Source: Arcobacter arenosus
GTDB taxonomy: Bacteria; Campylobacterota; Campylobacteria; Campylobacterales; Arcobacteraceae
Direction of reading: 5' to 3'
Assembly (NCBI RefSeq): GCF_005771535.1
Contig: NZ_VANU01000007.1
Coordinates: 62,001 to 126,000, forward strand
DNA: 64,000 bases
Every line of letters begins with the position of its first letter. Positions within the stretch are counted from its first letter, which is position 1. A program made the translations under genes and the position numbers. This document shows positions 1-64,000 of the stretch, in pieces. The notes under the pieces are model-generated. The model searched no databases. It saw nothing but the letters and a program-made list of their open reading frames with translations, and was not told where the DNA came from.

Positions 1-849
1 ACCGATTTTTTCTTGCTCAGGAGTTATAAATGCAGGTATTCCATTAACCTCTAAAACAATATATTCTTCTTTTTTTCTATCATAAATAATATCAACTCCA
101 GCGATATCAAGACCAGTAACTTTAGCGGCATTTAGTGCCAATTCGATTACACTATCTGGAATCTCTCTTTTGAAAACACTTCCACCACTTGTAACATTTG
201 TTCTCCAATCTGTTCCGCTAGCTCGTCTCCCATATCCACCAACATAAGTGCCATCTACAATATCAATTCTAAAATCACTATTGTCATAATCAATAAATTT
301 TTCAACATAAAAAAATCTTAAATCCATTTGATTTAAAAAAGGCAATAACATATCTAGAGTTTCTTCATTTTCTATTTTAGTTAATCCGACTCCACCCCAA
401 CCATCAGTTGGTTTGTAAACCATTTTATCCCATTTTTTAATTATCTTTTTTAATTGCCATGTATCATCTCTATGACAAAGTTTATAATCAGCAGTTTGTA
501 TTTTATTTCTTCTTAAAACAAATGAAGTATGAAATTTGTCTTCAGTTAATTCAAATGATTCAAAAGAGTTAATCATTGGAATAACTTTGCTTAGGGCCTT
601 ATATAAATACATTTGATATTGAGTTTGTTCCCCTGCATTGTATGAAAAAAATAAATCTAATTTATCTAATTTGATATTTTTGCCATCTCTTTCATATAAA
701 ATGTGACCATTTTTTGCAATTGCATCTCTAAGGTTAATATTAGGAATAACCTCAATTCCTCTTTCATTTAATTGTTCAATAATTTTTTTTTGAATTATAT
801 CCCCACCACCATTTTGGTATAACCACATACCAATTGTTCTTTCTCCCAT
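1..849 (-). CDS. RimK-like ATP-grasp ligase, C-terminally cut by the window edge
   Basis: This open frame enters from the left edge, so the C-terminus is missing; 283 codons are visible. The ATG at 849 follows TAGGAGAATTT, a good ribosome binding site. The protein starts MGERTIGMWLYQNGG. It shows ATP-grasp features: KPTDGWGGVG (lysine plus glycine-rich loop) and, near the edge, the metal-binding EVNGIPAF. This is the layout of RimK, glutathione synthetase and related ligases, which join an amine to a carboxylate through an acyl phosphate. The substrate cannot be read from sequence. It lies 26 bp downstream of an M20 peptidase on the same strand, so the two are probably co-transcribed and may act on the same peptide-like compound. 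Confidence 0.8.
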   Translation of the reverse strand, partial: MGERTIGMWLYQNGGGDIIQKKIIEQLNERGIEVIPNINLRDAIAKNGHILYERDGKNIKLDKLDLFFSYNAGEQTQYQMYLYKALSKVIPMINSFESFELTEDKFHTSFVLRRNKIQTADYKLCHRDDTWQLKKIIKKWDKMVYKPTDGWGGVGLTKIENEETLDMLLPFLNQMDLRFFYVEKFIDYDNSDFRIDIVDGTYVGGYGRRASGTDWRTNVTSGGSVFKREIPDSVIELALNAAKVTGLDIAGVDIIYDRKKEEYIVLEVNGIPAFITPEQEKIG

Positions 850-875
850 AAATTCTCCTAATTTTTATATTCCTA

Positions 876-1967
876 CTATTTTTGTTGATAAAAACTTAAA
901 ATTTTTGTCATCATTTCAATTCTTTGTTCAAATGAACTTTTTAATGCCCTTTCTTTTTTTGTATGGTCGCCATCTCCATAAGGACCAAAGCCATCAATTG
1001 TTGTTACTCCACAACTTGCAACAATATTGGCATCGCTAACACCACCTCTTCTTTCAGTTTGAATTTTTTGATTAGTCAATTCTTCAAAAAATTTAATCAA
1101 ATCCAATTGATTTTGGTTTTGCTCCATTACTCCTCTTTGGATTATCCCCTCAGCATGGGAAATGGTTCCTTCAACGAAAGATTTATTAGTAATTTCTTCT
1201 ACACTTTTCATAACTCTTTCTTGTTCACTAACTTTATCAAACCGAAACTCCATATGCATCTCACAATGGGGCGATACAGTATTAATTCCAATACCACCTT
1301 CGATTTTCCCTACATTTACAATAGTTCCTTCATCAAAGTTTATTAATTCATGAAATTTTTGAAGTTTAATTGCCCCTTCAAGATTTGCATTGATACCTTT
1401 TTTGTATGAAGTTCCCGCATGTGCAGCTTTCCCCTCAACTTTTATAATGTATCTTCCTACACCTTTTCTTGCGGTAACTACCTCAAGTTTTTTTCCAGCT
1501 GCTTCAAATACAAAACAATAATCATAATCCTTTGCAATCGATGATGTTACCTCTTTTGAGTCATCACTTCCTGTTTCTTCATCGGAAACCAATAAAAAGT
1601 CTATATTGAAAATTTCTTTGTTTTTATTAAAAATATTTCTAAGAGATTGTAAGGCAACAATATTACCACCTTTCATATCACATACACCTGGACCATATAT
1701 CCAATCTTCATCTTCACTAAAACCCTCAAAATAACCATTAGGAAAAACAGTATCGTTATGTCCTAATAAAAGTATTTTTTTCCCATCTTTTTTAGCAGAT
1801 TGATATAAGATATGATCACCAATTAATTCTCTTTTGTATATTTTTTTGGAAAAGCCAAGATCTTCTAGCCATTTACTCATGTAGCCACTAACTTCGTCAA
1901 CACCATGTTTATTATGAGTGTATGAGTTAATATTAATGATTGTTTCTAAGTCTCTTAAGTAGTTCAA
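876..1967 (-). CDS. M20-family zinc peptidase (carboxypeptidase G2 type)
   Basis: 363 residues, the usual length for M20 exopeptidases. The metal and catalytic residues are in place: H70 and D72 (GHNDTVFP), bridging D97 (GPGVCDMKGG), the general-base pair E130-E131 (SDEETGS), E155, and a late histidine near 335 (GDGDHT). The lid/dimerisation domain sits around 170-280 (GKAAHAGTSYKKG). There is no signal peptide, so it is cytoplasmic. The start is TTG at 1967, after AAGGGTAAAT. The family removes C-terminal or N-acyl groups from small peptides, such as folate-type glutamates; the substrate here is unknown. The ATP-grasp gene directly downstream suggests a matched make/break pair for an amide-linked metabolite. 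Confidence 0.83.
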   Translation of the reverse strand: MNYLRDLETIININSYTHNKHGVDEVSGYMSKWLEDLGFSKKIYKRELIGDHILYQSAKKDGKKILLLGHNDTVFPNGYFEGFSEDEDWIYGPGVCDMKGGNIVALQSLRNIFNKNKEIFNIDFLLVSDEETGSDDSKEVTSSIAKDYDYCFVFEAAGKKLEVVTARKGVGRYIIKVEGKAAHAGTSYKKGINANLEGAIKLQKFHELINFDEGTIVNVGKIEGGIGINTVSPHCEMHMEFRFDKVSEQERVMKSVEEITNKSFVEGTISHAEGIIQRGVMEQNQNQLDLIKFFEELTNQKIQTERRGGVSDANIVASCGVTTIDGFGPYGDGDHTKKERALKSSFEQRIEMMTKILSFYQQK

Positions 1968-2009
1968 ATTTACCCTTATTCGTTTAATAGGGCAGTCTTT
2001 AAAGTAAGA

Positions 2010-2039
2010 AAGCCAAGTAATTATATAATTACTTGACTT
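2010..2039. terminator. 30-bp inverted repeat in the argG/M20 peptidase gap
   Basis: The two 15-base arms pair with one G-T wobble and no loop, centred on TTATATAA. It lies downstream of argG and upstream of the M20 gene. A second short hairpin, TGGTTAC-TTT-GTAACCA, sits at 2057-2073. Together they could end the argG transcript. There is no long T-run, so termination strength is uncertain, and an operator role for the perfect palindrome is possible. Confidence 0.45.
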
Positions 2040-2090
2040 ATATGTGTAGTTTAAGCTGGTTACTTTGTAACCATTTTGTAAATAAAATAT

Positions 2091-3329
2091 CTATTTGTTT
2101 TGTGATTGACCAGCAATGATAAATCTTAACGCATTAAGTCTAATAAATCCTTCTGCATCTTTTTGGTTGTAAACTTCATCTTCTTCAAAAGTAGAGTGTG
2201 CTTCAGAAAATAAAGATTTTTCAGATTCTCTTCCAACAACTATTACATTACCTTTATAAAGTTTTAATTTAACTCTACCTTCTACATTCTCTTGAGTTTT
2301 ATCAATTGCAGCTTGAAGCATCTCTCTTTCAGGAGAGAACCAATAACCTTGATAGATTAATTTAGCATATCTTGGCATCATCTCATCTTTTAAGTGAGCT
2401 TCTTCTCTATCTAAAGTAATAGATTCAATTGCTCTATGAGCTTTTAGCATGATAGTTCCACCTGGAGTTTCATAACATCCTCTAGCTTTCATACCAACAT
2501 ATCTATTTTCAACAATATCAATTCTTCCAATACCATGTTTGTTACCATATTGATTTAATGTTTCAAGAATAGTTGCAGGAGACATAGCTTCACCATTTAT
2601 TGCAATAGGGTCACCATTTTTATAATCGATTGTGATGTATTCTGGTTCATCAGGAGCATTTTCTGGAGAATTAGTCCATAACCACATTGCTTCTTCTGGT
2701 TCTGCATTTGGGTTTTCTAATAATAACCCTTCATATGAAATATGTAAAAGGTTTGCATCCATTGAATATGGACTTACAACTGGGTTTCCATTTTCATCAA
2801 TATGTTTTTTATCAATTTGTATACCATTTTTCTTAGCATATGCAAGTAGTTTTTCCCTTGAATTTAAATCCCATTCTCTCCAAGGAGCTATAACAGTAAT
2901 ATCTGGATTTAATCCTAAATATCCTAACTCAAATCTAACTTGGTCATTACCTTTTCCTGTTGCTCCATGTGATACAGCATCTGCACCCATTTTGTTTGCA
3001 ATTTCAATTTGTTTTTTTGCAATTAATGGTCTTGCAATTGAAGTACCTAATAGATATTCACCCTCATAAATTGCATTAGCTCTAAACATTGGGAATACGT
3101 AATCTTTTACAAATTCTTCTTTAATATCTAAAATAAAAATATTTTCTGGTTTAATTCCACATGCAAGTGCTTTTTCCCTTGCTGGTTCTACTTCTTCTCC
3201 TTGACCTAGGTCAGCTGTAAAAGTGATAACTTCTGCATTATACTCATCTTGTAGCCATTTTAATATTGTAGATGTATCTAGCCCACCACTGTAAGCAAGT
3301 ACAACTTTTTTAACTTCTTTTTTGCTCAT
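2091..3329 (-). CDS. argG: argininosuccinate synthase
   Basis: ArgG joins citrulline and aspartate using ATP, in the penultimate step of arginine synthesis. The 412-residue protein has the N-type ATP pyrophosphatase P-loop AYSGGLDTS at about residues 12-20 and the family blocks [24 protein letters not shown] and GRIDIVENR, all complete. Length is normal. The start ATG at 3329 has AGGA six bases upstream. It stands alone between an M20 peptidase and a chemoreceptor, but argF of the same pathway is at 19.8 kb. I remember argG next to the S4/tsaE/lptB block in Campylobacter jejuni too. Confidence 0.97.
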
Positions 3330-3376
3330 AATATATCCTATGAAATGGTTATTTTAAAGAACGCATTTTAACAAAA

Positions 3377-3406
3377 GAAAGCTATAAAATAGTTTATATA
3401 ACTTTC
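3377..3406 (-). terminator. stem-loop after the chemoreceptor gene
   Basis: GAAAGCTATA and TATAACTTTC pair over 10 bp with one wobble around a 10-base loop. Read on the minus strand the stem is followed by TTTTGTT. It lies 25 bp past the stop of the methyl-accepting protein and before argG, as expected of a rho-independent terminator. Confidence 0.55.
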
Positions 3407-3431
3407 TTCCTTTTTTTATGTTATTTTTTGT

Positions 3432-4868
3432 TTAAGCAGTATCTTTTCCGATAAAGTTTTTTTCATTTGCTTCAGAAACAATAAATTTAGCTATTTCATC
3501 TGTTTGTTGAGCTATAACTTTAGTTTCATTGGCAATTGAAGCATTTTGTTGTGTTTGTTGGTCAAGACTATTGATTGCATCATTAATCTGAACAATTCCA
3601 GATTCTTGTTCTTTTGAAGCAGATTCCACATTTGAAATAAGTTCAATTGTTTTATTAATATTTTCATTTAGATAGTTATACCCTAAAATCATTTTATCGG
3701 AGATAACTTTCCCATTATTTGCTTTAGTTGTTGCTTTTTCAACTAGATTTTTAATCTCTTTTGCTGCTTCAGCAGACCTAGAAGCTAAATTTCTAACTTC
3801 TTGTGCAACAACGGCAAACCCTTTACCTGCTTCACCCGCTGTTGCAGCTTCTACTGCTGCATTTAGTGAAAGAATATTTGTTTGAAAGGCTATTTGGTCA
3901 ATTACAGTAATTGCATCATTTATAGCATTAACTTCGTCATCAATTTCATTCATTGCCGTTGTTGTTTGTTGTGCTAAATCTTTTCCTTCATTTGCCGAGA
4001 TAGTTACTTGATTTGCAAATTCAGTCATTTTTATAACATTTTGCGTATTTGCTGAAATATTTGAGGTAATCTCTTCTAATGCAGCAGCTGTCTCTTCTAA
4101 TGATGCAGCAGCTTCATTTGAATTAATATTTAAGCTATCAACATTCGATAGAAGAACATTAGAACTTTTTTCTAGTGCAAGTCCATTTTTTTTGTTATCT
4201 AATAACATTTTATTAATAACATCTGCTAAGTTGTTTAGTCCAATTGCTGTTTCTCCTAGATTATTATCATCTTCTATTTTATATGTAAAATCAAGGTTTT
4301 GATAAGAGATTAAAGCTTTTGTAATATTATTTAAATCATTATTAACTTTAGAAGATACAATTTTAAACAATTCATTGATTCCATTTTTAAGTTCTTCAAT
4401 ACCTGTGTTTGTTGTACTTTCTTCTATTGTTTGGTTCATATTACCTTCTTTTGCAACATCAATAGCATCTTTTACTGACGTAATTACCCTTTTTGAGTCT
4501 GTAATATCTTGAGCAAATTTAACTACTCTTATCACAACACCCTTACTATCCCTAACAGGAGTATAAGAAGCTTGAATCCAAATTGAGCTACCATCTTTTT
4601 TAAATCTTTCAAACTCATTGATATTAGATTTACCATCAGCTAAATCTTTCCAAAATTGTGAGTATTCAGAGGTGTTTACATAATCTTTATCGCAAAACAT
4701 CCTATGGTGTTTACCTTCAACTTCATCTAAAGTGTATCCTAATGCATTTAAAAAGTTATTATTAGCATGTATGATTGTCCCATCAGGCTTAAAAGATATA
4801 ATTGCATAGTTTTCTTCCATTGCAAGTAATCTCCCTGATTCTTCCTGTGTTTTCCCAAAATTAAACAT
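3432..4868 (-). CDS. soluble PAS-domain methyl-accepting chemotaxis protein
   Basis: 478 residues with no membrane segment. An Aer-like PAS domain occupies about 20-125 ([20 protein letters not shown]). A linker leads to an MCP signalling domain at about 245-460, whose hairpin tip reads [27 protein letters not shown] (abridged here to its ends; key part [16 protein letters not shown]). It should sense an intracellular or redox cue through PAS and control CheA. The tip has EAATAGE where most MCPs have EAARAGE. No C-terminal CheR/CheB-binding pentapeptide is present. The start ATG follows GAGGAG nine bases upstream. The gene is divergent from the S4 protein gene. Confidence 0.93.
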
Positions 4869-4913
4869 AATAAGTGTCTCCTCTTATTTACTTATATTTT
4901 ATTTATTGAAAAA

Positions 4914-4919
4914 ATTATA
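4914..4919 (-). promoter_or_regulatory. -10 box of the chemoreceptor gene
   Basis: TATAAT on the minus strand, about 46 bases before the start codon. No good -35 is seen (TTTCAC at 17 bp spacing), which is normal for sigma-70 promoters in this phylum. Confidence 0.5.
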
Positions 4920-4993
4920 GTAGAACATAGTATTGTGAAAGTATTATTTCTTACTTTTATTCTTTAAAAAAAGTGTTTTTAAATAGTTTTAGA

Positions 4994-4999
4994 TATAAT
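4994..4999 (+). promoter_or_regulatory. -10 box of the S4/trpD/tsaE/lptB operon
   Basis: TATAAT preceded by spaced T-rich tracts, the usual promoter look in Campylobacterota. It ends only seven bases before the ATG at 5007, so transcription would begin at or next to the start codon. Confidence 0.55.
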
Positions 5000-5006
5000 T
5001 TAATCT

Positions 5007-5258
5007 ATGAGAATAGATAAATTTTTAAATGCGGTTAATATTACAAAAAGAAGAGCAGTTGCTGAGGATATGCTTGAGCACAAAGTTGTCTTTATAAATG
5101 GACAAGCTGTTAAAAAAGCAAAAGAGGTAAAAGTTGGTGATTTAATTGAGATTAAATACCTTGAAAGAAGTGATAAATTTAAGGTATTACAAATACCAAC
5201 TACAAAATCTACACCAAAATCTAAAATGGCAGAATATGTCGAAAAAATAGAAGGATAA
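5007..5258 (+). CDS. S4-domain RNA-binding protein (Hsp15/RqcP-like)
   Basis: 83 residues, nearly all one S4 fold: RIDKFLNAVNITKRRAVAEDMLEHKVVFINGQAVKKAKEV is its alpha-L motif (positions 2-42; key residues R2, D4, K5, R15). Proteins of this size bind rRNA or stalled 50S-tRNA complexes; Hsp15 and RqcP are the characterised relatives. No Shine-Dalgarno is visible before the ATG, and the -10 box lies immediately upstream, so the message may be leaderless. trpD follows after 3 bp. Which RNA it binds cannot be read here. Confidence 0.85.
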   Translation: MRIDKFLNAVNITKRRAVAEDMLEHKVVFINGQAVKKAKEVKVGDLIEIKYLERSDKFKVLQIPTTKSTPKSKMAEYVEKIEG

Positions 5259-5261
5259 TAG

Positions 5262-6245
5262 ATGTTCAATATGGCTAAATTAAAATTTGATGATATATTT
5301 GAGAATAAACTTCCTGAGGACGAGGTTAGAGAATATCTAATTGAATTATATGAAAGAGGTGAAACTGCTGCTGAAATTGCAGGAGCAGCTAGCGCTATGA
5401 GAGACCATTTAATTCCTTTGCCAGTTCATTATGCTTTAAAAGAAAAATTGATTGATAATTGTGGAACAGGTGGTGATAAATCAAATTCATTTAATATTTC
5501 AACTACTGTATCAATTGTTTTAGCTGCTTGTGGGTGTTATGTTGCAAAACATGGTAATAGAAGTATTACAAGTAAGAGTGGTAGTGCAGATATGTTAGAA
5601 GCGCTTGGATTAAATTTAAATCTGTCTTTGGAAAATACAGCAAAAATGTTGGAAGATACAGGTTTTTGCTTTATGTTTGCACAAAATCATCATCCAGCTA
5701 TGAAATATGTTATGCCAATTAGAAAATCAATCCCACATAGAACTATATTTAATATTTTAGGACCTTTAGCTAATCCTGCTACTGTATCAAAACAATTAAT
5801 TGGTGTATTTAGTGATTCTTATATTAATAAAATGATTACGGCACTTACCTTATTAGATACAAATAGAGCAATGGTAGTAAGTTCAAAAGATGGTATGGAT
5901 GAAATATCTATAAGTGATGTAACTTATGCAACTAGTTTAATTAATGAAAGAACTAGTGATTTTATTATAGATCCGCAAGAGTATGGAATGAAATTATCTC
6001 CTAAAGAAGCAATATTAGGTGGAGATGCTGCTTATAATGCAAAAATTACAAAAGCAATATTATCTAATGAAGAAGAGGGTGCAAAACTTGATATCGTCTT
6101 GTTAAATACAGCTGCTGCATTAATTGTTGATGAAAAAGCAAATGATTTTAAAGAGGGTATTGAAATAGCAAGAGATGCAATTTATAGTGGAAAAGCAAAA
6201 GAAAAACTTGAAAAATTAATTGAAGTATCTTCAAAATTAAATTAG
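5262..6245 (+). CDS. trpD: anthranilate phosphoribosyltransferase
   Basis: TrpD transfers phosphoribose from PRPP to anthranilate, the second step of the tryptophan branch. 327 residues; the PRPP loop CGTGGDKSNSFNIST starts at residue 67, followed by KHGNRSITSKSGSAD and the HHPAMKYVMPIRK block. The ATG at 5262 has GAAGGA at proper distance; a second ATG at 5271 is possible. No other trp gene lies nearby, so the pathway is scattered. It sits between the S4 protein and tsaE in a plus-strand operon with 3- and 8-bp gaps; in C. jejuni, as I remember it, this position has no trpD. Confidence 0.95.
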   Translation: MFNMAKLKFDDIFENKLPEDEVREYLIELYERGETAAEIAGAASAMRDHLIPLPVHYALKEKLIDNCGTGGDKSNSFNISTTVSIVLAACGCYVAKHGNRSITSKSGSADMLEALGLNLNLSLENTAKMLEDTGFCFMFAQNHHPAMKYVMPIRKSIPHRTIFNILGPLANPATVSKQLIGVFSDSYINKMITALTLLDTNRAMVVSSKDGMDEISISDVTYATSLINERTSDFIIDPQEYGMKLSPKEAILGGDAAYNAKITKAILSNEEEGAKLDIVLLNTAAALIVDEKANDFKEGIEIARDAIYSGKAKEKLEKLIEVSSKLN

Positions 6246-6253
6246 GAATTTTA

Positions 6254-6673
6254 TTGAAATCATTTCTTTTAAATGAAAATGAACTTAATGTTATTGTAGA
6301 TGAATTGAAATCTCAAATTGAAGCTTTAAATAATGACTGTATAATTATTCTTAGAGGAGATTTGGCAAGTGGTAAGACTACATTTGTAAAAAATTATGTT
6401 AAATCTTTAGGAATTAATGAAAATGTTACTTCTCCAACTTTTTCTCTACAATCTATTTATGATAATAGAGTTTTCCATTATGATGTTTATAATAAAACAT
6501 TAGAAGAGTTTATCTCTTTAGGTCTTTTAGAAGAATTTGAAAAAAATGGTATCCATTTTGTAGAGTGGGGAAATGAGAAACTAGAAGAATTATTGAAATC
6601 TTATGGTTTTAATGTACTTATTTTAAATATTGAAAAACTAGAGAATAAAAGGCAATATAAAATAGATGAATAA
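6254..6673 (+). CDS. tsaE: tRNA N6-threonylcarbamoyladenosine synthesis ATPase TsaE
   Basis: 139 residues, typical for TsaE, the ATPase partner of TsaB/TsaD in making t6A37 on ANN-decoding tRNAs. The Walker [10 protein letters not shown] is at 35-43 and the switch-like SPTFSL at about 60-65, then HYDVYN. The start is TTG at 6254 (AGGAATTTTAT before it). Its last eight bases overlap lptB, indicating translational coupling. Confidence 0.93.
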
Positions 6674-7397
6674 AAAAAGTAAATTAAGAATTGAAGGTAT
6701 TACTAAAAGTATTAAAAAAACACAAATCTTACATGGTATTTCCCTTGAAGTAAACTCTGGTGAGATTGTAGGTTTATTAGGTCCTAATGGAGCAGGAAAA
6801 ACTACAACTTTTTATACAGTATGTGGACTTGTTAGTCCAACAAATGGAAAAGTTTATTTTGATGAAGAGGATATAACTGAACTTCCTTTACATAAAAGAG
6901 CATTAAAAGGGATTGGTTATCTTCCACAAGAATCATCTATTTTTAAAGATTTATCAGTTGAAGATAATTTAATGTTAGCTGCTCAAATTGTTACAAAAGA
7001 TAAAAAAGAGCAACATAAGCGAGTTGAAGATTTATTAGAAGTTTTTAATATTGAACCAATAAGACAGAGAAAAGGTATCTCTTTATCTGGTGGAGAGAGA
7101 AGAAGAACAGAGATTGCTAGAGCTTTAGTCTCTAAGCCAAAATTTTTATTATTAGATGAACCTTTTGCTGGTGTTGATCCTATTGCTGTTAAAGATATTC
7201 AAGAGATAATTCATGAATTAACTAAAATAGGGATTGGAATATTAATTACAGACCATAATGTAAGGGAAACCTTAGAGATTTGTAATAGAGCTTATGTTAT
7301 GAAAAGTGGTAGTTTACTTGCTTCTGGAAATGCAGAAGAGATAAAAAGTGATGGTAGCGTTAGAGAACACTACTTAGGGGAAAGTTTTAACTTTTAA
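6666..7397 (+). CDS. lptB: LPS export ABC transporter ATP-binding protein
   Basis: LptB powers extraction of lipopolysaccharide from the inner membrane, with LptF/G. 243 residues; Walker [10 protein letters not shown] at 39-47, Q-loop at YLPQESS, signature LSGGE at 140-144, Walker B LLLDEP at 161-166 and switch histidine ITDHNVRET. The block [27 protein letters not shown] is typical of LptB. In C. jejuni I recall rpoN immediately after this gene; here the next gene is convergent on the other strand, overlapping its stop by 4 bp. Confidence 0.95.
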
Positions 7398-8686
7398 GAA
7401 CAATTAATACAATTGTTCCCTCTCTTTTTTGCTTCATCTAAAGATGATTTCACTCTTTTTATTATTGTTTCAATATTATCTTCTTTATTTAAAACTGTAA
7501 TTCCAAAACTTACATTTAATTTATTATCAACAAAAAGTTTGTTTTTAAGAATATTTGTTTTAATTTTTTCTGAAACATATTGTGCCCCATCAATTTTAGT
7601 TTGAGGTAAAATAATTAAGAAATTAAAGTCATCCCATCTTCCTATACTATCAAACTCTCTGATATTGTTTAAAACTATTTCACTTGTTTTTTTTAAAATT
7701 TCATCATCTAAAGGTTTATTTTCCAGATTGTTTATATCAAAAGCAATAACTGATAAATCATTGCCATATCTTTTATCTCTTCTAATCTCTTTTGATAATA
7801 TATCTTTAAATTTATTGTAATTAAACAGTCCAGTTAAACCATCATGATTTGCTTGAAAATCTAATAGATTTAATTTTTCATTTATTTGGGTAATATCTAA
7901 GAGAGTTACAATATATCTATTTTTTTCATTTTCAATTTTATCAATATTTATTAAAAATGAGAGTTCATTATCATCATCACTTTTAACTTTTACAATTTTA
8001 TTTAAATCATCAAGTTTTTTGAATTTTTCAATATCATCTGTTTGAGATATATTTAAATAAGGTTCAAAAAAAGATTTAGAATTAAAGATTTTATATAAAG
8101 TATCAAATTCTGAAAGAAATTTATCTTGATCTTCAATTAAAAAAAACTCTTGAAAACTTTTATTTACTTCGATAATTTTTTCATCTTCTATAAGAAGTAT
8201 CATATTTTTTTGAGTATCTAAAATATGTTTTATCTCTTTTTTTTCATCTTGTATTTTATTCTCAAGTTCAATATTTACAGACTCTAACTCTTTTTTTAAA
8301 AAAAGAGGTTCTGAGGCTCTTATCATATTTTGAACTAACTGATATAAATCTACAGGTTTTAGTACATATGAACTTACATTTAAATCGATAGCTTTTTTTA
8401 GAAAGAAGTGGTCACTATGGGCACTTGTGATTATTAAAGGAATAGAAGAGTCTTCTTTCCTAATCTCTTCACATACTTCAAGTCCACCTATTTTTGGTAT
8501 ATTAATATCCGTTAAAATTAGATTAATATCTTTATTGTTTTTATATATCTCTAATGCTTCAGCCCCGTTTTTAGATACAAAAACTTTTTTTACAATAGAG
8601 GATAAGGTTTTAAATGTAAATTCTCTAATATCATCTTCATCTTCAATATATAAGATTACGAGGTTATTTAATATCTCTTTATTCAT
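7394..8686 (-). CDS. response regulator with a degenerate GGDEF domain
   Basis: 430 residues. A CheY-like receiver at 5-125 has its phosphorylation site D60 (LTDINIP), an acidic pocket and K at SYVLKP. A helical/PAS-like middle (about 140-270) leads to a GGDEF-fold at about 280-425 ([20 protein letters not shown]). The catalytic signature GG(D/E)EF is replaced by DDFNF at 352-356 ([13 protein letters not shown]), so diguanylate cyclase activity is not expected. It may bind nucleotide or partners instead. The ATG at 8686 is followed upstream by an AT-rich region. It has no adjacent kinase gene. Confidence 0.88.
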
Positions 8687-8738
8687 ATAAAACCTTTTTT
8701 TTAATGCATAATATTATAAAAAAATTATTTAAAAGAAA

Positions 8739-9461
8739 CTAATTAAAAATCTTAATTGCATTTTTTAGATCCTCTTCTGTATCAATTCCGAAAGATTTTG
8801 ATTCAACTTCTACCATAGCAACTTTGTAATCATTGTCAATAGCTCTTAATTGTTCTAGCTTTTCAATTGTTTCTAATTTTGATTGTTTAAGGGAACAAAA
8901 ATCATTTAATGATTTTTTAGTAAAGCCATAAATTCCTAAGTGTCCATAATAAGAAGATGATTCATAATGGTCTCTATGGTATGGAATTTTAGATCTTGAA
9001 AAATAAATTGCATTTGAATTTTCATCTAAAATTACTTTTACATGATTAGGGTCATCTGCTAGTTCTGAAGTAATTTTCTTAAAACAACTAGTAATCATTA
9101 TATCTTCATTATTTTTTTTAACTTGTTTTACTCTATTTATTACTTTTTCTATAACTTCTGGTTCAATGAAAGGTTCATCTCCTTGAACATTTATAATGAT
9201 TTCATCATCATCTAGATTTAAAATATTTACCGCCTCATTAATCCTATCCGTACCACTTTGATGTTCACTTGATGTTAAAACAGCATCAAAACCGTATTCA
9301 TTAGCTAAATCAATAACTTCTTGAGAATCGGTTGCTATAACTACTTTATCCAAAGAACTTACTTGTTTAGCAGTTCTTATAACCATTGGTAAACCTAAAA
9401 TATCTACTAGAATTTTGTTTGCAAATCTACTTGAATTTAATCTTGCAGGTATTATAATCAT
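8739..9461 (-). CDS. kdsB: 3-deoxy-manno-octulosonate cytidylyltransferase
   Basis: KdsB activates Kdo as CMP-Kdo for lipid A-core assembly. 240 residues with the nucleotide-binding start IIPARLNSSRFANKIL, VVIATDS, INVQGDEPFI and HLGIYGF, all expected. The C-terminal GIDTEEDL is conserved too. It lies 27 bp downstream of a PAS kinase gene on the same strand, which may place both on one message. It serves the same pathway as lptB, 1.3 kb away, but on the other strand. Confidence 0.95.
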   Translation of the reverse strand: MIIIPARLNSSRFANKILVDILGLPMVIRTAKQVSSLDKVVIATDSQEVIDLANEYGFDAVLTSSEHQSGTDRINEAVNILNLDDDEIIINVQGDEPFIEPEVIEKVINRVKQVKKNNEDIMITSCFKKITSELADDPNHVKVILDENSNAIYFSRSKIPYHRDHYESSSYYGHLGIYGFTKKSLNDFCSLKQSKLETIEKLEQLRAIDNDYKVAMVEVESKSFGIDTEEDLKNAIKIFN

Positions 9462-9488
9462 TTAATTAATCCTTTTTAATTGTTAATA

Positions 9489-10985
9489 TTATTTTTCATA
9501 TGGTAATGAGATTTTTATTGTTGTACCATCTGTATTGTTTTTTGCAGTAATTATTCCATTTAAATGGATATTTACAATTATTTTACTCATATAAAGTCCT
9601 AAGCCAACACCATGTTTTTGTTCTTTTGTTGAAAAGTATGGCTCGAAAACTTGATGTATGATATCTTCATCTATCCCTTTTGCATTATCTGAAATCTCAA
9701 TTATAATCTTATCATCAATTTGATTTTGATTTATTTTTATTTTCTTTTTTGTAATTTTATTTTTATCAAATGCCTCAATTGAATTTTTTATGATATTAAT
9801 TAGAACATCAATTAATTCATTTTTTAAGGATTTAAATATCAAATCTTTTTTTATCTTTTTTTCAAAAATTATATCTTTTATATCATATTCTAAACCAATT
9901 TTTTCAATTGCTTGATTAAGAATTTCATCAAAAGATATCTCTTCTTTTTGATTTTTTAATTGAAGAAATTTTTGAAAACTTTCAATTGTATTAGAGAGTT
10001 TAATAGCCTCATCATGGATTGTTTCCAATGTTGAAATAGTTTCTTTTTTTGATGGATTTTTATTCATAGAATAATTGATTTCAAGTTTCTGGGCTTGAAT
10101 AGAGATAAGATTTAAAGGTTGTCGCCATTCATGGGATAACATTTGTAATGTTTCAGTCATAATAGCTAGTTTTGATTTTTGTAAGAGTAGTTTATCTTTT
10201 TGTTCAATCTCATCTTTTGCTTTTGAAATTTCAGATTTTAATAAAGATGAGGAGTCATTTAAATTTATCTCTTCTGTAATGTCAAACATTAAATAGGTAT
10301 ATCCTGTAACATCACCATATTTATTGTAAATTGGTTTAGCGCGTAAATTTATCCAAAAAGTTGAACCATCTTTTTTTAGTTTTTTTAATTTTCCACTCCA
10401 TTCTTGAAAATTTTCAAGATTAGATAAAATATTTTTATAAATAATTAAATCTGAATCCCTATGGGCTAAAGATGAAAATGATTTTCCAACTAATTCCTTT
10501 TCATCATATCCAGAAAGTTTACAAAAAGCTGAGCTTGCTTTTGTTATGTGTCCATGTAAATCTGTATGCATTGATATTACATAATCATTTAAAATTTCAT
10601 CATCGGAGATTTGTGAGGTTATATCTTTTGTATTTATTACAAAAAGATTATTATTTAACATCGTAGATATAGTAATTTTTAAATATACTCTTTTTTTGTC
10701 TTTTCTTTTACAAACTAAATCAATCTCTGCTTTATATTTTTTACTTTTGTCAGTATTTTTTAAAAGATTTAAAAATGATTCTTTAAATTTATCTTCCATT
10801 AGTGAAGAAAAATTTGTACTTAATAGTTCTTCTTTTGAGAATCCTAGTATTGGCATAAATGCATTATTTATATAAATAAACTTGGTATTTTCATCAATAA
10901 TTCCAATTCCATCCCAAGAATTATTTATAATCTCTTGTAATTCTAAATTATTTCTTTTAAGCTTTTCAATGTCTTGATTAGTCAA
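9489..10985 (-). CDS. cytoplasmic PAS-PAS sensor histidine kinase
   Basis: 498 residues, no membrane segments. Two PAS domains (about 15-125 and 135-245), a short coiled coil, then the dimerisation box with H285 (LSHEWRQPL) and a HATPase domain: N box INIIKNSIEAF, G1 DNAKGID, F box EPYFSTKE and G2 GVGLGLYMSKII. The HxWRQPL box is the large 'WRQPL' kinase group common in this phylum. No response regulator is adjacent, so its partner is unknown. It is divergent from polA. Confidence 0.92.
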   Translation of the reverse strand: MTNQDIEKLKRNNLELQEIINNSWDGIGIIDENTKFIYINNAFMPILGFSKEELLSTNFSSLMEDKFKESFLNLLKNTDKSKKYKAEIDLVCKRKDKKRVYLKITISTMLNNNLFVINTKDITSQISDDEILNDYVISMHTDLHGHITKASSAFCKLSGYDEKELVGKSFSSLAHRDSDLIIYKNILSNLENFQEWSGKLKKLKKDGSTFWINLRAKPIYNKYGDVTGYTYLMFDITEEINLNDSSSLLKSEISKAKDEIEQKDKLLLQKSKLAIMTETLQMLSHEWRQPLNLISIQAQKLEINYSMNKNPSKKETISTLETIHDEAIKLSNTIESFQKFLQLKNQKEEISFDEILNQAIEKIGLEYDIKDIIFEKKIKKDLIFKSLKNELIDVLINIIKNSIEAFDKNKITKKKIKINQNQIDDKIIIEISDNAKGIDEDIIHQVFEPYFSTKEQKHGVGLGLYMSKIIVNIHLNGIITAKNNTDGTTIKISLPYEK

Positions 10986-11013
10986 TATAAAACCTTATTT
11001 TTAGTGACAATAT

Positions 11014-11019
11014 TATAAT
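11014..11019 (+). promoter_or_regulatory. -10-like box upstream of polA
   Basis: TATAAT lies 38 bases before the polA ATG, in a short divergent region shared with the PAS kinase gene. No -35 of quality is seen. A minus-strand reading of the same AT block is also possible. Confidence 0.4.
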
Positions 11020-11056
11020 ATAAAATCTTTAAACAAGAGTATGAAAGAGTTATTAT

Positions 11057-13759
11057 ATGAAGAAAACTATTACAGTTATTGATACATTTGGATTTTTATT
11101 TAGAAGTTATTATGCCTTGCCTCCACTAAAATCAAAAAGTGGTTTTCCAACAGGTTTATTAACAGGTTTTATGAATTTTATTTCAAATATAGGAAAAGAT
11201 TTTCAAACAGATTATTTAGTATTTGCTTTAGATTCTAAAGGAGATACTTTTAGAAAAGATATTTATAATGAATATAAATCTCACAGACCAGATGTTCCCG
11301 AAGATTTATTAAAACAACTTCCAATTGCAATTGATTGGATTGTTAAAATGGGATTTCAAGTTGCAATGGAAGATGGATTTGAAGCAGATGATATAATTGC
11401 TTCAATTGTAAATGATGCTAAATGTAACGATATTGAAGTTAGAATAGTTTCCCATGATAAAGACCTTTATCAATTAATTGATGATAAAAATGAAATTTAT
11501 TTATTTGATCCAATTAAAAAGACAACAATTAATGAAGAAAAATGTTTTGATAAATATGGTGTAAAACCAAAACAATTTATTGATTATCAATCTTTATTAG
11601 GGGATAGTGCTGATAATGTTCCAGGAGTTAAAGGAGTAGGGGCAAAAACTGCAGAAGCTTTAATTCAACAATTTGGAAGTTTAGATTCAATATATGAAAA
11701 CATTGAAAATATTGAAAAACCAAGATGGAAAAAGCTTTTAATTGAAGGTAAAGAATTAGCATTTATTTCAAAACAATTAGTTACTTTACATACAGATTGT
11801 CATAGTATTGAAGAACTTGAAAACTACACTTTACCAGAAGAAAACCCAATATTAAAAATTGCTGATACCTTACTTGAATATGATATGAATAGAATAATTG
11901 AAAGGGTTAATAAAGAGGGATTAAACTATAAAACTAAAATTCCAGAACAACAAATTGATATTCCCGTTAAAAAAGATGAGAATATTGAATATGTTCTTTT
12001 AAATGATGAAAATGAATTAATAAAAATAGTTGAGTCAATTAAAGAGGATACTCTTGTAGCATTTGATACAGAAACAACTGACTTAGATACAAAAAATGCG
12101 AAACTTGTCGGTTTTTCTTTTGCCTATGAGGAGAATAAAGCTTTTTATGTACCTATTAATCATAATTATTTAGGAGTACCAAACCAAATCTCAATTGATG
12201 GTGCAAAAAAAGCTATAAATGAATTAAATAAGAAAAAATTAATCCTACAAAATTTTAAATATGATTATTCAATTGTAAAAAATCAGTTAGATATTGAACT
12301 GATTTTATTTGCAGATACTATGATTTTAGCTTGGCTTTTAGATTCAAGTTCAAAAATTGGACTTGATGCTTTGGCTTTAAAATATTTTGACCATAAAATG
12401 ATTGCATATAAAGATGTTGTTAAAAAAGGTGAAAATTTTTCTAATGTAGAGATTGAAGAAGCATGTAAATATGCTGCTGAAGATGCACTGTATACATATA
12501 AGACTTATTATAAGTTATTAGAAGAGTTTAAAAATAAAAATTGTGAAAATTTGATAAAAATAGCCCATGATTATGAATTCGATTTTATTTATGTATTAGC
12601 GAGTATGGAAGAGTTAGGAATAAAAATTGATGTTAAAAAACTTGAAGAGCTAAAAGTAACAAATCAAGAGACAATCCAAAATTTAACAGCAAGCATATAT
12701 GAAAAAGCAAATACAGAGTTTAATCTTAATTCACCTAAACAATTAGGTTCAATACTTTTTGAGACCTTAAAACTACCACCATCAAAGAAAACAAAAAGTG
12801 GTTACAGTACAAATGAAGTAGTCCTTCAAAAATTAAAAGATGAACATGAAATAGTTCCTTTACTTTTAAATTACAGGGAGGCTTTTAAACTTCAATCTAC
12901 TTATATTGAACCTTTACTTGAATTAGGTAATAAAAATGATGAAAATAGAATTTTTACCTCTTTTTTACAAACAGGAACAGCAACAGGAAGATTAAGCTCT
13001 AAAAATCCCAACCTACAAAATATTCCTGTAAGAACAGAAGCAGGGTCTCAAATTAGAAGTGCTTTTATTCCAGCTGAAGGATATAAATTACTTGGAATTG
13101 ATTATTCACAAATAGAATTAAGATTACTTGCTCATTTTTCACAAGACAAAGCTTTACTTGATGCCTTTAATGAAGATAAAGATATCCATAGACAAACAGC
13201 AGTAAAAATTTTTGGTGAAGAGGAAGCTGATTCAAAAAGGTCAATTGCAAAATCAATAAATTTTGGTTTATTATATGGTATGGGTAGTAGAAAACTTGGA
13301 GATACATTAGGAATTCCTGCAAAAGAAGCAAAAAAATATATTGATGCTTATTTTGAAAATTTTACTAGTGTAAAAGAGTATTTAAAATCTATTGAAGATA
13401 AAGCTTTAGAAGATGGTTATGTTGAAACTTTAATTGGTAGAAGACGATTATTTGATTTTGATTCAGCAAATGCAATGATGAGAGCTGCATTCTTAAGAGA
13501 ATCAGTTAATACATTATTCCAAGGAAGTGCAGCAGATTTAATAAAACTTTCTATGATAAAAATTCATAATGAATATAAAAGTAATAAAAATGTAAAAATG
13601 TTACTCCAAATCCATGATGAATTAATTTTTGAAGTAAAAGATGAAGAAGTTGATAAAATAACAAAAAATTTGGTAGATATAATGGAGAATATCTATAAAT
13701 TAAGAGTTCCTTTAAAAGTCTCAAAAACTCTTGGTTTAAGTTGGCAAGAGTTGAAATAA
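11057..13759 (+). CDS. polA: DNA polymerase I
   Basis: 900 residues with three domains: 5'-3' exonuclease (1 to about 290; DGFEADD, GDSADNVPGVKGVGAKTA), 3'-5' exonuclease (about 315-500) and family A polymerase (about 520-900). The proofreading residues look intact: Exo I FDTETT, Exo II NFKYDYS, Exo III YAAEDALYTYK. Polymerase motif A is GIDYSQIELR, motif B RSIAKSINFGLLYG, motif C QIHDELIFEV. It repairs gaps and removes Okazaki primers. It is single in its strand context, followed by an independent promoter. Confidence 0.97.
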   Translation: MKKTITVIDTFGFLFRSYYALPPLKSKSGFPTGLLTGFMNFISNIGKDFQTDYLVFALDSKGDTFRKDIYNEYKSHRPDVPEDLLKQLPIAIDWIVKMGFQVAMEDGFEADDIIASIVNDAKCNDIEVRIVSHDKDLYQLIDDKNEIYLFDPIKKTTINEEKCFDKYGVKPKQFIDYQSLLGDSADNVPGVKGVGAKTAEALIQQFGSLDSIYENIENIEKPRWKKLLIEGKELAFISKQLVTLHTDCHSIEELENYTLPEENPILKIADTLLEYDMNRIIERVNKEGLNYKTKIPEQQIDIPVKKDENIEYVLLNDENELIKIVESIKEDTLVAFDTETTDLDTKNAKLVGFSFAYEENKAFYVPINHNYLGVPNQISIDGAKKAINELNKKKLILQNFKYDYSIVKNQLDIELILFADTMILAWLLDSSSKIGLDALALKYFDHKMIAYKDVVKKGENFSNVEIEEACKYAAEDALYTYKTYYKLLEEFKNKNCENLIKIAHDYEFDFIYVLASMEELGIKIDVKKLEELKVTNQETIQNLTASIYEKANTEFNLNSPKQLGSILFETLKLPPSKKTKSGYSTNEVVLQKLKDEHEIVPLLLNYREAFKLQSTYIEPLLELGNKNDENRIFTSFLQTGTATGRLSSKNPNLQNIPVRTEAGSQIRSAFIPAEGYKLLGIDYSQIELRLLAHFSQDKALLDAFNEDKDIHRQTAVKIFGEEEADSKRSIAKSINFGLLYGMGSRKLGDTLGIPAKEAKKYIDAYFENFTSVKEYLKSIEDKALEDGYVETLIGRRRLFDFDSANAMMRAAFLRESVNTLFQGSAADLIKLSMIKIHNEYKSNKNVKMLLQIHDELIFEVKDEEVDKITKNLVDIMENIYKLRVPLKVSKTLGLSWQELK

Positions 13760-13801
13760 CAATTAAGATATAAATTTTTTTTATTTTTTAATAATTTTAT
13801 T

Positions 13802-13830
13802 TTGACATTTCTATTTATTTCTGATAGAAT
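13802..13830 (+). promoter_or_regulatory. near-consensus sigma-70 promoter
   Basis: TTGACA at 13802-13807, a 17-bp spacer, then TAGAAT at 13825-13830. Such a full -35 is rare in this phylum. Transcription would start near 13837, which leaves only 8 bases to the ATG at 13845 but a normal leader to the ATG at 13860. Confidence 0.8.
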
Positions 13831-13859
13831 TTAAAAAAATTATTATGAAAGAGGGCATT

Positions 13860-14555
13860 ATGATTAAGACCTTAAAAAACATAAGAAAACTTTACAATGC
13901 AAAGTTACTATTTATTAGTAATGATGAAAATGTAAAAAACACAATTGAAAATGAATTTGATGAGTATTTTAAAGAATTAACATTAGTTAAAAGTTATGAT
14001 GAGGCAATTTCATTAATTAATGAAAATAGTTATGATATGGTTGTTATTGATACTGACATATCAGGAAAAGATTTTGAAGAAGCATGCTCTAATATTAGTG
14101 CAGCAGCACCAAATTTACCTAAAATAGTTATTTCAGGTGATGATAACAATGAAAATATTGTTACAGCAATTAATAATAGTGCGTATACGTTTTTAACTAA
14201 ACCTTTAAGACCTAAAGGTGTAAAACTAGCTGTAATTATGTGTTTAAATCAAACTAAAAGAGGTGATAAAATTGAATTCCAACATGGAATTTATTTTGAT
14301 GAATATAGAGATCAGTTTTATAAATCTGGTGGAACACTTATTGATTTTACAAGACTTGAAAAAGGTTTCTTAAAACTACTAATTGCAAAAAAAGGTGAAA
14401 TTGTTGATTATGATACAATTAAAAATGTAGTTTGGAAAGGTAAAAACATGTCAATTTACACTATGAGAAATATTGTAAATAAAGTTAGACAGAAAACCTA
14501 TTATGAGATTGTTAGAAATCACTCTAATAAAGGTTATGTAATTGATGAAGTTTAA
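13860..14555 (+). CDS. OmpR-type response regulator
   Basis: 231 residues from the ATG at 13860, chosen over the in-frame ATG at 13845 because GAGGG precedes it and the promoter lies too close to the first. The receiver (about 12-125) keeps D64 (VVIDTDISG) and the TKPLRP lysine loop, but the usual acidic pair is only 'SND'. The C-terminal winged helix (about 140-230) reads FTRLEKGFLKLLIAKKGEIV with a recognition region around MRNIVNKVRQK. It presumably binds DNA as a dimer. No kinase is adjacent. Confidence 0.85.
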   Translation: MIKTLKNIRKLYNAKLLFISNDENVKNTIENEFDEYFKELTLVKSYDEAISLINENSYDMVVIDTDISGKDFEEACSNISAAAPNLPKIVISGDDNNENIVTAINNSAYTFLTKPLRPKGVKLAVIMCLNQTKRGDKIEFQHGIYFDEYRDQFYKSGGTLIDFTRLEKGFLKLLIAKKGEIVDYDTIKNVVWKGKNMSIYTMRNIVNKVRQKTYYEIVRNHSNKGYVIDEV

Positions 14556-14575
14556 TTTTCACTTCATCTTTTTTT
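14544..14575 (+). terminator. rho-independent terminator after the response regulator
   Basis: GATGAAGT and ACTTCATC form an 8-bp stem with a 9-base loop, followed by seven T. The left arm contains the last codons of the regulator gene. The next gene has its own -10 box just behind the T-run. Confidence 0.8.
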
Positions 14576-14577
14576 AC

Positions 14578-14583
14578 TATAAT
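14578..14583 (+). promoter_or_regulatory. -10 box for the 14.6-16.3 kb operon
   Basis: TATAAT three bases after the T-run of the preceding terminator and 14 bases before the ATG at 14598. The leader would be about 8 bases. Confidence 0.55.
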
Positions 14584-14597
14584 ATGTAAAGATTAGC

Positions 14598-14792
14598 ATG
14601 GAAGAGATAATCGTATCTAAAGAAGAATTGATTGATATGTTTGAAAATCAAGAAATTACTGATACTGGAAGAGGCTGGATGATGGGTAATGAAGAGATTG
14701 AAATAATTGCTCTTCATGATATTGATCCAAAGTTTCTCCAAGACATAACAAATGCTAAATTTTATAAATTAATACCAAAAAAGGGGAAATAA
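14598..14792 (+). CDS. small conserved-looking hypothetical protein (64 aa)
   Basis: I do not recognise this family. The 64 residues are acidic in the N-terminal half with no signal or membrane segment. A glycine/tryptophan turn (TGRGWMMGNEE) is its most distinctive part. It is followed after 3 bp by a small zinc-finger protein and then a receiver-PAS protein, so it belongs to a three-gene operon that is probably regulatory. Codon use looks like that of its neighbours, which supports a real gene. Confidence 0.6.
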   Translation: MEEIIVSKEELIDMFENQEITDTGRGWMMGNEEIEIIALHDIDPKFLQDITNAKFYKLIPKKGK

Positions 14793-14795
14793 CTA

Positions 14796-15056
14796 ATGTC
14801 ACATTGCCCATACTGTGGAAAGAAAATAGCCATGAGTAAAGCTTTCTGTTCTAGAGGTTGTAAAGAAAACTATTTTCAATTGATTGCAATTCAAGTTCCA
14901 AAACCATTTCTAAAAAGAATTTTTGTATTCAGTACACAAGAAGAGCGAGAAGCAGAAATTGAGAATTTCGCAAATAGACATGGTTGGAGAATTGATTTAC
15001 TGCAAAAGAAAATTGATGAACTAGCAGTAGAATATGGCTACATCGAATCAAACTAA
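14796..15056 (+). CDS. small zinc-finger protein (86 aa)
   Basis: Two cysteine pairs, CPYC at 4-7 and CSRGC at 18-22, form a likely zinc knuckle of the treble-clef/YacG kind (HCPYCGKKIAMSKAFCSRGC). The rest is an amphipathic, helix-forming tail without a known domain. AAGGGGAAA precedes the ATG. Its end overlaps the next gene by 23 bp. The role is unknown; proteins of this build often bind nucleic acid or another protein. Confidence 0.7.
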   Translation: MSHCPYCGKKIAMSKAFCSRGCKENYFQLIAIQVPKPFLKRIFVFSTQEEREAEIENFANRHGWRIDLLQKKIDELAVEYGYIESN

Positions 15057-16332
15057 TACAAATTTCTCCGTTGAAGATTCTATACTTAAACGATCTACTC
15101 TCTTATACTTAGAAGATGATGAAACAATAGGCCAAGAAACTTTTTCTATTTTTGAAAAAGTGTTTGGTAAAGTTTATTTTGGAAAAGATGGACAAGAAGG
15201 AATTGATCTTTACAATAATCATAAAAATGAAATTGATATTATATTAACAGATATAAACATGCCAAATATGAATGGTTTGGAGTTTATGAGTGAAGTTAGA
15301 AAATTAGATTTTGAAATACCAGTTTTAATCATTACTGCTTTTAATGATGTAAATATTTTAACACGTGCAATAAAGTTAAATGTAGCTGATTATATTGTAA
15401 AACCAATGCAATTAAATTCAACATTAAAAATTCTAAATAAAATTTTAACTAATAGACATAATCAAAAACTTGTTTTAAAGCAACAAAATGAATTACAAAT
15501 TTACAAAGAGATTTTAGATAGGGAGAATCTAGTTAGTGAAACAGATTTAAAAGGTTATATTACATATGCAAATGATATTTTTTGTAAGGTATCAGGTTAT
15601 ACTAAAGAAGAATTAATTGGTGCAAACCATAATATAGTAAGGCATCCTGATGTTTCACCAAAAGTATATGAACAAATGTGGCAAACAATACAAAATGGTA
15701 ATATTTGGAAAGGTAAAATTAAAAATAAAGCAAAAGATGGTTCAGCTTATTATGTAAAAGCAACTGTATTTCCTGTTTTAGATGAAGATGGAAATATTGA
15801 AAAATATATGGCAAGTAGATTTGTTGTTACTGAAGATGAGGAAGAAAAACATAAACTTAAAAAGTTTATTATGAAACAAAAATCTGATCAAATAAAACAT
15901 GAAAAGCAATTAAAAGAAGAGTTTGATGATGCAGTTCATTTTGCAAAAATGCAAAAAGATGAGCAAGTAGCTAAATTTATTCATGAATTAAATGAACAAA
16001 TTAAAAGTCTAAGAACAAAAAATGCTGATAATAAAGGGAGAATTATCTCTTTAGAAAATAAATTAAAAGAGGCTTTAGATAAAAATGATGATTTACAAAA
16101 AGGATATCAAATAAGGATTGAAAAGCTTCACAAAACATCTGTACTAGCAGTTGAAAATTATCAAAAAATTAAAAAAAGAAGTGATATTATTAGTGAAAAA
16201 TATGAAAAGGCTCAAGAGGGAATAAAAACATTCCAGGGCTATATTGATGAGTATAGAGAAAAAATAAAAAATTTAGAAGATGTTATAGCTGCCTATGAAG
16301 ATAAATTTGGTCAACTTGGGCGACTTAAATAG
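15034..16332 (+). CDS. receiver-PAS-coiled-coil signalling protein
   Basis: 432 residues in three parts: a receiver (20-140; D73 in LTDINMP, YIVKPM), an Aer-like PAS (150-265; GANHNIVRHPDV) and a long, charged coiled coil (270-430). There is no kinase, GGDEF, DNA-binding or MCP tip, so the output is probably by protein-protein contact. The start overlaps the zinc-finger gene by 23 bp and no clear ribosome binding site is seen, which suggests coupling. The last 8 bp overlap the end of lgt on the other strand. Confidence 0.88.
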   Translation: MATSNQTNTNFSVEDSILKRSTLLYLEDDETIGQETFSIFEKVFGKVYFGKDGQEGIDLYNNHKNEIDIILTDINMPNMNGLEFMSEVRKLDFEIPVLIITAFNDVNILTRAIKLNVADYIVKPMQLNSTLKILNKILTNRHNQKLVLKQQNELQIYKEILDRENLVSETDLKGYITYANDIFCKVSGYTKEELIGANHNIVRHPDVSPKVYEQMWQTIQNGNIWKGKIKNKAKDGSAYYVKATVFPVLDEDGNIEKYMASRFVVTEDEEEKHKLKKFIMKQKSDQIKHEKQLKEEFDDAVHFAKMQKDEQVAKFIHELNEQIKSLRTKNADNKGRIISLENKLKEALDKNDDLQKGYQIRIEKLHKTSVLAVENYQKIKKRSDIISEKYEKAQEGIKTFQGYIDEYREKIKNLEDVIAAYEDKFGQLGRLK

Positions 16333-17143
16333 TTTTTTTATTTTTTTTAATTAAAACTAAAACTATTACACTTAAAATTGCAAAAATTCCTGATTGTAAC
16401 ATCCCCATTGTTAACCAGTCTCCATATAAAAAACCCAATTGAATATCAGGTTGTCTGAAAAATTCTGCTGTAATTCTTGCTAATGAATATAAAATACCAT
16501 ACATAATTGCAAGTTGTCCATCAAAAAGTTTTTTATTTCTTATTGTGTAAAGAATAATAAAAATTAAAACACCTTCTAGAATTGCTTCATATATTTGAGA
16601 AGGATGTCTTAATGTGTTGTTTACATAAATACCCCAAGGTACATCTGTAACTCGGCCAACAAGTTCTTGATTAAAAAAGTTACCTAATCTACCAAAAGCA
16701 TATCCAGCACTAATTCCAAGTACTGAAATATCTGCTAAAAACCAAAAAGAAACCTTATTCTTTTTACAAAATAGTAATGATGCAATTAAAAAACCAATAA
16801 AAGCACCATGGTAACTCATCCCTGATATACCTGTGAATTCACCATTTATAAAAGGATTAAATATCTGCCAAGGGTGAGTTAAATAATAGATTTTTTGAGG
16901 GTCATAAAATATTATATAACCAAGTCTAGCACCTAAAATAACACCAATCTCAGCCCACCAAATGTATGAATCAAAAAGTTCATCTGAGATTGGAAGTTTA
17001 TCTTTTTTTATTAGCCATTTAGCTACAAATATGGCAGAAAGTAGGGCAAGTGCATACATGATTCCATACCAGTGTACTGCAATAGCCCCTAGCTTAAAAG
17101 CTATAGGGTCAAAGTTAGAATAAATATTCTGCCAGTATTCCAT
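16325..17143 (-). CDS. lgt: prolipoprotein diacylglyceryl transferase
   Basis: Lgt attaches diacylglycerol to the lipobox cysteine of prolipoproteins in the inner membrane. 272 residues with about seven membrane segments and the signature GRLGNFFNQELVGRVT, plus YHGAFIGFLIA and RHPSQIYEA. It begins directly after the stop of the Fe-S protein gene, so it is the last gene of the argF-hemN-FeS-lgt operon. Its substrates in this window include the lipoproteins at 37.5 and 50.1 kb. Confidence 0.95.
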   Translation of the reverse strand: MEYWQNIYSNFDPIAFKLGAIAVHWYGIMYALALLSAIFVAKWLIKKDKLPISDELFDSYIWWAEIGVILGARLGYIIFYDPQKIYYLTHPWQIFNPFINGEFTGISGMSYHGAFIGFLIASLLFCKKNKVSFWFLADISVLGISAGYAFGRLGNFFNQELVGRVTDVPWGIYVNNTLRHPSQIYEAILEGVLIFIILYTIRNKKLFDGQLAIMYGILYSLARITAEFFRQPDIQLGFLYGDWLTMGMLQSGIFAILSVIVLVLIKKNKKTI

Positions 17144-18445
17144 TTAATCTTCTAATGCGTCTGCAATTAATTCAATTGGATTTTTAAATGTAACATCTAC
17201 ATTAGATACATGAAGTGAGTTAGATACTTGAATTCTACAGGCACTACACTCAGCACTTACAATTTCTGCTTTTGTTTCTTTAATCATAGCAGCTTTTGGA
17301 AGTCCAGCAGCCCTTGCTAATTCATATTTCTCTGACTGCATTGTAACCCCACCAAATCCACAACATCTATTTGGATCACTCATCTCTTTCATAACATAGT
17401 TTTGACTTAATAATGCTCTTGGCTCTTGCCAAACACCTTGAACTTTTCTTGCGTGACATGCATCATGATATGTTACAGTTGTGTCAAATTTTTTGCTAGA
17501 ATTTGCAAGTAATTGTTTTAAATTAGTATTATCTTCAAGCCATTTTGTTGCCATAAAAACTTTTTTAGAAATTTTTGCAGCTCTTTCTTTCCATTCTGGT
17601 TGGTCATGTAAGAAGTGTTCCCAATCTTGGTTAATCATTGCACTACATGTAGCTTCAGGGATAACAATCGCATCAACTTCATCTAGCCATTGTTCAAAAT
17701 ATTCAATATTATGTTTGACTAGATAATCAACAGTATCAAAATCACCTGTAAAATAAGCTGGTGCTCCACAACATAATTGTTTTTTAGGTATAAAAATATC
17801 AACACCAACTTTTTTAAGAATTTTAACTAAACCATCACCAGTTTTTGTGTATGCATAATTACTCATACAACCAATAAAAATAGCAACTCTTTGTTTTTTC
17901 TCTTCAGTTTTTGTTCCTGTATTAACTTTAATGTTTTCAGGGTATTTATTTAAGAAACTTCTTCTATCAGCATAAGTTAGCGCTCTTTCCTTTTTAATTA
18001 AAGGTACTGGAAATCTTAAAAAAGATGTTTTCTTTTCTGTATCTTTTTTTATAGCACAAGATTGGAAAACCCAACCTAAACTTGCTAATAAGTCCATAGT
18101 TTTTCTATGTCTTAATAACCAGAAAAATGCTCTTTTGTACCAAGCAATTCCATATTTTTTTCCAATATCATATCTTACTTGTTCAATAATCATATCTGTT
18201 GGTAAGTCATTTGGACATACATCAACGCAGTTTGTACATAAAAAACATGATTCAAAAATATCTTTTGCATTTTTATCAAGTTCTAATTCATCCCTTTTGT
18301 ATGCACCTAATAAATCAATAAAACCCCTTGGGCTAGTTGTTTCATCTTGATTAATATTAAAAATTGTACATACGGGTTTACATTTTCCACATTTTACACA
18401 ATCATCACTAATTTGTGTATAATCAAATTTTTCCATTGCATTCAT
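17144..18445 (-). CDS. Fe-S oxidoreductase with 2x[4Fe-4S] and two CCG domains (GlcF/LutA/HdrB-like)
   Basis: 433 residues. The N-terminus carries two ferredoxin motifs, CVKCGKCKPVC (from C16) and CFLCTNCVDVCP (about 66-77). Two cysteine-rich CCG domains follow: FIGCMSN...QLCCGAPAYFTGD and YHDACHARK...RCCGFGGV. This is the layout of the Fe-S subunits of glycolate oxidase, glycerol-3-phosphate dehydrogenase and heterodisulfide reductase. No flavin dehydrogenase is adjacent, so its electron donor is not evident. Its ATG shares one base with the hemN stop (TAATG). I recall the same pair in C. jejuni. Confidence 0.85.
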   Translation of the reverse strand: MNAMEKFDYTQISDDCVKCGKCKPVCTIFNINQDETTSPRGFIDLLGAYKRDELELDKNAKDIFESCFLCTNCVDVCPNDLPTDMIIEQVRYDIGKKYGIAWYKRAFFWLLRHRKTMDLLASLGWVFQSCAIKKDTEKKTSFLRFPVPLIKKERALTYADRRSFLNKYPENIKVNTGTKTEEKKQRVAIFIGCMSNYAYTKTGDGLVKILKKVGVDIFIPKKQLCCGAPAYFTGDFDTVDYLVKHNIEYFEQWLDEVDAIVIPEATCSAMINQDWEHFLHDQPEWKERAAKISKKVFMATKWLEDNTNLKQLLANSSKKFDTTVTYHDACHARKVQGVWQEPRALLSQNYVMKEMSDPNRCCGFGGVTMQSEKYELARAAGLPKAAMIKETKAEIVSAECSACRIQVSNSLHVSNVDVTFKNPIELIADALED

Positions 18446-19812
18446 TATATCGTTTTACTAAACCTTCTTTTATTTTCAGGAACTTTTTTTAAATATGCAT
18501 CAAAAGGCATACAAATATTTCTAATTAGCATTGTTCCTGTAGGAGAAACTGTTATTTTTTCATCATTGATTGATACTAATTCAGCTTCTATAAACTCATC
18601 AAGTAATGGTAAGTCATTTTTGAAATATTCATTAAAATCTATATTAAATTTTTCTTCAACTCTTTTTATATTTAAAGAGAAATTACTCATTAACTCCATG
18701 ATAACAAATTGTCTTAAAATATCATCTTCACTTAATCTATAACCTTTAAAAATAGGAAGTTCATCATTATCAATTGCAGCTTCATATTGTTTTAAATCTT
18801 TATAGTTTTGTGCATAGTAATCAACACCATTGCCTATGGATGTAACACCAATTCCTATTAAATCAGCTCCACCTTTAGTTGTATAACCTTGGAAGTTTCT
18901 ATGAAGTTCACCTTTTTCAATTGCTTTAAATAGTTCATCTTCAGGTTTTGCAAAATGATCCATTCCAACCATTTTATATCCATTTGTTGTGAAAAAATCA
19001 ATTGTATCTTTTAATATTTCAAGTTTTTCAGATGGTGGAGCAAAAGTTGTTTCATCAAATTTTCTCATAGTTTTCATAAGCCAAGGAACATGGGCATAAT
19101 TAAATACTGCTAATCTATCTGGATTAAGTTTTATAATCTCTTTAACTGTTTCATTAAATGTCTTTCTATTTTGATGAGGAAGACCATAAATTAAGTCAAT
19201 ATTTATAGAGTTTATTCCCGCTTCTCTTGCAATATTCATAACATTTTGAGTTGTTTCATATGGTTGTATTCTATGAATTGTTTTTTGTACTTCTTCATTT
19301 AAATCTTGAACACCAAATGAAAGTCTATTAAATCCACCTTCTTTTAATACAGCCATATGCTCTTTTGTAAAATATCTTGGATCTACTTCACATGAAATTT
19401 CAGCATCATCACTAAAATTTGGAAAAGTCTCTTTAAGCATTTTAATTACTTCATTCAACTGCTCTGGTGAAAAATATGTTGGTGTACCTCCACCAAAATG
19501 CATTTGAGTAACTTTTCTATTTGTATTTAAATGTTTCTTTAAAATATTTAGTTCTTTTTTTAAGTATTCTAAATATCTAACTTTTTTATCCTCTTTTGAG
19601 GTAAATATTACATTACACCCACAAAAATAACAGGCACTTCTACAAAATGGTAGATGTATATATAAAGATAAATCTCTATCATCGCTTTGTTTACTGTAAT
19701 ATTCTATTAAATCTTCTTTTGAAAACTCTTCACTAAACTCTGGTGCAGTTGGATAAGATGTATATCTTGGACCTGGTTTTGAATATTTTTCAAATTTTTT
19801 AAAATCAATCAT
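18445..19812 (-). CDS. hemN: oxygen-independent coproporphyrinogen III oxidase
   Basis: Radical-SAM HemN decarboxylates coproporphyrinogen III twice to protoporphyrinogen IX without oxygen. 455 residues, the full HemN length rather than the shorter HemW. The cluster motif is C57-x3-C61-x2-C64 followed by GC (CRSACYFCGCN). GGGTPTYF, ISCEVDPR and GVQDLNEEVQ are also typical. The C-terminal HemN domain is present. It lies 19 bp downstream of argF and is coupled to the Fe-S gene. hemB (28.8 kb) and hemW (62.9 kb) are also in this window. Confidence 0.96.
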   Translation of the reverse strand: MIDFKKFEKYSKPGPRYTSYPTAPEFSEEFSKEDLIEYYSKQSDDRDLSLYIHLPFCRSACYFCGCNVIFTSKEDKKVRYLEYLKKELNILKKHLNTNRKVTQMHFGGGTPTYFSPEQLNEVIKMLKETFPNFSDDAEISCEVDPRYFTKEHMAVLKEGGFNRLSFGVQDLNEEVQKTIHRIQPYETTQNVMNIAREAGINSINIDLIYGLPHQNRKTFNETVKEIIKLNPDRLAVFNYAHVPWLMKTMRKFDETTFAPPSEKLEILKDTIDFFTTNGYKMVGMDHFAKPEDELFKAIEKGELHRNFQGYTTKGGADLIGIGVTSIGNGVDYYAQNYKDLKQYEAAIDNDELPIFKGYRLSEDDILRQFVIMELMSNFSLNIKRVEEKFNIDFNEYFKNDLPLLDEFIEAELVSINDEKITVSPTGTMLIRNICMPFDAYLKKVPENKRRFSKTI

Positions 19813-19831
19813 ATCTACTTCTTATATCTAT

Positions 19832-20758
19832 CTATTTATTTATTTGTCTACTTAACCAAACCATAACACCTTTTTGTGCATGTAATCTATTTTCAGCTTC
19901 TTCAAAAACTAAGCTTTCTTCACCTTCAATAACATCTTCTGATACCTCATAACCTCTATAAGCAGGAAGACAATGTAAAAATACCGCATTTGGTTTTCCT
20001 AACTTCATCATCTCTTTATCTACAATATATCCATCAAAGTCTTTTAATCTTTTCTCTTTTTCATCTTCTTGACCCATTGAAACCCAAGTATCAGTTGTAA
20101 TAACAGTAGCATCTTTACAAGCTTCTTTTGGATCATTACCAATGATGATTTTTGCTCCAGATTCCTTTGCAAAGTTTAATGCCTCATCTAAAATATTTTG
20201 ATTTACTTCATAACCTTTTGGTGTAGCAATTCTTAATTCAAAACCTAATTTTGAAGCTAACATTAGCCAAGAATGAGCTAGATTATTTCCATCACCTACA
20301 TAAGATACAACTAAATCTTTTTCTAATCCAGCTTCTTGAATAGTCATATAATCAGCCATTAATTGTACAGGGTGATATTCATCTGTAAGCCCATTGATTA
20401 CTGGTACTTTAGAATATTTTGCAAACTCTTCAATCTTTGATTGTGCAAATGTTCTAATCATTACCATATCAACCATACTTGATACAACTCTTGATGTATC
20501 ACTCATAGGTTCACCACGACCTAATTGAATATCATTTGAAGATAAAAATAGACCAACTCCACCTAATTGATAAATACCAACTTCAAAACTTACTCTAGTT
20601 CTAGTGCTACTTTTTTCAAAAATCATTCCAAGAGTATTTCTTGGCATATAATCTTTAAAAACTTTATTTTTAGTTTCTCTTTTGATTTTTGCAGCTAGCT
20701 CTAAAATCTCTAATATTTCTTCTTTAGTATAATCTCTAAGTGTTAAAAAATGTCTCAT
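19832..20758 (-). CDS. argF: ornithine carbamoyltransferase
   Basis: ArgF makes citrulline from ornithine and carbamoyl phosphate, the substrate for ArgG at 2.1 kb. 308 residues; carbamoyl-phosphate motif S51-[24 protein letters not shown] and the ornithine-binding HCLPAYRG are all present. AAGGA precedes the ATG and a TATAAT box is about 30 bases further up. It leads a four-gene operon ending with lgt. Confidence 0.96.
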
Positions 20759-20787
20759 TTAAGTATCCTTCTTTTGTAAAAACGACC

Positions 20788-20793
20788 ATTATA
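20788..20793 (-). promoter_or_regulatory. -10 box of the argF operon
   Basis: TATAAT on the minus strand, about 30 bases before the argF start, in the 69-bp gap after purE. No convincing -35 and no ARG-box palindrome are seen. Confidence 0.5.
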
Positions 20794-20827
20794 TATTAAA
20801 TCTGTTTACTTATAACTTAACGGTTAT

Positions 20828-21358
20828 TTACTTTTTTTTAGGCATTTGTGCTAAATACTCTTTATATTTTAAAGAATCAAGTTTTTCAACTTTACTCATA
20901 ACTTCATTATTCATTTGCTCTTTATAAATAGAGATTTTTTCTCTTATTTCACTATTGTTTGAACCTATAATTTGAGATGCCAAAATTCCAGCATTTTTTG
21001 CTCCATTGATTGCAACAGTTGCAACAGGAACACCACCAGGCATTTGTACAATTGATAATAATGAATCCATACCCTCTAAATTTGAACCTCTAACAGGAAC
21101 TCCTATTACAGGAAGTGGAGTTAAAGCTGCAACCATACCTGGTAAATGAGCTGCCCCTCCTGCTCCAGCAATGATAACTTTTAAGCCTCTTTCTACTGCA
21201 CTTTTAGAATATTCAACTAATCTATCAGGAGTTCTATGAGCTGATACAATACTTACTTCAAATTCAATACCAAACTCTTCACACATTTTTACTGCTTCAC
21301 TCATAACCGGTAAGTCTGAGTCACTTCCCATAATAATTCCAACTAATGGTTTAGACAT
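20828..21358 (-). CDS. purE: N5-carboxyaminoimidazole ribonucleotide mutase
   Basis: Class I PurE moves the carboxyl group of N5-CAIR to C4. 176 residues; the signature GSDSDLPVM is at 11-19, with SAHRTPDR and [11 protein letters not shown]. It overlaps the end of purK by 8 bp, the normal PurK-PurE pairing. It is the last gene of the sbtA-sbtB-purK-purE operon. Confidence 0.97.
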
Positions 21359-22508
21359 ATCTTTTACTTCCTTTAATTTTTAAAATATCTTTTGCTTTCA
21401 TAGCTTTTTCTAATGCTTTGTTTATATCATCATCTAAAACTGTAATGTGTCCCATTTTTCTAAATGGTTTTGTATAAGATTTTCCATAAAAATGAAATGA
21501 TAATTCTGGAATCTCTAAGGCATCATGAATTCCATGAATAAATGGCTCACCTTCATAATTCTCTTCACCTAATAGATTTATCATAACTGCAGGAGAAATC
21601 AATTTTGTAGAACCTAAAGGTAAATTTGTAACTGCTCTAATGATTTGTTCAAATTGTGATGTTGCACAAGCTTCAACTGTATAGTGGCCTGAGTTATGTG
21701 GTCTAGGTGCAATCTCATTAACTAAAACTTTACCATCTTTTGTTAAAAATAGTTCAACCCCAAAAATACCAATTCCATTTAAGGCTTCAATAGATTTTTT
21801 TGATATCTCAATAGCTTTTTGTTCTATTTCAAATGGGATCCTAGCTGGAGCTAATACACTATCACAAATATTAACTCTTTCGTCAAATAACATTTCAACA
21901 ACTGGATAACATTTAATTTCACCCTCTATATTTCTAGCAACAATAATTGCCAACTCTTTATCGATGTTAACCAACTCTTCAATAAATGATTCATCTCTAA
22001 TTGCTTTAGTATTAACCTCTTCTTGAGATTTAAGCATCTGAACACCTTTTCCATCATATCCACCAAGTTTTGCTTTTTGAATAACAGGAAATCCAAAGGA
22101 AGCTAAATCCTCATCATTTCTAACATCTTTATACATAGGAACAGGGATACCTTTTTCATCAAGAAGTTTTTTCTGTTCATATTTGTTCTGTATTAATTCC
22201 ATAACATATGGTGATGGGTGAATTTTATGTCCATGGTTATATAACTCTTTTAAAATAGTCATGTCAACGTGTTCAAGTTCAAAGGTTGTTACATCATTTT
22301 CTTGAACTATTTGTTCAAGTTTATCTTTGTCATAAAAACCACCAATAATATGTTTATCAGAAACTTGAGCAGCAGGGCAATTAAAAGTTGGGTCTAAAAT
22401 AGTTACATGAAAACCCATTTTTTTTGCTTTTTGAGACATGATTTTACCTAATTGTCCCCCACCAATAATACCAATCTTTAAATTTGAATAATTAAAATCT
22501 TTGTTCAT
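21351..22508 (-). CDS. purK: N5-carboxyaminoimidazole ribonucleotide synthase
   Basis: PurK is an ATP-grasp enzyme that carboxylates AIR with bicarbonate and ATP to N5-CAIR. 385 residues; [11 protein letters not shown] near the start, [13 protein letters not shown] in the ATP lid, and the metal-binding [13 protein letters not shown]. Length is normal. It sits 19 bp downstream of the PII-like gene. That places a bicarbonate-consuming enzyme directly behind a predicted bicarbonate transporter. Confidence 0.97.
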
Positions 22509-22527
22509 ATTTCTCTTCTTTACTTTT

Positions 22528-22818
22528 TTAAATTAGTAACATAACGTCACTTACAATGCATTTTCCACCATATCTTTTTATAAATTTACTAATAGAATCT
22601 TCAATATTTAAATATTTTGATTCTTCACATACTGTAAAAACATAATTATTACTAAATACATCAGTTACATCATCTGCAGTTTTAAGTCCATGACCTCCTG
22701 CACCTTGAATATCTTTGATTATTGTATAACCATTGATATCATTACTTTTTAATAAGTCAATCAATCTGTTAACATAAACAGATTCAATTATTATTTCAAC
22801 TTTCTTCATCTCCCTCAT
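22528..22818 (-). CDS. sbtB: PII-like regulator of the SbtA transporter (SbtB-like)
   Basis: 96 residues with the PII ferredoxin-like pattern: KKVEIIIESVYVNRLIDLL, a T-loop-like stretch KDIQGAGGHGLKTADDV, and a final beta segment CIVSDVMLLI. It has no PII uridylylation tyrosine and no C-terminal cysteine loop as in cyanobacterial SbtB. The name rests mainly on its place 6 bp behind a SbtA-type transporter. It probably binds an adenine nucleotide and gates the transporter at the membrane. A start at 22809 is also possible. Confidence 0.78.
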   Translation of the reverse strand: MREMKKVEIIIESVYVNRLIDLLKSNDINGYTIIKDIQGAGGHGLKTADDVTDVFSNNYVFTVCEESKYLNIEDSISKFIKRYGGKCIVSDVMLLI

Positions 22819-22824
22819 AAATCC

Positions 22825-23805
22825 TTACCCCCAAATTAAGTTTATAAAATAGTAATACAATGGAATACCAAGAGATATATTAAATGGGAAAGTTATAGCT
22901 AAACTTAATGGTAAATATATACCTGGATTTGCTTGAGGTACTGATAATCTCATAGCAGCAGGAACTGCAATATAAGAGGCACTACCACTTAATAATGCTA
23001 GTAAAAATGCATCACCTTTTGATAAAGAAAAATAATATCCAAGTGTTATGGCAACACTTGCATTTATAATTGGCATCAATAAAGCAAAAATTATTAAAAA
23101 CATACCAACTTTTTTAAGTTCGTATATTTTTCTTGCAGCAACAAGCCCCATATCTAATAGGAAAAATGCAAGAAAACCTTTAAACAAAGTTCCAAATAAA
23201 GGTTCCATTGAATGCCAACCTTTTTCTCCTGTTAAAATTCCAATGATTAAAGCCCCAATAAGTAGGAAAACTGATGGATTTAAAAAAGATTCTTTTAAAA
23301 TCTCTTTCCAATTTGTTTTTTCATCTTTATCTTCCTCTGAGCTTTTTGCAAATAAAGCTGCAAATACAAGCCCAATAACAATTGCTGGTGACTCCATTAA
23401 TGTCATAGCCGCAACCATATGACCACCATATTCTATTCCAATTGTTTGTAAGTAAGTAATACCTGTAATAAATGTAACAGCACTAATTGAACCATAAGTA
23501 GCAGCAATAGCAACTGAGTTATAAGTATCTAATTTTGTTCTTAAGATAAAATAACTATATATTGGTACAATAGATGCCATAAATATTGCAAGTATTAAAG
23601 ATTTAAATACATAAACATCCAAGCCACTTTTTGATAATTCATATCCTCCATGTAAACCAATTGCAATTAATAAATAAAGGGAAAAAAGTTTTGGTAGAGG
23701 TTGTGGAATAGTTAATTCAGATTTTAAAAAGACAGCAAGCATACCTAAAAAAAAGAATAAAATTGGTGGATTTAGTATATTTTGTAATATTAAATCAATA
23801 TTCAT
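22825..23805 (-). CDS. sbtA: SbtA-family sodium-dependent bicarbonate transporter
   Basis: 326 residues, mostly membrane: about ten hydrophobic segments, with a charged cytosolic loop at about 160-170 (KSSEEDKDEKTNWKE). The start MNIDLILQNILNPPILFFFLG and the repeats GLHGGYELSKSG and LLSGSASYIAVPAAMRL match the SbtA family, which imports bicarbonate with sodium in cyanobacteria and many other bacteria. The PII-like partner downstream strengthens the call. Other anions cannot be excluded. Confidence 0.83.
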   Translation of the reverse strand: MNIDLILQNILNPPILFFFLGMLAVFLKSELTIPQPLPKLFSLYLLIAIGLHGGYELSKSGLDVYVFKSLILAIFMASIVPIYSYFILRTKLDTYNSVAIAATYGSISAVTFITGITYLQTIGIEYGGHMVAAMTLMESPAIVIGLVFAALFAKSSEEDKDEKTNWKEILKESFLNPSVFLLIGALIIGILTGEKGWHSMEPLFGTLFKGFLAFFLLDMGLVAARKIYELKKVGMFLIIFALLMPIINASVAITLGYYFSLSKGDAFLLALLSGSASYIAVPAAMRLSVPQANPGIYLPLSLAITFPFNISLGIPLYYYFINLIWG

Positions 23806-23845
23806 AGATTAAATTCCTAACTAATTTTTCTTATATTAAATTGAT

Positions 23846-23851
23846 ATTATA
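23846..23851 (-). promoter_or_regulatory. -10 box of the sbtA-sbtB-purK-purE operon
   Basis: TATAAT on the minus strand about 40 bases before the sbtA ATG, with AGGA between them. No clear -35. Confidence 0.5.
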
Positions 23852-23926
23852 TCTCAAAAAAGCTTTTTCTATTTTGAAGATAAATAAAAAAATTTAAAAA
23901 AATTATTTTTATTTCCAAATTAACCA

Positions 23927-23948
23927 TTATGTGACACTTTTGTGACTT
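23927..23948 (+). repeat. tandem 11-bp direct repeat upstream of nrdD
   Basis: Two abutting units, TTATGTGACAC and TTTTGTGACTT, share 8 of 11 bases with the core TGTGAC in both. The 11-bp period puts both copies on the same DNA face. A TATATT -10-like box follows at 23951, so the repeat overlaps the -35 region. It is a candidate binding site for an oxygen- or nucleotide-responsive regulator. Confidence 0.5.
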
Positions 23949-24006
23949 TCTATATTATTATTTTTTAAGTAGGAAAGGTCTAAAATTTTGTTTGAAAAGG
24001 ATACAA

Positions 24007-26118
24007 ATGATAGAAAATATTTTAAAAAGAGATGGAACTTACAAGCCATATGAAGAGTATAAAATAAAAGATGCTATCAAAAAAGCATTTAAAAGTGTTC
24101 ATACAACGTACGATTCAATAATTTATTTAAATGTAATAGAACAATTAAATAAAAAAAGAGTGATTGCAGTTGAAGATATTCAAGATTTAATTGAATCAGA
24201 ACTTTTTAAAGCTAGATATTTTGAAGTATTAAAATCATTTATGCTTTATAGACATATGCACAAATTGCAAAGAGAACAAGTTTTAGGATTAAATGAAGAT
24301 ACAACATATATTAATTCGACACAGACAATTGAAGAGTATATTAATGGAACAGATTGGAGAATTAAAGCAAATTCAAATACAGGTTATTCTCATGCAGGAC
24401 TTATAAATAATAGTGCGGGTAAGGTTATTGCAAATTATTGGTTAGATAAAATCTACTCAAAAGAGGAAGGTTATGCCCATAGAAATGCTGATTACCATAT
24501 TCATGATTTAGATTGTTTAAGTGGGTATTGTGCTGGTTGGAGTTTAAGAGTTTTATTGGATGAAGGTTTCAATGGAGTTAGAGGTAGGGTTGAATCACGT
24601 GCACCAAACCATTTTAGAGAAGCTTTAGGTCAAATGGCTAATTTTTTAGGAATATTACAAAGTGAATGGGCTGGAGCTCAGGCATTTTCATCATTTGACA
24701 CCTATTTAGCACCTTATGTATTTAAAGATAAATTATCTTTTACTGAAGTAAAAAAGAATATTAGAAGTTTTGTATATAATTTAAATGTCCCTGCAAGATG
24801 GGGACAAAGTCCTTTTACAAATATCACAATTGATTGGACAGTTCCAAGAGATTTAAAGGATCAAATCCCTACAAAAAATCAAGAACACTTATTAAAAAAC
24901 TTAGATGATGAAGAGTTATTAAAAAAAGCAAAAGAAAAAGGTTATGAATCTTTAACAGAACTAACATATAAAGATTTCCAAAAACAAATGGATATGATTA
25001 ATAAAGCATACTATGAAGTTATGACTGAGGGTGATCAAACAGGACAACCTTTTACTTTTCCAATTCCTACTGTAAACTTAACAGAGGATTTCGATTGGTA
25101 TGGTGAAAACACTGATTTATTATTTGAAAATACTGCAAAAATTGGAAGCTCTTATTTCCAAAATTTTATTGGAAGTCAATATACAAAAGATGAAAATGGA
25201 AAATTAATACCAAATGATAATGCCTATAAACCTGGGCATGTTAGATCTATGTGTTGTAGGTTACAACTTGATTTAAGAGAACTTTTAAAAAGAGGTGGTG
25301 GTTTATTTGGTAGTGCAGAGATGACAGGAAGTATTGGAGTTGTTACAATCAATATGGCAAGACTTGGATATCTTTATAAAGGTGATAAAGATTCATTATT
25401 TGATAGACTTGAAGAGTTAATGGATTTAGCAAAATCAACTTTAGAGAAAAAAAGAGTTTTTGTAAACGATTTATATGAAAGGGGATTATTCCCTTATACA
25501 AAAAGATATTTACCTGGATTTAATAACCACTTTTCAACAATTGGTGTTAATGGTATCAATGAGATGATAATAAACTTTACTGAAAAAGAGTTTGATATTT
25601 CTAAAGAAGAGGGTATTTTATTTGCCAATGAAATTTTAGATTTCATGAGAGATAAAATGGCAGATTATCAAGAAGAAACTGGAAATTTATATAATCTTGA
25701 AGCAACACCAGCTGAGGGAACAACATATAGATTTGCAAAAGAGGATAAAAAGAGATATCAAGATATTTATCAAGCAGGATATGGTAAAAATATTTTTTAT
25801 ACAAATTCATCGCAACTTCCTGTTGATTATACAGATGATGTTTTCCAAGCCTTAGATTTACAAGATGATTTACAAGGTAAATATACTGGTGGAACAGTTC
25901 TTCACTTATATATGAAAGAGAGAATTAGTTCAATTGAAGCTTGTAGGAAATTAGTAAGAAATGTAATTTCAAATTATACTTTACCATATATCACTATTAC
26001 CCCAGTTTTCTCTGTTTGTCCTAAACATGGATATATAAATGGTGAATATGAATATTGTCCAATTTGTGACCAAGAACTTTTAGATGAGGAGTTAAAAAAT
26101 GAAAAGCTTAGAGCCTGA
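24007..26118 (+). CDS. nrdD: anaerobic ribonucleoside-triphosphate reductase, main part without the glycyl-radical tail
   Basis: Class III RNR makes dNTPs without oxygen. I place the start at ATG 24007 (AAAAGGATACAA before it), giving 703 residues; an upstream in-frame TTG at 23992 is less likely. An ATP-cone lies at 1-95 (ILKRDGTYKPYEEYKIKDAI). The catalytic body has CC at 416-417 in SMCCRL, where the thiyl cysteine is expected, then RGGGLFGSAEMTGS. It ends after half a zinc site (SVCPKHGY, YCPICDQ). The glycyl-radical loop RV(x)GY is missing from this frame and is found in the overlapping small frame at 26099. Confidence 0.92.
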   Translation: MIENILKRDGTYKPYEEYKIKDAIKKAFKSVHTTYDSIIYLNVIEQLNKKRVIAVEDIQDLIESELFKARYFEVLKSFMLYRHMHKLQREQVLGLNEDTTYINSTQTIEEYINGTDWRIKANSNTGYSHAGLINNSAGKVIANYWLDKIYSKEEGYAHRNADYHIHDLDCLSGYCAGWSLRVLLDEGFNGVRGRVESRAPNHFREALGQMANFLGILQSEWAGAQAFSSFDTYLAPYVFKDKLSFTEVKKNIRSFVYNLNVPARWGQSPFTNITIDWTVPRDLKDQIPTKNQEHLLKNLDDEELLKKAKEKGYESLTELTYKDFQKQMDMINKAYYEVMTEGDQTGQPFTFPIPTVNLTEDFDWYGENTDLLFENTAKIGSSYFQNFIGSQYTKDENGKLIPNDNAYKPGHVRSMCCRLQLDLRELLKRGGGLFGSAEMTGSIGVVTINMARLGYLYKGDKDSLFDRLEELMDLAKSTLEKKRVFVNDLYERGLFPYTKRYLPGFNNHFSTIGVNGINEMIINFTEKEFDISKEEGILFANEILDFMRDKMADYQEETGNLYNLEATPAEGTTYRFAKEDKKRYQDIYQAGYGKNIFYTNSSQLPVDYTDDVFQALDLQDDLQGKYTGGTVLHLYMKERISSIEACRKLVRNVISNYTLPYITITPVFSVCPKHGYINGEYEYCPICDQELLDEELKNEKLRA

Positions 26119-26257
26119 AAAATTAAAAGAAAAAAGAACAAAATGTATTGTTTATACAAGAGTTATGGGATATCATAGACCAGTTGAAAGTTTCAATATT
26201 GGTAAAAAAGGTGAACATTCTCAAAGAGTAAAATTCATTGAAAAAAATAATTTATAA
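26099..26257 (+). CDS. separately encoded glycyl-radical domain of the class III RNR (52 aa)
   Basis: 52 codons in the +1 frame relative to nrdD, overlapping its end by 20 bp. The ATG has AGGAG at 26087-26091, seven bases upstream, an ideal site that lies inside nrdD. The product contains CIVYTRVMGYHRPVESFN and GKKGEHSQR, the C-terminal signature of NrdD; G24 would be the radical glycine and C16 the remaining zinc ligand. A stop (TAA 26093-26095) just before the ATG blocks read-in from further up. It overlaps nrdG by 20 bp. It could be a true free-standing subunit or the result of a frameshift in a once-continuous gene. Confidence 0.8.
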   Translation: MKSLEPEKLKEKRTKCIVYTRVMGYHRPVESFNIGKKGEHSQRVKFIEKNNL

Positions 26258-26909
26258 TATAACACCGTTTACAACGGTAGATTATAAAGATCATTTATCT
26301 TGTATTGTATGGTTTAATTCCTGCAATATGAGATGTAAATATTGTTATAACCCTGATATTGTTAATTCAAAATCAGGGCTTTATACAATTGAAGATTTAA
26401 TCAATTTTTTAATGAAAAGAGTAGGCTTATTAGATGGGGTTGTATTAAGTGGTGGAGAAGCTTCATTACATGATTTAGAATATATTTGTAAATGTATTTC
26501 TACTTTGGGTTTTAATATAAAACTTGATACTAATGGCTCAAATCCTAATATGCTAAAAACTCTTTTAGACCAAAAGTTATTAGACTTTGTTGCAATTGAT
26601 TTTAAATCAACTAAAGATAAATTTTATGATATTACAAAGTCAAATTATTACAATAAATTTTTAGAGTCATTACATATTCTTGAAAATTCAGGAATCGAAT
26701 ATGAAGTAAGAACAACTTTACATGAAGATTTGTTAGATGAGGATGATATAAATGAAATGCAAACAGTTTTAGTCGAAAATGGTTACGACAAAAACTATTA
26801 CATTCAAAATTTTTTAGAAACTGAAAACCTTTCAAATCTAAAATTATCAGAAAAACATTTTGATAAGAGTAAACTTATTTCTGATTTAAATATAGTTTGG
26901 AGAAACTAA
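26238..26909 (+). CDS. nrdG: anaerobic RNR activating protein
   Basis: Radical-SAM activase that puts the glycyl radical on NrdD. 223 residues; cluster motif CNMRCKYC at about 30-37 followed by YNPDIV, then LSGGEAS and KLDTNGSNP. The only reasonable start is TTG at 26238, inside the small glycyl-radical frame (20 bp overlap). A weak AAAGAG precedes it. The type resembles the longer NrdG of Pseudomonas-like systems rather than the short E. coli form. Confidence 0.93.
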   Translation: MKKIIYNITPFTTVDYKDHLSCIVWFNSCNMRCKYCYNPDIVNSKSGLYTIEDLINFLMKRVGLLDGVVLSGGEASLHDLEYICKCISTLGFNIKLDTNGSNPNMLKTLLDQKLLDFVAIDFKSTKDKFYDITKSNYYNKFLESLHILENSGIEYEVRTTLHEDLLDEDDINEMQTVLVENGYDKNYYIQNFLETENLSNLKLSEKHFDKSKLISDLNIVWRN

Positions 26910-26914
26910 TTTAT

Positions 26915-27595
26915 TTATTTATTTATAATATAACCTTGTCCTGAAATATTTTTTATTAGCTCTTTATCTGTTTTAGCTCTAAGCCTTTTAACAAATGTTC
27001 TTAATCTTTCATCGGTAACATTTTCTTCTTCCCAAAGTGATGATTTAATACTCTCTGTGGAAGTGATATTATTTCTGTCACTAAGAAGTAAAGATATAAA
27101 TTTCTTTTCCCTTTTAGTAATATTTACTAGTTTTTCATTCTCAAAAAGATTATTTGTATTTGTATCAAAAGAAAAATCTTCATTTAAACATATAATTCTG
27201 TTTTTATTTAATTTGTTTGCTATAAAAATTAAATACTCTAATACCTCTTCAGGGTCAAATGGCTTTATAAAATATTTAGTAATACCTATATCTATAGCTT
27301 TTAATAATTTCTCTTTATCAGAAAAAGCACTAAGGACAATAATAGGAATATCTTCATTTATTGTTCTAATCTCTTTTGTCATCTCTAATCCATCAAGGTT
27401 AGGCATCATTATGTCTGTAATTACAATATCCGGATTAATATTTTTAAATTTTTCAAGCCCCTCTATTCCATCACTTGCAACTGTAAAAGAATAAAAATAA
27501 TCCGATAAGGCATCCTTTAAAAGTTTTGAGATATTTACCTCATCTTCAACAAATAGTATTTTTAACTCTTTTAGTACAGATTCATCATTGTTCAT
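26915..27595 (-). CDS. OmpR-type response regulator of a two-component pair
   Basis: 226 residues: receiver at 10-125 with D61 (VITDIMMP), T/S and K (YFIKPF), and a C-terminal winged helix from about 140 (NITKREKKFISLLL, RLRTFVKRLRAK). Its first 11 bp overlap the end of the kinase gene upstream, so the two form a pair. It is convergent with nrdG, 5 bp away, with no terminator hairpin between them. Confidence 0.92.
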   Translation of the reverse strand: MNNDESVLKELKILFVEDEVNISKLLKDALSDYFYSFTVASDGIEGLEKFKNINPDIVITDIMMPNLDGLEMTKEIRTINEDIPIIVLSAFSDKEKLLKAIDIGITKYFIKPFDPEEVLEYLIFIANKLNKNRIICLNEDFSFDTNTNNLFENEKLVNITKREKKFISLLLSDRNNITSTESIKSSLWEEENVTDERLRTFVKRLRAKTDKELIKNISGQGYIINK

Positions 27596-28799
27596 TATTA
27601 TCTCCTAAAGGTATTTTAATTGTAAACTTCAAGCCATTATCTATATTCTCAACTCTAATTGTACCATCTAAACTCTTTTCAATAATCATTTTTGACATAA
27701 ATAAACCAAGTCCTGTTCCATTACTTTGATGCTTTGTAGTAAAATAAGGCTCAAATATTTTATCAAGTAAATTTTCACTAGCACCACCAGCATTATCTTC
27801 AAATTGTAATACTGCGTAGTTTTCCTCTCTTTTTATAACGATAGTTATTTTCTTATCTTTTATCTCATTTACTTTAAAAGCTTCGCTTGAATTTTGTATT
27901 AAGTTTATTATTACTTGTGATAGTTCATTTAATACCCCAAATACTTCAATATCTTCAAAATCAGTTTGAATATTTAAATTCTCTTTTTGAACAAGCTTCT
28001 TTGTAATAAGTAAGGAATCATTTATTGCATTTGTTAGAAAAAATTTCTCTTTTGGCTTATTTGGATTAAAAAAGTTAGAAAAATCATCAATTGTTTGTGA
28101 CATATTCTCAATAATTCCTAAAGACTCTTTATAGTACAAATCTAGTTTCTCTAAATCACATTTTTTTGCAGTTCTTTTAATATTAAACATAGTAAGACTA
28201 AGTTCTGTTAATGGTTGCCTCCACTGATGGGCGATATTTGCAAGCATTTGACCTAAACTTGCCATTCTAGATTGCCAAAAAAGCATTTTTTGTTTCTCTT
28301 TGTTTTTGGCAATCTCTTCATTTACTCTATGTTCTAAGGTTTGGTTTAATTCAATCAGTTGTGCTGTTTGCTCTTTAACCCTTTGCTCTAGTGTTTTATT
28401 TAAAGTTAATAGTTCTTTATCTTTTTTCTCTAAAGCTTTTTTTAATTCAACTTCTTTTGTCACATCATATCTAATAGCAATAAATTCTCTTATCTCATCA
28501 TTTTCATCAAGAATTGGTGTAATTGTTGTATTTAAATAAACAGTTGAACCATCTTTACATTTGTTTTTAACTGTTGTTTTATATGGCTTTTTATCTAAGA
28601 TTGTAGTCCATAGTTTTTCAAAATCTTCTTCAGGAACTTCTGGATGTCTTACAATATTATGATTAGCTCCAAGAAGTTCCTCTTTTGAAAATCCAGAAAT
28701 TCTACAAAATTCATCATTGACAAAAGTTATTACACCATTAATATCTGTTTTTGAAACTACATTTGAGTTTTCTATGGCTTCTTGATATGTTTGACCCAT
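27585..28799 (-). CDS. PAS sensor histidine kinase of a two-component pair
   Basis: 404 residues without membrane segments. An Aer-like PAS at 5-120 (GANHNIVRHPEV) leads through a coiled coil to H191 in IAHQWRQPL and a HATPase domain (IINLIQNSSEAF, DNAGGA, EPYFTTKHQ, GTGLGLFMSKMI). The PAS resembles that of the receiver-PAS protein at 15.0 kb, so both may sense a related signal. It lies 21 bp behind hemB, so it may be co-transcribed with heme synthesis. Confidence 0.92.
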   Translation of the reverse strand: MGQTYQEAIENSNVVSKTDINGVITFVNDEFCRISGFSKEELLGANHNIVRHPEVPEEDFEKLWTTILDKKPYKTTVKNKCKDGSTVYLNTTITPILDENDEIREFIAIRYDVTKEVELKKALEKKDKELLTLNKTLEQRVKEQTAQLIELNQTLEHRVNEEIAKNKEKQKMLFWQSRMASLGQMLANIAHQWRQPLTELSLTMFNIKRTAKKCDLEKLDLYYKESLGIIENMSQTIDDFSNFFNPNKPKEKFFLTNAINDSLLITKKLVQKENLNIQTDFEDIEVFGVLNELSQVIINLIQNSSEAFKVNEIKDKKITIVIKREENYAVLQFEDNAGGASENLLDKIFEPYFTTKHQSNGTGLGLFMSKMIIEKSLDGTIRVENIDNGLKFTIKIPLGDNNEQ

Positions 28800-28820
28800 T
28801 GTTTATTTTATACCTTAATA

Positions 28821-29792
28821 TTATTTATTTAATAATTCACAAGCTTCTTTTGCATGGTAAGTGATAATTAAATCAGCACCAGCTCTTTTAAATCCAATTA
28901 AAGTTTCAAGCATCACTCTTTCGTAATCAATAAGTCCAGCTGCCCCTGCATGTTTTAACATTGCATACTCACCACTTACGTTATATGCACAAATTGGAAG
29001 ATTTGAATTGTTTCTAATATCTCTAATAACATCCATAAATGCTAAAGCTGGTTTAACCATTAAGATATCTGCCCCTTGTTTTTCATCTTCAAGTGATTCT
29101 TCTAATGCTTCAAGTCTATTTGCTGGATTCATTTGATATGTTCTTCTATCCCCAAATGATGGAGTTGATTCTGCAACATCCCTAAATGGTCCATAATATG
29201 CACTTGCAAATTTTGTTGAATAAGCCATGATAGGTAAATCTTTAAAACCATTTTCATCTAATGCAGTTCTTAAACATTCAATAATTCCATCCATCATACC
29301 ACTTGGAGCAATCATATCAGCTCCAGCTTTTGCATGTACAATAGCTTGTTGAGCAGAAATTTCTAATGTTTTATCATTATCAACTGTTTGTGTTTTTGGG
29401 TCTAAAATACCACAATGTCCATGGTCTGTATATTCACAAAAACATAAATCTGTAACAATAAACATGTCTGGAAATTTTCCTTTGATTGCTTTAATTGTTC
29501 TACTAATAATACTCTCTTCACATAAACATTCACTACCAACAGAGTCTTTTACATCGGGAATGGCAAAAAGTATAATAGAGTTTAAACCAATTGTTCTAAT
29601 ATATTCACACTCTTTTAAAATCTCATCAATACTCATTTGAAAAACACCTGGCATAGATGATACTTCTATTTTGATATTTTCACCTTCTTTTACAAATAAT
29701 GGATATATAAAATCATTCTTTGTTAATGTAGTTTCTTGTACTAAGTTTCTTAGAGTTTCATTAATTCTAAGTCTTCTAAATCTTTTAAACAT
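28821..29792 (-). CDS. hemB: delta-aminolevulinic acid dehydratase (porphobilinogen synthase)
   Basis: HemB condenses two ALA to porphobilinogen. 323 residues. The zinc triad is present, CFCEYTDHGHC (three cysteines), so it is the zinc form. The two active-site lysines are in YSTKFAS and MVKPALA. AAAGG precedes the ATG. It is divergent from ribA with 60 bp between them. I recall hemB-ribA-rsmG in the same order in C. jejuni. Confidence 0.97.
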   Translation of the reverse strand: MFKRFRRLRINETLRNLVQETTLTKNDFIYPLFVKEGENIKIEVSSMPGVFQMSIDEILKECEYIRTIGLNSIILFAIPDVKDSVGSECLCEESIISRTIKAIKGKFPDMFIVTDLCFCEYTDHGHCGILDPKTQTVDNDKTLEISAQQAIVHAKAGADMIAPSGMMDGIIECLRTALDENGFKDLPIMAYSTKFASAYYGPFRDVAESTPSFGDRRTYQMNPANRLEALEESLEDEKQGADILMVKPALAFMDVIRDIRNNSNLPICAYNVSGEYAMLKHAGAAGLIDYERVMLETLIGFKRAGADLIITYHAKEACELLNK

Positions 29793-29811
29793 ATTATTTA
29801 CCTTTGTTCGC

Positions 29812-29817
29812 TATAAT
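29812..29817 (+). promoter_or_regulatory. -10 box of ribA
   Basis: TATAAT in the 60-bp hemB/ribA divergent gap, 35 bases before the ribA ATG. No good -35. The opposite promoter for hemB must overlap it. Confidence 0.5.
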
Positions 29818-29852
29818 CTCGGGTATTTTAACAATTTAAGGTTTAAAAGGAT

Positions 29853-30428
29853 ATGAATATAGAGAAATCAAATATTGCTAATCTACCTACCAAACATGGA
29901 AATTTTAGAATAAGAGCATACAAAGAAAATCATCAAGAACATTTAGCAATTATGAGTGAAAATTTTGAAGAAATTGAAACACCTTATGTAAGAGTTCACT
30001 CTGAGTGTTTAACTGGCGATGCCTTAGGAAGTTTAAAATGTGATTGTCAAGCACAACTTAATCTTGCTCTTGAATTTATAGCACGTGAGGGTGGTTTAGT
30101 AATTTATCATAGACAAGAAGGAAGAAATATAGGCCTTCTTAATAAAGTAAACGCTTATGCATTACAAGATCAAGGTAGAAATACTATTGAAGCAAACCTT
30201 GAACTTGGATTTAAAGAAGATGAAAGAGATTATTCTATTGTTGAAGAGATTTTTAAAGATTTAAAATTAACAAATATTAAACTTATTACAAATAATCCAT
30301 CAAAAATAGAATATATTGAATCAATAAATGTAGGTGTAGAAGAAAGAATCCCAGCAATTACTGAATTAAATAAGCACAATATACATTATGTAGAAACAAA
30401 GAAAAAACATATGGGACATCTTTTTTAA
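29853..30428 (+). CDS. ribA: GTP cyclohydrolase II
   Basis: RibA opens GTP to the pyrimidine that starts riboflavin synthesis. 191 residues, a stand-alone GCH II. The zinc site is intact: HSECLTGDALGSLKCDCQ (three cysteines), followed by YHRQEGRNIGL and the final HNIHYVETKKKHMGH. It is the functional counterpart of the ribBA gene at 38.4 kb, whose own GCH II half lacks these cysteines. Its stop shares a base with the rsmG start. Confidence 0.96.
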   Translation: MNIEKSNIANLPTKHGNFRIRAYKENHQEHLAIMSENFEEIETPYVRVHSECLTGDALGSLKCDCQAQLNLALEFIAREGGLVIYHRQEGRNIGLLNKVNAYALQDQGRNTIEANLELGFKEDERDYSIVEEIFKDLKLTNIKLITNNPSKIEYIESINVGVEERIPAITELNKHNIHYVETKKKHMGHLF

Positions 30429-31003
30429 TGTTTACAAAAGAAGAATTGATTGACTTTAAACTTGATAGTGAGTTTATAAATAGGTGTGAAACTTTTACTT
30501 CCCTTTTAAAACAATGGGGAAAGGTGCATAATCTAAGTGGAAGTTTAGATGATGAAAGTATTAAAGAGAATATTATTGATTCTATTTATCCACTTTCATT
30601 TATTGATAGTTTTGATAGTTTTGCAGATATTGGAACAGGTGCAGGTTACCCTGGATTGATTTTAGCTATGGCTAATTCAGATGCTAAATGTTATTTAATA
30701 GAACCAAGATTAAAAAGAGTTGCTTTTTTAAATTTTGTGAAAAATACTTTAAAACTAAAAAATGTTGAAGTTATAGCAAAAAGAGTTGAAGACGTTGAAG
30801 GTGTGAATGTTGATTTAATAACATCAAGGGCTGTAACAAATACAAAACTTTTAATGGATATTACAGAAACTATAAAAAAAGAAAATAGTAGTTTTCTATT
30901 TTATAAAGGGTCTTTGTTAAATGATGAGTTAGAAGAAGCAAAAATCAATAATCAAAAAATAGTAAAAAGAAATGATAGAAACTATTTGTATATAAAAGGG
31001 TAA
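30428..31003 (+). CDS. rsmG: 16S rRNA (guanine-527-N7)-methyltransferase
   Basis: 191 residues. The SAM loop is FADIGTGAGYPGL at about 67-79; IEPRLKRVAFL and SRAVTN are also typical of RsmG/GidB. It methylates G527 of 16S rRNA, loss of which is linked to low-level streptomycin resistance in other bacteria. It is coupled to ribA by a TAATG overlap and starts a run of small downstream genes. Confidence 0.95.
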   Translation: MFTKEELIDFKLDSEFINRCETFTSLLKQWGKVHNLSGSLDDESIKENIIDSIYPLSFIDSFDSFADIGTGAGYPGLILAMANSDAKCYLIEPRLKRVAFLNFVKNTLKLKNVEVIAKRVEDVEGVNVDLITSRAVTNTKLLMDITETIKKENSSFLFYKGSLLNDELEEAKINNQKIVKRNDRNYLYIKG

Positions 31004-31008
31004 TAGAT

Positions 31009-31227
31009 ATGATATTAAAAATATTAGCTGTGGCTGTAGTTCTTTTTTTAATTTACATTGTTTTATTTAAAAAAGATAGAGAAAAAAGTGTTAAACAAGA
31101 GGATGAAAAAATAGAAGATATTATGGTTGAATGTCCTACATGCTCAACTTTTGTTTCTAAAAAAGAAGCAATATTAAGTAACGGTCATTTCTTTTGTTCA
31201 AAAGAATGTTTAATAAATAAAAAATAG
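31009..31227 (+). CDS. PP0621-type membrane-anchored zinc-ribbon protein
   Basis: 72 residues: one N-terminal membrane helix (LKILAVAVVLFLIYIVLF), a lysine-rich linker, then a small zinc ribbon with CPTC at about 42-45 and CSKEC near 64-68. This matches the pattern of the PP0621 family, whose role is unknown. The zinc ribbon would face the cytoplasm or periplasm depending on topology. It lies 5 bp after rsmG. Confidence 0.75.
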   Translation: MILKILAVAVVLFLIYIVLFKKDREKSVKQEDEKIEDIMVECPTCSTFVSKKEAILSNGHFFCSKECLINKK

Positions 31228-31235
31228 GTGGTTAT

Positions 31236-31610
31236 ATGATACTAATTGGAGATAGACTTATTCCATATGAAACAATTTCATTTATAGATTCAATAGCAGA
31301 TATTGATCATACTTTACCAAACTCAACTTTGGTTTTTAATTATGATGAAAATTTAGTTTTATTTACAAGAAAAAATCATGTAAATTGCGCAGTTGTTGTT
31401 AATAGTATAAAAGAAGCAATATATTGTAATGCATTAAATTCAAAATATATAATTTGTGATAAAAAATTAGCTAAAAGTATTCAAAAAATTGCAGAGAATT
31501 ATATGTTTGATTCTAAAGTTCTTGCAATAATTGAAGATGATGATGAGATTGAAAAAATTGCCTTGTCAGAAATTGATGGTGTTATTTACTCATACTTACT
31601 TAATAAATAA
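31236..31610 (+). CDS. hypothetical protein (124 aa)
   Basis: I do not recognise the family. 124 residues with alternating short beta and helix segments (DRLIPYETISFID, LVFNYDENLVLFTR, KYIICDKKLAKSIQKIAENY), suggesting a small alpha/beta fold, perhaps NAD-binding-like or a receiver relative; no membrane segment. It is the last gene of the ribA-rsmG operon and ends in a stem-loop. GGTGG stands before the ATG. Confidence 0.65.
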   Translation: MILIGDRLIPYETISFIDSIADIDHTLPNSTLVFNYDENLVLFTRKNHVNCAVVVNSIKEAIYCNALNSKYIICDKKLAKSIQKIAENYMFDSKVLAIIEDDDEIEKIALSEIDGVIYSYLLNK

Positions 31611-31636
31611 CTTCTTCTAAAATAAGAAGAAGTTAT
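31607..31636 (+). terminator. 12-bp stem-loop after the ribA operon
   Basis: ATAACTTCTTCT pairs perfectly with AGAAGAAGTTAT around the loop AAAATA; the left arm holds the stop codon of the preceding gene. It has no T-run, so it may protect a 3' end rather than terminate on its own. Confidence 0.55.
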
Positions 31637-31708
31637 CTCTCCCAAAAAAATTTCATAACTTTAATTTATATTAAATATTAATCTAACAAAAAATTAACAT
31701 ATTACTCA

Positions 31709-31714
31709 TATAAT
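31709..31714 (+). promoter_or_regulatory. -10 box of the cytochrome operon
   Basis: TATAAT 30 bases before the ATG at 31744, with AAGGAG as ribosome binding site. No good -35. Confidence 0.5.
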
Positions 31715-31743
31715 TTAATCTAAATTTTAAATAAGGAGTTTCT

Positions 31744-33081
31744 ATGGATTTAATAGGACAATTTCCGTTGTTTTATTTTCCTGATTATGGAAGTGCATGG
31801 ATGATGGGTATTACTGGAACCATCCATATTTTAGCATCACATACATCAGTTGGTGCTGCAATGTTATTTGCATTTTTAGCCTATAAAGCTTATAAAGAAA
31901 ATCGTACTGATCTTTACCCATATATGAAAAAATATGGTATGTTTTTACTGATTTTTTCTTATGTTATTGGTTCAATTACAGGTCCAGGTATTTGGTATAC
32001 TGCTACTGCTGCAAGTCCCCGTGGAATTAGTGCTTTAATACATAATTTTGTATGGGTTTGGGCTACAGAATGGGTCTTTTTCGTATATGAAGTAATTGGT
32101 GTTTTTGTATTAGTTTATTTTATAGATAAAATAGATAGAAAAACACATCTTAAATTAACTTATACTTTTGCTTTAGCTTCAGTTGGTACTTTAGCCTTAA
32201 TTATTGGAATAATAAGTTTTATGATGTGGCCTGGTACTACAGCTTATTATGCAACCGGAAGTGCAAGTGATGCTTTCTTTGGACTAAACACTTTTCCTCA
32301 TATGTTCCTTAGAATTGGATTTATGATTATGTTATCAGGTGTTATTGGTTTAGTTATCTCAAGTGCTATGAAAAAAGAGAATGAAGAATTATCAATTGAA
32401 CTTAGTAAAAAAATGGGATATGTAAGTATTTTAGGTGGATTTATAACTCTATTCTTCTTTATGTGGTATATGGGAACTTTACCTGATAATGCCCATGCTG
32501 TATTTAATGTAACAAAAGATGGGGTTATTCAAAATAGAATTATTTTAACTCTTGTATTTATGGTTTATTTTTTAGTTGCAGTATTTAAACCTAAGATTAT
32601 TAATCCTGCAATCTCTTCAACGATGATTGTGGTTATTTTACTAGCTGGACTTTGGCCTGGTGAGAAACTAAGAGAATCTATGAGAAAACCTTATGTAGCT
32701 GGACAATATATTTACTCAAATCAAATTATTAGTAGGGATGTAGAAGGTAAAGGGATTAAAAGTGAGCTTCCTATAATTGCTCAAAAAGGACTTTTAAAAG
32801 TAAACCCTTTTATACCAGATAATTTAAGAACAATTACAGCTGAAAATAAACTCCAAGTGGGAGAGCTATTAACTAAAATGTCATGTTCTAATTGTCACTC
32901 TTTAGAACTTACTGGCGTTTATAGACCGTTAAAAGATAGATTAAAAGGGGTTGATAAAGAGGGTGTTAAATCTATTCTTTATGCTATAGGTAGTGGAGCA
33001 ATCCCTTATATGCCAAAACTACAATTACCAGATGATGAATATGATGCAATTGCTGAATATATTGCATCATTAAAATATTAA
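31744..33081 (+). CDS. cytochrome bd subunit I-like membrane protein fused to cytochrome c
   Basis: 445 residues. About eight membrane segments occupy 20-310. They contain H28 and H33 (GTIHILASHTS), a helix with two glutamates (ATEWVFFVYEVIG) and a histidine at FPHMFLRIG, which resemble the heme-ligand and glutamate positions of CydA. The C-terminus (about 350-445) is a class I cytochrome c: CSNCH at 381-385 and the axial methionine near 423 (AIPYMPK). I infer a member of the CydA superfamily that carries heme c, like the 'OR-C' groups described for bd-type proteins. Whether it reduces oxygen is not shown. The next gene is its likely partner. Confidence 0.65.
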   Translation: MDLIGQFPLFYFPDYGSAWMMGITGTIHILASHTSVGAAMLFAFLAYKAYKENRTDLYPYMKKYGMFLLIFSYVIGSITGPGIWYTATAASPRGISALIHNFVWVWATEWVFFVYEVIGVFVLVYFIDKIDRKTHLKLTYTFALASVGTLALIIGIISFMMWPGTTAYYATGSASDAFFGLNTFPHMFLRIGFMIMLSGVIGLVISSAMKKENEELSIELSKKMGYVSILGGFITLFFFMWYMGTLPDNAHAVFNVTKDGVIQNRIILTLVFMVYFLVAVFKPKIINPAISSTMIVVILLAGLWPGEKLRESMRKPYVAGQYIYSNQIISRDVEGKGIKSELPIIAQKGLLKVNPFIPDNLRTITAENKLQVGELLTKMSCSNCHSLELTGVYRPLKDRLKGVDKEGVKSILYAIGSGAIPYMPKLQLPDDEYDAIAEYIASLKY

Positions 33082-33091
33082 AGGAGGATTT

Positions 33092-34288
33092 ATGGACGCA
33101 TCTGCTTTATTGGCCCTTAGGGATCCAGCTGGGGTACCATTTTATCCTATTGTATTTCAAGGACTTTATGTATTAACTTGGGCATTACATGCCGCTTTTG
33201 TTTTATTGGCTTTAGGGGCAATGGGATTATCTTTGTATGGAACACTAAAACAAAAGAGTGATTCCCACTGGAAAATTTTGACTCCTCATTTAATACAAAC
33301 AGGAAAAATTAGTGTTTCAATTTTAATTGTTCTTGGTGTAGCACCTTTATTGTTTACCCAAGTTATTTATGATCCAAATTGGTACGTAGCGAACACTTTA
33401 TCAGGTATGTGGGTTTTTATTTTTATTTATACTTTAGTTATTGGTTATATTTTATATTATTGGTATTATTATGCAAATAAGGCAAAAGAGGGTGGAGGAA
33501 AGCTTATTGGTATTATCTCTTTCTTTATTTTAGTTTTTGCTGGTTTATTAATGCATAATTTTGCAGTTACTTCAATTATGCCTAATGACTGGATGGATAT
33601 GTACGCACCAAATGGTATTGTTGATACTAGTGGCTGGACATTAAATATTAAACTAGTTAGATTGTTGTTTTTTGTGAGTTTATCTATACCTGTTGTTGGT
33701 ATATTTTTGCAAAATTATAGTAGATTTTTAAGTACAAGGGATGATTTTAAAGGTAATTTTATTGAGTATACATCATCTTTAGGTACAAAACTAACTGTTA
33801 TAGGATTACTAATTAGTGCTGTATTTTTTGCTCTTTGGATGAGTTCTATTGGATATTTAATGCATCCTTTAAGTATATCAATTATTGTAGGGGTAGTTGC
33901 TTTATTACTTATCTCATACTCAAATTCAAATAGCTATATTACGACTGGTGTATTAGTTGTTGTTGCCTTATTAATTTCAGCAATGAGAGAGCTTATTAGA
34001 TTTGATATTATGAGCAATTTAGGATATAATATTTATGATTATCCTGTTAATTTAGAGATACCATCAATTGTAATGTTCTTATTAACATTTTTAATTATGG
34101 GTGGTATTGGTGTTGCTTATTTACTAACAATGGCTTGGAAAGTTGGAAAGTCACAAGAACCTATTTTTGATGGCTCAAAAGATAAGGCTGTTACAAGACT
34201 GGGTAATTATACCCTTGTAATAATGGTTACTTGGATGGCTGTTTATTTTGCTTGGGGTATGTTTATTTTATTTAAAAACATACTATAA
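33092..34288 (+). CDS. polytopic membrane protein, partner of the cytochrome fusion
   Basis: 398 residues with about nine or ten membrane helices and no signal peptide. The N-terminus MDASALLALRDPAGVPFYPIVFQ and helix ends with histidines (ALHAAFVLL, LMHNFAVTSIM) suggest another redox-membrane subunit, possibly also heme-binding; the protein may be a second CydA-like or CydB-like copy. GGAGG lies at 6 bases before the ATG and 10 bp separate it from the cytochrome gene. A stem-loop follows it. Confidence 0.6.
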   Translation: MDASALLALRDPAGVPFYPIVFQGLYVLTWALHAAFVLLALGAMGLSLYGTLKQKSDSHWKILTPHLIQTGKISVSILIVLGVAPLLFTQVIYDPNWYVANTLSGMWVFIFIYTLVIGYILYYWYYYANKAKEGGGKLIGIISFFILVFAGLLMHNFAVTSIMPNDWMDMYAPNGIVDTSGWTLNIKLVRLLFFVSLSIPVVGIFLQNYSRFLSTRDDFKGNFIEYTSSLGTKLTVIGLLISAVFFALWMSSIGYLMHPLSISIIVGVVALLLISYSNSNSYITTGVLVVVALLISAMRELIRFDIMSNLGYNIYDYPVNLEIPSIVMFLLTFLIMGGIGVAYLLTMAWKVGKSQEPIFDGSKDKAVTRLGNYTLVIMVTWMAVYFAWGMFILFKNIL

Positions 34289-34304
34289 GTTTATACAAAT
34301 ATGA

Positions 34305-34332
34305 GGCTAAAAGGGCTTATGCCCTTTTAGTC
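34305..34332 (+). terminator. stem-loop after the cytochrome operon
   Basis: CTAAAAGGGC and GCCCTTTTAG form a perfect 10-bp stem with loop TTAT, extended by a wobble and one more pair. Only scattered T follow (TCTTATCTCTT), so it may let some transcription pass to the response regulator 20 bp on. Confidence 0.65.
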
Positions 34333-34352
34333 TTATCTCTTAAGATTGGAAA

Positions 34353-35021
34353 ATGGGAACAAAAATACTTTTTTTAGAGGATGATATCCTTTATCAAGAT
34401 ACAATAAAAGATTTTTTAGAAGATGATGGTTTTATTGTTGATACTTGTTCAAATGGAGAAGAGTTTTTAAATAAAATTTTTGATGATATTTATGATTTAT
34501 ATATAATAGATTTAAATGTTCCAAAAATTAATGGTTTTGAAATAATGAAAATGCTCGCAGAATATAATGACTCAACAATGAAAATGGTTTTAACTTCTAT
34601 AAAAGATAGTTTGAAAAAATCTTTCGAAATAGGATGTGACGATTATTTAAATAAAAATACTGACACAGATGAACTTCTTTTAAGGGTAAAAGGTTTAATA
34701 AAAAGAGCTTACAACTCACACAGTGATTATATAGAAATTGCACAAGATATTAAATATGATTTGTTTAATAAAGAGGTTTATAAAAATAATAAGAATATTG
34801 AGTTGGACTTAAAGTCACATTTTATTTTAGATTATTTAATTAAAAGAAGAGGGCAGTTTGTTTCAAGTTTTGAATTAGAAACAAGCAGTTATCCTTGTAA
34901 TAGTAAATCTAAATCAAATGTAATTAGATATCATATTTGGAATCTTAGAAATAGGATTGGCAAAGATTTAATAGAATCCAAAAAAAGCATTGGATACAGA
35001 TTAAAGCCACTTTTTAAGTGA
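34353..35021 (+). CDS. OmpR-type orphan response regulator
   Basis: 222 residues: receiver at 3-120 with the acidic pair ED10-D11, D53 (IIDLNVP), and lysine in YLNKNTD, where the usual K-P is K-N. The C-terminal winged helix spans about 135-220 (FILDYLIKRRGQFVSS, IRYHIWNLRNRIG). No kinase gene is near. Its place after the cytochrome genes suggests, but does not prove, a role in respiratory control. Confidence 0.87.
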   Translation: MGTKILFLEDDILYQDTIKDFLEDDGFIVDTCSNGEEFLNKIFDDIYDLYIIDLNVPKINGFEIMKMLAEYNDSTMKMVLTSIKDSLKKSFEIGCDDYLNKNTDTDELLLRVKGLIKRAYNSHSDYIEIAQDIKYDLFNKEVYKNNKNIELDLKSHFILDYLIKRRGQFVSSFELETSSYPCNSKSKSNVIRYHIWNLRNRIGKDLIESKKSIGYRLKPLFK

Positions 35022-35049
35022 CTTTAATTTTATTGGTTAGGAGGAGGTG

Positions 35050-35075
35050 TTCAAACAATTTTTTATTTGTTTGAA
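35050..35075 (+). terminator. hairpin behind the orphan response regulator
   Basis: TTCAAACAA pairs with TTGTTTGAA around the T-rich loop TTTTTTAT. It follows the regulator stop by 28 bases and directly follows a perfect Shine-Dalgarno-like AGGAGGTG (35042-35049) that has no start codon. Confidence 0.45.
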
Positions 35076-35216
35076 TCAATAAAAGTATATATTCCTAGTG
35101 TTAATTTTTTATTAGTTTTTTAAAACTATATTCTCTTTTTTTTAAATCACTCTTACCAAAAAATAAGTAATTTTTAGATATCATATTTGCCTTTAATAAA
35201 TACCATTAGGATTAAC

Positions 35217-35375
35217 TTGAAAGAGATTTTAGACATAATTGTACTTATATTATTTGCCTTTATGATTTTTATGTTTATTAAAGGTTTTAATAAACAACAA
35301 ATAGACAAACATGCAAAAAAAATAGATGAAAATAAGAAAAATGATAGCAAGAAGAAGGAACCTGTAAATGAATAA
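35217..35375 (+). CDS. small single-pass membrane protein upstream of glyS (52 aa)
   Basis: From TTG 35217 (AGGA five bases before) the product is 52 residues: a membrane helix at 5-22 (LDIIVLILFAFMIFMFIKG) and a highly charged lysine-rich tail. An earlier in-frame TTG at 35187 lacks a ribosome binding site. Its last 8 bp overlap glyS, so it is translated together with it. Function unknown; no resemblance to a holin or a toxin beyond size. Confidence 0.6.
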   Translation: MKEILDIIVLILFAFMIFMFIKGFNKQQIDKHAKKIDENKKNDSKKKEPVNE

Positions 35376-37383
35376 ACCATTATTAATTGAGATTGGTGTT
35401 GAAGAATTACCAGCAATCCCATTCTTAAAAGAATTACCTAATATTGAAAAAAAATGGGCAAACATACTTGAAAACAATAGATTACTATGTGATTTTGATT
35501 TCTTTTACACACCAAGAAGATTAGTGTTATGGCATAGAGAATTCCAAGTAAAACAAGAAGATTCAGTTGAAGAGATGTTTGGAGCACCAGTTAAGATTGC
35601 TTTTAAAGATGGAGAACCTACAGGAGCAGCTTTAGGTTTTGCAAAAAAATGTGGTGTAGATGTTTCAAAGCTAGATAGAATTGACCAAGGAAGAGGGGAA
35701 GTATTATATTTCAAAAAAGAAGTAGAAGGAACTGATTCTAAAGATTTATTAAATGGTATGATTAATGAGTTTATCTCTTCTTTAAATTTTGGTAAATCAA
35801 TGAGATGGGCAAGTAGAACGGATAGTTTTATTAGACCTATTAGATCTTTATGTGTTATGTTAGGTGAAGAGATTGTTGATGCAAATCTTTATGGTGTTAA
35901 ATCTTCAAATTATTCATTTGCCCATAGAATGGTTTCTTATGAACCATTTACTTTTGAATTTGCAGGTGATTATTTCTGTAAATTAGATAAAAATGGTGTA
36001 GTTTTATATCCAGATGAAAGAAGAAAAACTATACTTGAACAAATGAAAAAGATTGAAGAAGAAAATGGTATCAAGATTGAAATTGACACAGAATTACTTG
36101 AGGAAGTTGTTGCAATTACAGAATATCCAACTGCTTTATTAGGTAAATTTGATGAAGAGTTTTTAGAATTACCTGAAGAGGTTATTGTAACTTCAATGAA
36201 AGAACACCAAAGATATTTTGCAGTTTATAAAGATGGTGAATTAACAAACAATTTTATTGTTGTATCTAATTCTAAAACTGAAGATTTTACTCAAATTATT
36301 GCTGGTAATGAAAAAGTATTAAGACCTAGACTTGCAGATGGAATGTTCTTCTGGAAAAATGACATAAAAAATGGTTTATCAAATGAGGGCTTAAAAAAAC
36401 TTGTTTTTGTTGAAGGTTTAGGTTCAATGTATGAAAAGGTTCAAAGGGAGACTAAAATAGCTTCTTTATTAGCTGATACATTTAAAGTAGAAGAAAAAGA
36501 GCTTTTAGAAAAAGCTGTATACCTTGCAAAAGCAGACTTAATGTCTGAAATGGTTTATGAGTTTACGGAACTTCAAGGACTTATGGGATATTACTATGCA
36601 AAAATTGCTGGTGAAGATGAAAAAGTTTATACAGCAATTAAAGAGCAATATTTACCTGATGGTGAAGATTCAGAATTACCATCTTCTAAATTCTCTTCAA
36701 TAGTTGCTTTATCTTATAAATTAGATAATCTTTTAGGATTATTTTCTGTTGGAAAAATTCCTAGTGGTTCAAAGGATCCATTTGGTTTAAGAAGAGCTGC
36801 TGCAGGTATTGTAAAAACAGCTATAGAACACAAACTTCCAGTTGATTTAGGAAAAATTATTGATGCGTTAAGTTCTGAGTATAAAGGTTTAGATAAAACT
36901 CAGTTAATTGAATTTTTTAATGAAAGATTATTTAAAATATTTGATGTTAATCCTTCTGTTATTAAAGCAGTTCTTGGAAGTGGAGAAACAGATGTTTATG
37001 AGATTTCTAAAAAATTATGTGCTTTAAATCCAATTGTTTTAAGTGATAACTTTAAAGAGTATACAACAACATTTAAAAGGGTTGCAAACATTATAAAAGA
37101 TTTAGATATTACATCAGAATTGAGTATTGATGAGAGTTTACTTGAAGATGATGCTGAAAAACAATTAGTATCTAAATTTAATGAAGTTATTTCAAAAGAA
37201 TACTCAAATTATGAAGAAGAGTTAGATGCTTTATTTGGTTTAAAACCGCAACTTGATAATTTCTTTGATAATGTATTTGTTAATCATGAAAATCAAGCAA
37301 TAAAAACAAACAGAAAAAACACTATTGGAAAAGTTTATCAAGCATTCAAGAAAATTGCTGATATCCAAGAGATCACTATCTAA
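35368..37383 (+). CDS. glyS: glycyl-tRNA synthetase beta subunit
   Basis: 671 residues, the usual beta-subunit length of the bacterial alpha2beta2 enzyme. Start KPLLIEIGVEELPA, then FYTPRRL, TSMKEHQRYFAV and GSKDPFGLRRAA are family signatures. The beta subunit holds the tRNA-binding regions; the alpha subunit (glyQ) is not in this window. AAGAAGGAA precedes the ATG and a stem-loop follows the stop. Confidence 0.97.
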   Translation: MNKPLLIEIGVEELPAIPFLKELPNIEKKWANILENNRLLCDFDFFYTPRRLVLWHREFQVKQEDSVEEMFGAPVKIAFKDGEPTGAALGFAKKCGVDVSKLDRIDQGRGEVLYFKKEVEGTDSKDLLNGMINEFISSLNFGKSMRWASRTDSFIRPIRSLCVMLGEEIVDANLYGVKSSNYSFAHRMVSYEPFTFEFAGDYFCKLDKNGVVLYPDERRKTILEQMKKIEEENGIKIEIDTELLEEVVAITEYPTALLGKFDEEFLELPEEVIVTSMKEHQRYFAVYKDGELTNNFIVVSNSKTEDFTQIIAGNEKVLRPRLADGMFFWKNDIKNGLSNEGLKKLVFVEGLGSMYEKVQRETKIASLLADTFKVEEKELLEKAVYLAKADLMSEMVYEFTELQGLMGYYYAKIAGEDEKVYTAIKEQYLPDGEDSELPSSKFSSIVALSYKLDNLLGLFSVGKIPSGSKDPFGLRRAAAGIVKTAIEHKLPVDLGKIIDALSSEYKGLDKTQLIEFFNERLFKIFDVNPSVIKAVLGSGETDVYEISKKLCALNPIVLSDNFKEYTTTFKRVANIIKDLDITSELSIDESLLEDDAEKQLVSKFNEVISKEYSNYEEELDALFGLKPQLDNFFDNVFVNHENQAIKTNRKNTIGKVYQAFKKIADIQEITI

Positions 37384-37388
37384 TAAAT

Positions 37389-37418
37389 TAATTTTAGGGC
37401 TAAAAAGCTCTAAAATTA
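37389..37418 (+). terminator. stem-loop after glyS
   Basis: ATTTTAGGGC and GCTCTAAAAT pair over 10-12 bp with one wobble around TAAAAA. It is followed by CACTTTTTAT. A promoter for the next gene starts at 37430. Confidence 0.6.
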
Positions 37419-37429
37419 CTCACTTTTTA

Positions 37430-37458
37430 TTAACTTAAACAACTATTTAAACTATAAT
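37430..37458 (+). promoter_or_regulatory. sigma-70 promoter of the repeat lipoprotein
   Basis: TTAACT at 37430-37435, 17-bp spacer, TATAAT at 37453-37458. The leader of about 30 bases carries AAAGG before the ATG at 37495. Confidence 0.65.
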
Positions 37459-37494
37459 TCTGTAAAATTTAAAAAAAATTTTAAAGGTTATTAT

Positions 37495-37713
37495 ATGTTA
37501 AAAACAATTACTACAATTTTAATTACATTATTTGTTCTTAGTGGATGTGCTACATGGAAAGGTGTTAAAAAAGATTCTTCTGATGCATGGGATGCTACAA
37601 AGAAAACATCAAAGAAAGCATGGAGTGCAACAAAAGAGGGTGCTAGTGAAGCTTATGATTCTACAAAAGAAGCTATTCATGAAGCTACTGCTGATAAAGA
37701 GGGTGGAAATTAA
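37495..37713 (+). CDS. small lipoprotein built of four 11-residue repeats
   Basis: 72 residues. A signal peptide ends in the lipobox LSGC (cysteine 18), so Lgt and Lsp should process it. After TWKGV the mature part is four 11-mers in tandem: KKDSSDAWDAT, KKTSKKAWSAT, KEGASEAYDST, KEAIHEATADK. Such 11-mers form amphipathic helices and occur in LEA-like desiccation proteins and apolipoproteins. It may lie along a membrane surface or bind LPS or envelope. It has its own promoter; the tRNA operon is convergent behind it. Function not known. Confidence 0.78.
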   Translation: MLKTITTILITLFVLSGCATWKGVKKDSSDAWDATKKTSKKAWSATKEGASEAYDSTKEAIHEATADKEGGN

Positions 37714-37729
37714 TTTTTGATTTTAAAGG

Positions 37730-37806
37730 TGGAGCTGGTGAAGGGAGTCGAACCCCCGACCTGCTGATTACAAATCAGCTGCTCTAGCCAACTGAGCTAC
37801 ACCAGC
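37730..37806 (-). tRNA. tRNA-Thr (anticodon TGT)
   Basis: 77 bases including an encoded CCA. The acceptor GCTGGTG pairs with CACCAGC; the anticodon arm is GCTGA-TTTGTAA-TCAGC, the T arm CGGGG-TTCGACT-CCC(C/T). Anticodon TGT reads ACA/ACG. It is the last gene of the tRNA operon and lies 179 bases behind tRNA-Met. Confidence 0.96.
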
Positions 37807-37960
37807 ACCAAAAATAAATGTTACAACCCATCTAATAATATTTAATAATAAAATCAAGTTAACTATTTTATTCAATAATTCTATTCAACATACAGTATAA
37901 AAAAATGATTTCGATAGGTTGAAACTAAATTTAGAAGAACAAAAAAGAAAAGTCTGTCCA

Positions 37961-37980
37961 AACTTGACGATTTCAAGTTT
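37961..37980 (-). other. hairpin between tRNA-Met and tRNA-Thr
   Basis: AACTTGA and TCAAGTT form a 7-8-bp stem around CGATT, just behind tRNA-Met. The 179-base gap 37807-37985 has no gene that I can see. The hairpin could be a weak terminator or a processing signal; a separate promoter for tRNA-Thr is not clear. Confidence 0.35.
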
Positions 37981-37985
37981 TTACA

Positions 37986-38062
37986 TGGTGTCAAGAGAGA
38001 GACTTGAACTCTCGACCTCCGGCTTATGAGACCAGCGCTCTAGCCAGCTGAGCTACCTTGAC
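37986..38062 (-). tRNA. tRNA-Met, elongator type (anticodon CAT)
   Basis: 77 bases with CCA. Acceptor GTCAAGG pairs with (T)CTTGAC; G1-C72 is a normal pair, unlike the initiator. Anticodon loop CTCATAA. A CAT anticodon could also be lysidine-modified tRNA-Ile2, which cannot be excluded by eye, but its pairing with tRNA-fMet in one operon favours elongator Met. Confidence 0.85.
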
Positions 38063-38082
38063 CTAAGACTTCTTTTTTGAAT

Positions 38083-38159
<77 letters not shown>

Positions 38160-38179
38160 ACCTAAAAAACACTTAAAAG

Positions 38180-38254
38180 TGGATGGGGTAACAGGATTCG
38201 AACCTGTGAATGACGATACCAAAAACCGTTGCCTTACCACTTGGCGATACCCCA
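38180..38254 (-). tRNA. tRNA-Gln (anticodon TTG)
   Basis: 75 bases with CCA. Acceptor TGGGGTA pairs with TACCCCA; the anticodon loop TTTTGGT gives TTG, reading CAA/CAG. First gene of the operon, 11 bases from the predicted transcription start. Confidence 0.95.
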
Positions 38255-38271
38255 ACTTTTTAAGTGCCGAA

Positions 38272-38300
38272 ATTATAGTGAAATTGTAAATATTTGTCAA
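38272..38300 (-). promoter_or_regulatory. perfect sigma-70 promoter of the tRNA operon
   Basis: On the minus strand TTGACA (38300-38295), exactly 17 bp, then TATAAT (38277-38272). It is followed by TTCGGCAC, a GC-containing discriminator. This should be very strong and may be under stringent control. Confidence 0.9.
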
Positions 38301-38331
38301 GGGTTTTTAGTAGAAATTTTAAAATTTTTGA

Positions 38332-38337
38332 TATAAT
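38332..38337 (+). promoter_or_regulatory. -10 box of ribBA
   Basis: TATAAT 27 bases before the ribBA ATG, divergent from the tRNA promoter. No flavin riboswitch-like structure fits in the short leader. Confidence 0.5.
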
Positions 38338-38363
38338 TTAAAAAAACAATTAAAAGAAGTAAA

Positions 38364-39395
38364 ATGGATGCAATACAAAGAGTAAAAGAAGCAATAGAAG
38401 AGATTCAAAAAGGTAACATGGTTATCATGTTAGATGATGAAGATAGAGAAAATGAGGGTGATTTAGTATATGCTGCACCATTAAGTAGTCCTGAAAAAGT
38501 TAATTTTATGGCAAGCTATGCAAAAGGTCTTATTTGTGTATCTGTAACTAAAGAAACAGCAATTAGATTAGAATTAAATCCAATGGTTAATTCAAATACT
38601 TCCTCTTATGAAACAGCTTTTACTGTTTCAGTTGATGCAGCTAATGCAGCTACAGGAATTAGTGCAGGGGAGAGGGATGATACTATTAAAATTTTAGCTA
38701 ATCCAATCTCTAATGCAACAGAATTAGTAAGACCAGGTCATATCTTTCCTTTAATCGCAAAAGATGGTGGGGTTTTAGTAAGAACAGGACATACAGAAGG
38801 TAGTGTTGACTTATGTAAACTAGCAGGATTAAATGGAGAAGCAGTTATTTGTGAAATTATGAAAGAAGATGGAACAATGGCTAGACGTGATGATTTAGAC
38901 ATCTTTGCCGAAAAACATAATTTAAAACAAATATATATTTCTGATTTAGTTGAGTATAGATTATCACATGAAACTTTAGTTGAGAACATTTCAAGTGAAG
39001 AGATTAAATTTTTTAACACAGATGTAATTAAAAAAGATTTTAAAGATCATTTAGGACAAGTACATACAGTGATCCAATTTGGTGAATTAACTGATATTAC
39101 TCATGTAAAGTTTCATACTGTAATTCCAGATATAAAACTTTTTTTAAATGATGAAAAACTTCATTCAATGTTAAAAACAATAAACTTTTTACAAGCAAAA
39201 GGTGGATTATTGATATTTTTAAATGATGATATTGCCAATAAAGAATCACAAAAAGATTATGGAATTGGTGCGCAGATTTTAAATAGTTTAAATGTGAAGA
39301 AGATTAAATTAATGACAAGTGGTGGAAAACATTCTTTTGTTGGTTTAAATGGATTCGGATTAGAAATCAAAGAAGAGATACAAATAGAGTGTTAA
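38364..39395 (+). CDS. ribB: 3,4-dihydroxy-2-butanone-4-phosphate synthase with a degenerate GTP cyclohydrolase II domain
   Basis: 343 residues. The N-terminal DHBP synthase (1-200) is complete: MLDDEDRENEGDL, acid GERDDTIKIL, RPGHIFPL and TGHTEGSVDL. The C-terminal half (about 210-343) has GCH II fold remnants (GAQILNSLNVKKIKLMTSGGKH) but none of the zinc cysteines and no RxEGR loop, so it should lack cyclohydrolase activity. The separate ribA at 29.9 kb supplies that step. I recall a similar degenerate RibBA in Helicobacter pylori. The gene is often named ribBA. Confidence 0.93.
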   Translation: MDAIQRVKEAIEEIQKGNMVIMLDDEDRENEGDLVYAAPLSSPEKVNFMASYAKGLICVSVTKETAIRLELNPMVNSNTSSYETAFTVSVDAANAATGISAGERDDTIKILANPISNATELVRPGHIFPLIAKDGGVLVRTGHTEGSVDLCKLAGLNGEAVICEIMKEDGTMARRDDLDIFAEKHNLKQIYISDLVEYRLSHETLVENISSEEIKFFNTDVIKKDFKDHLGQVHTVIQFGELTDITHVKFHTVIPDIKLFLNDEKLHSMLKTINFLQAKGGLLIFLNDDIANKESQKDYGIGAQILNSLNVKKIKLMTSGGKHSFVGLNGFGLEIKEEIQIEC

Positions 39396-39410
39396 TATAT
39401 ATTAAGCAAT

Positions 39411-39447
39411 AAAAAAGGGGTGGGATTAAATCCTACCCCTTTTTTTA
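39411..39447. terminator. bidirectional terminator between ribBA and pckA
   Basis: GGGGTGGGAT and ATCCTACCCC form a 10-bp stem with one wobble; the outer flanks are six A on the left and seven T on the right, so the stem has a T-run in both directions. It serves the two convergent genes. Confidence 0.88.
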
Positions 39448-39459
39448 TAATGATTTTAT

Positions 39460-41046
39460 TTAAATGTTAAGATTAGGTCCCGCAGAAGTAAAATCATAAT
39501 CATTTTCTAAAGTTAAATACTTTTTAGAATAATTTTCGATATACATCCCTGCAAGTTTTAATGCAGTTTCATCGTAAGATTCTTTATCTTCCCAAGTATT
39601 TCTAGGGTTTAATACTTTAGTTTCAACACCATCAAGAGTTTTTGGAATTTTAAGATTAAAAATAGGTAATGTTTCAAAGTCTGAATTTTCAATTGAACCA
39701 TCTAATATACCATTAATACAAGCTCTAGTATTTTTAATACTCATTCTAGAACCAATACCATATGGACCACCAGTCCATCCTGTATTAACTAAATATACAT
39801 TTACTCCATGCTCATCAATTTTATCACCTAATAGTTCGGCATAAACAGTAGGGTTTAGTGGTAAGAACGCTTCACCAAAACAAGATGAGAATGTAGCTAC
39901 TGGCTCAGTAATACCTCTTTCAGTTCCTGCAACTTTTGCAGTATATCCACTTAAGAAATAATACATTGCTTGCCTTTTATCTAATTTTGCAACTGGAGGT
40001 AAAACACCAAATGCATCAGCACATAAGAAAATGATATTTTTAGGATGGTCACCTCTCATATCTTTTTTATGATTTTCAATATGGTCAATTGGATATGAAA
40101 CTCTAGTATTTTCAGTTTTACTTCCATCTGTATAATCTACTACACCATTTTCATCAGCTACAACATTTTCTAAAATTGCACCTTTTCTAATAGCACCAAA
40201 AATTTCAGGTTCTGATTTTTCATCAAGATTGATAACTTTTGCATAGCAACCACCTTCGAAGTTAAATACACCATTATCATCCCAACCATGCTCATCATCA
40301 CCAATTAATGCTCTATTTGGATCTGTAGATAAAGTTGTTTTACCAGTACCTGAAAGTCCAAAGAATAAAGCAGTGTCACCATCTTTACCAACATTTGCTG
40401 AACAGTGCATTGGAAGTTTACCCTCTAATGGCAACCAGTAATTCATCATTGAGAATACACCTTTTTTCATCTCACCAGCATACCAAGTACCACCAATAAG
40501 TGCAGTGTTTTCTTCAACATTGAATACAACAAAAACTTCTGAATTTAAACCATGTGAAGCATAAGCCATATCAACAGTTTTACAAGAGTTATAAACTGTA
40601 AAATCTGGTTCAAAATTTTCTAAATCCTCTTTTGGAGGCACGATAAACATATTTTGAACAAAATGAGCTTGCCAAGCTACTTCTGTAATAAATCTTACAG
40701 ATTTTCTACTATCTAAAGAAGAACCACAGTAAACATCAGTTACATATAAATCTTTATTACTTAATTGTTTTTTAGAAACTACTTCTAAATCTTCATATAC
40801 TGCTTTTGTTACTTTAAAATTAATATCACCCCAAGCTATATATTTATTTGATGGATCTTGGTTTACAAAAAATTTATCCCTTGGACTTCTTCCTGTAAAT
40901 ATTCCCGTATCAATCATTAAAGCACCAGTTGAAGAGACCTTAGCCCCTTCATTTTCTACAGCATGTTGAATTAAAGTATCAACATCAAGATTTCTATACA
41001 CTGTTCCAACGTTCTCTAGTCCAAGTGTATTTTTGATTTCAGACAT
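39460..41046 (-). CDS. pckA: phosphoenolpyruvate carboxykinase (ATP)
   Basis: PckA interconverts oxaloacetate and PEP. 528 residues; the kinase-1a P-loop GLSGTGKTT with GDDEHGW shortly behind it, RSPRDKF near the N-terminus, and TGWTGGPYG, all typical of the ATP-dependent family. It lies 18 bp behind oadB on the same strand and so joins an operon with the oxaloacetate decarboxylase. fbp at 48.6 kb fits gluconeogenic growth on organic acids. Confidence 0.97.
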
Positions 41047-41064
41047 TTTTTTCCCTATTCTTTT

Positions 41065-42402
41065 TTATTTAAATATTGATAAAAGTACACCAGCTGCAAC
41101 AGCAGAACCAATTACACCGGCAACATTTGGCCCCATCGCATGCATTAATAATACATTTGATTTATCATATTCTTGACCAACTTTACTTACTACTCTTGCC
41201 GCCATTGGTACTGCAGAAACTCCAGCAGCTCCAATTAATGGATTTACTTTACTTTCTTCAGAACTAAATTTGTTCATAATCTTAGCCATAATAACACCAG
41301 CTGCAGTACCTGCTGCAAATGCAATTAAACCAATAACCATAATCCCTAAAGTTTCTAAAACTAAGAATTTATCAGCTGCTAATTTAGAACCCACTCCAAG
41401 TCCTAAGAAGATTGTTACAATATTTATTAATGAATTTTGCATTGTATCACTTAATCTCTCAACAACTCCTGATTGTTTTAAGAAATTTCCAAATGCGAAT
41501 GCTCCAATTAGAGGAGTTGACTCTGGTAAGAATAAAATTGCTAAAAATAAAATTAAAATTGGTAAAAATAAATTTTCTAATTTATGTACTTTTCTTAATT
41601 TTGGCATTTTAATCTTTCTTTCTGCCTCAGTTGTTAAAGCTTTCATAATTGGTGGTTGAATTACAGGTACAAGTGCCATATATGAATATGCAGCAACGGC
41701 AATAGCACCAAGCATTTCCGGAGCTAATCTATTTGCAATAAAAATAGATGTTGGTCCATCAGCTCCACCAATAATTGAGATGGCAGAAGCAGATTGTAAG
41801 TCAAAACCTAGTGCAACAGCACCAACTAAAGAACCAAAGATACCAAATTGAGCAGCTCCACCTAAAATAGCAGCTTTAGGATTTGCTAATAAAGGAGAGA
41901 AGTCAGTCATAGCTCCTACACCCATAAAAATCAGTAAGGGGAAAAACTCATTTGCTATACCCATGTTATAGATAATACCTAACATACCATGAGCACCGCC
42001 CATATTTGCTAGAGGAATATTTGCTAAAAGTCCACCAAAAGCAATTGGTAATAATAGTAAAGGTTCAAAACCTTTAGCAATTGCAAGATAAAAAAGTACA
42101 ATTACAATTGCAAACATAATAATTCTACCCCAAGATTGTTCAAAATGAGTCATTGGTCTTGCATCTGCTGGATTAGGTTCAGAAGTCATAACATCATCTT
42201 GAGGATCAATAATAGCTTTGATTCCTGTAGTTTCGTAAAAAGATGCTGCTAGTTCTGAAATTGATTTTGGCTTGTATTCATGCTGTACTTCTTCTGTTCC
42301 ACTTTTAGCAACTACATCATGTGTAGCACCACTAGCGAATAGTGGTGAACTAAAAATAGAAATAAAGAATAAAAGCATTAATGCCATAAATTTTTTATTC
42401 AT
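41065..42402 (-). CDS. oadB: sodium-pumping oxaloacetate decarboxylase beta subunit
   Basis: From ATG 42402 (GGAG upstream) the protein has 445 residues; an ATG at 42429 lacks a ribosome binding site. It has an N-terminal signal-like helix ([17 protein letters not shown]), then an extra 60-residue stretch and about nine to ten membrane helices. The [15 protein letters not shown] block carries the aspartate essential for sodium coupling in the family, and [17 protein letters not shown] the second conserved region. It carries out decarboxylation of carboxybiotin and sodium export. Confidence 0.93.
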
Positions 42403-42433
42403 ATAATTTACTCCGTTTTTTCTACACATTTTA

Positions 42434-44248
42434 TTAGCTAATCGTTGCTATTGCTTCACCTTCTTCAACAGCATCACTAGGATTTTTCAAAATTGCTGAA
42501 ACAGTTCCAGCACAAGGAGCTTCAACAGGAATTTCCATTTTCATAGCTTCTAAAATTGCAATCTCTTGCCCTTTTTCAACTTTGTCTCCAACTTTTACAT
42601 GGATTTTCCAAACAGCTCCAGCTACAGTTGCAGGAACTTCTGCTCCACCAGCAGGTGCACTTGAAGGTGCTGCTGTTTCAGTTACAGGTGTTACTTGAAT
42701 ATCAGCATTTCCCTCTGCTACAGTTACATTAAATTTTTGTCCATCTACTACTACTGTATAGTTTCCAGTTGCGTTACTCATACCTTTATTTTCTCCTAAA
42801 CTACAATTTTTATCATTTTCACACAGTATATCATCTGATTTACTGATTTTTCTTATATTAAGTGGTCCTTCACCTTTTAAGAAAGCAATACCTTTTTCAT
42901 CACAAGCTGCCGCAATAAATATATTTTCTTCGCTTGTTTCGATACCTTCTTCTTTTAATCTACCTTCCCAATAAGACATTGTTTTCTTTTCATCTCTATC
43001 AGCAATATCTAATGGATTTTCAGTAGTTGGTTCAAGTTTTAATTTTTCAGATGCTAATTTAACAACTTCTTCATCTGGTGCAACAGGTGTTTTACCAAAA
43101 TATCCAAGAACCATTTTCCCATATCCTGGTGCAATTTGTTTCCATGGTCCAAACATTACATTTGCATATGCTTGTTGCCAATAAAACTGAGAAACAGGAG
43201 TTACAGATGTACCATATCCACCTTTTTCAACAACTTCTCTCATTGCTTTAATAACTTCTGGGAATCTATCTAAAGTTCCATTATCTCTCATCATTTGTGT
43301 GTTTGCAGTTAATGCTCCACCTGGCATTGGTGAGAAAGGGATTAAAGGTGATACTTGAGTTGCCTCTGGTGGCATAAAGTAATCTTTTAATTGGTCATTT
43401 AAAACTTCTTGATATTTTAAAATTTTATCAATTTCTAAGCCACCTAAATCATAATTCATACCTTTTACAGCATGCATCATAGTTAGAATATCTGGTTGTG
43501 ATGTTCCTCCAGAAACTGGACTTGCAGCTAAGTCAATTCCATCTGCACCAGCATCTAAAGCAGCAAGATAACAAGCAACAGAAACTCCCGCAGTTTCATG
43601 TGTATGTAATCTAATATGTGTATCTTCTCCTACTAAACTTCTTGCCATTTTAATTGTATCAAATACTTTTTGTGGTGATGAAGTTCCCGAAGCATCTTTA
43701 AAACAAATAGAATCAAATGGAACCCCACTATCTAAAATGTTTCTTAGTGTTTTTTCATAGAAAGGAACATCATGTGCACCTTCACAACCTGGAGGTAAAT
43801 CCATTAATGTTACAACAACCTCATGATTTAACCCATATTTTTTAATACATTCAGCTGAATATTCAAGATTTTGAACATCATTTAATGCATCAAAGTTTCT
43901 AATTGTAGTTACACCATGTTTTGCAAACATTTTTGCATGCATCTCAACTAATTCTCTTGAACCAGTATCAAGCATAACAGTATTAATACCTCTTGCTAGT
44001 GTTTGTAAATTAGCATCAGGACCTACAATTTCTCTAAATCTGTCCATCATCTCAAAAGCATTTTCTTGTAGGTAGAAAAATAAAGATTGAAATCTTGCTC
44101 CTCCACCAAACTCAAAGTGTGTAATCCCCGCATCTTTCGCAGCTTCTACAGCAGGAAAGAAGTCGTCCATTAAAACTCTACCTCCAAAGACAGATTGAAA
44201 TCCATCCCTAAAAGTAGTATCCATGACATCGATATATTTTTTAGCCAT
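42434..44248 (-). CDS. oadA: oxaloacetate decarboxylase alpha subunit (biotin protein)
   Basis: 604 residues. The carboxyltransferase barrel at 1-450 has [10 protein letters not shown], the catalytic lysine in CFKDASG and metal histidines [11 protein letters not shown]-terminal biotinyl domain (about 530-604) ends with EAMKMEIP, lysine for biotin. A cysteine-containing insert ([16 protein letters not shown]) separates the two. Alone it resembles pyruvate carboxylase subunit B, but oadG and oadB on both sides indicate the membrane decarboxylase. Confidence 0.93.
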
Positions 44249-44253
44249 ATAAG

Positions 44254-44493
44254 TTAACCTTTTAGATTTTTGTGATGTTGTACAGCAGCTACTATAGCAG
44301 CTATTTTTGCAGTGTTATTTGAAGTATTTGCAGTTTGTGGTTTTTTAGGTACTGCTTTTTTTTCAGGAAAATATTTAGCAATAATTTTTGCCTGAAATTT
44401 TAATGCATATACCATAACAATTAAGAATGTGAATACAATTCCCATACCTAAAACCATAAACTTCAATGCCTCAGCAATTAAGTTAGTTTCCAT
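44254..44493 (-). CDS. oadG: oxaloacetate decarboxylase gamma subunit
   Basis: 79 residues from ATG 44493, chosen because GGGGAG stands right before it; an upstream ATG at 44514 lacks this. One membrane helix (FMVLGMGIVFTFLIVMVYAL, positions about 10-29) with the family's GMGIVF, and a lysine/alanine-rich cytoplasmic tail. It assembles the complex. It leads the oadG-oadA-oadB-pckA operon. Confidence 0.9.
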   Translation of the reverse strand: METNLIAEALKFMVLGMGIVFTFLIVMVYALKFQAKIIAKYFPEKKAVPKKPQTANTSNNTAKIAAIVAAVQHHKNLKG

Positions 44494-44613
44494 ATTACTC
44501 CCCGTGGTTACCATCGTAATTTAGTATTACCATTTTATATTAAATATGCTTTAGTAAAATTTATTTTCTGCCCTAAATTAGAGAAATTTTGGAATTTTAA
44601 TCAATGGAAAAAA

Positions 44614-44709
44614 TTATAAAATTTTGTTACCACATTTAAGTAAAAAATTATCAAAAGTATGAAGTATTTTTATAACATTGCTTGTTGCTTTTTCAATTTT
44701 TTGTGACAT
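44614..44709 (-). CDS. possible 31-residue peptide
   Basis: ATG at 44709 with AAGGA six bases upstream; the product would be MSQKIEKATSNVIKILHTFD and eleven more residues (one cysteine, basic C-terminus). It has no relation that I know. It is divergent from the S24 repressor and may be under its control. The good ribosome binding site is the only support; the frame is short enough to be chance. Confidence 0.3.
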   Translation of the reverse strand: MSQKIEKATSNVIKILHTFDNFLLKCGNKIL

Positions 44710-44763
44710 TTTATATCCTTAATTAATTTATATGTCAAATTTTATACTTTTTTTTCAATTTAC

Positions 44764-44792
44764 TTGAAAAATATTGCATTTTGTAATATAAT
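44764..44792 (+). promoter_or_regulatory. promoter with embedded palindromic operator of the S24 repressor
   Basis: TTGAAA at 44764-44769, 17-bp spacer, TATAAT at 44787-44792. The spacer contains the imperfect palindrome ATATTGCATTTTGTAATAT (44771-44789), whose arms match at 7 of 8 positions. A repressor bound there would block RNA polymerase, so autoregulation is likely. Confidence 0.7.
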
Positions 44793-44809
44793 ACAAAAAA
44801 GGAGCAGAA

Positions 44810-45466
44810 ATGTTACAAGTTTTTGAAATAATTGAAAAGTTAAAAGATATCTTAAGTAAAGATGGCAAATGTGGAAAAGTATTTGATAAAGACGTTGCAA
44901 GTGCACTTGATTTGAGTCAGGTTAATTTTGCGACAATGAAAAATCGTGGAAAAATCCCTTTTTCAAATATTTTGGATTTTTGTGCAAAAAAGAAAATTTC
45001 AATAAATTGGCTACTTTACAATCAAAATCCTGGCTCATTAGTTGATTCAACAGATAAATATTGGATTAGATACTATCCAGAAGTAAATGTTAGTGCTGGT
45101 GGTGGTGCCTATGAAAGTAATGATGAATATGAGAGTTTAGAAGTTCCTCCATATTTTATAGATATGTTAGGTGGCAAAGAAAATTTAAAAAATATTGATG
45201 CTATTAATGTAGTAGGGGACTCAATGGAACCAACATTAAATAGTGATAATATAATATTTATTGATAAAACACGAAATGATGTTTCAAGGGATGGAATTTA
45301 TGCATTTACTACAAATCATGGACTTTTTGTAAAAAGAATTCAAAGAAGAGTAGATGGAAAATTAGATGTAATTTCAGATAACAAAGACTATCCAATACAA
45401 ATATTGGATAAAAATGAAGTCTTTGTTGTGGGTAAAGTAGTTAGTAGCTTTGGTATGGTTTATTAA
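44810..45466 (+). CDS. CI/LexA-type repressor with S24 peptidase domain
   Basis: 218 residues. The N-terminus (about 1-75) is a CI-repressor-type helix-turn-helix (DVASALDLSQVNFATMKNRG). The C-terminal S24 domain has the possible autocleavage site A96-G97 (VSAGGG), nucleophile S138 (GDSMEP) and base K175 (LFVKRIQ). Such proteins cleave themselves when RecA filaments form. No phage genes surround it, so it may be a chromosomal regulator; many Campylobacterota lack classical LexA. GGAGC precedes the ATG. Confidence 0.88.
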   Translation: MLQVFEIIEKLKDILSKDGKCGKVFDKDVASALDLSQVNFATMKNRGKIPFSNILDFCAKKKISINWLLYNQNPGSLVDSTDKYWIRYYPEVNVSAGGGAYESNDEYESLEVPPYFIDMLGGKENLKNIDAINVVGDSMEPTLNSDNIIFIDKTRNDVSRDGIYAFTTNHGLFVKRIQRRVDGKLDVISDNKDYPIQILDKNEVFVVGKVVSSFGMVY

Positions 45467-46458
45467 AGTAGTGATGGTTCGTTAGCTTCTTTTGAAACTT
45501 GTTCATAAAGTTCATCGTAGCTAACACCAATAAAATATACTGCGTTAAAAGTATTTTTCTTTAAAAATTCTTTTAAATCACACAATGAATTTATAAAAAT
45601 ATAATCAATATCTCTATTATCATCAATTTCATTTGTTGTTAAATAAATCACTTTTGCATAATTGTATTTTTTTTCTAGATATTTAACTTCTCTTAAAATT
45701 AGTTCATCATTATTTTGAGCAATTAAAAATTTATCACTTCTTCCATAATCAGTATGATTTATTAATTTGTCAACAAATATAGGTTTTAAATTATGAAATT
45801 TTCTTAATTTATTTAAATCTGCATCAAAACCTAAATAACTATAAACATCTAAAAACTCAGTAATATACAAACTTGAAATTTTAATTTTTGAAAAATATCT
45901 TTCTTGAAAAGAAAAACTAGTTTCAAAAATTGAATGTTCGATTAAGTTTTTAATTTCATAATCTTTTGTGTTAAAATTAAAATTTACAGGATATATATTA
46001 TCAAGTATATTTTTATCTGAAGATATTATTGTATCATTCTCTTCAATTTCATCAATTAATTTAAAAAATTTTGACAATTCTTTAGGAACTATTTTAATAT
46101 TTGTATGAACTGTAGTTTTTAATAGAATTTTAAATAAGTCATAACTAACGTTATTACAATAAAAAGCATTTAATCTTTTATTTGATAATAAGTATCTAAC
46201 AAGTTTAACAATTGCATCATTCATCGATTCAACAAAAATCCATGCTATTTCATTATCGCTAATAGAAACCTCTTTATCAACTATAATTGCAAAGGCTCCA
46301 TTTTCTATTGCTTTTGGAATATCCTCATCATCTTTTACAATAAATAAGTCACCTTCTTTTACTTTTTTAGGATTAGTTTTAATTGAATATATAAATGAGA
46401 TTGATGGATGATTTAATAATCTTCCATCAACTATATCTAAAATTGAAGTAATTTGCAC
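45463..46458 (-). CDS. Mur-ligase-like protein without the ATP-binding loop
   Basis: 331 residues. The first 95 resemble the N-terminal domain of MurF (SIKTNPKKVKEGDLFIV, IPKAIENGAFAIIVDKE, ESMNDAIVKLVRYLL). At about 100-110, where MurF has GTNGKTT, it reads YCNNVSYDLFK, so ATP binding and ligation are unlikely. The rest is divergent but of similar size to the middle domain. Its start overlaps the metG stop by one base. Possibly a UDP-MurNAc-peptide binding or structural protein; this is inference. Confidence 0.65.
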   Translation of the reverse strand: MQITSILDIVDGRLLNHPSISFIYSIKTNPKKVKEGDLFIVKDDEDIPKAIENGAFAIIVDKEVSISDNEIAWIFVESMNDAIVKLVRYLLSNKRLNAFYCNNVSYDLFKILLKTTVHTNIKIVPKELSKFFKLIDEIEENDTIISSDKNILDNIYPVNFNFNTKDYEIKNLIEHSIFETSFSFQERYFSKIKISSLYITEFLDVYSYLGFDADLNKLRKFHNLKPIFVDKLINHTDYGRSDKFLIAQNNDELILREVKYLEKKYNYAKVIYLTTNEIDDNRDIDYIFINSLCDLKEFLKKNTFNAVYFIGVSYDELYEQVSKEANEPSLL

Positions 46459-48425
46459 TAGCTTATTTTAGTTCCAGATTTTTTTGGTGTTTCAGGTCTA
46501 ATCAGTGATAATCCATTTTCATCACGTGCAGCCATTAACATACCTTCACTTAGCATACCCATAAGTTTTGCAGGTTTTAGGTTTGCAACAACACATGCTT
46601 GAGTTCCAACTAAATCTTTTGCATCATAAAATTCTTTTATACCAGCTAGGATTTGTCTATTTTTTCCTTCACCTAAATCAACTTGTAATTTTAAAAGCTT
46701 TTTAGATTTAGGAACTTCTTCCGCCTCAATAATTGTACCTACTTTAAGAGTTGTTTCAAAGAATTGATCAATTGTAATAAGATTATCAGATTCTTCATCA
46801 TTCTCTTTCTTTTGATCTATCTTAGCTTTTGCTTTCTCTTCTGGTTCTGCTTTAGAAACATCTGCCGTAGAAGCTTGCTCTAATAAAACTTCTTCAATTC
46901 TTGGGAAAAGTTGTTCAACTTTTGTAATTGTTGTTTCATCTAAAAGTTCTTTATTTACAATCAATTTATTATAAGTATCCGTATTAATTTCAATTCCTAA
47001 AGAATCAGCTATTTTAGAAATTTTTTCTGGCATAACTGAATCTAAAAGTAGGGCAACTTTAGCCATAATATTTGTAATTAAAGCAACTAATGCCATAGCT
47101 TCTTCAGTTTTACCTTCTTTCATTTTAGCCCAAGGTTCATAATCACCAATTGCTTTATTTGCAATTGTTAATACCTTCCAAATATCTTCAAGATATCTAT
47201 TTAATTGCATATTAAAGATGTAACTTTCAACATTCTCCAAAATCTCATTAACTTCGTCAAGTTCTTTTTTATGAAATTTTTCTACATCTACAGAATTAAC
47301 TTTAAAATCAAAATATTTCCCACTCATACCTGAAATTCTATTAAGTAAATTACCTAAGTCATTTCCTAAATCAGAGTTAATTCTATCCATTAATGCTTTT
47401 TGAGAAAAGTCACCATCTTGACCAAAAGGTACTTCTCTTAACATGAAATATCTAAATGCATCAAGACCATAAGCATCAGCAACTTCTTTAGGATTTACAA
47501 CATTACCTTTTGATTTAGACATCTTTTCACCATCTCTTGTCCACCAACCATGTGCTGCAATATGAGTAGGTAGAGGTAAATCTAAAGACATTAAAAATGC
47601 AGGCCAATATATTGCATGGAATCTTAAAATATCTTTTCCAACTAATTGTACTTTAGCTGGCCAATAATTCATATTTTCTTCTTTATTTCCATAACCTAAT
47701 GCTGTAATATAGTTTAATAATGCATCAAGCCATACATACATAACATGTTTAGGTTCATTTATAGATTCTGGTAATTTTACACCCCAATCAAAAGATGTTC
47801 TTGAAATTGAAAGGTCTTTTAATCCACCTTTTACAAAGTTTACAATTTCATTCTTTTTAGATCTTGGTAAAATACAATCTTCATTTTCTTCATACCATTT
47901 AATTAATTTATCTTCGTATTTTGATAGTTTAAAAAAGAAACTTTCTTCTTTTACTATATTTGTAGGTTTTCCACAATCTGGACAAAACTGTTCATCAACT
48001 AATTGTTTCTCTGTAAAGAAAGTTTCGCAAGATACGCAATAAAAACCTTCATAATCACCTTTATAGATATCACCTTTATTGTACATTGTTTCAAATGCTT
48101 TTTGAACACCAATTTTATGTTCTTCATCAGTAGTTCTAATAAATTTATCATATGAAATATCAAAGTCATCCCAAAGTGTTCTAAATTTTCCCGAAATTTC
48201 ATCTGCATACTCTTGAGGAGTTCTCCCTCTTTGTTTTGCACTTTGTTCAATTTTTTGACCATGTTCATCAGTACCTGTAAGAAAATAAGTATCTAACCCA
48301 GTTAATCTTGAATATCTTGCAAGCATATCTGCAATTATTGTAGTATAAGCGTGTCCTATATGTGCAACATCATTTACATAATATATTGGAGTAGTAATAT
48401 AAACATTTTTATAACTTTTATCCAT
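46458..48425 (-). CDS. metG: methionyl-tRNA synthetase
   Basis: 655 residues. HIGH at 22-25, the zinc knuckle CVSCETFF...FCPDCG, and KMSKSKGN mark the class I core; the anticodon-binding helices follow, and a C-terminal tRNA-binding (EMAP-like) domain (FETTLKVGTI...KKLLKLQVDLGEG) closes it. Length is normal for forms with this domain. It leads a short operon with the Mur-like gene. Confidence 0.97.
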   Translation of the reverse strand: MDKSYKNVYITTPIYYVNDVAHIGHAYTTIIADMLARYSRLTGLDTYFLTGTDEHGQKIEQSAKQRGRTPQEYADEISGKFRTLWDDFDISYDKFIRTTDEEHKIGVQKAFETMYNKGDIYKGDYEGFYCVSCETFFTEKQLVDEQFCPDCGKPTNIVKEESFFFKLSKYEDKLIKWYEENEDCILPRSKKNEIVNFVKGGLKDLSISRTSFDWGVKLPESINEPKHVMYVWLDALLNYITALGYGNKEENMNYWPAKVQLVGKDILRFHAIYWPAFLMSLDLPLPTHIAAHGWWTRDGEKMSKSKGNVVNPKEVADAYGLDAFRYFMLREVPFGQDGDFSQKALMDRINSDLGNDLGNLLNRISGMSGKYFDFKVNSVDVEKFHKKELDEVNEILENVESYIFNMQLNRYLEDIWKVLTIANKAIGDYEPWAKMKEGKTEEAMALVALITNIMAKVALLLDSVMPEKISKIADSLGIEINTDTYNKLIVNKELLDETTITKVEQLFPRIEEVLLEQASTADVSKAEPEEKAKAKIDQKKENDEESDNLITIDQFFETTLKVGTIIEAEEVPKSKKLLKLQVDLGEGKNRQILAGIKEFYDAKDLVGTQACVVANLKPAKLMGMLSEGMLMAARDENGLSLIRPETPKKSGTKIS

Positions 48426-48453
48426 TAATTTACCTCTTTGTTATAATTATTAA

Positions 48454-48657
48454 TTAAAATTCAAATCCACCGCCAGAGCCTTTATTCATAGACTCATAAA
48501 CGGCAATGACATATTTTTTTCTAAGTTCACATTCAAAAAATTTGTTACAGGGTGTACATGAACTTAGATTATTAGATTTTTGACATTGGTTAAGCTCTTC
48601 AAGCTTTACATCAAGTTTTACATCCCATTCATCTTTATGATTCTCTTCAGCTTGCAT
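48454..48657 (-). CDS. small cysteine-containing conserved hypothetical protein (67 aa)
   Basis: 67 residues; an acidic N-terminus and four cysteines in [19 protein letters not shown], which could bind a metal, then [22 protein letters not shown]. It overlaps fbp by 11 bp and lies before metG. I recall a hypothetical gene at this same place in C. jejuni, which supports it as real. Function unknown. Confidence 0.7.
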
Positions 48658-49498
48658 ATTGTTTGTAAACTTCTTTTACTTTTTCTACTTCTGATTTAGA
48701 ACCAAAGAAACATGGAGTAGTATCGTGAATATGAGTTGTTTCAACTTCTAAAACTCTTTTAAATCCATCTGTAGCAGCACCACCAGCTAACTCATAAACA
48801 AATGCAAAAGGGAATACTTCAAATAGTTGTCTTAACTTACCTTTTGGTCTATCAGTCGTTGCAGGATATGAGAATAATCCTCCACCTTTTAATAGTATTT
48901 GATGTAAATCAGGAACCATACCACCAGAATATCTTAAATAATATCCTTCATCAAACATCTCTTTTAAAAGTTTTTTATGTTCAGTTGGCCAAAACATTTG
49001 TGTTGAACCTGTAGCATTTAAATTACCTTTAAAATCAAGTTTTATATCTTGAACATAATGAAAAATACCACCGTTTAATCTATACATTTTTACGGAACCT
49101 TCTGCTGCTACAACCATCTCTATTCTTGGCCCAAAAACAACATATATAGCTGCAATAATATTTTTTGACGTGAAGTCATCTTTATAAATACCATAAATTG
49201 ATCCAACTGAAAGATTAACATCAACCAATGATGAACCATCTAATGGGTCATAAGCAATTAAATATTCACCATCTTCATGTAAAGGAACAATAGCTTCTTG
49301 CTCTTCACTAACAATCTCTTTTATAGATGGAATCTCTTTAAAAATATTTTCAATAATAATATCACTTGCAATATCAAGTTTTAACTGAGTGTCACCAGTA
49401 GAGTTTTCATTTTCACTTTTCCCAGTATCACCTTTATCAATAACTTTTTTTATCTCAATACTGGCTTTTTTTATTGCTTCAATTATATCGTTCATCAT
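48647..49498 (-). CDS. fbp: fructose-1,6-bisphosphatase class I
   Basis: Fbp dephosphorylates fructose-1,6-bisphosphate in gluconeogenesis. 283 residues, slightly shorter than the E. coli type. The metal site [13 protein letters not shown] and the substrate block [19 protein letters not shown] are intact. Its start overlaps the mobB stop by 4 bp. Confidence 0.96.
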
Positions 49499-49998
49499 AC
49501 CCTCTTTGCATTTTTTTCAATCCATGAGATAATCTCTTCTGGATTGTTTAAGTCTAATTTCTCAATATTGTTAGGAATATCATCAGCACTTATTGTTGAA
49601 TCATGAGCAATAGCATTGGTAACTGGAAAATAACTCTCATCAAGTTTATTTCTAAAGACTGAAATTCTTGGAAGAGGCAAGGTCTTTAATCCCTCAACCA
49701 ATAAATAATCAAAGTCACCAAACAGTTCTATCATCTCATCAATAGTTGATGTTTCTTGTTTAAATAAAGTTGTTCTAGAAGGACTAACAACTGCAACATT
49801 TGCACCTGTTTTAGTGAATTTATCACTATCTTTTCCCTCTTTATCAAATATAGCTTTATCTTTTGGGTCATGTTTTACAATACATACTTTATAACCCTTT
49901 TGATTCAGTATATTTGAAACATTAACTACTAAAGTAGTTTTACCACTATTTGAAGGCCCGCTAAACGCAACAGCTAGTTTCTTATAATTCTTATTCAT
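49495..49998 (-). CDS. mobB: molybdopterin-guanine dinucleotide biosynthesis protein MobB
   Basis: 167 residues from ATG 49998 (an upstream TTG at 50016 is the alternative; neither has a strong ribosome binding site). The P-loop GPSNSGKTT is at 14-22; VCIVKHDPK and the [12 protein letters not shown] block match MobB, a GTPase that helps MobA make the guanine dinucleotide cofactor. It heads the mobB-fbp-hypothetical run. Confidence 0.93.
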
Positions 49999-50078
49999 GA
50001 GGCTGATTTTACCCAAACCATGGTTAAAGTAACTTTAGTGTAAAATTCCATTTATCAAATATTTGGAGATATACTTTA

Positions 50079-50567
50079 ATGAAAAAAAATATATTAATTT
50101 CTGCCTTAATAATTTCATTTGTTTTTATTGGTTGTGCAAAAAGAAATGATTCCTTGAAGGGATTTAAAAATACTAATCAAAGTCCTATGGCAATACAATA
50201 TACTAAGAAAAGAGATTTAATTTATAATGGTTCATTAAAAGTTATGATATTTGGTACATATTTAAATAAAATTTCTAAAAAATATGAAACAGATAAATTA
50301 GATAGTTTTGTTGTTGGAATTCATATTAAAAATCAAGAAAATCATGATTTAGTAAAAAATAGATTTAGAGTTACATTAAATAATGATAAGCCAAAAACTA
50401 TGGTTAAGGTTTCAAATGATTCAGATATAGTTGAAATTATTCCCTTAAAAAATCAATGGGCAGATTATTATTTAATACATTTTGATAATAAAAAAGATGT
50501 TACAGAACTAAATCTAAGAATTATTCATCCAGTTTATGGATCGGTTTCATTAAATTTTCAAAAATAG
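50079..50567 (+). CDS. putative lipoprotein (162 aa)
   Basis: A signal peptide ends in the lipobox FIGC (cysteine 19). The mature part of about 143 residues is mainly beta-strand-like (LIYNGSLKVMIFGTYL, FVVGIHIKNQ, YLIHFDNKK) with no domain that I know. TTGGAG precedes the ATG. Its 3' end overlaps the convergent Slt-like gene by 47 bp. I recall a lipoprotein in the same slot (between mobB and slt) in C. jejuni. Confidence 0.75.
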   Translation: MKKNILISALIISFVFIGCAKRNDSLKGFKNTNQSPMAIQYTKKRDLIYNGSLKVMIFGTYLNKISKKYETDKLDSFVVGIHIKNQENHDLVKNRFRVTLNNDKPKTMVKVSNDSDIVEIIPLKNQWADYYLIHFDNKKDVTELNLRIIHPVYGSVSLNFQK

Positions 50568-51960
50568 ATTGTAAAGATATTTTATCTTTACTTTTTTTTG
50601 TTAATGAATTATAGTATAAAACATAATACATTAAAAAGTTTTTCTTTTCTTCTAAATTATCTTTTAGTAATAACTCTAAAGATATGTAAGGTTCTAAAGT
50701 ATTAAGTTCTATTTTTTCAAAATTTATCTTTACCCCATCAAAAACAATAGAAACCAATAAAGGGTTTTTATATCTATTCTCAATATTTGAAATATGAATA
50801 TTTGCAAATTTTAAGTTTTCATCAATATTAAAATAATCTATTTTTTCATTCTCTTTTTCTAAATTTAGAAGATTAGAAATTGAATCAATTAAATCAACTT
50901 TTAATTGGAATATTCCAACATTAAAGTCCCTAGAAATCATATTTAAATCAAAGTTTGATTTAGTTTTAGCAAGTGAATAAAGTAGGGCGATTCTATTTGT
51001 ATCATACTCTTTTCTTAACGAGTCTATATTTTCAATTTTAGTTAATAATGTACCTAAATCAATATCTTTTTTAACAATTTCAATTGCATTATATGAATAG
51101 AAATTTAATTCATTGCTATTTAAAAGATTATTTAAATAAGTTTCATCTTTTGTGATTTTATACAACCAAAAGTTAATTTTATCAATTTGATATTGAGAAC
51201 TTGTTTTTAAAAGTGCATTATTAAAATAAATAAATGCTTGATTAAAATTATTTATTTTTATATTACTTAATCCAAGAAGAAAAGATGATGTAAAGTTTAA
51301 CTCTTTATCATCAATTTCAAGTAGAGAACTATTTAAATTGTCTAATTTTGAATCTGTTAAAGAGATGTTTAAAAATTGATTAAATTTTTCTTTATCTATA
51401 AAAATTTTTTCAAAACTTCTTTTAGGTAATTTATAATTAAAATATTTTTGTCTAAATTCTTTATTTACATTTAAAAATATATCGTAAAAATCGTCTTTTT
51501 TCTGAGTAATTAGTTTTGTAAAAGGGATTGCCGCTGAGACCACTTTTAATTTATTTGAAAAATCAGGGTATTTGTTGTTGACTTTTTGTTTTATTAAATC
51601 AAATTCAATTGCTGATAATCTTGAAAGTTTTTTTGTATCAAGCCCCAAAACAATACAATCTGCATATGTATTTATAAGATCTTTTACACTCATATTCATA
51701 CATTGTGCAACAGCAAAAGTCTCATCATGATTATATTTTTTTGCAAAATTAAAAAATAACTCATTATTCATATTATCAATTAAAGATAAACTTTCATAAG
51801 CTATTTCAGAAGAGACATCTTTTTTCAATAATTCATTTATATAAAAATCCCTTTTTATACCTTTTTGAATCAGTTTAATATCTTCGAACTCTTTTGAAAA
51901 AGAATTGTCATCAGCGTTAGAAACTATTAAAAAGAAACAAAAAAGAAGAATGTATCTCAT
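50521..51960 (-). CDS. Slt-like periplasmic protein lacking the catalytic glutamate
   Basis: 479 residues with a signal peptide (cleaved near SNADD). A helical superhelix domain (about 25-320) leads to an SLT-like domain: LLYSLAKTKSNFDLNMIS aligns with the Slt motif ARQES-FNP-A-S, but the catalytic glutamate is K334. Later parts (NIDENLKFANIHI, LEPYISLELLL, YYVLYYNSL) still follow the family. It probably binds peptidoglycan without cutting it. Its slot is that of the soluble lytic transglycosylase in C. jejuni, as I recall. Confidence 0.75.
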   Translation of the reverse strand: MRYILLFCFFLIVSNADDNSFSKEFEDIKLIQKGIKRDFYINELLKKDVSSEIAYESLSLIDNMNNELFFNFAKKYNHDETFAVAQCMNMSVKDLINTYADCIVLGLDTKKLSRLSAIEFDLIKQKVNNKYPDFSNKLKVVSAAIPFTKLITQKKDDFYDIFLNVNKEFRQKYFNYKLPKRSFEKIFIDKEKFNQFLNISLTDSKLDNLNSSLLEIDDKELNFTSSFLLGLSNIKINNFNQAFIYFNNALLKTSSQYQIDKINFWLYKITKDETYLNNLLNSNELNFYSYNAIEIVKKDIDLGTLLTKIENIDSLRKEYDTNRIALLYSLAKTKSNFDLNMISRDFNVGIFQLKVDLIDSISNLLNLEKENEKIDYFNIDENLKFANIHISNIENRYKNPLLVSIVFDGVKINFEKIELNTLEPYISLELLLKDNLEEKKNFLMYYVLYYNSLTKKSKDKISLQSIFENLMKPIHKLDE

Positions 51961-52238
51961 TAGATTCCCATAAATAGTCTGCCAAGAAATGTTTCTAGAA
52001 AAATTAAAACTAAAATTACAATTAATGGAGCTAAATCCATTCCACCAAAAACAGTAGGAATAAATCTTCTTACCAATGAATATGCAGGTTCCGTCAATCT
52101 ATAAAGCATCTGAACAATAGGGTTATATGGATCAGGCCTTACCCAAGATAATAAAGCTGAAATAATAATAACCCATTTATAAAGTGTAATAACAGATAAT
52201 ATTACTGTAAAAACCGATCCTAAAAATGCATCCATCAT
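51960..52238 (-). CDS. YggT-family membrane protein
   Basis: 92 residues, two membrane helices and the family block SWVRPDPYNPIVQMLYRLTEPAYSLVRRF (key residues RPDP, P-x5-L-x-R-x-TEP). YggT proteins are linked to cell-envelope or division processes, not firmly assigned. It overlaps the upstream gene by 4 bp and the downstream gene by one. Confidence 0.9.
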   Translation of the reverse strand: MMDAFLGSVFTVILSVITLYKWVIIISALLSWVRPDPYNPIVQMLYRLTEPAYSLVRRFIPTVFGGMDLAPLIVILVLIFLETFLGRLFMGI

Positions 52239-53509
52239 TTTATAATTTCTCCAATATAATTTTTAATTAAAGGGTAAATATTATTCATATCTGGCCCATT
52301 TTCATTACCCAAAACCAGATAAGTGATTATTTTTTCAATCTCATTTTCTTTTAAACTAGTATTATTTTCAATATATTTTTTTAATTCATTAAAATTATTG
52401 AAAAAAGGTGCCTTATTCATGCAACTTTTTAGTTCTAAAATCCCATCTTTTAAAGTACTGTTTTCTTCTTTAGTTTGAAAAATTAAAGTTATTTTTTCTT
52501 TTAATTCTTTTATTGTACTAACTTCAGTTAAAAATAGTTTTGCAAGATTTCCTATATCAGCGTCAGCATAAGATAGGATTTTTGATAATCTAAGATTATC
52601 CATTAACTCTATATGCTTTTTATTTATTTTTTTTAATTCATCAATATCAAAAACAATATTATTATTAATGATGTTTTTTACATCAAAAGATTTAATAATA
52701 TCCTCTAAAGAAAAAACTTTATTTTCATCTTTTAAACTTATAGATACCAAATAGTTTGCAATGGCACTTGGTAAATAACCCTCATCAATAAACCATTTAA
52801 CATTATTTAAAGACTTATTATTTGATATTTCTGGCAAGTGTAAATAATCTATTTTTGTGTCGTATGATAATAAAGCTCTAGTATAAGTTTCTCTAGCAGC
52901 ATTAATTGACTCACCATCATTAGAAACAACAGTTGAGATATTATATAACATATCATCAATAGCACTTGCATAAACTTTTTTAGGCATTTTATCATGTGCT
53001 AAAGCAATATATGAATCTATTTCATAAGGTTGATAACTTATCTCACCTTTTAATAAATCATTAATAGTTACTTTACTGTCCGGTTCTTTAATTCTAACTG
53101 TAAAAGGTGCATTACAATTTAAAACAGTCTCGTCAGATAAAGTTGAACAGAAACCATCATATCTAATAGGTTTATTTGCTTTTTTTGCTTCCTCTTTTAA
53201 CTCATTTAGTTTTTCTTCGGAACAAAAACATGAATAAGCTTCTTTTTTTGCCATTAACTGCATAATGATTTTTTGATGGTATTTCAAATTTTCACTTTGA
53301 TAAACTACTCTTTCATGGTCAATTGAAAATAGATTTAAAAGTTCAAGTATCTCTTTTTCTATATTTTCAATATTGTTTTGTTTATCTGTATCATCAATGC
53401 TAATTAATAAAGGTTTGTCTAATTTTTTTGATAAGATATAATTAAATATACCAATTCTCAAAGTTTCAATATCTAAATGTTTAGTTGCGCTAACTCTAAA
53501 TCTTACCAA
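52235..53509 (-). CDS. glutamyl-tRNA synthetase paralogue with lost HIGH and KMSKS motifs
   Basis: 424 residues. It follows GluRS throughout (RVSATKHLDIETLRIGIFNYI, ISIDDTDKQN, YDGFC, EGYLPSAIANYL), yet the key motifs are gone: HIGG is D13-I-E-T, the RGEEHL block reads SNDGESI, and the KLSKR loop reads NNKSLNN. Aminoacylation by the usual mechanism is not expected. A second, intact gltX should exist elsewhere. I recall an intact gltX at this place in C. jejuni. Codon use looks normal and the frame is open, so it is not a fresh pseudogene. Confidence 0.8.
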   Translation of the reverse strand: MVRFRVSATKHLDIETLRIGIFNYILSKKLDKPLLISIDDTDKQNNIENIEKEILELLNLFSIDHERVVYQSENLKYHQKIIMQLMAKKEAYSCFCSEEKLNELKEEAKKANKPIRYDGFCSTLSDETVLNCNAPFTVRIKEPDSKVTINDLLKGEISYQPYEIDSYIALAHDKMPKKVYASAIDDMLYNISTVVSNDGESINAARETYTRALLSYDTKIDYLHLPEISNNKSLNNVKWFIDEGYLPSAIANYLVSISLKDENKVFSLEDIIKSFDVKNIINNNIVFDIDELKKINKKHIELMDNLRLSKILSYADADIGNLAKLFLTEVSTIKELKEKITLIFQTKEENSTLKDGILELKSCMNKAPFFNNFNELKKYIENNTSLKENEIEKIITYLVLGNENGPDMNNIYPLIKNYIGEIIK

Positions 53510-53510
53510 A

Positions 53511-54803
53511 CTATTTCCTTATAATAGAAAAAGATAATTTGTTAATCTCTTTGTGAGATTTAATATATTGATTTAAATCCTCAAGTTTTAAAGATTCTAT
53601 TTTTTCAAGTTCTTTTTGAGAATGGTCTTGTTCTAATCCCCTATAATAATTAGTAAAAGCTCTATTTAATCTACTTGATAAAGTTTCAGTTCGTAAAGGT
53701 TCACTACCTAATAAAAATTTTTTAGCAGATTCTAGTTCCTCTTTTGTAACACCACTTTTAACAAAATCTTTAACTAACTCTTTTACAAGTTTAACAGCTT
53801 CATTTGCACTTTCATTTTTTGTTTGTAAGTAACCTGTAAAATAAGAGTGTGATTTATTTTGAGACACATAACCATATGCTGAATAAGCAAGTCCCCTTTT
53901 TACTCTTATCTCTTCCATCAGTCTAGAACCAAAACCACTTCCACCTAGTATAAAAGAAGCAACTTTTGCCATATATGAATTTTCATCTTTTACATCAACA
54001 TAAAATGGACTACCAAAATAAATATATGCTTGTTGAGTTTCTTTTTTTACAGTATTAGTTTGTGTTGTTTCATTAACTTTTATTTTTGTTAACTTATTTT
54101 TATTTTTATTATTAAGAGCTTTTACAAGCTCTTTAATTTTACCTTCAATCTCATCAAAGTTAAAATCTCCACCCACAACAATAATAAGATTGTTTAAATC
54201 TAAAGACTTATCTAAAAAGTTTTTGATATCATTTAATTTAATTTTTGATATAGAGTCAATTGTACCAGATGATGGATTAGCTAAAGGAGTATCTTTAAAG
54301 ATTATCTCTTTTAAGTTTTTACTAGCTAGGTAATCGTAATCGTTCTCTTTTCTCTTTAAAGAGCCACTTGTAATTGTTTTGATTTTTTCTAAAACTTTTT
54401 CATCGTAATTAGGATCTTCCAAAAGATTTTTTAGAAGTTTAATAGCTTTTTCATGAACATCTTTAATAGAAGATAATTCAATTACAAAAGTTTCAAAACC
54501 AGTTGAAGCATTTAGTGATATAGCTGAGTTTTCTAATTTTTCTGCAAATTTTGTACTACCTAATTTTTTTGTACCTTCATTTAAAAGTTTAGCTGAAGTT
54601 GAAGCTAGGCCACTTATGTTATCTTGAATATATCCAGAGTTTTTAAATACTAACTGTAAGTTTAATATTGGAAGATTTTTGTTTTCTTCAAATACTACTG
54701 GAATATTTACTCCTTTTATATTAATATGCTTTATGGTAGCAGCCATTAAAAATCCTTGTAAAAATAAAAATGTTAATAAAATTTTTGAAAAATATGTTTT
54801 CAT
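53511..54803 (-). CDS. M16-family periplasmic protein without the zinc motif
   Basis: 430 residues with a signal peptide (to about 21). The M16 N- and C-domains are present (GSGFGSRLMEEIRVKRGLAYSAYGYV contains the C-domain R/Y motif, key RxxxGLAYS), but HxxEH is replaced by S68-TSAK (GLASTSAKLLNEG). It may be the non-catalytic half of a pair or a chaperone-like binder. It lies 6 bp behind mqnC and 1 bp before the GluRS-like gene. Confidence 0.82.
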   Translation of the reverse strand: MKTYFSKILLTFLFLQGFLMAATIKHINIKGVNIPVVFEENKNLPILNLQLVFKNSGYIQDNISGLASTSAKLLNEGTKKLGSTKFAEKLENSAISLNASTGFETFVIELSSIKDVHEKAIKLLKNLLEDPNYDEKVLEKIKTITSGSLKRKENDYDYLASKNLKEIIFKDTPLANPSSGTIDSISKIKLNDIKNFLDKSLDLNNLIIVVGGDFNFDEIEGKIKELVKALNNKNKNKLTKIKVNETTQTNTVKKETQQAYIYFGSPFYVDVKDENSYMAKVASFILGGSGFGSRLMEEIRVKRGLAYSAYGYVSQNKSHSYFTGYLQTKNESANEAVKLVKELVKDFVKSGVTKEELESAKKFLLGSEPLRTETLSSRLNRAFTNYYRGLEQDHSQKELEKIESLKLEDLNQYIKSHKEINKLSFSIIRK

Positions 54804-54809
54804 AAAAGG

Positions 54810-55880
54810 TTAAAACCTCTCTAATATCTCATATGCAGTGTTTCTTTTTGCTGGGTTTTCACCAACATCTCTTATAAGTTGTATCATTTCATCTTGATTC
54901 ATACAATTAGTTGCACCTGCTGCTGCAACTACATTTTCTTCCATCATTGTAGAACCTAAGTCATTTGCTCCAAATTTTAGAGCCATTTGACCTATATAAC
55001 TTCCTTGTGTTACCCATGAACTTTGAATATTAGGGAAATTATCTAAATAAAGTCTTGCAACTGCTAGTAATCTTAAATATCTATTTGATGATTGTGGTTT
55101 TAAATCTGGAATCTCATCTTTTAATTGTGTGTTATCACTTTGAAAAGACCACATAATAAAGGCTCTAAATCCATTTGTTTCATCTTGAAGTTTTCTAATC
55201 ATTTCCCAATGTTCAATAATCTCTTCATCTGTTTCAACTGTACCAAACATCATTGTTGCAGTTGTTTTCATTCCAATTGAGTGAGCTAGTTTATGTATTT
55301 CAATCCACTCAGCAGCATCAATTTTTTTAGGAGCTATTATATCTCTAACTCTATCACTTAAAATTTCAGCACCAGCTCCTGGAATAGAACTTAATCCTTT
55401 AGCTTGTAATCTTTTTAAAACTTCTAATTTTGAAATTTTTGATACTTTTGCAATAAAAGATATTTCTATTGCAGAAAAAGAGTGCAGGGTGATTTGTGGA
55501 AATTTAGTATGAATATGCTCAACTAAATCCTCATAATAATCAATTTTTAAATTTGGGTGAACCCCACCTTGCATAAGAATTTGAGTACCACCTATAGCAA
55601 GTAGTTCTTCAATTTTTTTATCTATTTCATCATATGATAAAACATATGAGTCATCATCTTTTTTATGTCTATAAAAAGCACAAAACTTACAATCTACCCA
55701 ACAAACATTTGTATAATTTATATTTCTATCAACTACAAACGTTGTTACTTTTTTTGGATGTAATTGTTCTTTTTTTTGTGTTGCTAATTTCCCTAACTCA
55801 ACTAAAGAAGCATTTTTTATTAAATCTAATGCTTCTTCATTACTTAGTCTTTTGTTTGCATAATCTATTTTTTTAACCAT
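54810..55880 (-). CDS. mqnC: cyclic dehypoxanthine futalosine synthase
   Basis: Radical-SAM enzyme of the futalosine route to menaquinone. 356 residues; cluster motif C60-x3-C64-x2-C67 (NVCWVDCKFCAFYRHK), MQGGVHPNL and IPGAGAEILSDRVR, which separate MqnC from MqnE and CofH. Its ATG overlaps the bamA stop. The pathway is the normal one for Campylobacterota. Confidence 0.95.
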   Translation of the reverse strand: MVKKIDYANKRLSNEEALDLIKNASLVELGKLATQKKEQLHPKKVTTFVVDRNINYTNVCWVDCKFCAFYRHKKDDDSYVLSYDEIDKKIEELLAIGGTQILMQGGVHPNLKIDYYEDLVEHIHTKFPQITLHSFSAIEISFIAKVSKISKLEVLKRLQAKGLSSIPGAGAEILSDRVRDIIAPKKIDAAEWIEIHKLAHSIGMKTTATMMFGTVETDEEIIEHWEMIRKLQDETNGFRAFIMWSFQSDNTQLKDEIPDLKPQSSNRYLRLLAVARLYLDNFPNIQSSWVTQGSYIGQMALKFGANDLGSTMMEENVVAAAGATNCMNQDEMIQLIRDVGENPAKRNTAYEILERF

Positions 55881-58132
55881 TAGAATGTAGACCCTAAAGA
55901 AAATTCGAAATTTGATATATCATCAGTATCTTCATTATCAATTGGTTGAGCAAATATTAAAGTAAGTGGTCCAAATGGAGATACCCATTCAAATAAAGCA
56001 CCAGTAGAAGATCTTTGAATATCATCAAAACCATCTTGTCCAATCATACCATAATCATAAAATAATCCCCATCTCATCTTCATATCTTCAATTAATGGGA
56101 AACTAACTTCAAAAGAGTTTGCCGCCATCATTTTATAAGGATCTTCAATAATACCATCATCATTGTTTGGTCCAAATGCATATGATTTATAACCTCTTAA
56201 TGATTTAGTTCCACCTAAATATAATGAATCTCCTTGATTAATTTGTCCATTATCAATTAAAATTTTGGCTTGAAGTTTATATCTAAATATCCAATTTAAA
56301 TCAAATTTATCTTCTAATGAATAAAATGTTTTTAAATAAGATGAAGATTTAATATATTTTGAATCACCACCAAGCCCTGCATACTCTAATGAAGAACCAA
56401 GCTTAAACCCTTCTGTCGGGTTATAATAATCATTAGTGTTGTCAAAACTAAAATATGGCGTTAATGAACTAGTAGTATACTCTTGATCCTCATAATATTT
56501 TTTTGTTGGATCAAATACAAATCCATCTTCATATGTATAATCTTCAGTAATCGAGTCAAATCTATATGTTAATCCAGCTCTTAAGTTTCTAATAATCTCT
56601 CGACCTACTGTAACAGAAAAACCATTTGATTGTTTGTCTAAATCATAAACATCATTATTTATTTCTGTACTATCTGCATGTATTTCAATCTGTCCACTAT
56701 ATTTACTATCTCTAATAGATGGGTTAGAAAGATTTATCGAAAAATCTTGTGTTTTTTCAGAGATATCTCCTGAAAATGAAAAACCAATACCTGAACCAAA
56801 AAGATTTTTCTCATTTAAAGATCCACTAAGCATAAATCCATCGTAAGAACCATATCCCCCACCAAGAATAATATTTCCTGTTGGAGCTTCTTTTACTTTT
56901 ACAATAATATCCATAGTATCAGCAGAAACTCTTTTTTGTTCAATTGATACATCTTCAAAGAATCCACTTCTTCTTAGTTTATTTATCGAGTCATTGTAAT
57001 CAGTTTGATTGTATAAATCTCCTGGAGCTAAATAAACATTTCTTCTAATAACTCTATCTAGTGTTCTGCTGTTTCCTGAAATTTTAACATCTCTAATTGA
57101 AACAACATCTCCTGGTATTACATTAAAAATAATATCTGCTGTTCCATTTTTTTCATCTTTTTTAATATCATAGTTAACTTGTGTAAAGGCATATCCTCGG
57201 TCAGCAACCATATTTTTAATATAATTTGCATCACGTCTTAACATCTTAACATTGAAAACTTTATCTTTTTTTAGTTTTAATTCTGGATAGATATCTTTTG
57301 GGTCTAAAATCTCTTGATTTAAATAAATTGTGATTGAATTAGTTTTATATTGAATCCCTTCATCTATATAAAAGTCTAGGTCTGCTTGATTTGAAGCAAA
57401 ATCAACTTCTAGAAATGGATTTTGAACTTTGGCATCAAGATAACCATTTTCAAAATATAATTCTTGAATTCTTCTACTATCATATTGCAATTCTTCAGCT
57501 TTTAATTCACCATCATTAAATATTGGCAACCAAGATAACATCTCTTGTTCTTTATTTGCAGTAACTTTTTCAAATTGACTTGATTCTAGATTTTTAGAAC
57601 CAAAATAATTTACTTTTTTGATAACTATCTCATCACCTTTGTTTACATTAAAAGTAACAGAAACAGCATCTTCACTTAAGTTTTCAATATCAACTTCAAC
57701 AACTGAATTAATATATCCTTCTTTTTCTAACTCTTTTAAAAGAGCTTCTTTAGAATCTTTTATTAGTTTTGTAGAATACATTCTACCTTTTTTAATACCA
57801 ATTTGATTTTTTAGTACTTCAATATCATCTTCTCTTTGTTTATACCCTGTTATATCTACATTAGCAATGGAAGGTTTTTCTTTGAAAAGGATTTTTAGTT
57901 TTCCATTATCAATTGATGCCGTAATATCATCAAAGTAGTTGTATTTATAAAACTCTTTTATTGCCTTATTAACTTTGTTTGGGTCTAATTCTTCCCCAAT
58001 TCTAACTCCTAAAGTGTCATTTGCAATACTAGTAGAGATTTTTGTTAGGTTTACATATTCGATTGAAGTAATTTGCTCAGCTTGAAGCAGTGAAGCTAAA
58101 GCCATTGAAAATAAGATACTTTTTCTTTTCAC
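55880..58132 (-). CDS. bamA: outer membrane protein assembly factor BamA
   Basis: From GTG 58132 (AAGGATAACT before it) the protein has 750 residues and a clean signal peptide (MKRKSILFSMALASLLQAEQ); longer starts lack both. Five POTRA domains (about 22-410) and a 16-strand barrel follow, with GSYDGFMLSGSLNEKNLFG, LGGTKSLRGY (the VRGF/LRGY lid motif) and a terminal phenylalanine (FSLGSTF). It inserts beta-barrel proteins. Confidence 0.95.
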   Translation of the reverse strand: MKRKSILFSMALASLLQAEQITSIEYVNLTKISTSIANDTLGVRIGEELDPNKVNKAIKEFYKYNYFDDITASIDNGKLKILFKEKPSIANVDITGYKQREDDIEVLKNQIGIKKGRMYSTKLIKDSKEALLKELEKEGYINSVVEVDIENLSEDAVSVTFNVNKGDEIVIKKVNYFGSKNLESSQFEKVTANKEQEMLSWLPIFNDGELKAEELQYDSRRIQELYFENGYLDAKVQNPFLEVDFASNQADLDFYIDEGIQYKTNSITIYLNQEILDPKDIYPELKLKKDKVFNVKMLRRDANYIKNMVADRGYAFTQVNYDIKKDEKNGTADIIFNVIPGDVVSIRDVKISGNSRTLDRVIRRNVYLAPGDLYNQTDYNDSINKLRRSGFFEDVSIEQKRVSADTMDIIVKVKEAPTGNIILGGGYGSYDGFMLSGSLNEKNLFGSGIGFSFSGDISEKTQDFSINLSNPSIRDSKYSGQIEIHADSTEINNDVYDLDKQSNGFSVTVGREIIRNLRAGLTYRFDSITEDYTYEDGFVFDPTKKYYEDQEYTTSSLTPYFSFDNTNDYYNPTEGFKLGSSLEYAGLGGDSKYIKSSSYLKTFYSLEDKFDLNWIFRYKLQAKILIDNGQINQGDSLYLGGTKSLRGYKSYAFGPNNDDGIIEDPYKMMAANSFEVSFPLIEDMKMRWGLFYDYGMIGQDGFDDIQRSSTGALFEWVSPFGPLTLIFAQPIDNEDTDDISNFEFSLGSTF

Positions 58133-58143
58133 AGTTATCCTTA

Positions 58144-58167
58144 TTATGCTAAATATTTTAAGCATAA
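58144..58167 (-). promoter_or_regulatory. hairpin in the bamA leader
   Basis: TTATGCT and AGCATAA form 7-bp arms around an AT-rich, partly self-paired centre. The bamA ribosome binding site AAGGA comes two bases after the hairpin in the message, so the fold could affect translation. Confidence 0.4.
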
Positions 58168-58201
58168 ATGTATCTAAATAAACTTTATAGGATGGTTAAG
58201 A

Positions 58202-58207
58202 TATAAT
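58202..58207 (+). promoter_or_regulatory. -10 box of tyrA
   Basis: TATAAT 37 bases before the TTG start of tyrA; no clear -35. Confidence 0.45.
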
Positions 58208-58243
58208 CTCATCTCAAAAAAAATTATTTATAAGGTATGAAAT

Positions 58244-59074
58244 TTGAATATTGGTATTATAGGTTTAGGTTTAATGGGAGGTTCTTTTTCAAAGGCTCTT
58301 AAAAAATATTCTATCTGTGACAAGGTATATGGATACGCAAGAACACCAAAAACAATAGAAAAAATTTTAGAATTAGATTTAGTAGATAGATTATTACCCC
58401 TTGATGAATTAAAAAAAGAGTGTGATATTATTGTTTTAGCTATTCCAGTTGATTCAATAATTGGTTTAATGGATGATTTGAAAGATGTTGATGATAATAC
58501 TACAATAATAGATATGGGATCAACAAAAGAAATCATCGTAAAAAATATTCCTCAAGAAATAAGAAAAAATTTTGTTGCTGCTCACCCTATGACAGGAACG
58601 GAAAAATTTGGACCTGAGGCTGCAATAGATTATTTATATGAAGGTAAAGCAGTTGTTTTATGTGATTTAGAAGAAAATGATGAATTACATAAACAAAGAG
58701 CAATAGATATATTTCAACAAATTGGAATGAGAATTATATATATGAATTCAAAAGATCATGATATCCATGCTTGTTATATGTCTCATCTTCCTCACGCTAT
58801 TTCATACTCCCTTGCAAATACAGTTATGAATCATGAAGACCCAAGATCAATTATAGCTTTAGCGGCAGGTGGATTTAAAGATATGAGTAGAATTGCAAAA
58901 TCAAGCCCAGATATGTGGACTGATATTTTCAGACAAAATAGAAATAATCTTTTGAAATCGATTGATTTATTTGAAGAAAACATGAAAGATGTTAGGCAAA
59001 TGATTGAGAAAGAGGATTATAAAAGTTTAAAAGAATGGATGAAAAAAGCTAACACACTACATGAAATACTGTAA
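58244..59074 (+). CDS. tyrA: prephenate dehydrogenase
   Basis: 276 residues. Nucleotide-binding GIIGLGLMGGSFSK at 3-16, then the catalytic-region AAHPMTGTEKFGP and the histidine of MSHLPHAISYSL. It converts prephenate to 4-hydroxyphenylpyruvate for tyrosine. The start is TTG at 58244 with TAAGG before it. Its last three codons and stop lie in a perfect palindrome shared with folP. Confidence 0.95.
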   Translation: MNIGIIGLGLMGGSFSKALKKYSICDKVYGYARTPKTIEKILELDLVDRLLPLDELKKECDIIVLAIPVDSIIGLMDDLKDVDDNTTIIDMGSTKEIIVKNIPQEIRKNFVAAHPMTGTEKFGPEAAIDYLYEGKAVVLCDLEENDELHKQRAIDIFQQIGMRIIYMNSKDHDIHACYMSHLPHAISYSLANTVMNHEDPRSIIALAAGGFKDMSRIAKSSPDMWTDIFRQNRNNLLKSIDLFEENMKDVRQMIEKEDYKSLKEWMKKANTLHEIL

Positions 59075-59090
59075 TTTATTACAGTATTTC
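59063..59090. terminator. perfect 28-bp palindrome covering the ends of tyrA and folP
   Basis: GAAATACTGTAA, loop TTTA, TTACAGTATTTC: a 12-bp perfect stem. Each arm encodes Glu-Ile-Leu-stop on its own strand, so the two convergent genes end in the same codons. It would stop or stabilise both transcripts, although a T-run is short in each direction. Confidence 0.7.
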
Positions 59091-59888
59091 AGCACTATTT
59101 ATTGCTTCAAAAACCTTTATAGCTTGGTAATGCTCTTTTACATCATGACATCTAATAATAGATGCTTCATTTTTAATAGATTCAAGATGGATTGCCAAGG
59201 TACCAGGTAATCTTTCTTCTATTGAAGTAGGGCAAATCATATTAATCATAGATTTTCTACTTGCTCCTACTAATAATTCATAACCAAAATGTTTGAAATA
59301 TTTTAGATTTTTTATTAGTTGTAAGTTATGATCAAGTGTTTTCCCAAAACCAATACCCACATCAAGAACAATATCTTTTATACCAAATTGTTTTGCTTTT
59401 TCAATTCTTTCTTTAAAAAAATCTTCAATATCTAAAATAACATTTTTATATTCAGGATTTTTTTGCATATTTAAAGGGTCATTTTGCATATGCATTATTA
59501 CTGCTGTTGCATTGTATTTCGCAGTTATTTTACAAACTTCATCATTTTGAAGTCCCGTAATATCATTTACAATTTTAAAACCTCTATCTAAAGCATACTC
59601 TAAAACTTTTGGTTCATATGAATCTAAAGAAAATAATACTTTTTCATAAAGTTTTTGTTCATAGACTAAATCAATTATTGGTTTTACCCGTGATAGTTCT
59701 TCTTTTATAGATACAGGTGCAGAACCTGGTCTACTAGAAACACCACCTAAATCTATTATTTTTGCCTTATCTTCAATCATCTGTTCTATTCTAATAATGG
59801 CATTTTTACCTTCAAACCTACTATTTTGAAAAAATGAGTCTTCATTTGCATTTATGACACCCATTATTTTTGTTTTTGTATAATTCAT
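59079..59888 (-). CDS. folP: dihydropteroate synthase
   Basis: FolP joins p-aminobenzoate to the pterin pyrophosphate; it is the sulfonamide target. 269 residues; MGVINANEDSFF, LGGVSSRPGS, VNDITG, HMQNDP, DVGIGFGKT and GASRKSMI mark the family. NANEDSF and GGVSSRPG differ from the common N-x-TPDSF and GGESTRPG. It overlaps holB by 4 bp. Confidence 0.93.
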   Translation of the reverse strand: MNYTKTKIMGVINANEDSFFQNSRFEGKNAIIRIEQMIEDKAKIIDLGGVSSRPGSAPVSIKEELSRVKPIIDLVYEQKLYEKVLFSLDSYEPKVLEYALDRGFKIVNDITGLQNDEVCKITAKYNATAVIMHMQNDPLNMQKNPEYKNVILDIEDFFKERIEKAKQFGIKDIVLDVGIGFGKTLDHNLQLIKNLKYFKHFGYELLVGASRKSMINMICPTSIEERLPGTLAIHLESIKNEASIIRCHDVKEHYQAIKVFEAINSAEIL

Positions 59889-60520
59889 CTAAAATCTTTT
59901 TCTCTATTTAAAAGCATTAAAAGTAAAGTTGTTAAAACATTTATAGGTCTTGAGTTCAAATCTAATAGTTTAATTGATTTAGAAAATAATTCAAGTTCTT
60001 TTTGACTTAATTTAATTTTTTGAGAATTAACTTTAAATAAGATTGTTTCAACAATTTTTTTTGCATCATTTTTGTTAATTCTTTGATTCTCTTTTAAAAA
60101 AGCATATAATTCTTTTAAATCTAATCTAGAAATATCCATATCAATTTCATTTCTTAATACACTTCTTTTTAAAAATTTATGGGGAATTCTCGAAAAAATA
60201 GTTGGTAAAATTGAAGATTTAGAATTTGTAATTATTATAAATACAATATTATTAGGTGGTTCTTCTAAAACTTTTAATAAAGAGTTTTGAGCTTCACTTC
60301 TAAAAGTTTTACCACAAAGAATTATATATTTCTTTTCATTTGATGAGATATAGGCTTCTTTAACAGCTAAATTTGCTTGAGCTAATAAGAATTCATCCTT
60401 TTCTTCATTTCTAATAATTCTAACTTGATGTTTAGGATAATGACTAACTAAAGAGTTTAAAGTCTCTTCAATATCATTAACTATTAAAATATGTGGAGTT
60501 TCAATTCTATTTTCTATCAT
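59885..60520 (-). CDS. holB: DNA polymerase III subunit delta'
   Basis: 211 residues, short compared with about 330 in E. coli, as in other Campylobacterota. The SRC region SEAQNSLLKVLEEPPNNIVFI and PTIFSRIPH fit delta' (arginine finger within SR). A Walker A is absent, normal for delta'. It overlaps hobA by one base. Confidence 0.87.
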   Translation of the reverse strand: MIENRIETPHILIVNDIEETLNSLVSHYPKHQVRIIRNEEKDEFLLAQANLAVKEAYISSNEKKYIILCGKTFRSEAQNSLLKVLEEPPNNIVFIIITNSKSSILPTIFSRIPHKFLKRSVLRNEIDMDISRLDLKELYAFLKENQRINKNDAKKIVETILFKVNSQKIKLSQKELELFSKSIKLLDLNSRPINVLTTLLLMLLNREKDFR

Positions 60521-61071
60521 TAATGCTCTACGTTAATTTCTGCAAAAAGTGCAGCATTTAAAGTTTTATCAAATAATCTAAACATTTGCAATAGTTTCAT
60601 ATCTAAAGCTTCATCACTTGTTTTTAAATTAAAAGCATCTTGTATCTCTTCATCAAAAATCCAAAGAAATGAGTTTTTTGAAAATTTAGGTAAATTAGCT
60701 CTTATATCATTACTTTTACCAATATACCAAAAACAATAGCCATTTGGAAAAGAGATATTTAACATATCTTTTATAAAACTAATATCATCTTCAGTTTTTA
60801 AATCATCTAAATCTTTATAGAATGATTTAAAATTGTAAAAGGGCAAAAATGGTCTATTTTTTCTATTTGAATTTAGATTAGTTAAAATATATTTTAAGAA
60901 CCAATCTCTTTCACTATCTGTAATAATAAGAACAGAACACCCTTTTTCAAATATATTTATTATAGATTTAGAAACTAGAGGAACCCATTCATATTTTTTT
61001 TCCTCTAGCCAAGGGGAGATAAGTCTATCTTCCCTAATAGTATCCACTGTCCAATTTAAAAACTCTTGCAC
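60520..61071 (-). CDS. hobA: DnaA-binding replication initiator HobA
   Basis: 183 residues. I assign HobA from length, sequence tone (NWTVDTIREDRLISPWLEEKKYEWVPLVSKSI) and exact context lysC-hobA-holB-folP, which is that of H. pylori HP1229-HP1232 as I recall. HobA is a structural relative of DiaA and brings DnaA molecules together at oriC. It is restricted to Campylobacterota, so it is also a taxonomic marker. Confidence 0.87.
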   Translation of the reverse strand: MQEFLNWTVDTIREDRLISPWLEEKKYEWVPLVSKSIINIFEKGCSVLIITDSERDWFLKYILTNLNSNRKNRPFLPFYNFKSFYKDLDDLKTEDDISFIKDMLNISFPNGYCFWYIGKSNDIRANLPKFSKNSFLWIFDEEIQDAFNLKTSDEALDMKLLQMFRLFDKTLNAALFAEINVEH

Positions 61072-61081
61072 TATTTACTAC

Positions 61082-62293
61082 CTATTTATCCAAGTTATAT
61101 GCGTCATGTAAAACTCTAACCGCTAACTCAGCATATTTTTCCTCAATAATTACAGAGATTTTAATTTCAGAAGTAGAAATTATTCTAATATTAATATTTT
61201 CATTTGCTAGTGCAGTAAAAGCTTTTGATGCAACACCTGTATGTGATTTCATACCAACACCAACAATTGAAACTTTACAAATTTTGTCATTATAGTCGAT
61301 ATTTCCAACTTCACCTTTAAAAGTTTCCATAACTTCTTTACAAATTTCCCAATCAGTAGTAGGGATAGTGAAATCTAAATCAGTTTTACCGTCAACACCA
61401 ACTGTTTGTACAATCATATCAACGTTGATTTTTGCATCTGCAAGAGCAGTAAAGATAGTTGAAGCAATACCCGGTCTATCTGTTACTCCATACATACCAA
61501 CTCTTACTTGGTTTTTATCTAATGCAATACCACTTACTACTGGTTTTTCCATAATATTTTCTTCCTTAGTTATTAATGTTCCTTCAACCTCAGGGGTGAA
61601 GCTACTCCTTGAAACTAAATTTACATTTAGTTTTTTTGCCATTTCAACAGATCTGTTTTGTAGAACTTTTGCACCAGCACTTGCTAATTCTAACATCTCA
61701 TCATATGAGATTTGTGTAAGTTTTTTTGCCTTAGGTTCTATTCTAGGATCAGTTGTATAAATCCCATCAACATCAGTATAGATTTCACAAACATCAGCTT
61801 CAATTGCTCCAGCAATTGCAACTGCAGTTAAGTCACTTCCTCCACGTCCTAGTGTTGATACTCTATTTGTATCCATTGTAACACCTTGAAAACCTGCTAC
61901 AATAATTATTTTACCATCATCAATAGCTTTTTTCATATTCGCAGTATCAATAGATTCAATTCTAGCTTTCATATGTGCATTATCTGTAACAATACCAGCT
62001 TCTCTACCACTCATTGAAGTAGTTTTGTAGCCTTGTTCATTTAATGCAATTGAAAGTAGTGCAGAGGTAACTCTTTCCCCTGAACTTAAAAGCATATCAA
62101 CTTCATCTGCCTTAGGAGTTTTTGAATAATACTCAGCATATTCAATTAACTTATTTGTTTCACCACTCATTGCAGATACTACCGCAATAATATCATGACC
62201 TTCATCTCTAATTTTTTTGATTATTTCAGCGACATTTTGAATTCTTTCTAATGTCCCTACACTTGTTCCACCGAATTTTAAAACTTTTAACAT
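61082..62293 (-). CDS. lysC: aspartate kinase
   Basis: LysC phosphorylates aspartate, first step to lysine, threonine and methionine. 403 residues; KFGGTSVG at 5-12, GRGGSDLTAV, and two ACT domains at the C-terminus (GIASTIFTALADAKINVDMI, THTGVASKAFTALANENINI shortened to the core VASKAF) that bind the feedback inhibitor. It is 16 bp behind nudH. Confidence 0.96.
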   Translation of the reverse strand: MLKVLKFGGTSVGTLERIQNVAEIIKKIRDEGHDIIAVVSAMSGETNKLIEYAEYYSKTPKADEVDMLLSSGERVTSALLSIALNEQGYKTTSMSGREAGIVTDNAHMKARIESIDTANMKKAIDDGKIIIVAGFQGVTMDTNRVSTLGRGGSDLTAVAIAGAIEADVCEIYTDVDGIYTTDPRIEPKAKKLTQISYDEMLELASAGAKVLQNRSVEMAKKLNVNLVSRSSFTPEVEGTLITKEENIMEKPVVSGIALDKNQVRVGMYGVTDRPGIASTIFTALADAKINVDMIVQTVGVDGKTDLDFTIPTTDWEICKEVMETFKGEVGNIDYNDKICKVSIVGVGMKSHTGVASKAFTALANENINIRIISTSEIKISVIIEEKYAELAVRVLHDAYNLDK

Positions 62294-62309
62294 CTACTTT
62301 TACTAACCT

Positions 62310-62807
62310 TTAAATATAACCTTCTTTTTTAAAGTACTTTAAAACTTGTTTATATACAGTCCTTTTAAAAAAAGTTATGTAATTATATATATTTTTTGTA
62401 GCTACAAATTTATATTCACTAAACTCAGGGATATGAGTATTAATGTTTATTTTTGCACCTTTTTTTAATTTAACTAAATAATACTTCTGAATTTGTCCAT
62501 CAAATGGATACATTTTCTTTGCAATTGAAGGAGGAAAGTCATAACTAACCCATTGGGGGTATTCTGCAATTATTTCAATCTCTCTTGTTCCAATCTCTTC
62601 TTCAAGCTCTCTAAATAAAGCCTGCCTTGGTGATTCTCCATCATCAATCCCACCTTGGGGGAATTGCCATGCATTATCTACATCAGTTCTTGAAGCAATA
62701 AAAACTTCACATTTTTCAGGGTATTTTGCTGATAGTACTATTGCCGCTACATTTGGTCTATACTTTTTCTTATCTTTACTTAATTCGTCATTTTTTTTAT
62801 CAGTCAT
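62310..62807 (-). CDS. rppH: RNA pyrophosphohydrolase (Nudix)
   Basis: 165 residues from ATG 62807 (AAGGGAA upstream); the ATG at 62837 lacks a binding site. The Nudix box is GGIDDGESPRQALFRELEEEIG, with key residues G, E and REL-EE. AWQFPQGG and YPQWVSYDFP match RppH/NudH, which removes pyrophosphate from 5' ends of mRNA to start decay. Also called nudH. It leads nudH-lysC-hobA-holB-folP. Confidence 0.93.
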   Translation of the reverse strand: MTDKKNDELSKDKKKYRPNVAAIVLSAKYPEKCEVFIASRTDVDNAWQFPQGGIDDGESPRQALFRELEEEIGTREIEIIAEYPQWVSYDFPPSIAKKMYPFDGQIQKYYLVKLKKGAKININTHIPEFSEYKFVATKNIYNYITFFKRTVYKQVLKYFKKEGYI

Positions 62808-62862
62808 AAATAATATTTCCCTTATAATTAGCCGCATATTATAATAAAACTAGGATTAAAAA

Positions 62863-63927
62863 TTGCTTTTATACTTACACATTCCATTTTGCGATTCTAA
62901 ATGCCACTATTGCGCATTTAACTCATATACAGATAGATTTCATTTGAAAAAAGAGTATATGAAAGCATTAGAAAAACAACTAAAATTTGAACTTGAAAAA
63001 AATATGGGCGAAAATCAATTTTTACAAACAGTATTTATTGGAGGAGGTACTCCAAGTACAGTTAAAATTGAAGATTATGAAAATATTTTCAAATTGATAA
63101 ATAAATATAAAACAAAAGATACAGAGATAACAACAGAGTGTAATCCAAATTCAGCTTCTTTAAAATGGCTTCAAGGGATGAAAGATTATGGTGTCAATAG
63201 AATTAGTTTTGGAGTACAAAGTTTTGATGATAATAAGTTAAAAAAGTTAAATCGTGCGCATAATTCAAAAGGAGCAATATCTGCTATACAAAATGCATCT
63301 TGTATAGGTTTTAATAGAATTAACTGTGATATAATTTACGGAGTTGAAGGTGATAGTTTTGATTCTTTGAAAGATGATTTTGATACTATTTTCTCACTAC
63401 CAATTAATCATATTAGTGCTTATTCTTTAACACTAGAAGAGGGTACAAAATTTTTTAATAAATCTGAAATAAAAATTGATGATGAAGAGTTGTCCTATAA
63501 AATTTTTAACTATTTAGAAGAGAATGGGTTTAGTCAATATGAAATTTCAAACTTTTCTAAGACAAAAGATGATGAATCAAAACATAATTTTGGTTATTGG
63601 CAACATAAAAACTATATTGGTGTTGGTGCCGGAGCTGTTGGTTGTGTTAATAAAGTTAGGTATTACCCAAATAAACTAATAGAGAAGTATATCTCGAATC
63701 CTTGTGAATATGAGATTGAACACTTAAGTGATGAGGATGTTATAATAGAAAAAGTACTTTTAGGTCTTAGATGTTCAAATGGTTTTAACATAAATATATT
63801 AGATGACAATCAAAAAATAAAAGTGAAAGATTTGATTGAAAATCAAAAACTAATAATAAAAGATGATAATATTTATAACAAAAATTTTCTTTTAGCAGAT
63901 GAATTAGCCCTTTATATCCTAGAGTAA
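62863..63927 (+). CDS. hemW: radical-SAM heme chaperone HemW
   Basis: 354 residues, shorter than HemN. Start LLYLHIPFCDSKCHYCAF with C10-x3-C14-x2-C17, and GGGTPS, TTECNPNS and FGVQSFDD. HemN's extra N-terminal residues and the CGC fourth cysteine are absent, so it is HemW, which transfers heme rather than oxidising coproporphyrinogen. TTG start at 62863 with TAGGA before it. Confidence 0.93.
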   Translation: MLLYLHIPFCDSKCHYCAFNSYTDRFHLKKEYMKALEKQLKFELEKNMGENQFLQTVFIGGGTPSTVKIEDYENIFKLINKYKTKDTEITTECNPNSASLKWLQGMKDYGVNRISFGVQSFDDNKLKKLNRAHNSKGAISAIQNASCIGFNRINCDIIYGVEGDSFDSLKDDFDTIFSLPINHISAYSLTLEEGTKFFNKSEIKIDDEELSYKIFNYLEENGFSQYEISNFSKTKDDESKHNFGYWQHKNYIGVGAGAVGCVNKVRYYPNKLIEKYISNPCEYEIEHLSDEDVIIEKVLLGLRCSNGFNINILDDNQKIKVKDLIENQKLIIKDDNIYNKNFLLADELALYILE

Positions 63928-63939
63928 TCTATTTTTGAC

Positions 63940-63960
63940 TATAATTGCATCTTTTATAAT
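63940..63960 (+). promoter_or_regulatory. two -10-like boxes before the last gene
   Basis: TATAAT occurs at 63940-63945 and again at 63955-63960, both upstream of the ATG at 63974. Neither has a good -35. The second one leaves only a very short leader. Confidence 0.4.
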
Positions 63961-63973
63961 AAGGTAAATATAA

Positions 63974-64000
63974 ATGACTATAAAAGAGTGTGTTAGAAAG
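63974..64000 (+). CDS. start of an unidentified gene, cut by the window edge
   Basis: ATG at 63974 after AAGGTAAATATAA, with nine codons visible (MTIKECVRK). AAGG fits a ribosome binding site. Too short to assign. Confidence 0.6.

Follow-up and report, generated by a model that had tools for sequence, protein, structure and literature searches.

Why would a bacterium keep an open gene for a glutamyl-tRNA synthetase (GluRS) in which every catalytic signature has disappeared? This question is raised by a gene of Arcobacter arenosus, here called gltX2, located on the minus strand at 52235..53509 (stop codon included) of the 64,000-nucleotide stretch of contig NZ_VANU01000007.1 that we analysed (hereafter, the window). 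The gene encodes 424 residues, ends with TGA and starts with TTG, preceded by AAGGA within the 3′ end of the upstream gene. All its neighbours discussed here are likewise on the minus strand. Upstream lies a gene that we take to encode an M16-type peptidase (53511..54803). Downstream are a gene for a YggT-like membrane protein (51960..52238), whose ATG overlaps the gltX2 stop codon as ATGA, and a slt-like gene (50521..51960), which occupies the lytic transglycosylase position in the Campylobacterota gene order and is presumably slt. An earlier note on this DNA, made from the sequence alone, had described an intact reading frame, with no strand given, in a conserved gene order. Both observations hold: the order M16 peptidase–gltX2–yggT–slt is kept, and at 146 of 154 gltX2 loci yggT was found as the neighbour.

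The fold of the encoded protein is that of a GluRS. The product matches Pfam tRNA-synt_1c (1e-38) and, across residues 1–416, TIGR00464 gltX_bact, albeit with 241.1 bits, below the curated equivalog cut-off of 289.95 bits. Its AlphaFold model (pLDDT 92) has the complete GluRS fold, including the catalytic and C-terminal helical domains, and superimposes on Thermus GluRS (1j09) with a TM-score of 0.85 and Z of 34.4 over 417 residues. What has gone is the active site. When the protein is aligned with relatives and T. thermophilus GluRS, DIET (53462..53473) occupies the site of HIG(N), and VVSNDGES that of (V)IRGEDH, its SNDGES (52907..52924) corresponding to RGEDH(L/V). The KMSKR loop has been deleted, and NNKSLNN (52802..52822) is what remains at its site; all three segments are on the minus strand. 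The glutamate pocket is altered as well: in Thermus numbering, E41 is changed to D, Y187 to K and R205, within the SNDGES segment, to S. The protein has neither the HIGH-type nor the KMSKS-type motif by which a bacterial GluRS is recognized, and the H-φ-G-N motif of Campylobacterota GluRS2, HIGN in intact relatives, is absent too. Both the alignment and the model thus agree with the earlier note, which had read these three segments as lost catalytic signatures in a preserved fold. Judging by these residues, the gltX2 product is almost certainly catalytically inactive, and tRNA-Gln-specific glutamylation appears to have been lost.

The genome of the window also encodes a canonical GltX1 with HIGG and KLSKR motifs (G000:C2:146428-147525), the second gltX whose presence the earlier note had anticipated. 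The gltX2 product is only 30% identical to its own GltX1 compared with 38–57% to GluRS2 copies, and it scores 427.5 bits with the profile of intact GluRS2 proteins from other families versus 158.9 bits with the GltX1 profile of its own family. Dasgupta and Basu gave the HIGN form for Campylobacterota GluRS2 (PMC3927822), and GluRS2 of Helicobacter pullorum (L217) is intact. Because of the profile scores, HIGN in the intact relatives and the intact H. pullorum copy, the gene is the Campylobacterota GluRS2 of the tRNAGln-specific type, an ancient paralogue and not a fresh duplicate. In H. pylori, GluRS2 charges tRNA-Gln only, recognizing it mainly through the acceptor stem (PMC9976931). The window protein is orthologous to intact Campylobacterota GluRS2 and shares its gene-order type, length and fold, but differs in the loss of all catalytic signatures and in the presence of a functional-looking GlnRS in the same genome. 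The profile scores rule out recent duplication. GluQRS (YadB), likewise a paralogue of GluRS that does something other than charge its cognate tRNA, is ruled out as well (84.8 bits vs the cut-off of 276.7); GluQRS is an active glutamate-activating enzyme without the C-terminal domain, which the window protein has. Another second GluRS, that of hyperthermophiles, has been described as non-functional, being reportedly unable to glutamylate tRNA-Glx; however, according to the same paper it stems from gene duplication, has no tie to GlnRS gain and is not of the Campylobacterota type (PMC3927822). The suggestion in the earlier note of a new role after gene duplication therefore stands only in part: a non-catalytic role is likely, but the duplication framing is not supported, as GluRS2 is ancient and intact in GlnRS-less relatives.

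The ancestral job of Campylobacterota GluRS2 is to attach glutamate to tRNA-Gln for subsequent amidation by GatCAB. GlnRS, on the other hand, makes Gln-tRNA(Gln) directly, and the genome of the window has one (G000:C4:227341-229536): a 758-residue protein with intact PHIGH and VMSKR motifs, whose C-terminus is fused with a GatB/YqeY-like domain in the manner of Deinococcus-type GlnRS. Between this genome and a genome of another genus (G083), GlnRS is 91% identical whereas neighbour genes are only 49% identical; the corresponding values for G022 and G030 are 98.8% and 81%. Since GlnRS identity far exceeds that of the neighbour genes, GlnRS must spread horizontally. In the genome of the window, glnS resides on a different contig from gltX2. 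In several families, glnS was found some 0.2–3 kb from gltX2 (e.g. G117, G131, G203, G206, G214, G120, G168, G072 and G092), and such insertion next to the gene being replaced may have recurred or may be ancestral.

GlnRS is present in 60 of 104 genomes of the family and in 45 of 135 further genomes of the order. Nearly all genomes of the family have gltX2 with its frame intact, and most genomes of the order have the gene as well. The copies range from those with every signature preserved to those broken in various ways. When full-length GluRS2 copies of the family and the order were scored for six signature residues, it was the GlnRS that explained the state of GluRS2. All six residues are kept in 70 of 71 copies from GlnRS-less genomes, the sole exception (G076) coming from a 74%-complete assembly, from which a GlnRS could be missing. 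Conversely, among 80 copies from GlnRS-containing genomes, 75 have lost at least two residues and 33 have lost all six. Five are intact, two of them (G045 and G051) in genomes with a broken or partial GlnRS match. The G045 match (G045:C171:7988-9214) has 15 in-frame stops while gltX2 of that genome is intact; possibly, GlnRS was gained there and is now being lost, or this is an assembly or frame artefact. The raw count gives a Fisher p of 9e-36, but it ignores kinship and is not to be used alone. The neighbour-gene tree has 14 changes in eroded state. When 12 independent pairs were drawn at random 200 times, a mean of 10.4 pairs agreed with the link to GlnRS and none opposed it (p ~0.002). Both the catalytic residues lost and the deletions in the KMSKS loop differ from lineage to lineage. 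Some genomes of the order (G115, G118, G121, G129, G132, G153 and G164) have neither GlnRS nor a recognizable GluRS2, and must obtain Gln-tRNA by another route, presumably through a non-discriminating GltX1.

These counts bear directly on a published interpretation. A 2014 survey noted that GluRS2 and GlnRS co-occur in six species and proposed GlnRS as the non-functional partner, leaving the work to GluRS2 (Dasgupta and Basu 2014, PMC3927822). Although the persistence of GluRS2 and the retention of GatCAB in GlnRS-containing genomes could be taken that way, all 40 GlnRS sequences examined have an open frame with intact PHIGHA-type and MSKR motifs, and it is GluRS2 that is broken in 75 of the 80 cases. 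Both GlnRS motifs are also present in G124. Our data point the other way, to GluRS2 as the idle enzyme, and we regard an idle GlnRS as extremely improbable. GatB was found in 66 of 67 genomes checked, a near-universality that leaves no contrast for a comparison of GatCAB co-loss.

If GluRS2 is idle as an enzyme, is the protein itself still of use? In 17 closely related pairs of dead copies, maximum likelihood puts dN/dS between 0.02 and 0.15 with a median of 0.072, and each pair rejects ω = 1 (likelihood-ratio 35–289). For comparison, the median is 0.030 for intact GluRS2 copies and 0.074 for the neighbouring slt. Many of the dead pairs (e.g. G091/G095, G067/G068, G079/G082 and G092/G093/G096/G099) share the loss of the KMSKS loop, and so their divergence postdates the loss of catalysis; pairs that split after the loss have dN/dS of 0.05–0.12, similar to slt. 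For a few recent pairs outside the family, ω is near 0.37. Purifying selection across relatives, which the earlier note had named as a check, is therefore evident. The same note would have taken substitutions unshared among relatives as a sign of decay. Lineages do differ in their catalytic substitutions, as catalysis was lost many times over, but the remainder of the protein is conserved (dN/dS near 0.07). Lost catalytic residues combined with purifying selection on the remainder are the hallmark of a pseudoenzyme, and dead GluRS2 displays both.

Where the selection acts is equally telling. In the active-site segments, ω is 0.114 in dead copies versus 0.020 in intact ones, whereas elsewhere in the nucleotide-binding core the two values are nearly the same (0.042 and 0.046). 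Dead and intact copies have ω of 0.048 and 0.030 in the zinc/acceptor domain, 0.074 and 0.032 in the stem-contact region, and 0.101 and 0.066 in the C-terminal domain. Constraint has collapsed in the active site only; the core and the zinc/acceptor-stem domain are still constrained. A putative zinc module of the latter, C94-x-C96 ... Y117-x3-C121 (53147..53230, minus strand), is nearly invariant among dead copies: its four ligands C94, C96, Y117 and C121 are kept in 85–88 of the 85–89 copies that have a residue there, while the GltX1 type of the same genome is without two of the four. In E. coli, the corresponding domain serves to position the acceptor arm of the tRNA (PMC4381286). Also preserved in essentially all dead copies are R3, R139 and D185-D186. 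On the other hand, an anticodon-domain arginine position of the C-terminal domain (Thermus R435) is kept in only 41% of dead copies.

This pattern has to be set against the possibility that gltX2 is a functionless gene in slow decay, its frame being kept only for translation to proceed through to the overlapping yggT start, thus avoiding polarity on yggT-slt. The ATGA overlap, the unshared catalytic substitutions, the faster evolution of dead copies than of intact ones, the shortened copies in some f18 and f5 genomes and the clean deletions elsewhere would all be expected in such a case. However, polarity bars stops and frameshifts but not missense changes, and yet these are strongly selected against; moreover, the constraint is regional across the protein. 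The window copy itself keeps 49 of 53 positions that are invariant in 55 other dead copies of the family, compared with 21–63% at variable positions. We therefore consider slow decay improbable, and in its pure form decay or polarity is ruled out by dN/dS. Nevertheless, the window copy may be under weaker constraint than other dead copies, since it evolves faster: it diverges more quickly than its neighbour genes, with a gltX2/neighbour distance ratio of 1.39, whereas the median ratio of dead copies is 0.83 and that of intact ones 0.42.

A retained role might also be sought with the operon or envelope proteins (M16 peptidase, YggT and Slt) instead of tRNA, given the overlapping genes and the yggT neighbour at nearly every locus. 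Yet the gene order is equally kept around intact, presumably tRNA-charging copies, and it is the enzyme core and the zinc/acceptor domain that are most strongly constrained, which makes such a role unlikely, if somewhat less so than decay. Still less do we favor the idea that the protein is enzymatically active with a different chemistry or on a different substrate, as an adenylate-forming or deacylating enzyme. The catalytic-domain residues R3 (Thermus R5) and D185-D186 (D194/D195) are kept in essentially all dead copies, and H. pylori GluRS2 reportedly hydrolyses excess Glu-tRNA(Gln), which can be cited in favor of this idea. However, every lineage has lost the ATP-binding HIGH and KMSKS residues in its own way and the loops differ in length, which leaves no sign of a shared new active site.

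The explanation that we consider quite probable is that a horizontally acquired GlnRS displaced GluRS2, which has been kept as a pseudoenzyme with a probable non-catalytic role. According to this scenario, GlnRS-YqeY gained horizontally, in many lineages separately, would take over direct synthesis of Gln-tRNA(Gln). As GlnRS makes this product directly, charging by GluRS2 would no longer be needed and might even become harmful. The sequences show that the active site was lost lineage by lineage through different substitutions and KMSKS-loop deletions, while strong purifying selection on the core, the zinc/acceptor-stem domain and the C-terminal domain has retained the protein. Dead GluRS2 would most likely bind RNA or protein in a non-catalytic capacity. 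More tentatively, and with somewhat less than even confidence, we propose that it may bind the acceptor arm of tRNA-Gln, as GluRS2 of H. pylori does, acting in channelling or as a chaperone, in sequestering, or, with the GatCAB that these genomes retain, as a scaffold. The earlier note had thought of tRNA-Glu binding, but if tRNA is the ligand, tRNA-Gln is the likelier one. Since several families keep dead copies, the binding role is probably older than the loss of catalysis. The chances seem about even that Campylobacterota GluRS2 has a second, non-catalytic function of ancestral origin, important enough for at least 10 lineages to have kept the protein although each, having gained GlnRS, independently dropped its catalysis.

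Retention of the dead gene is nearly complete in Arcobacteraceae, the family of the window. Outside it, dead copies are sometimes shortened, and in some GlnRS-containing lineages gltX2 is cleanly absent upstream of yggT (G108, G110, G126, G139, G151, G205 and G238). Because these lineages deleted the gene, dead GluRS2 is evidently not needed everywhere, and its role can be lost.

Pseudo-synthetases have been described before, HisZ among them (PMC9437257). Like the window protein, HisZ, a pseudo-HisRS serving as the HisG regulatory subunit, keeps the synthetase fold without aminoacylation and is under selection; it belongs, however, to class II and has a known partner, whereas the loss described here is recurrent and tied to GlnRS gain. 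A full-text search, with most subscription journals outside its reach, turned up nothing on dead GluRS2 in Campylobacterota apart from the co-occurrence noted in 2014. The automatic annotation of dead gltX2 genes as 'glutamate--tRNA ligase' is misleading. What the Campylobacterota offer is a natural experiment repeated many times, in which GlnRS is gained and GluRS2 catalysis is then lost, while in Arcobacteraceae the loss of the protein almost never follows. The catalytic and non-catalytic roles of a tRNA synthetase are thereby separated, and a simple deletion could test for the hidden role, the enzyme being already inactive. If GluRS2 does have an ancestral second function, its dead copies would constitute a recurrently evolved family of pseudo-tRNA-synthetases, and the same function may be present, unrecognized, in the intact GluRS2 of relatives such as Helicobacter.
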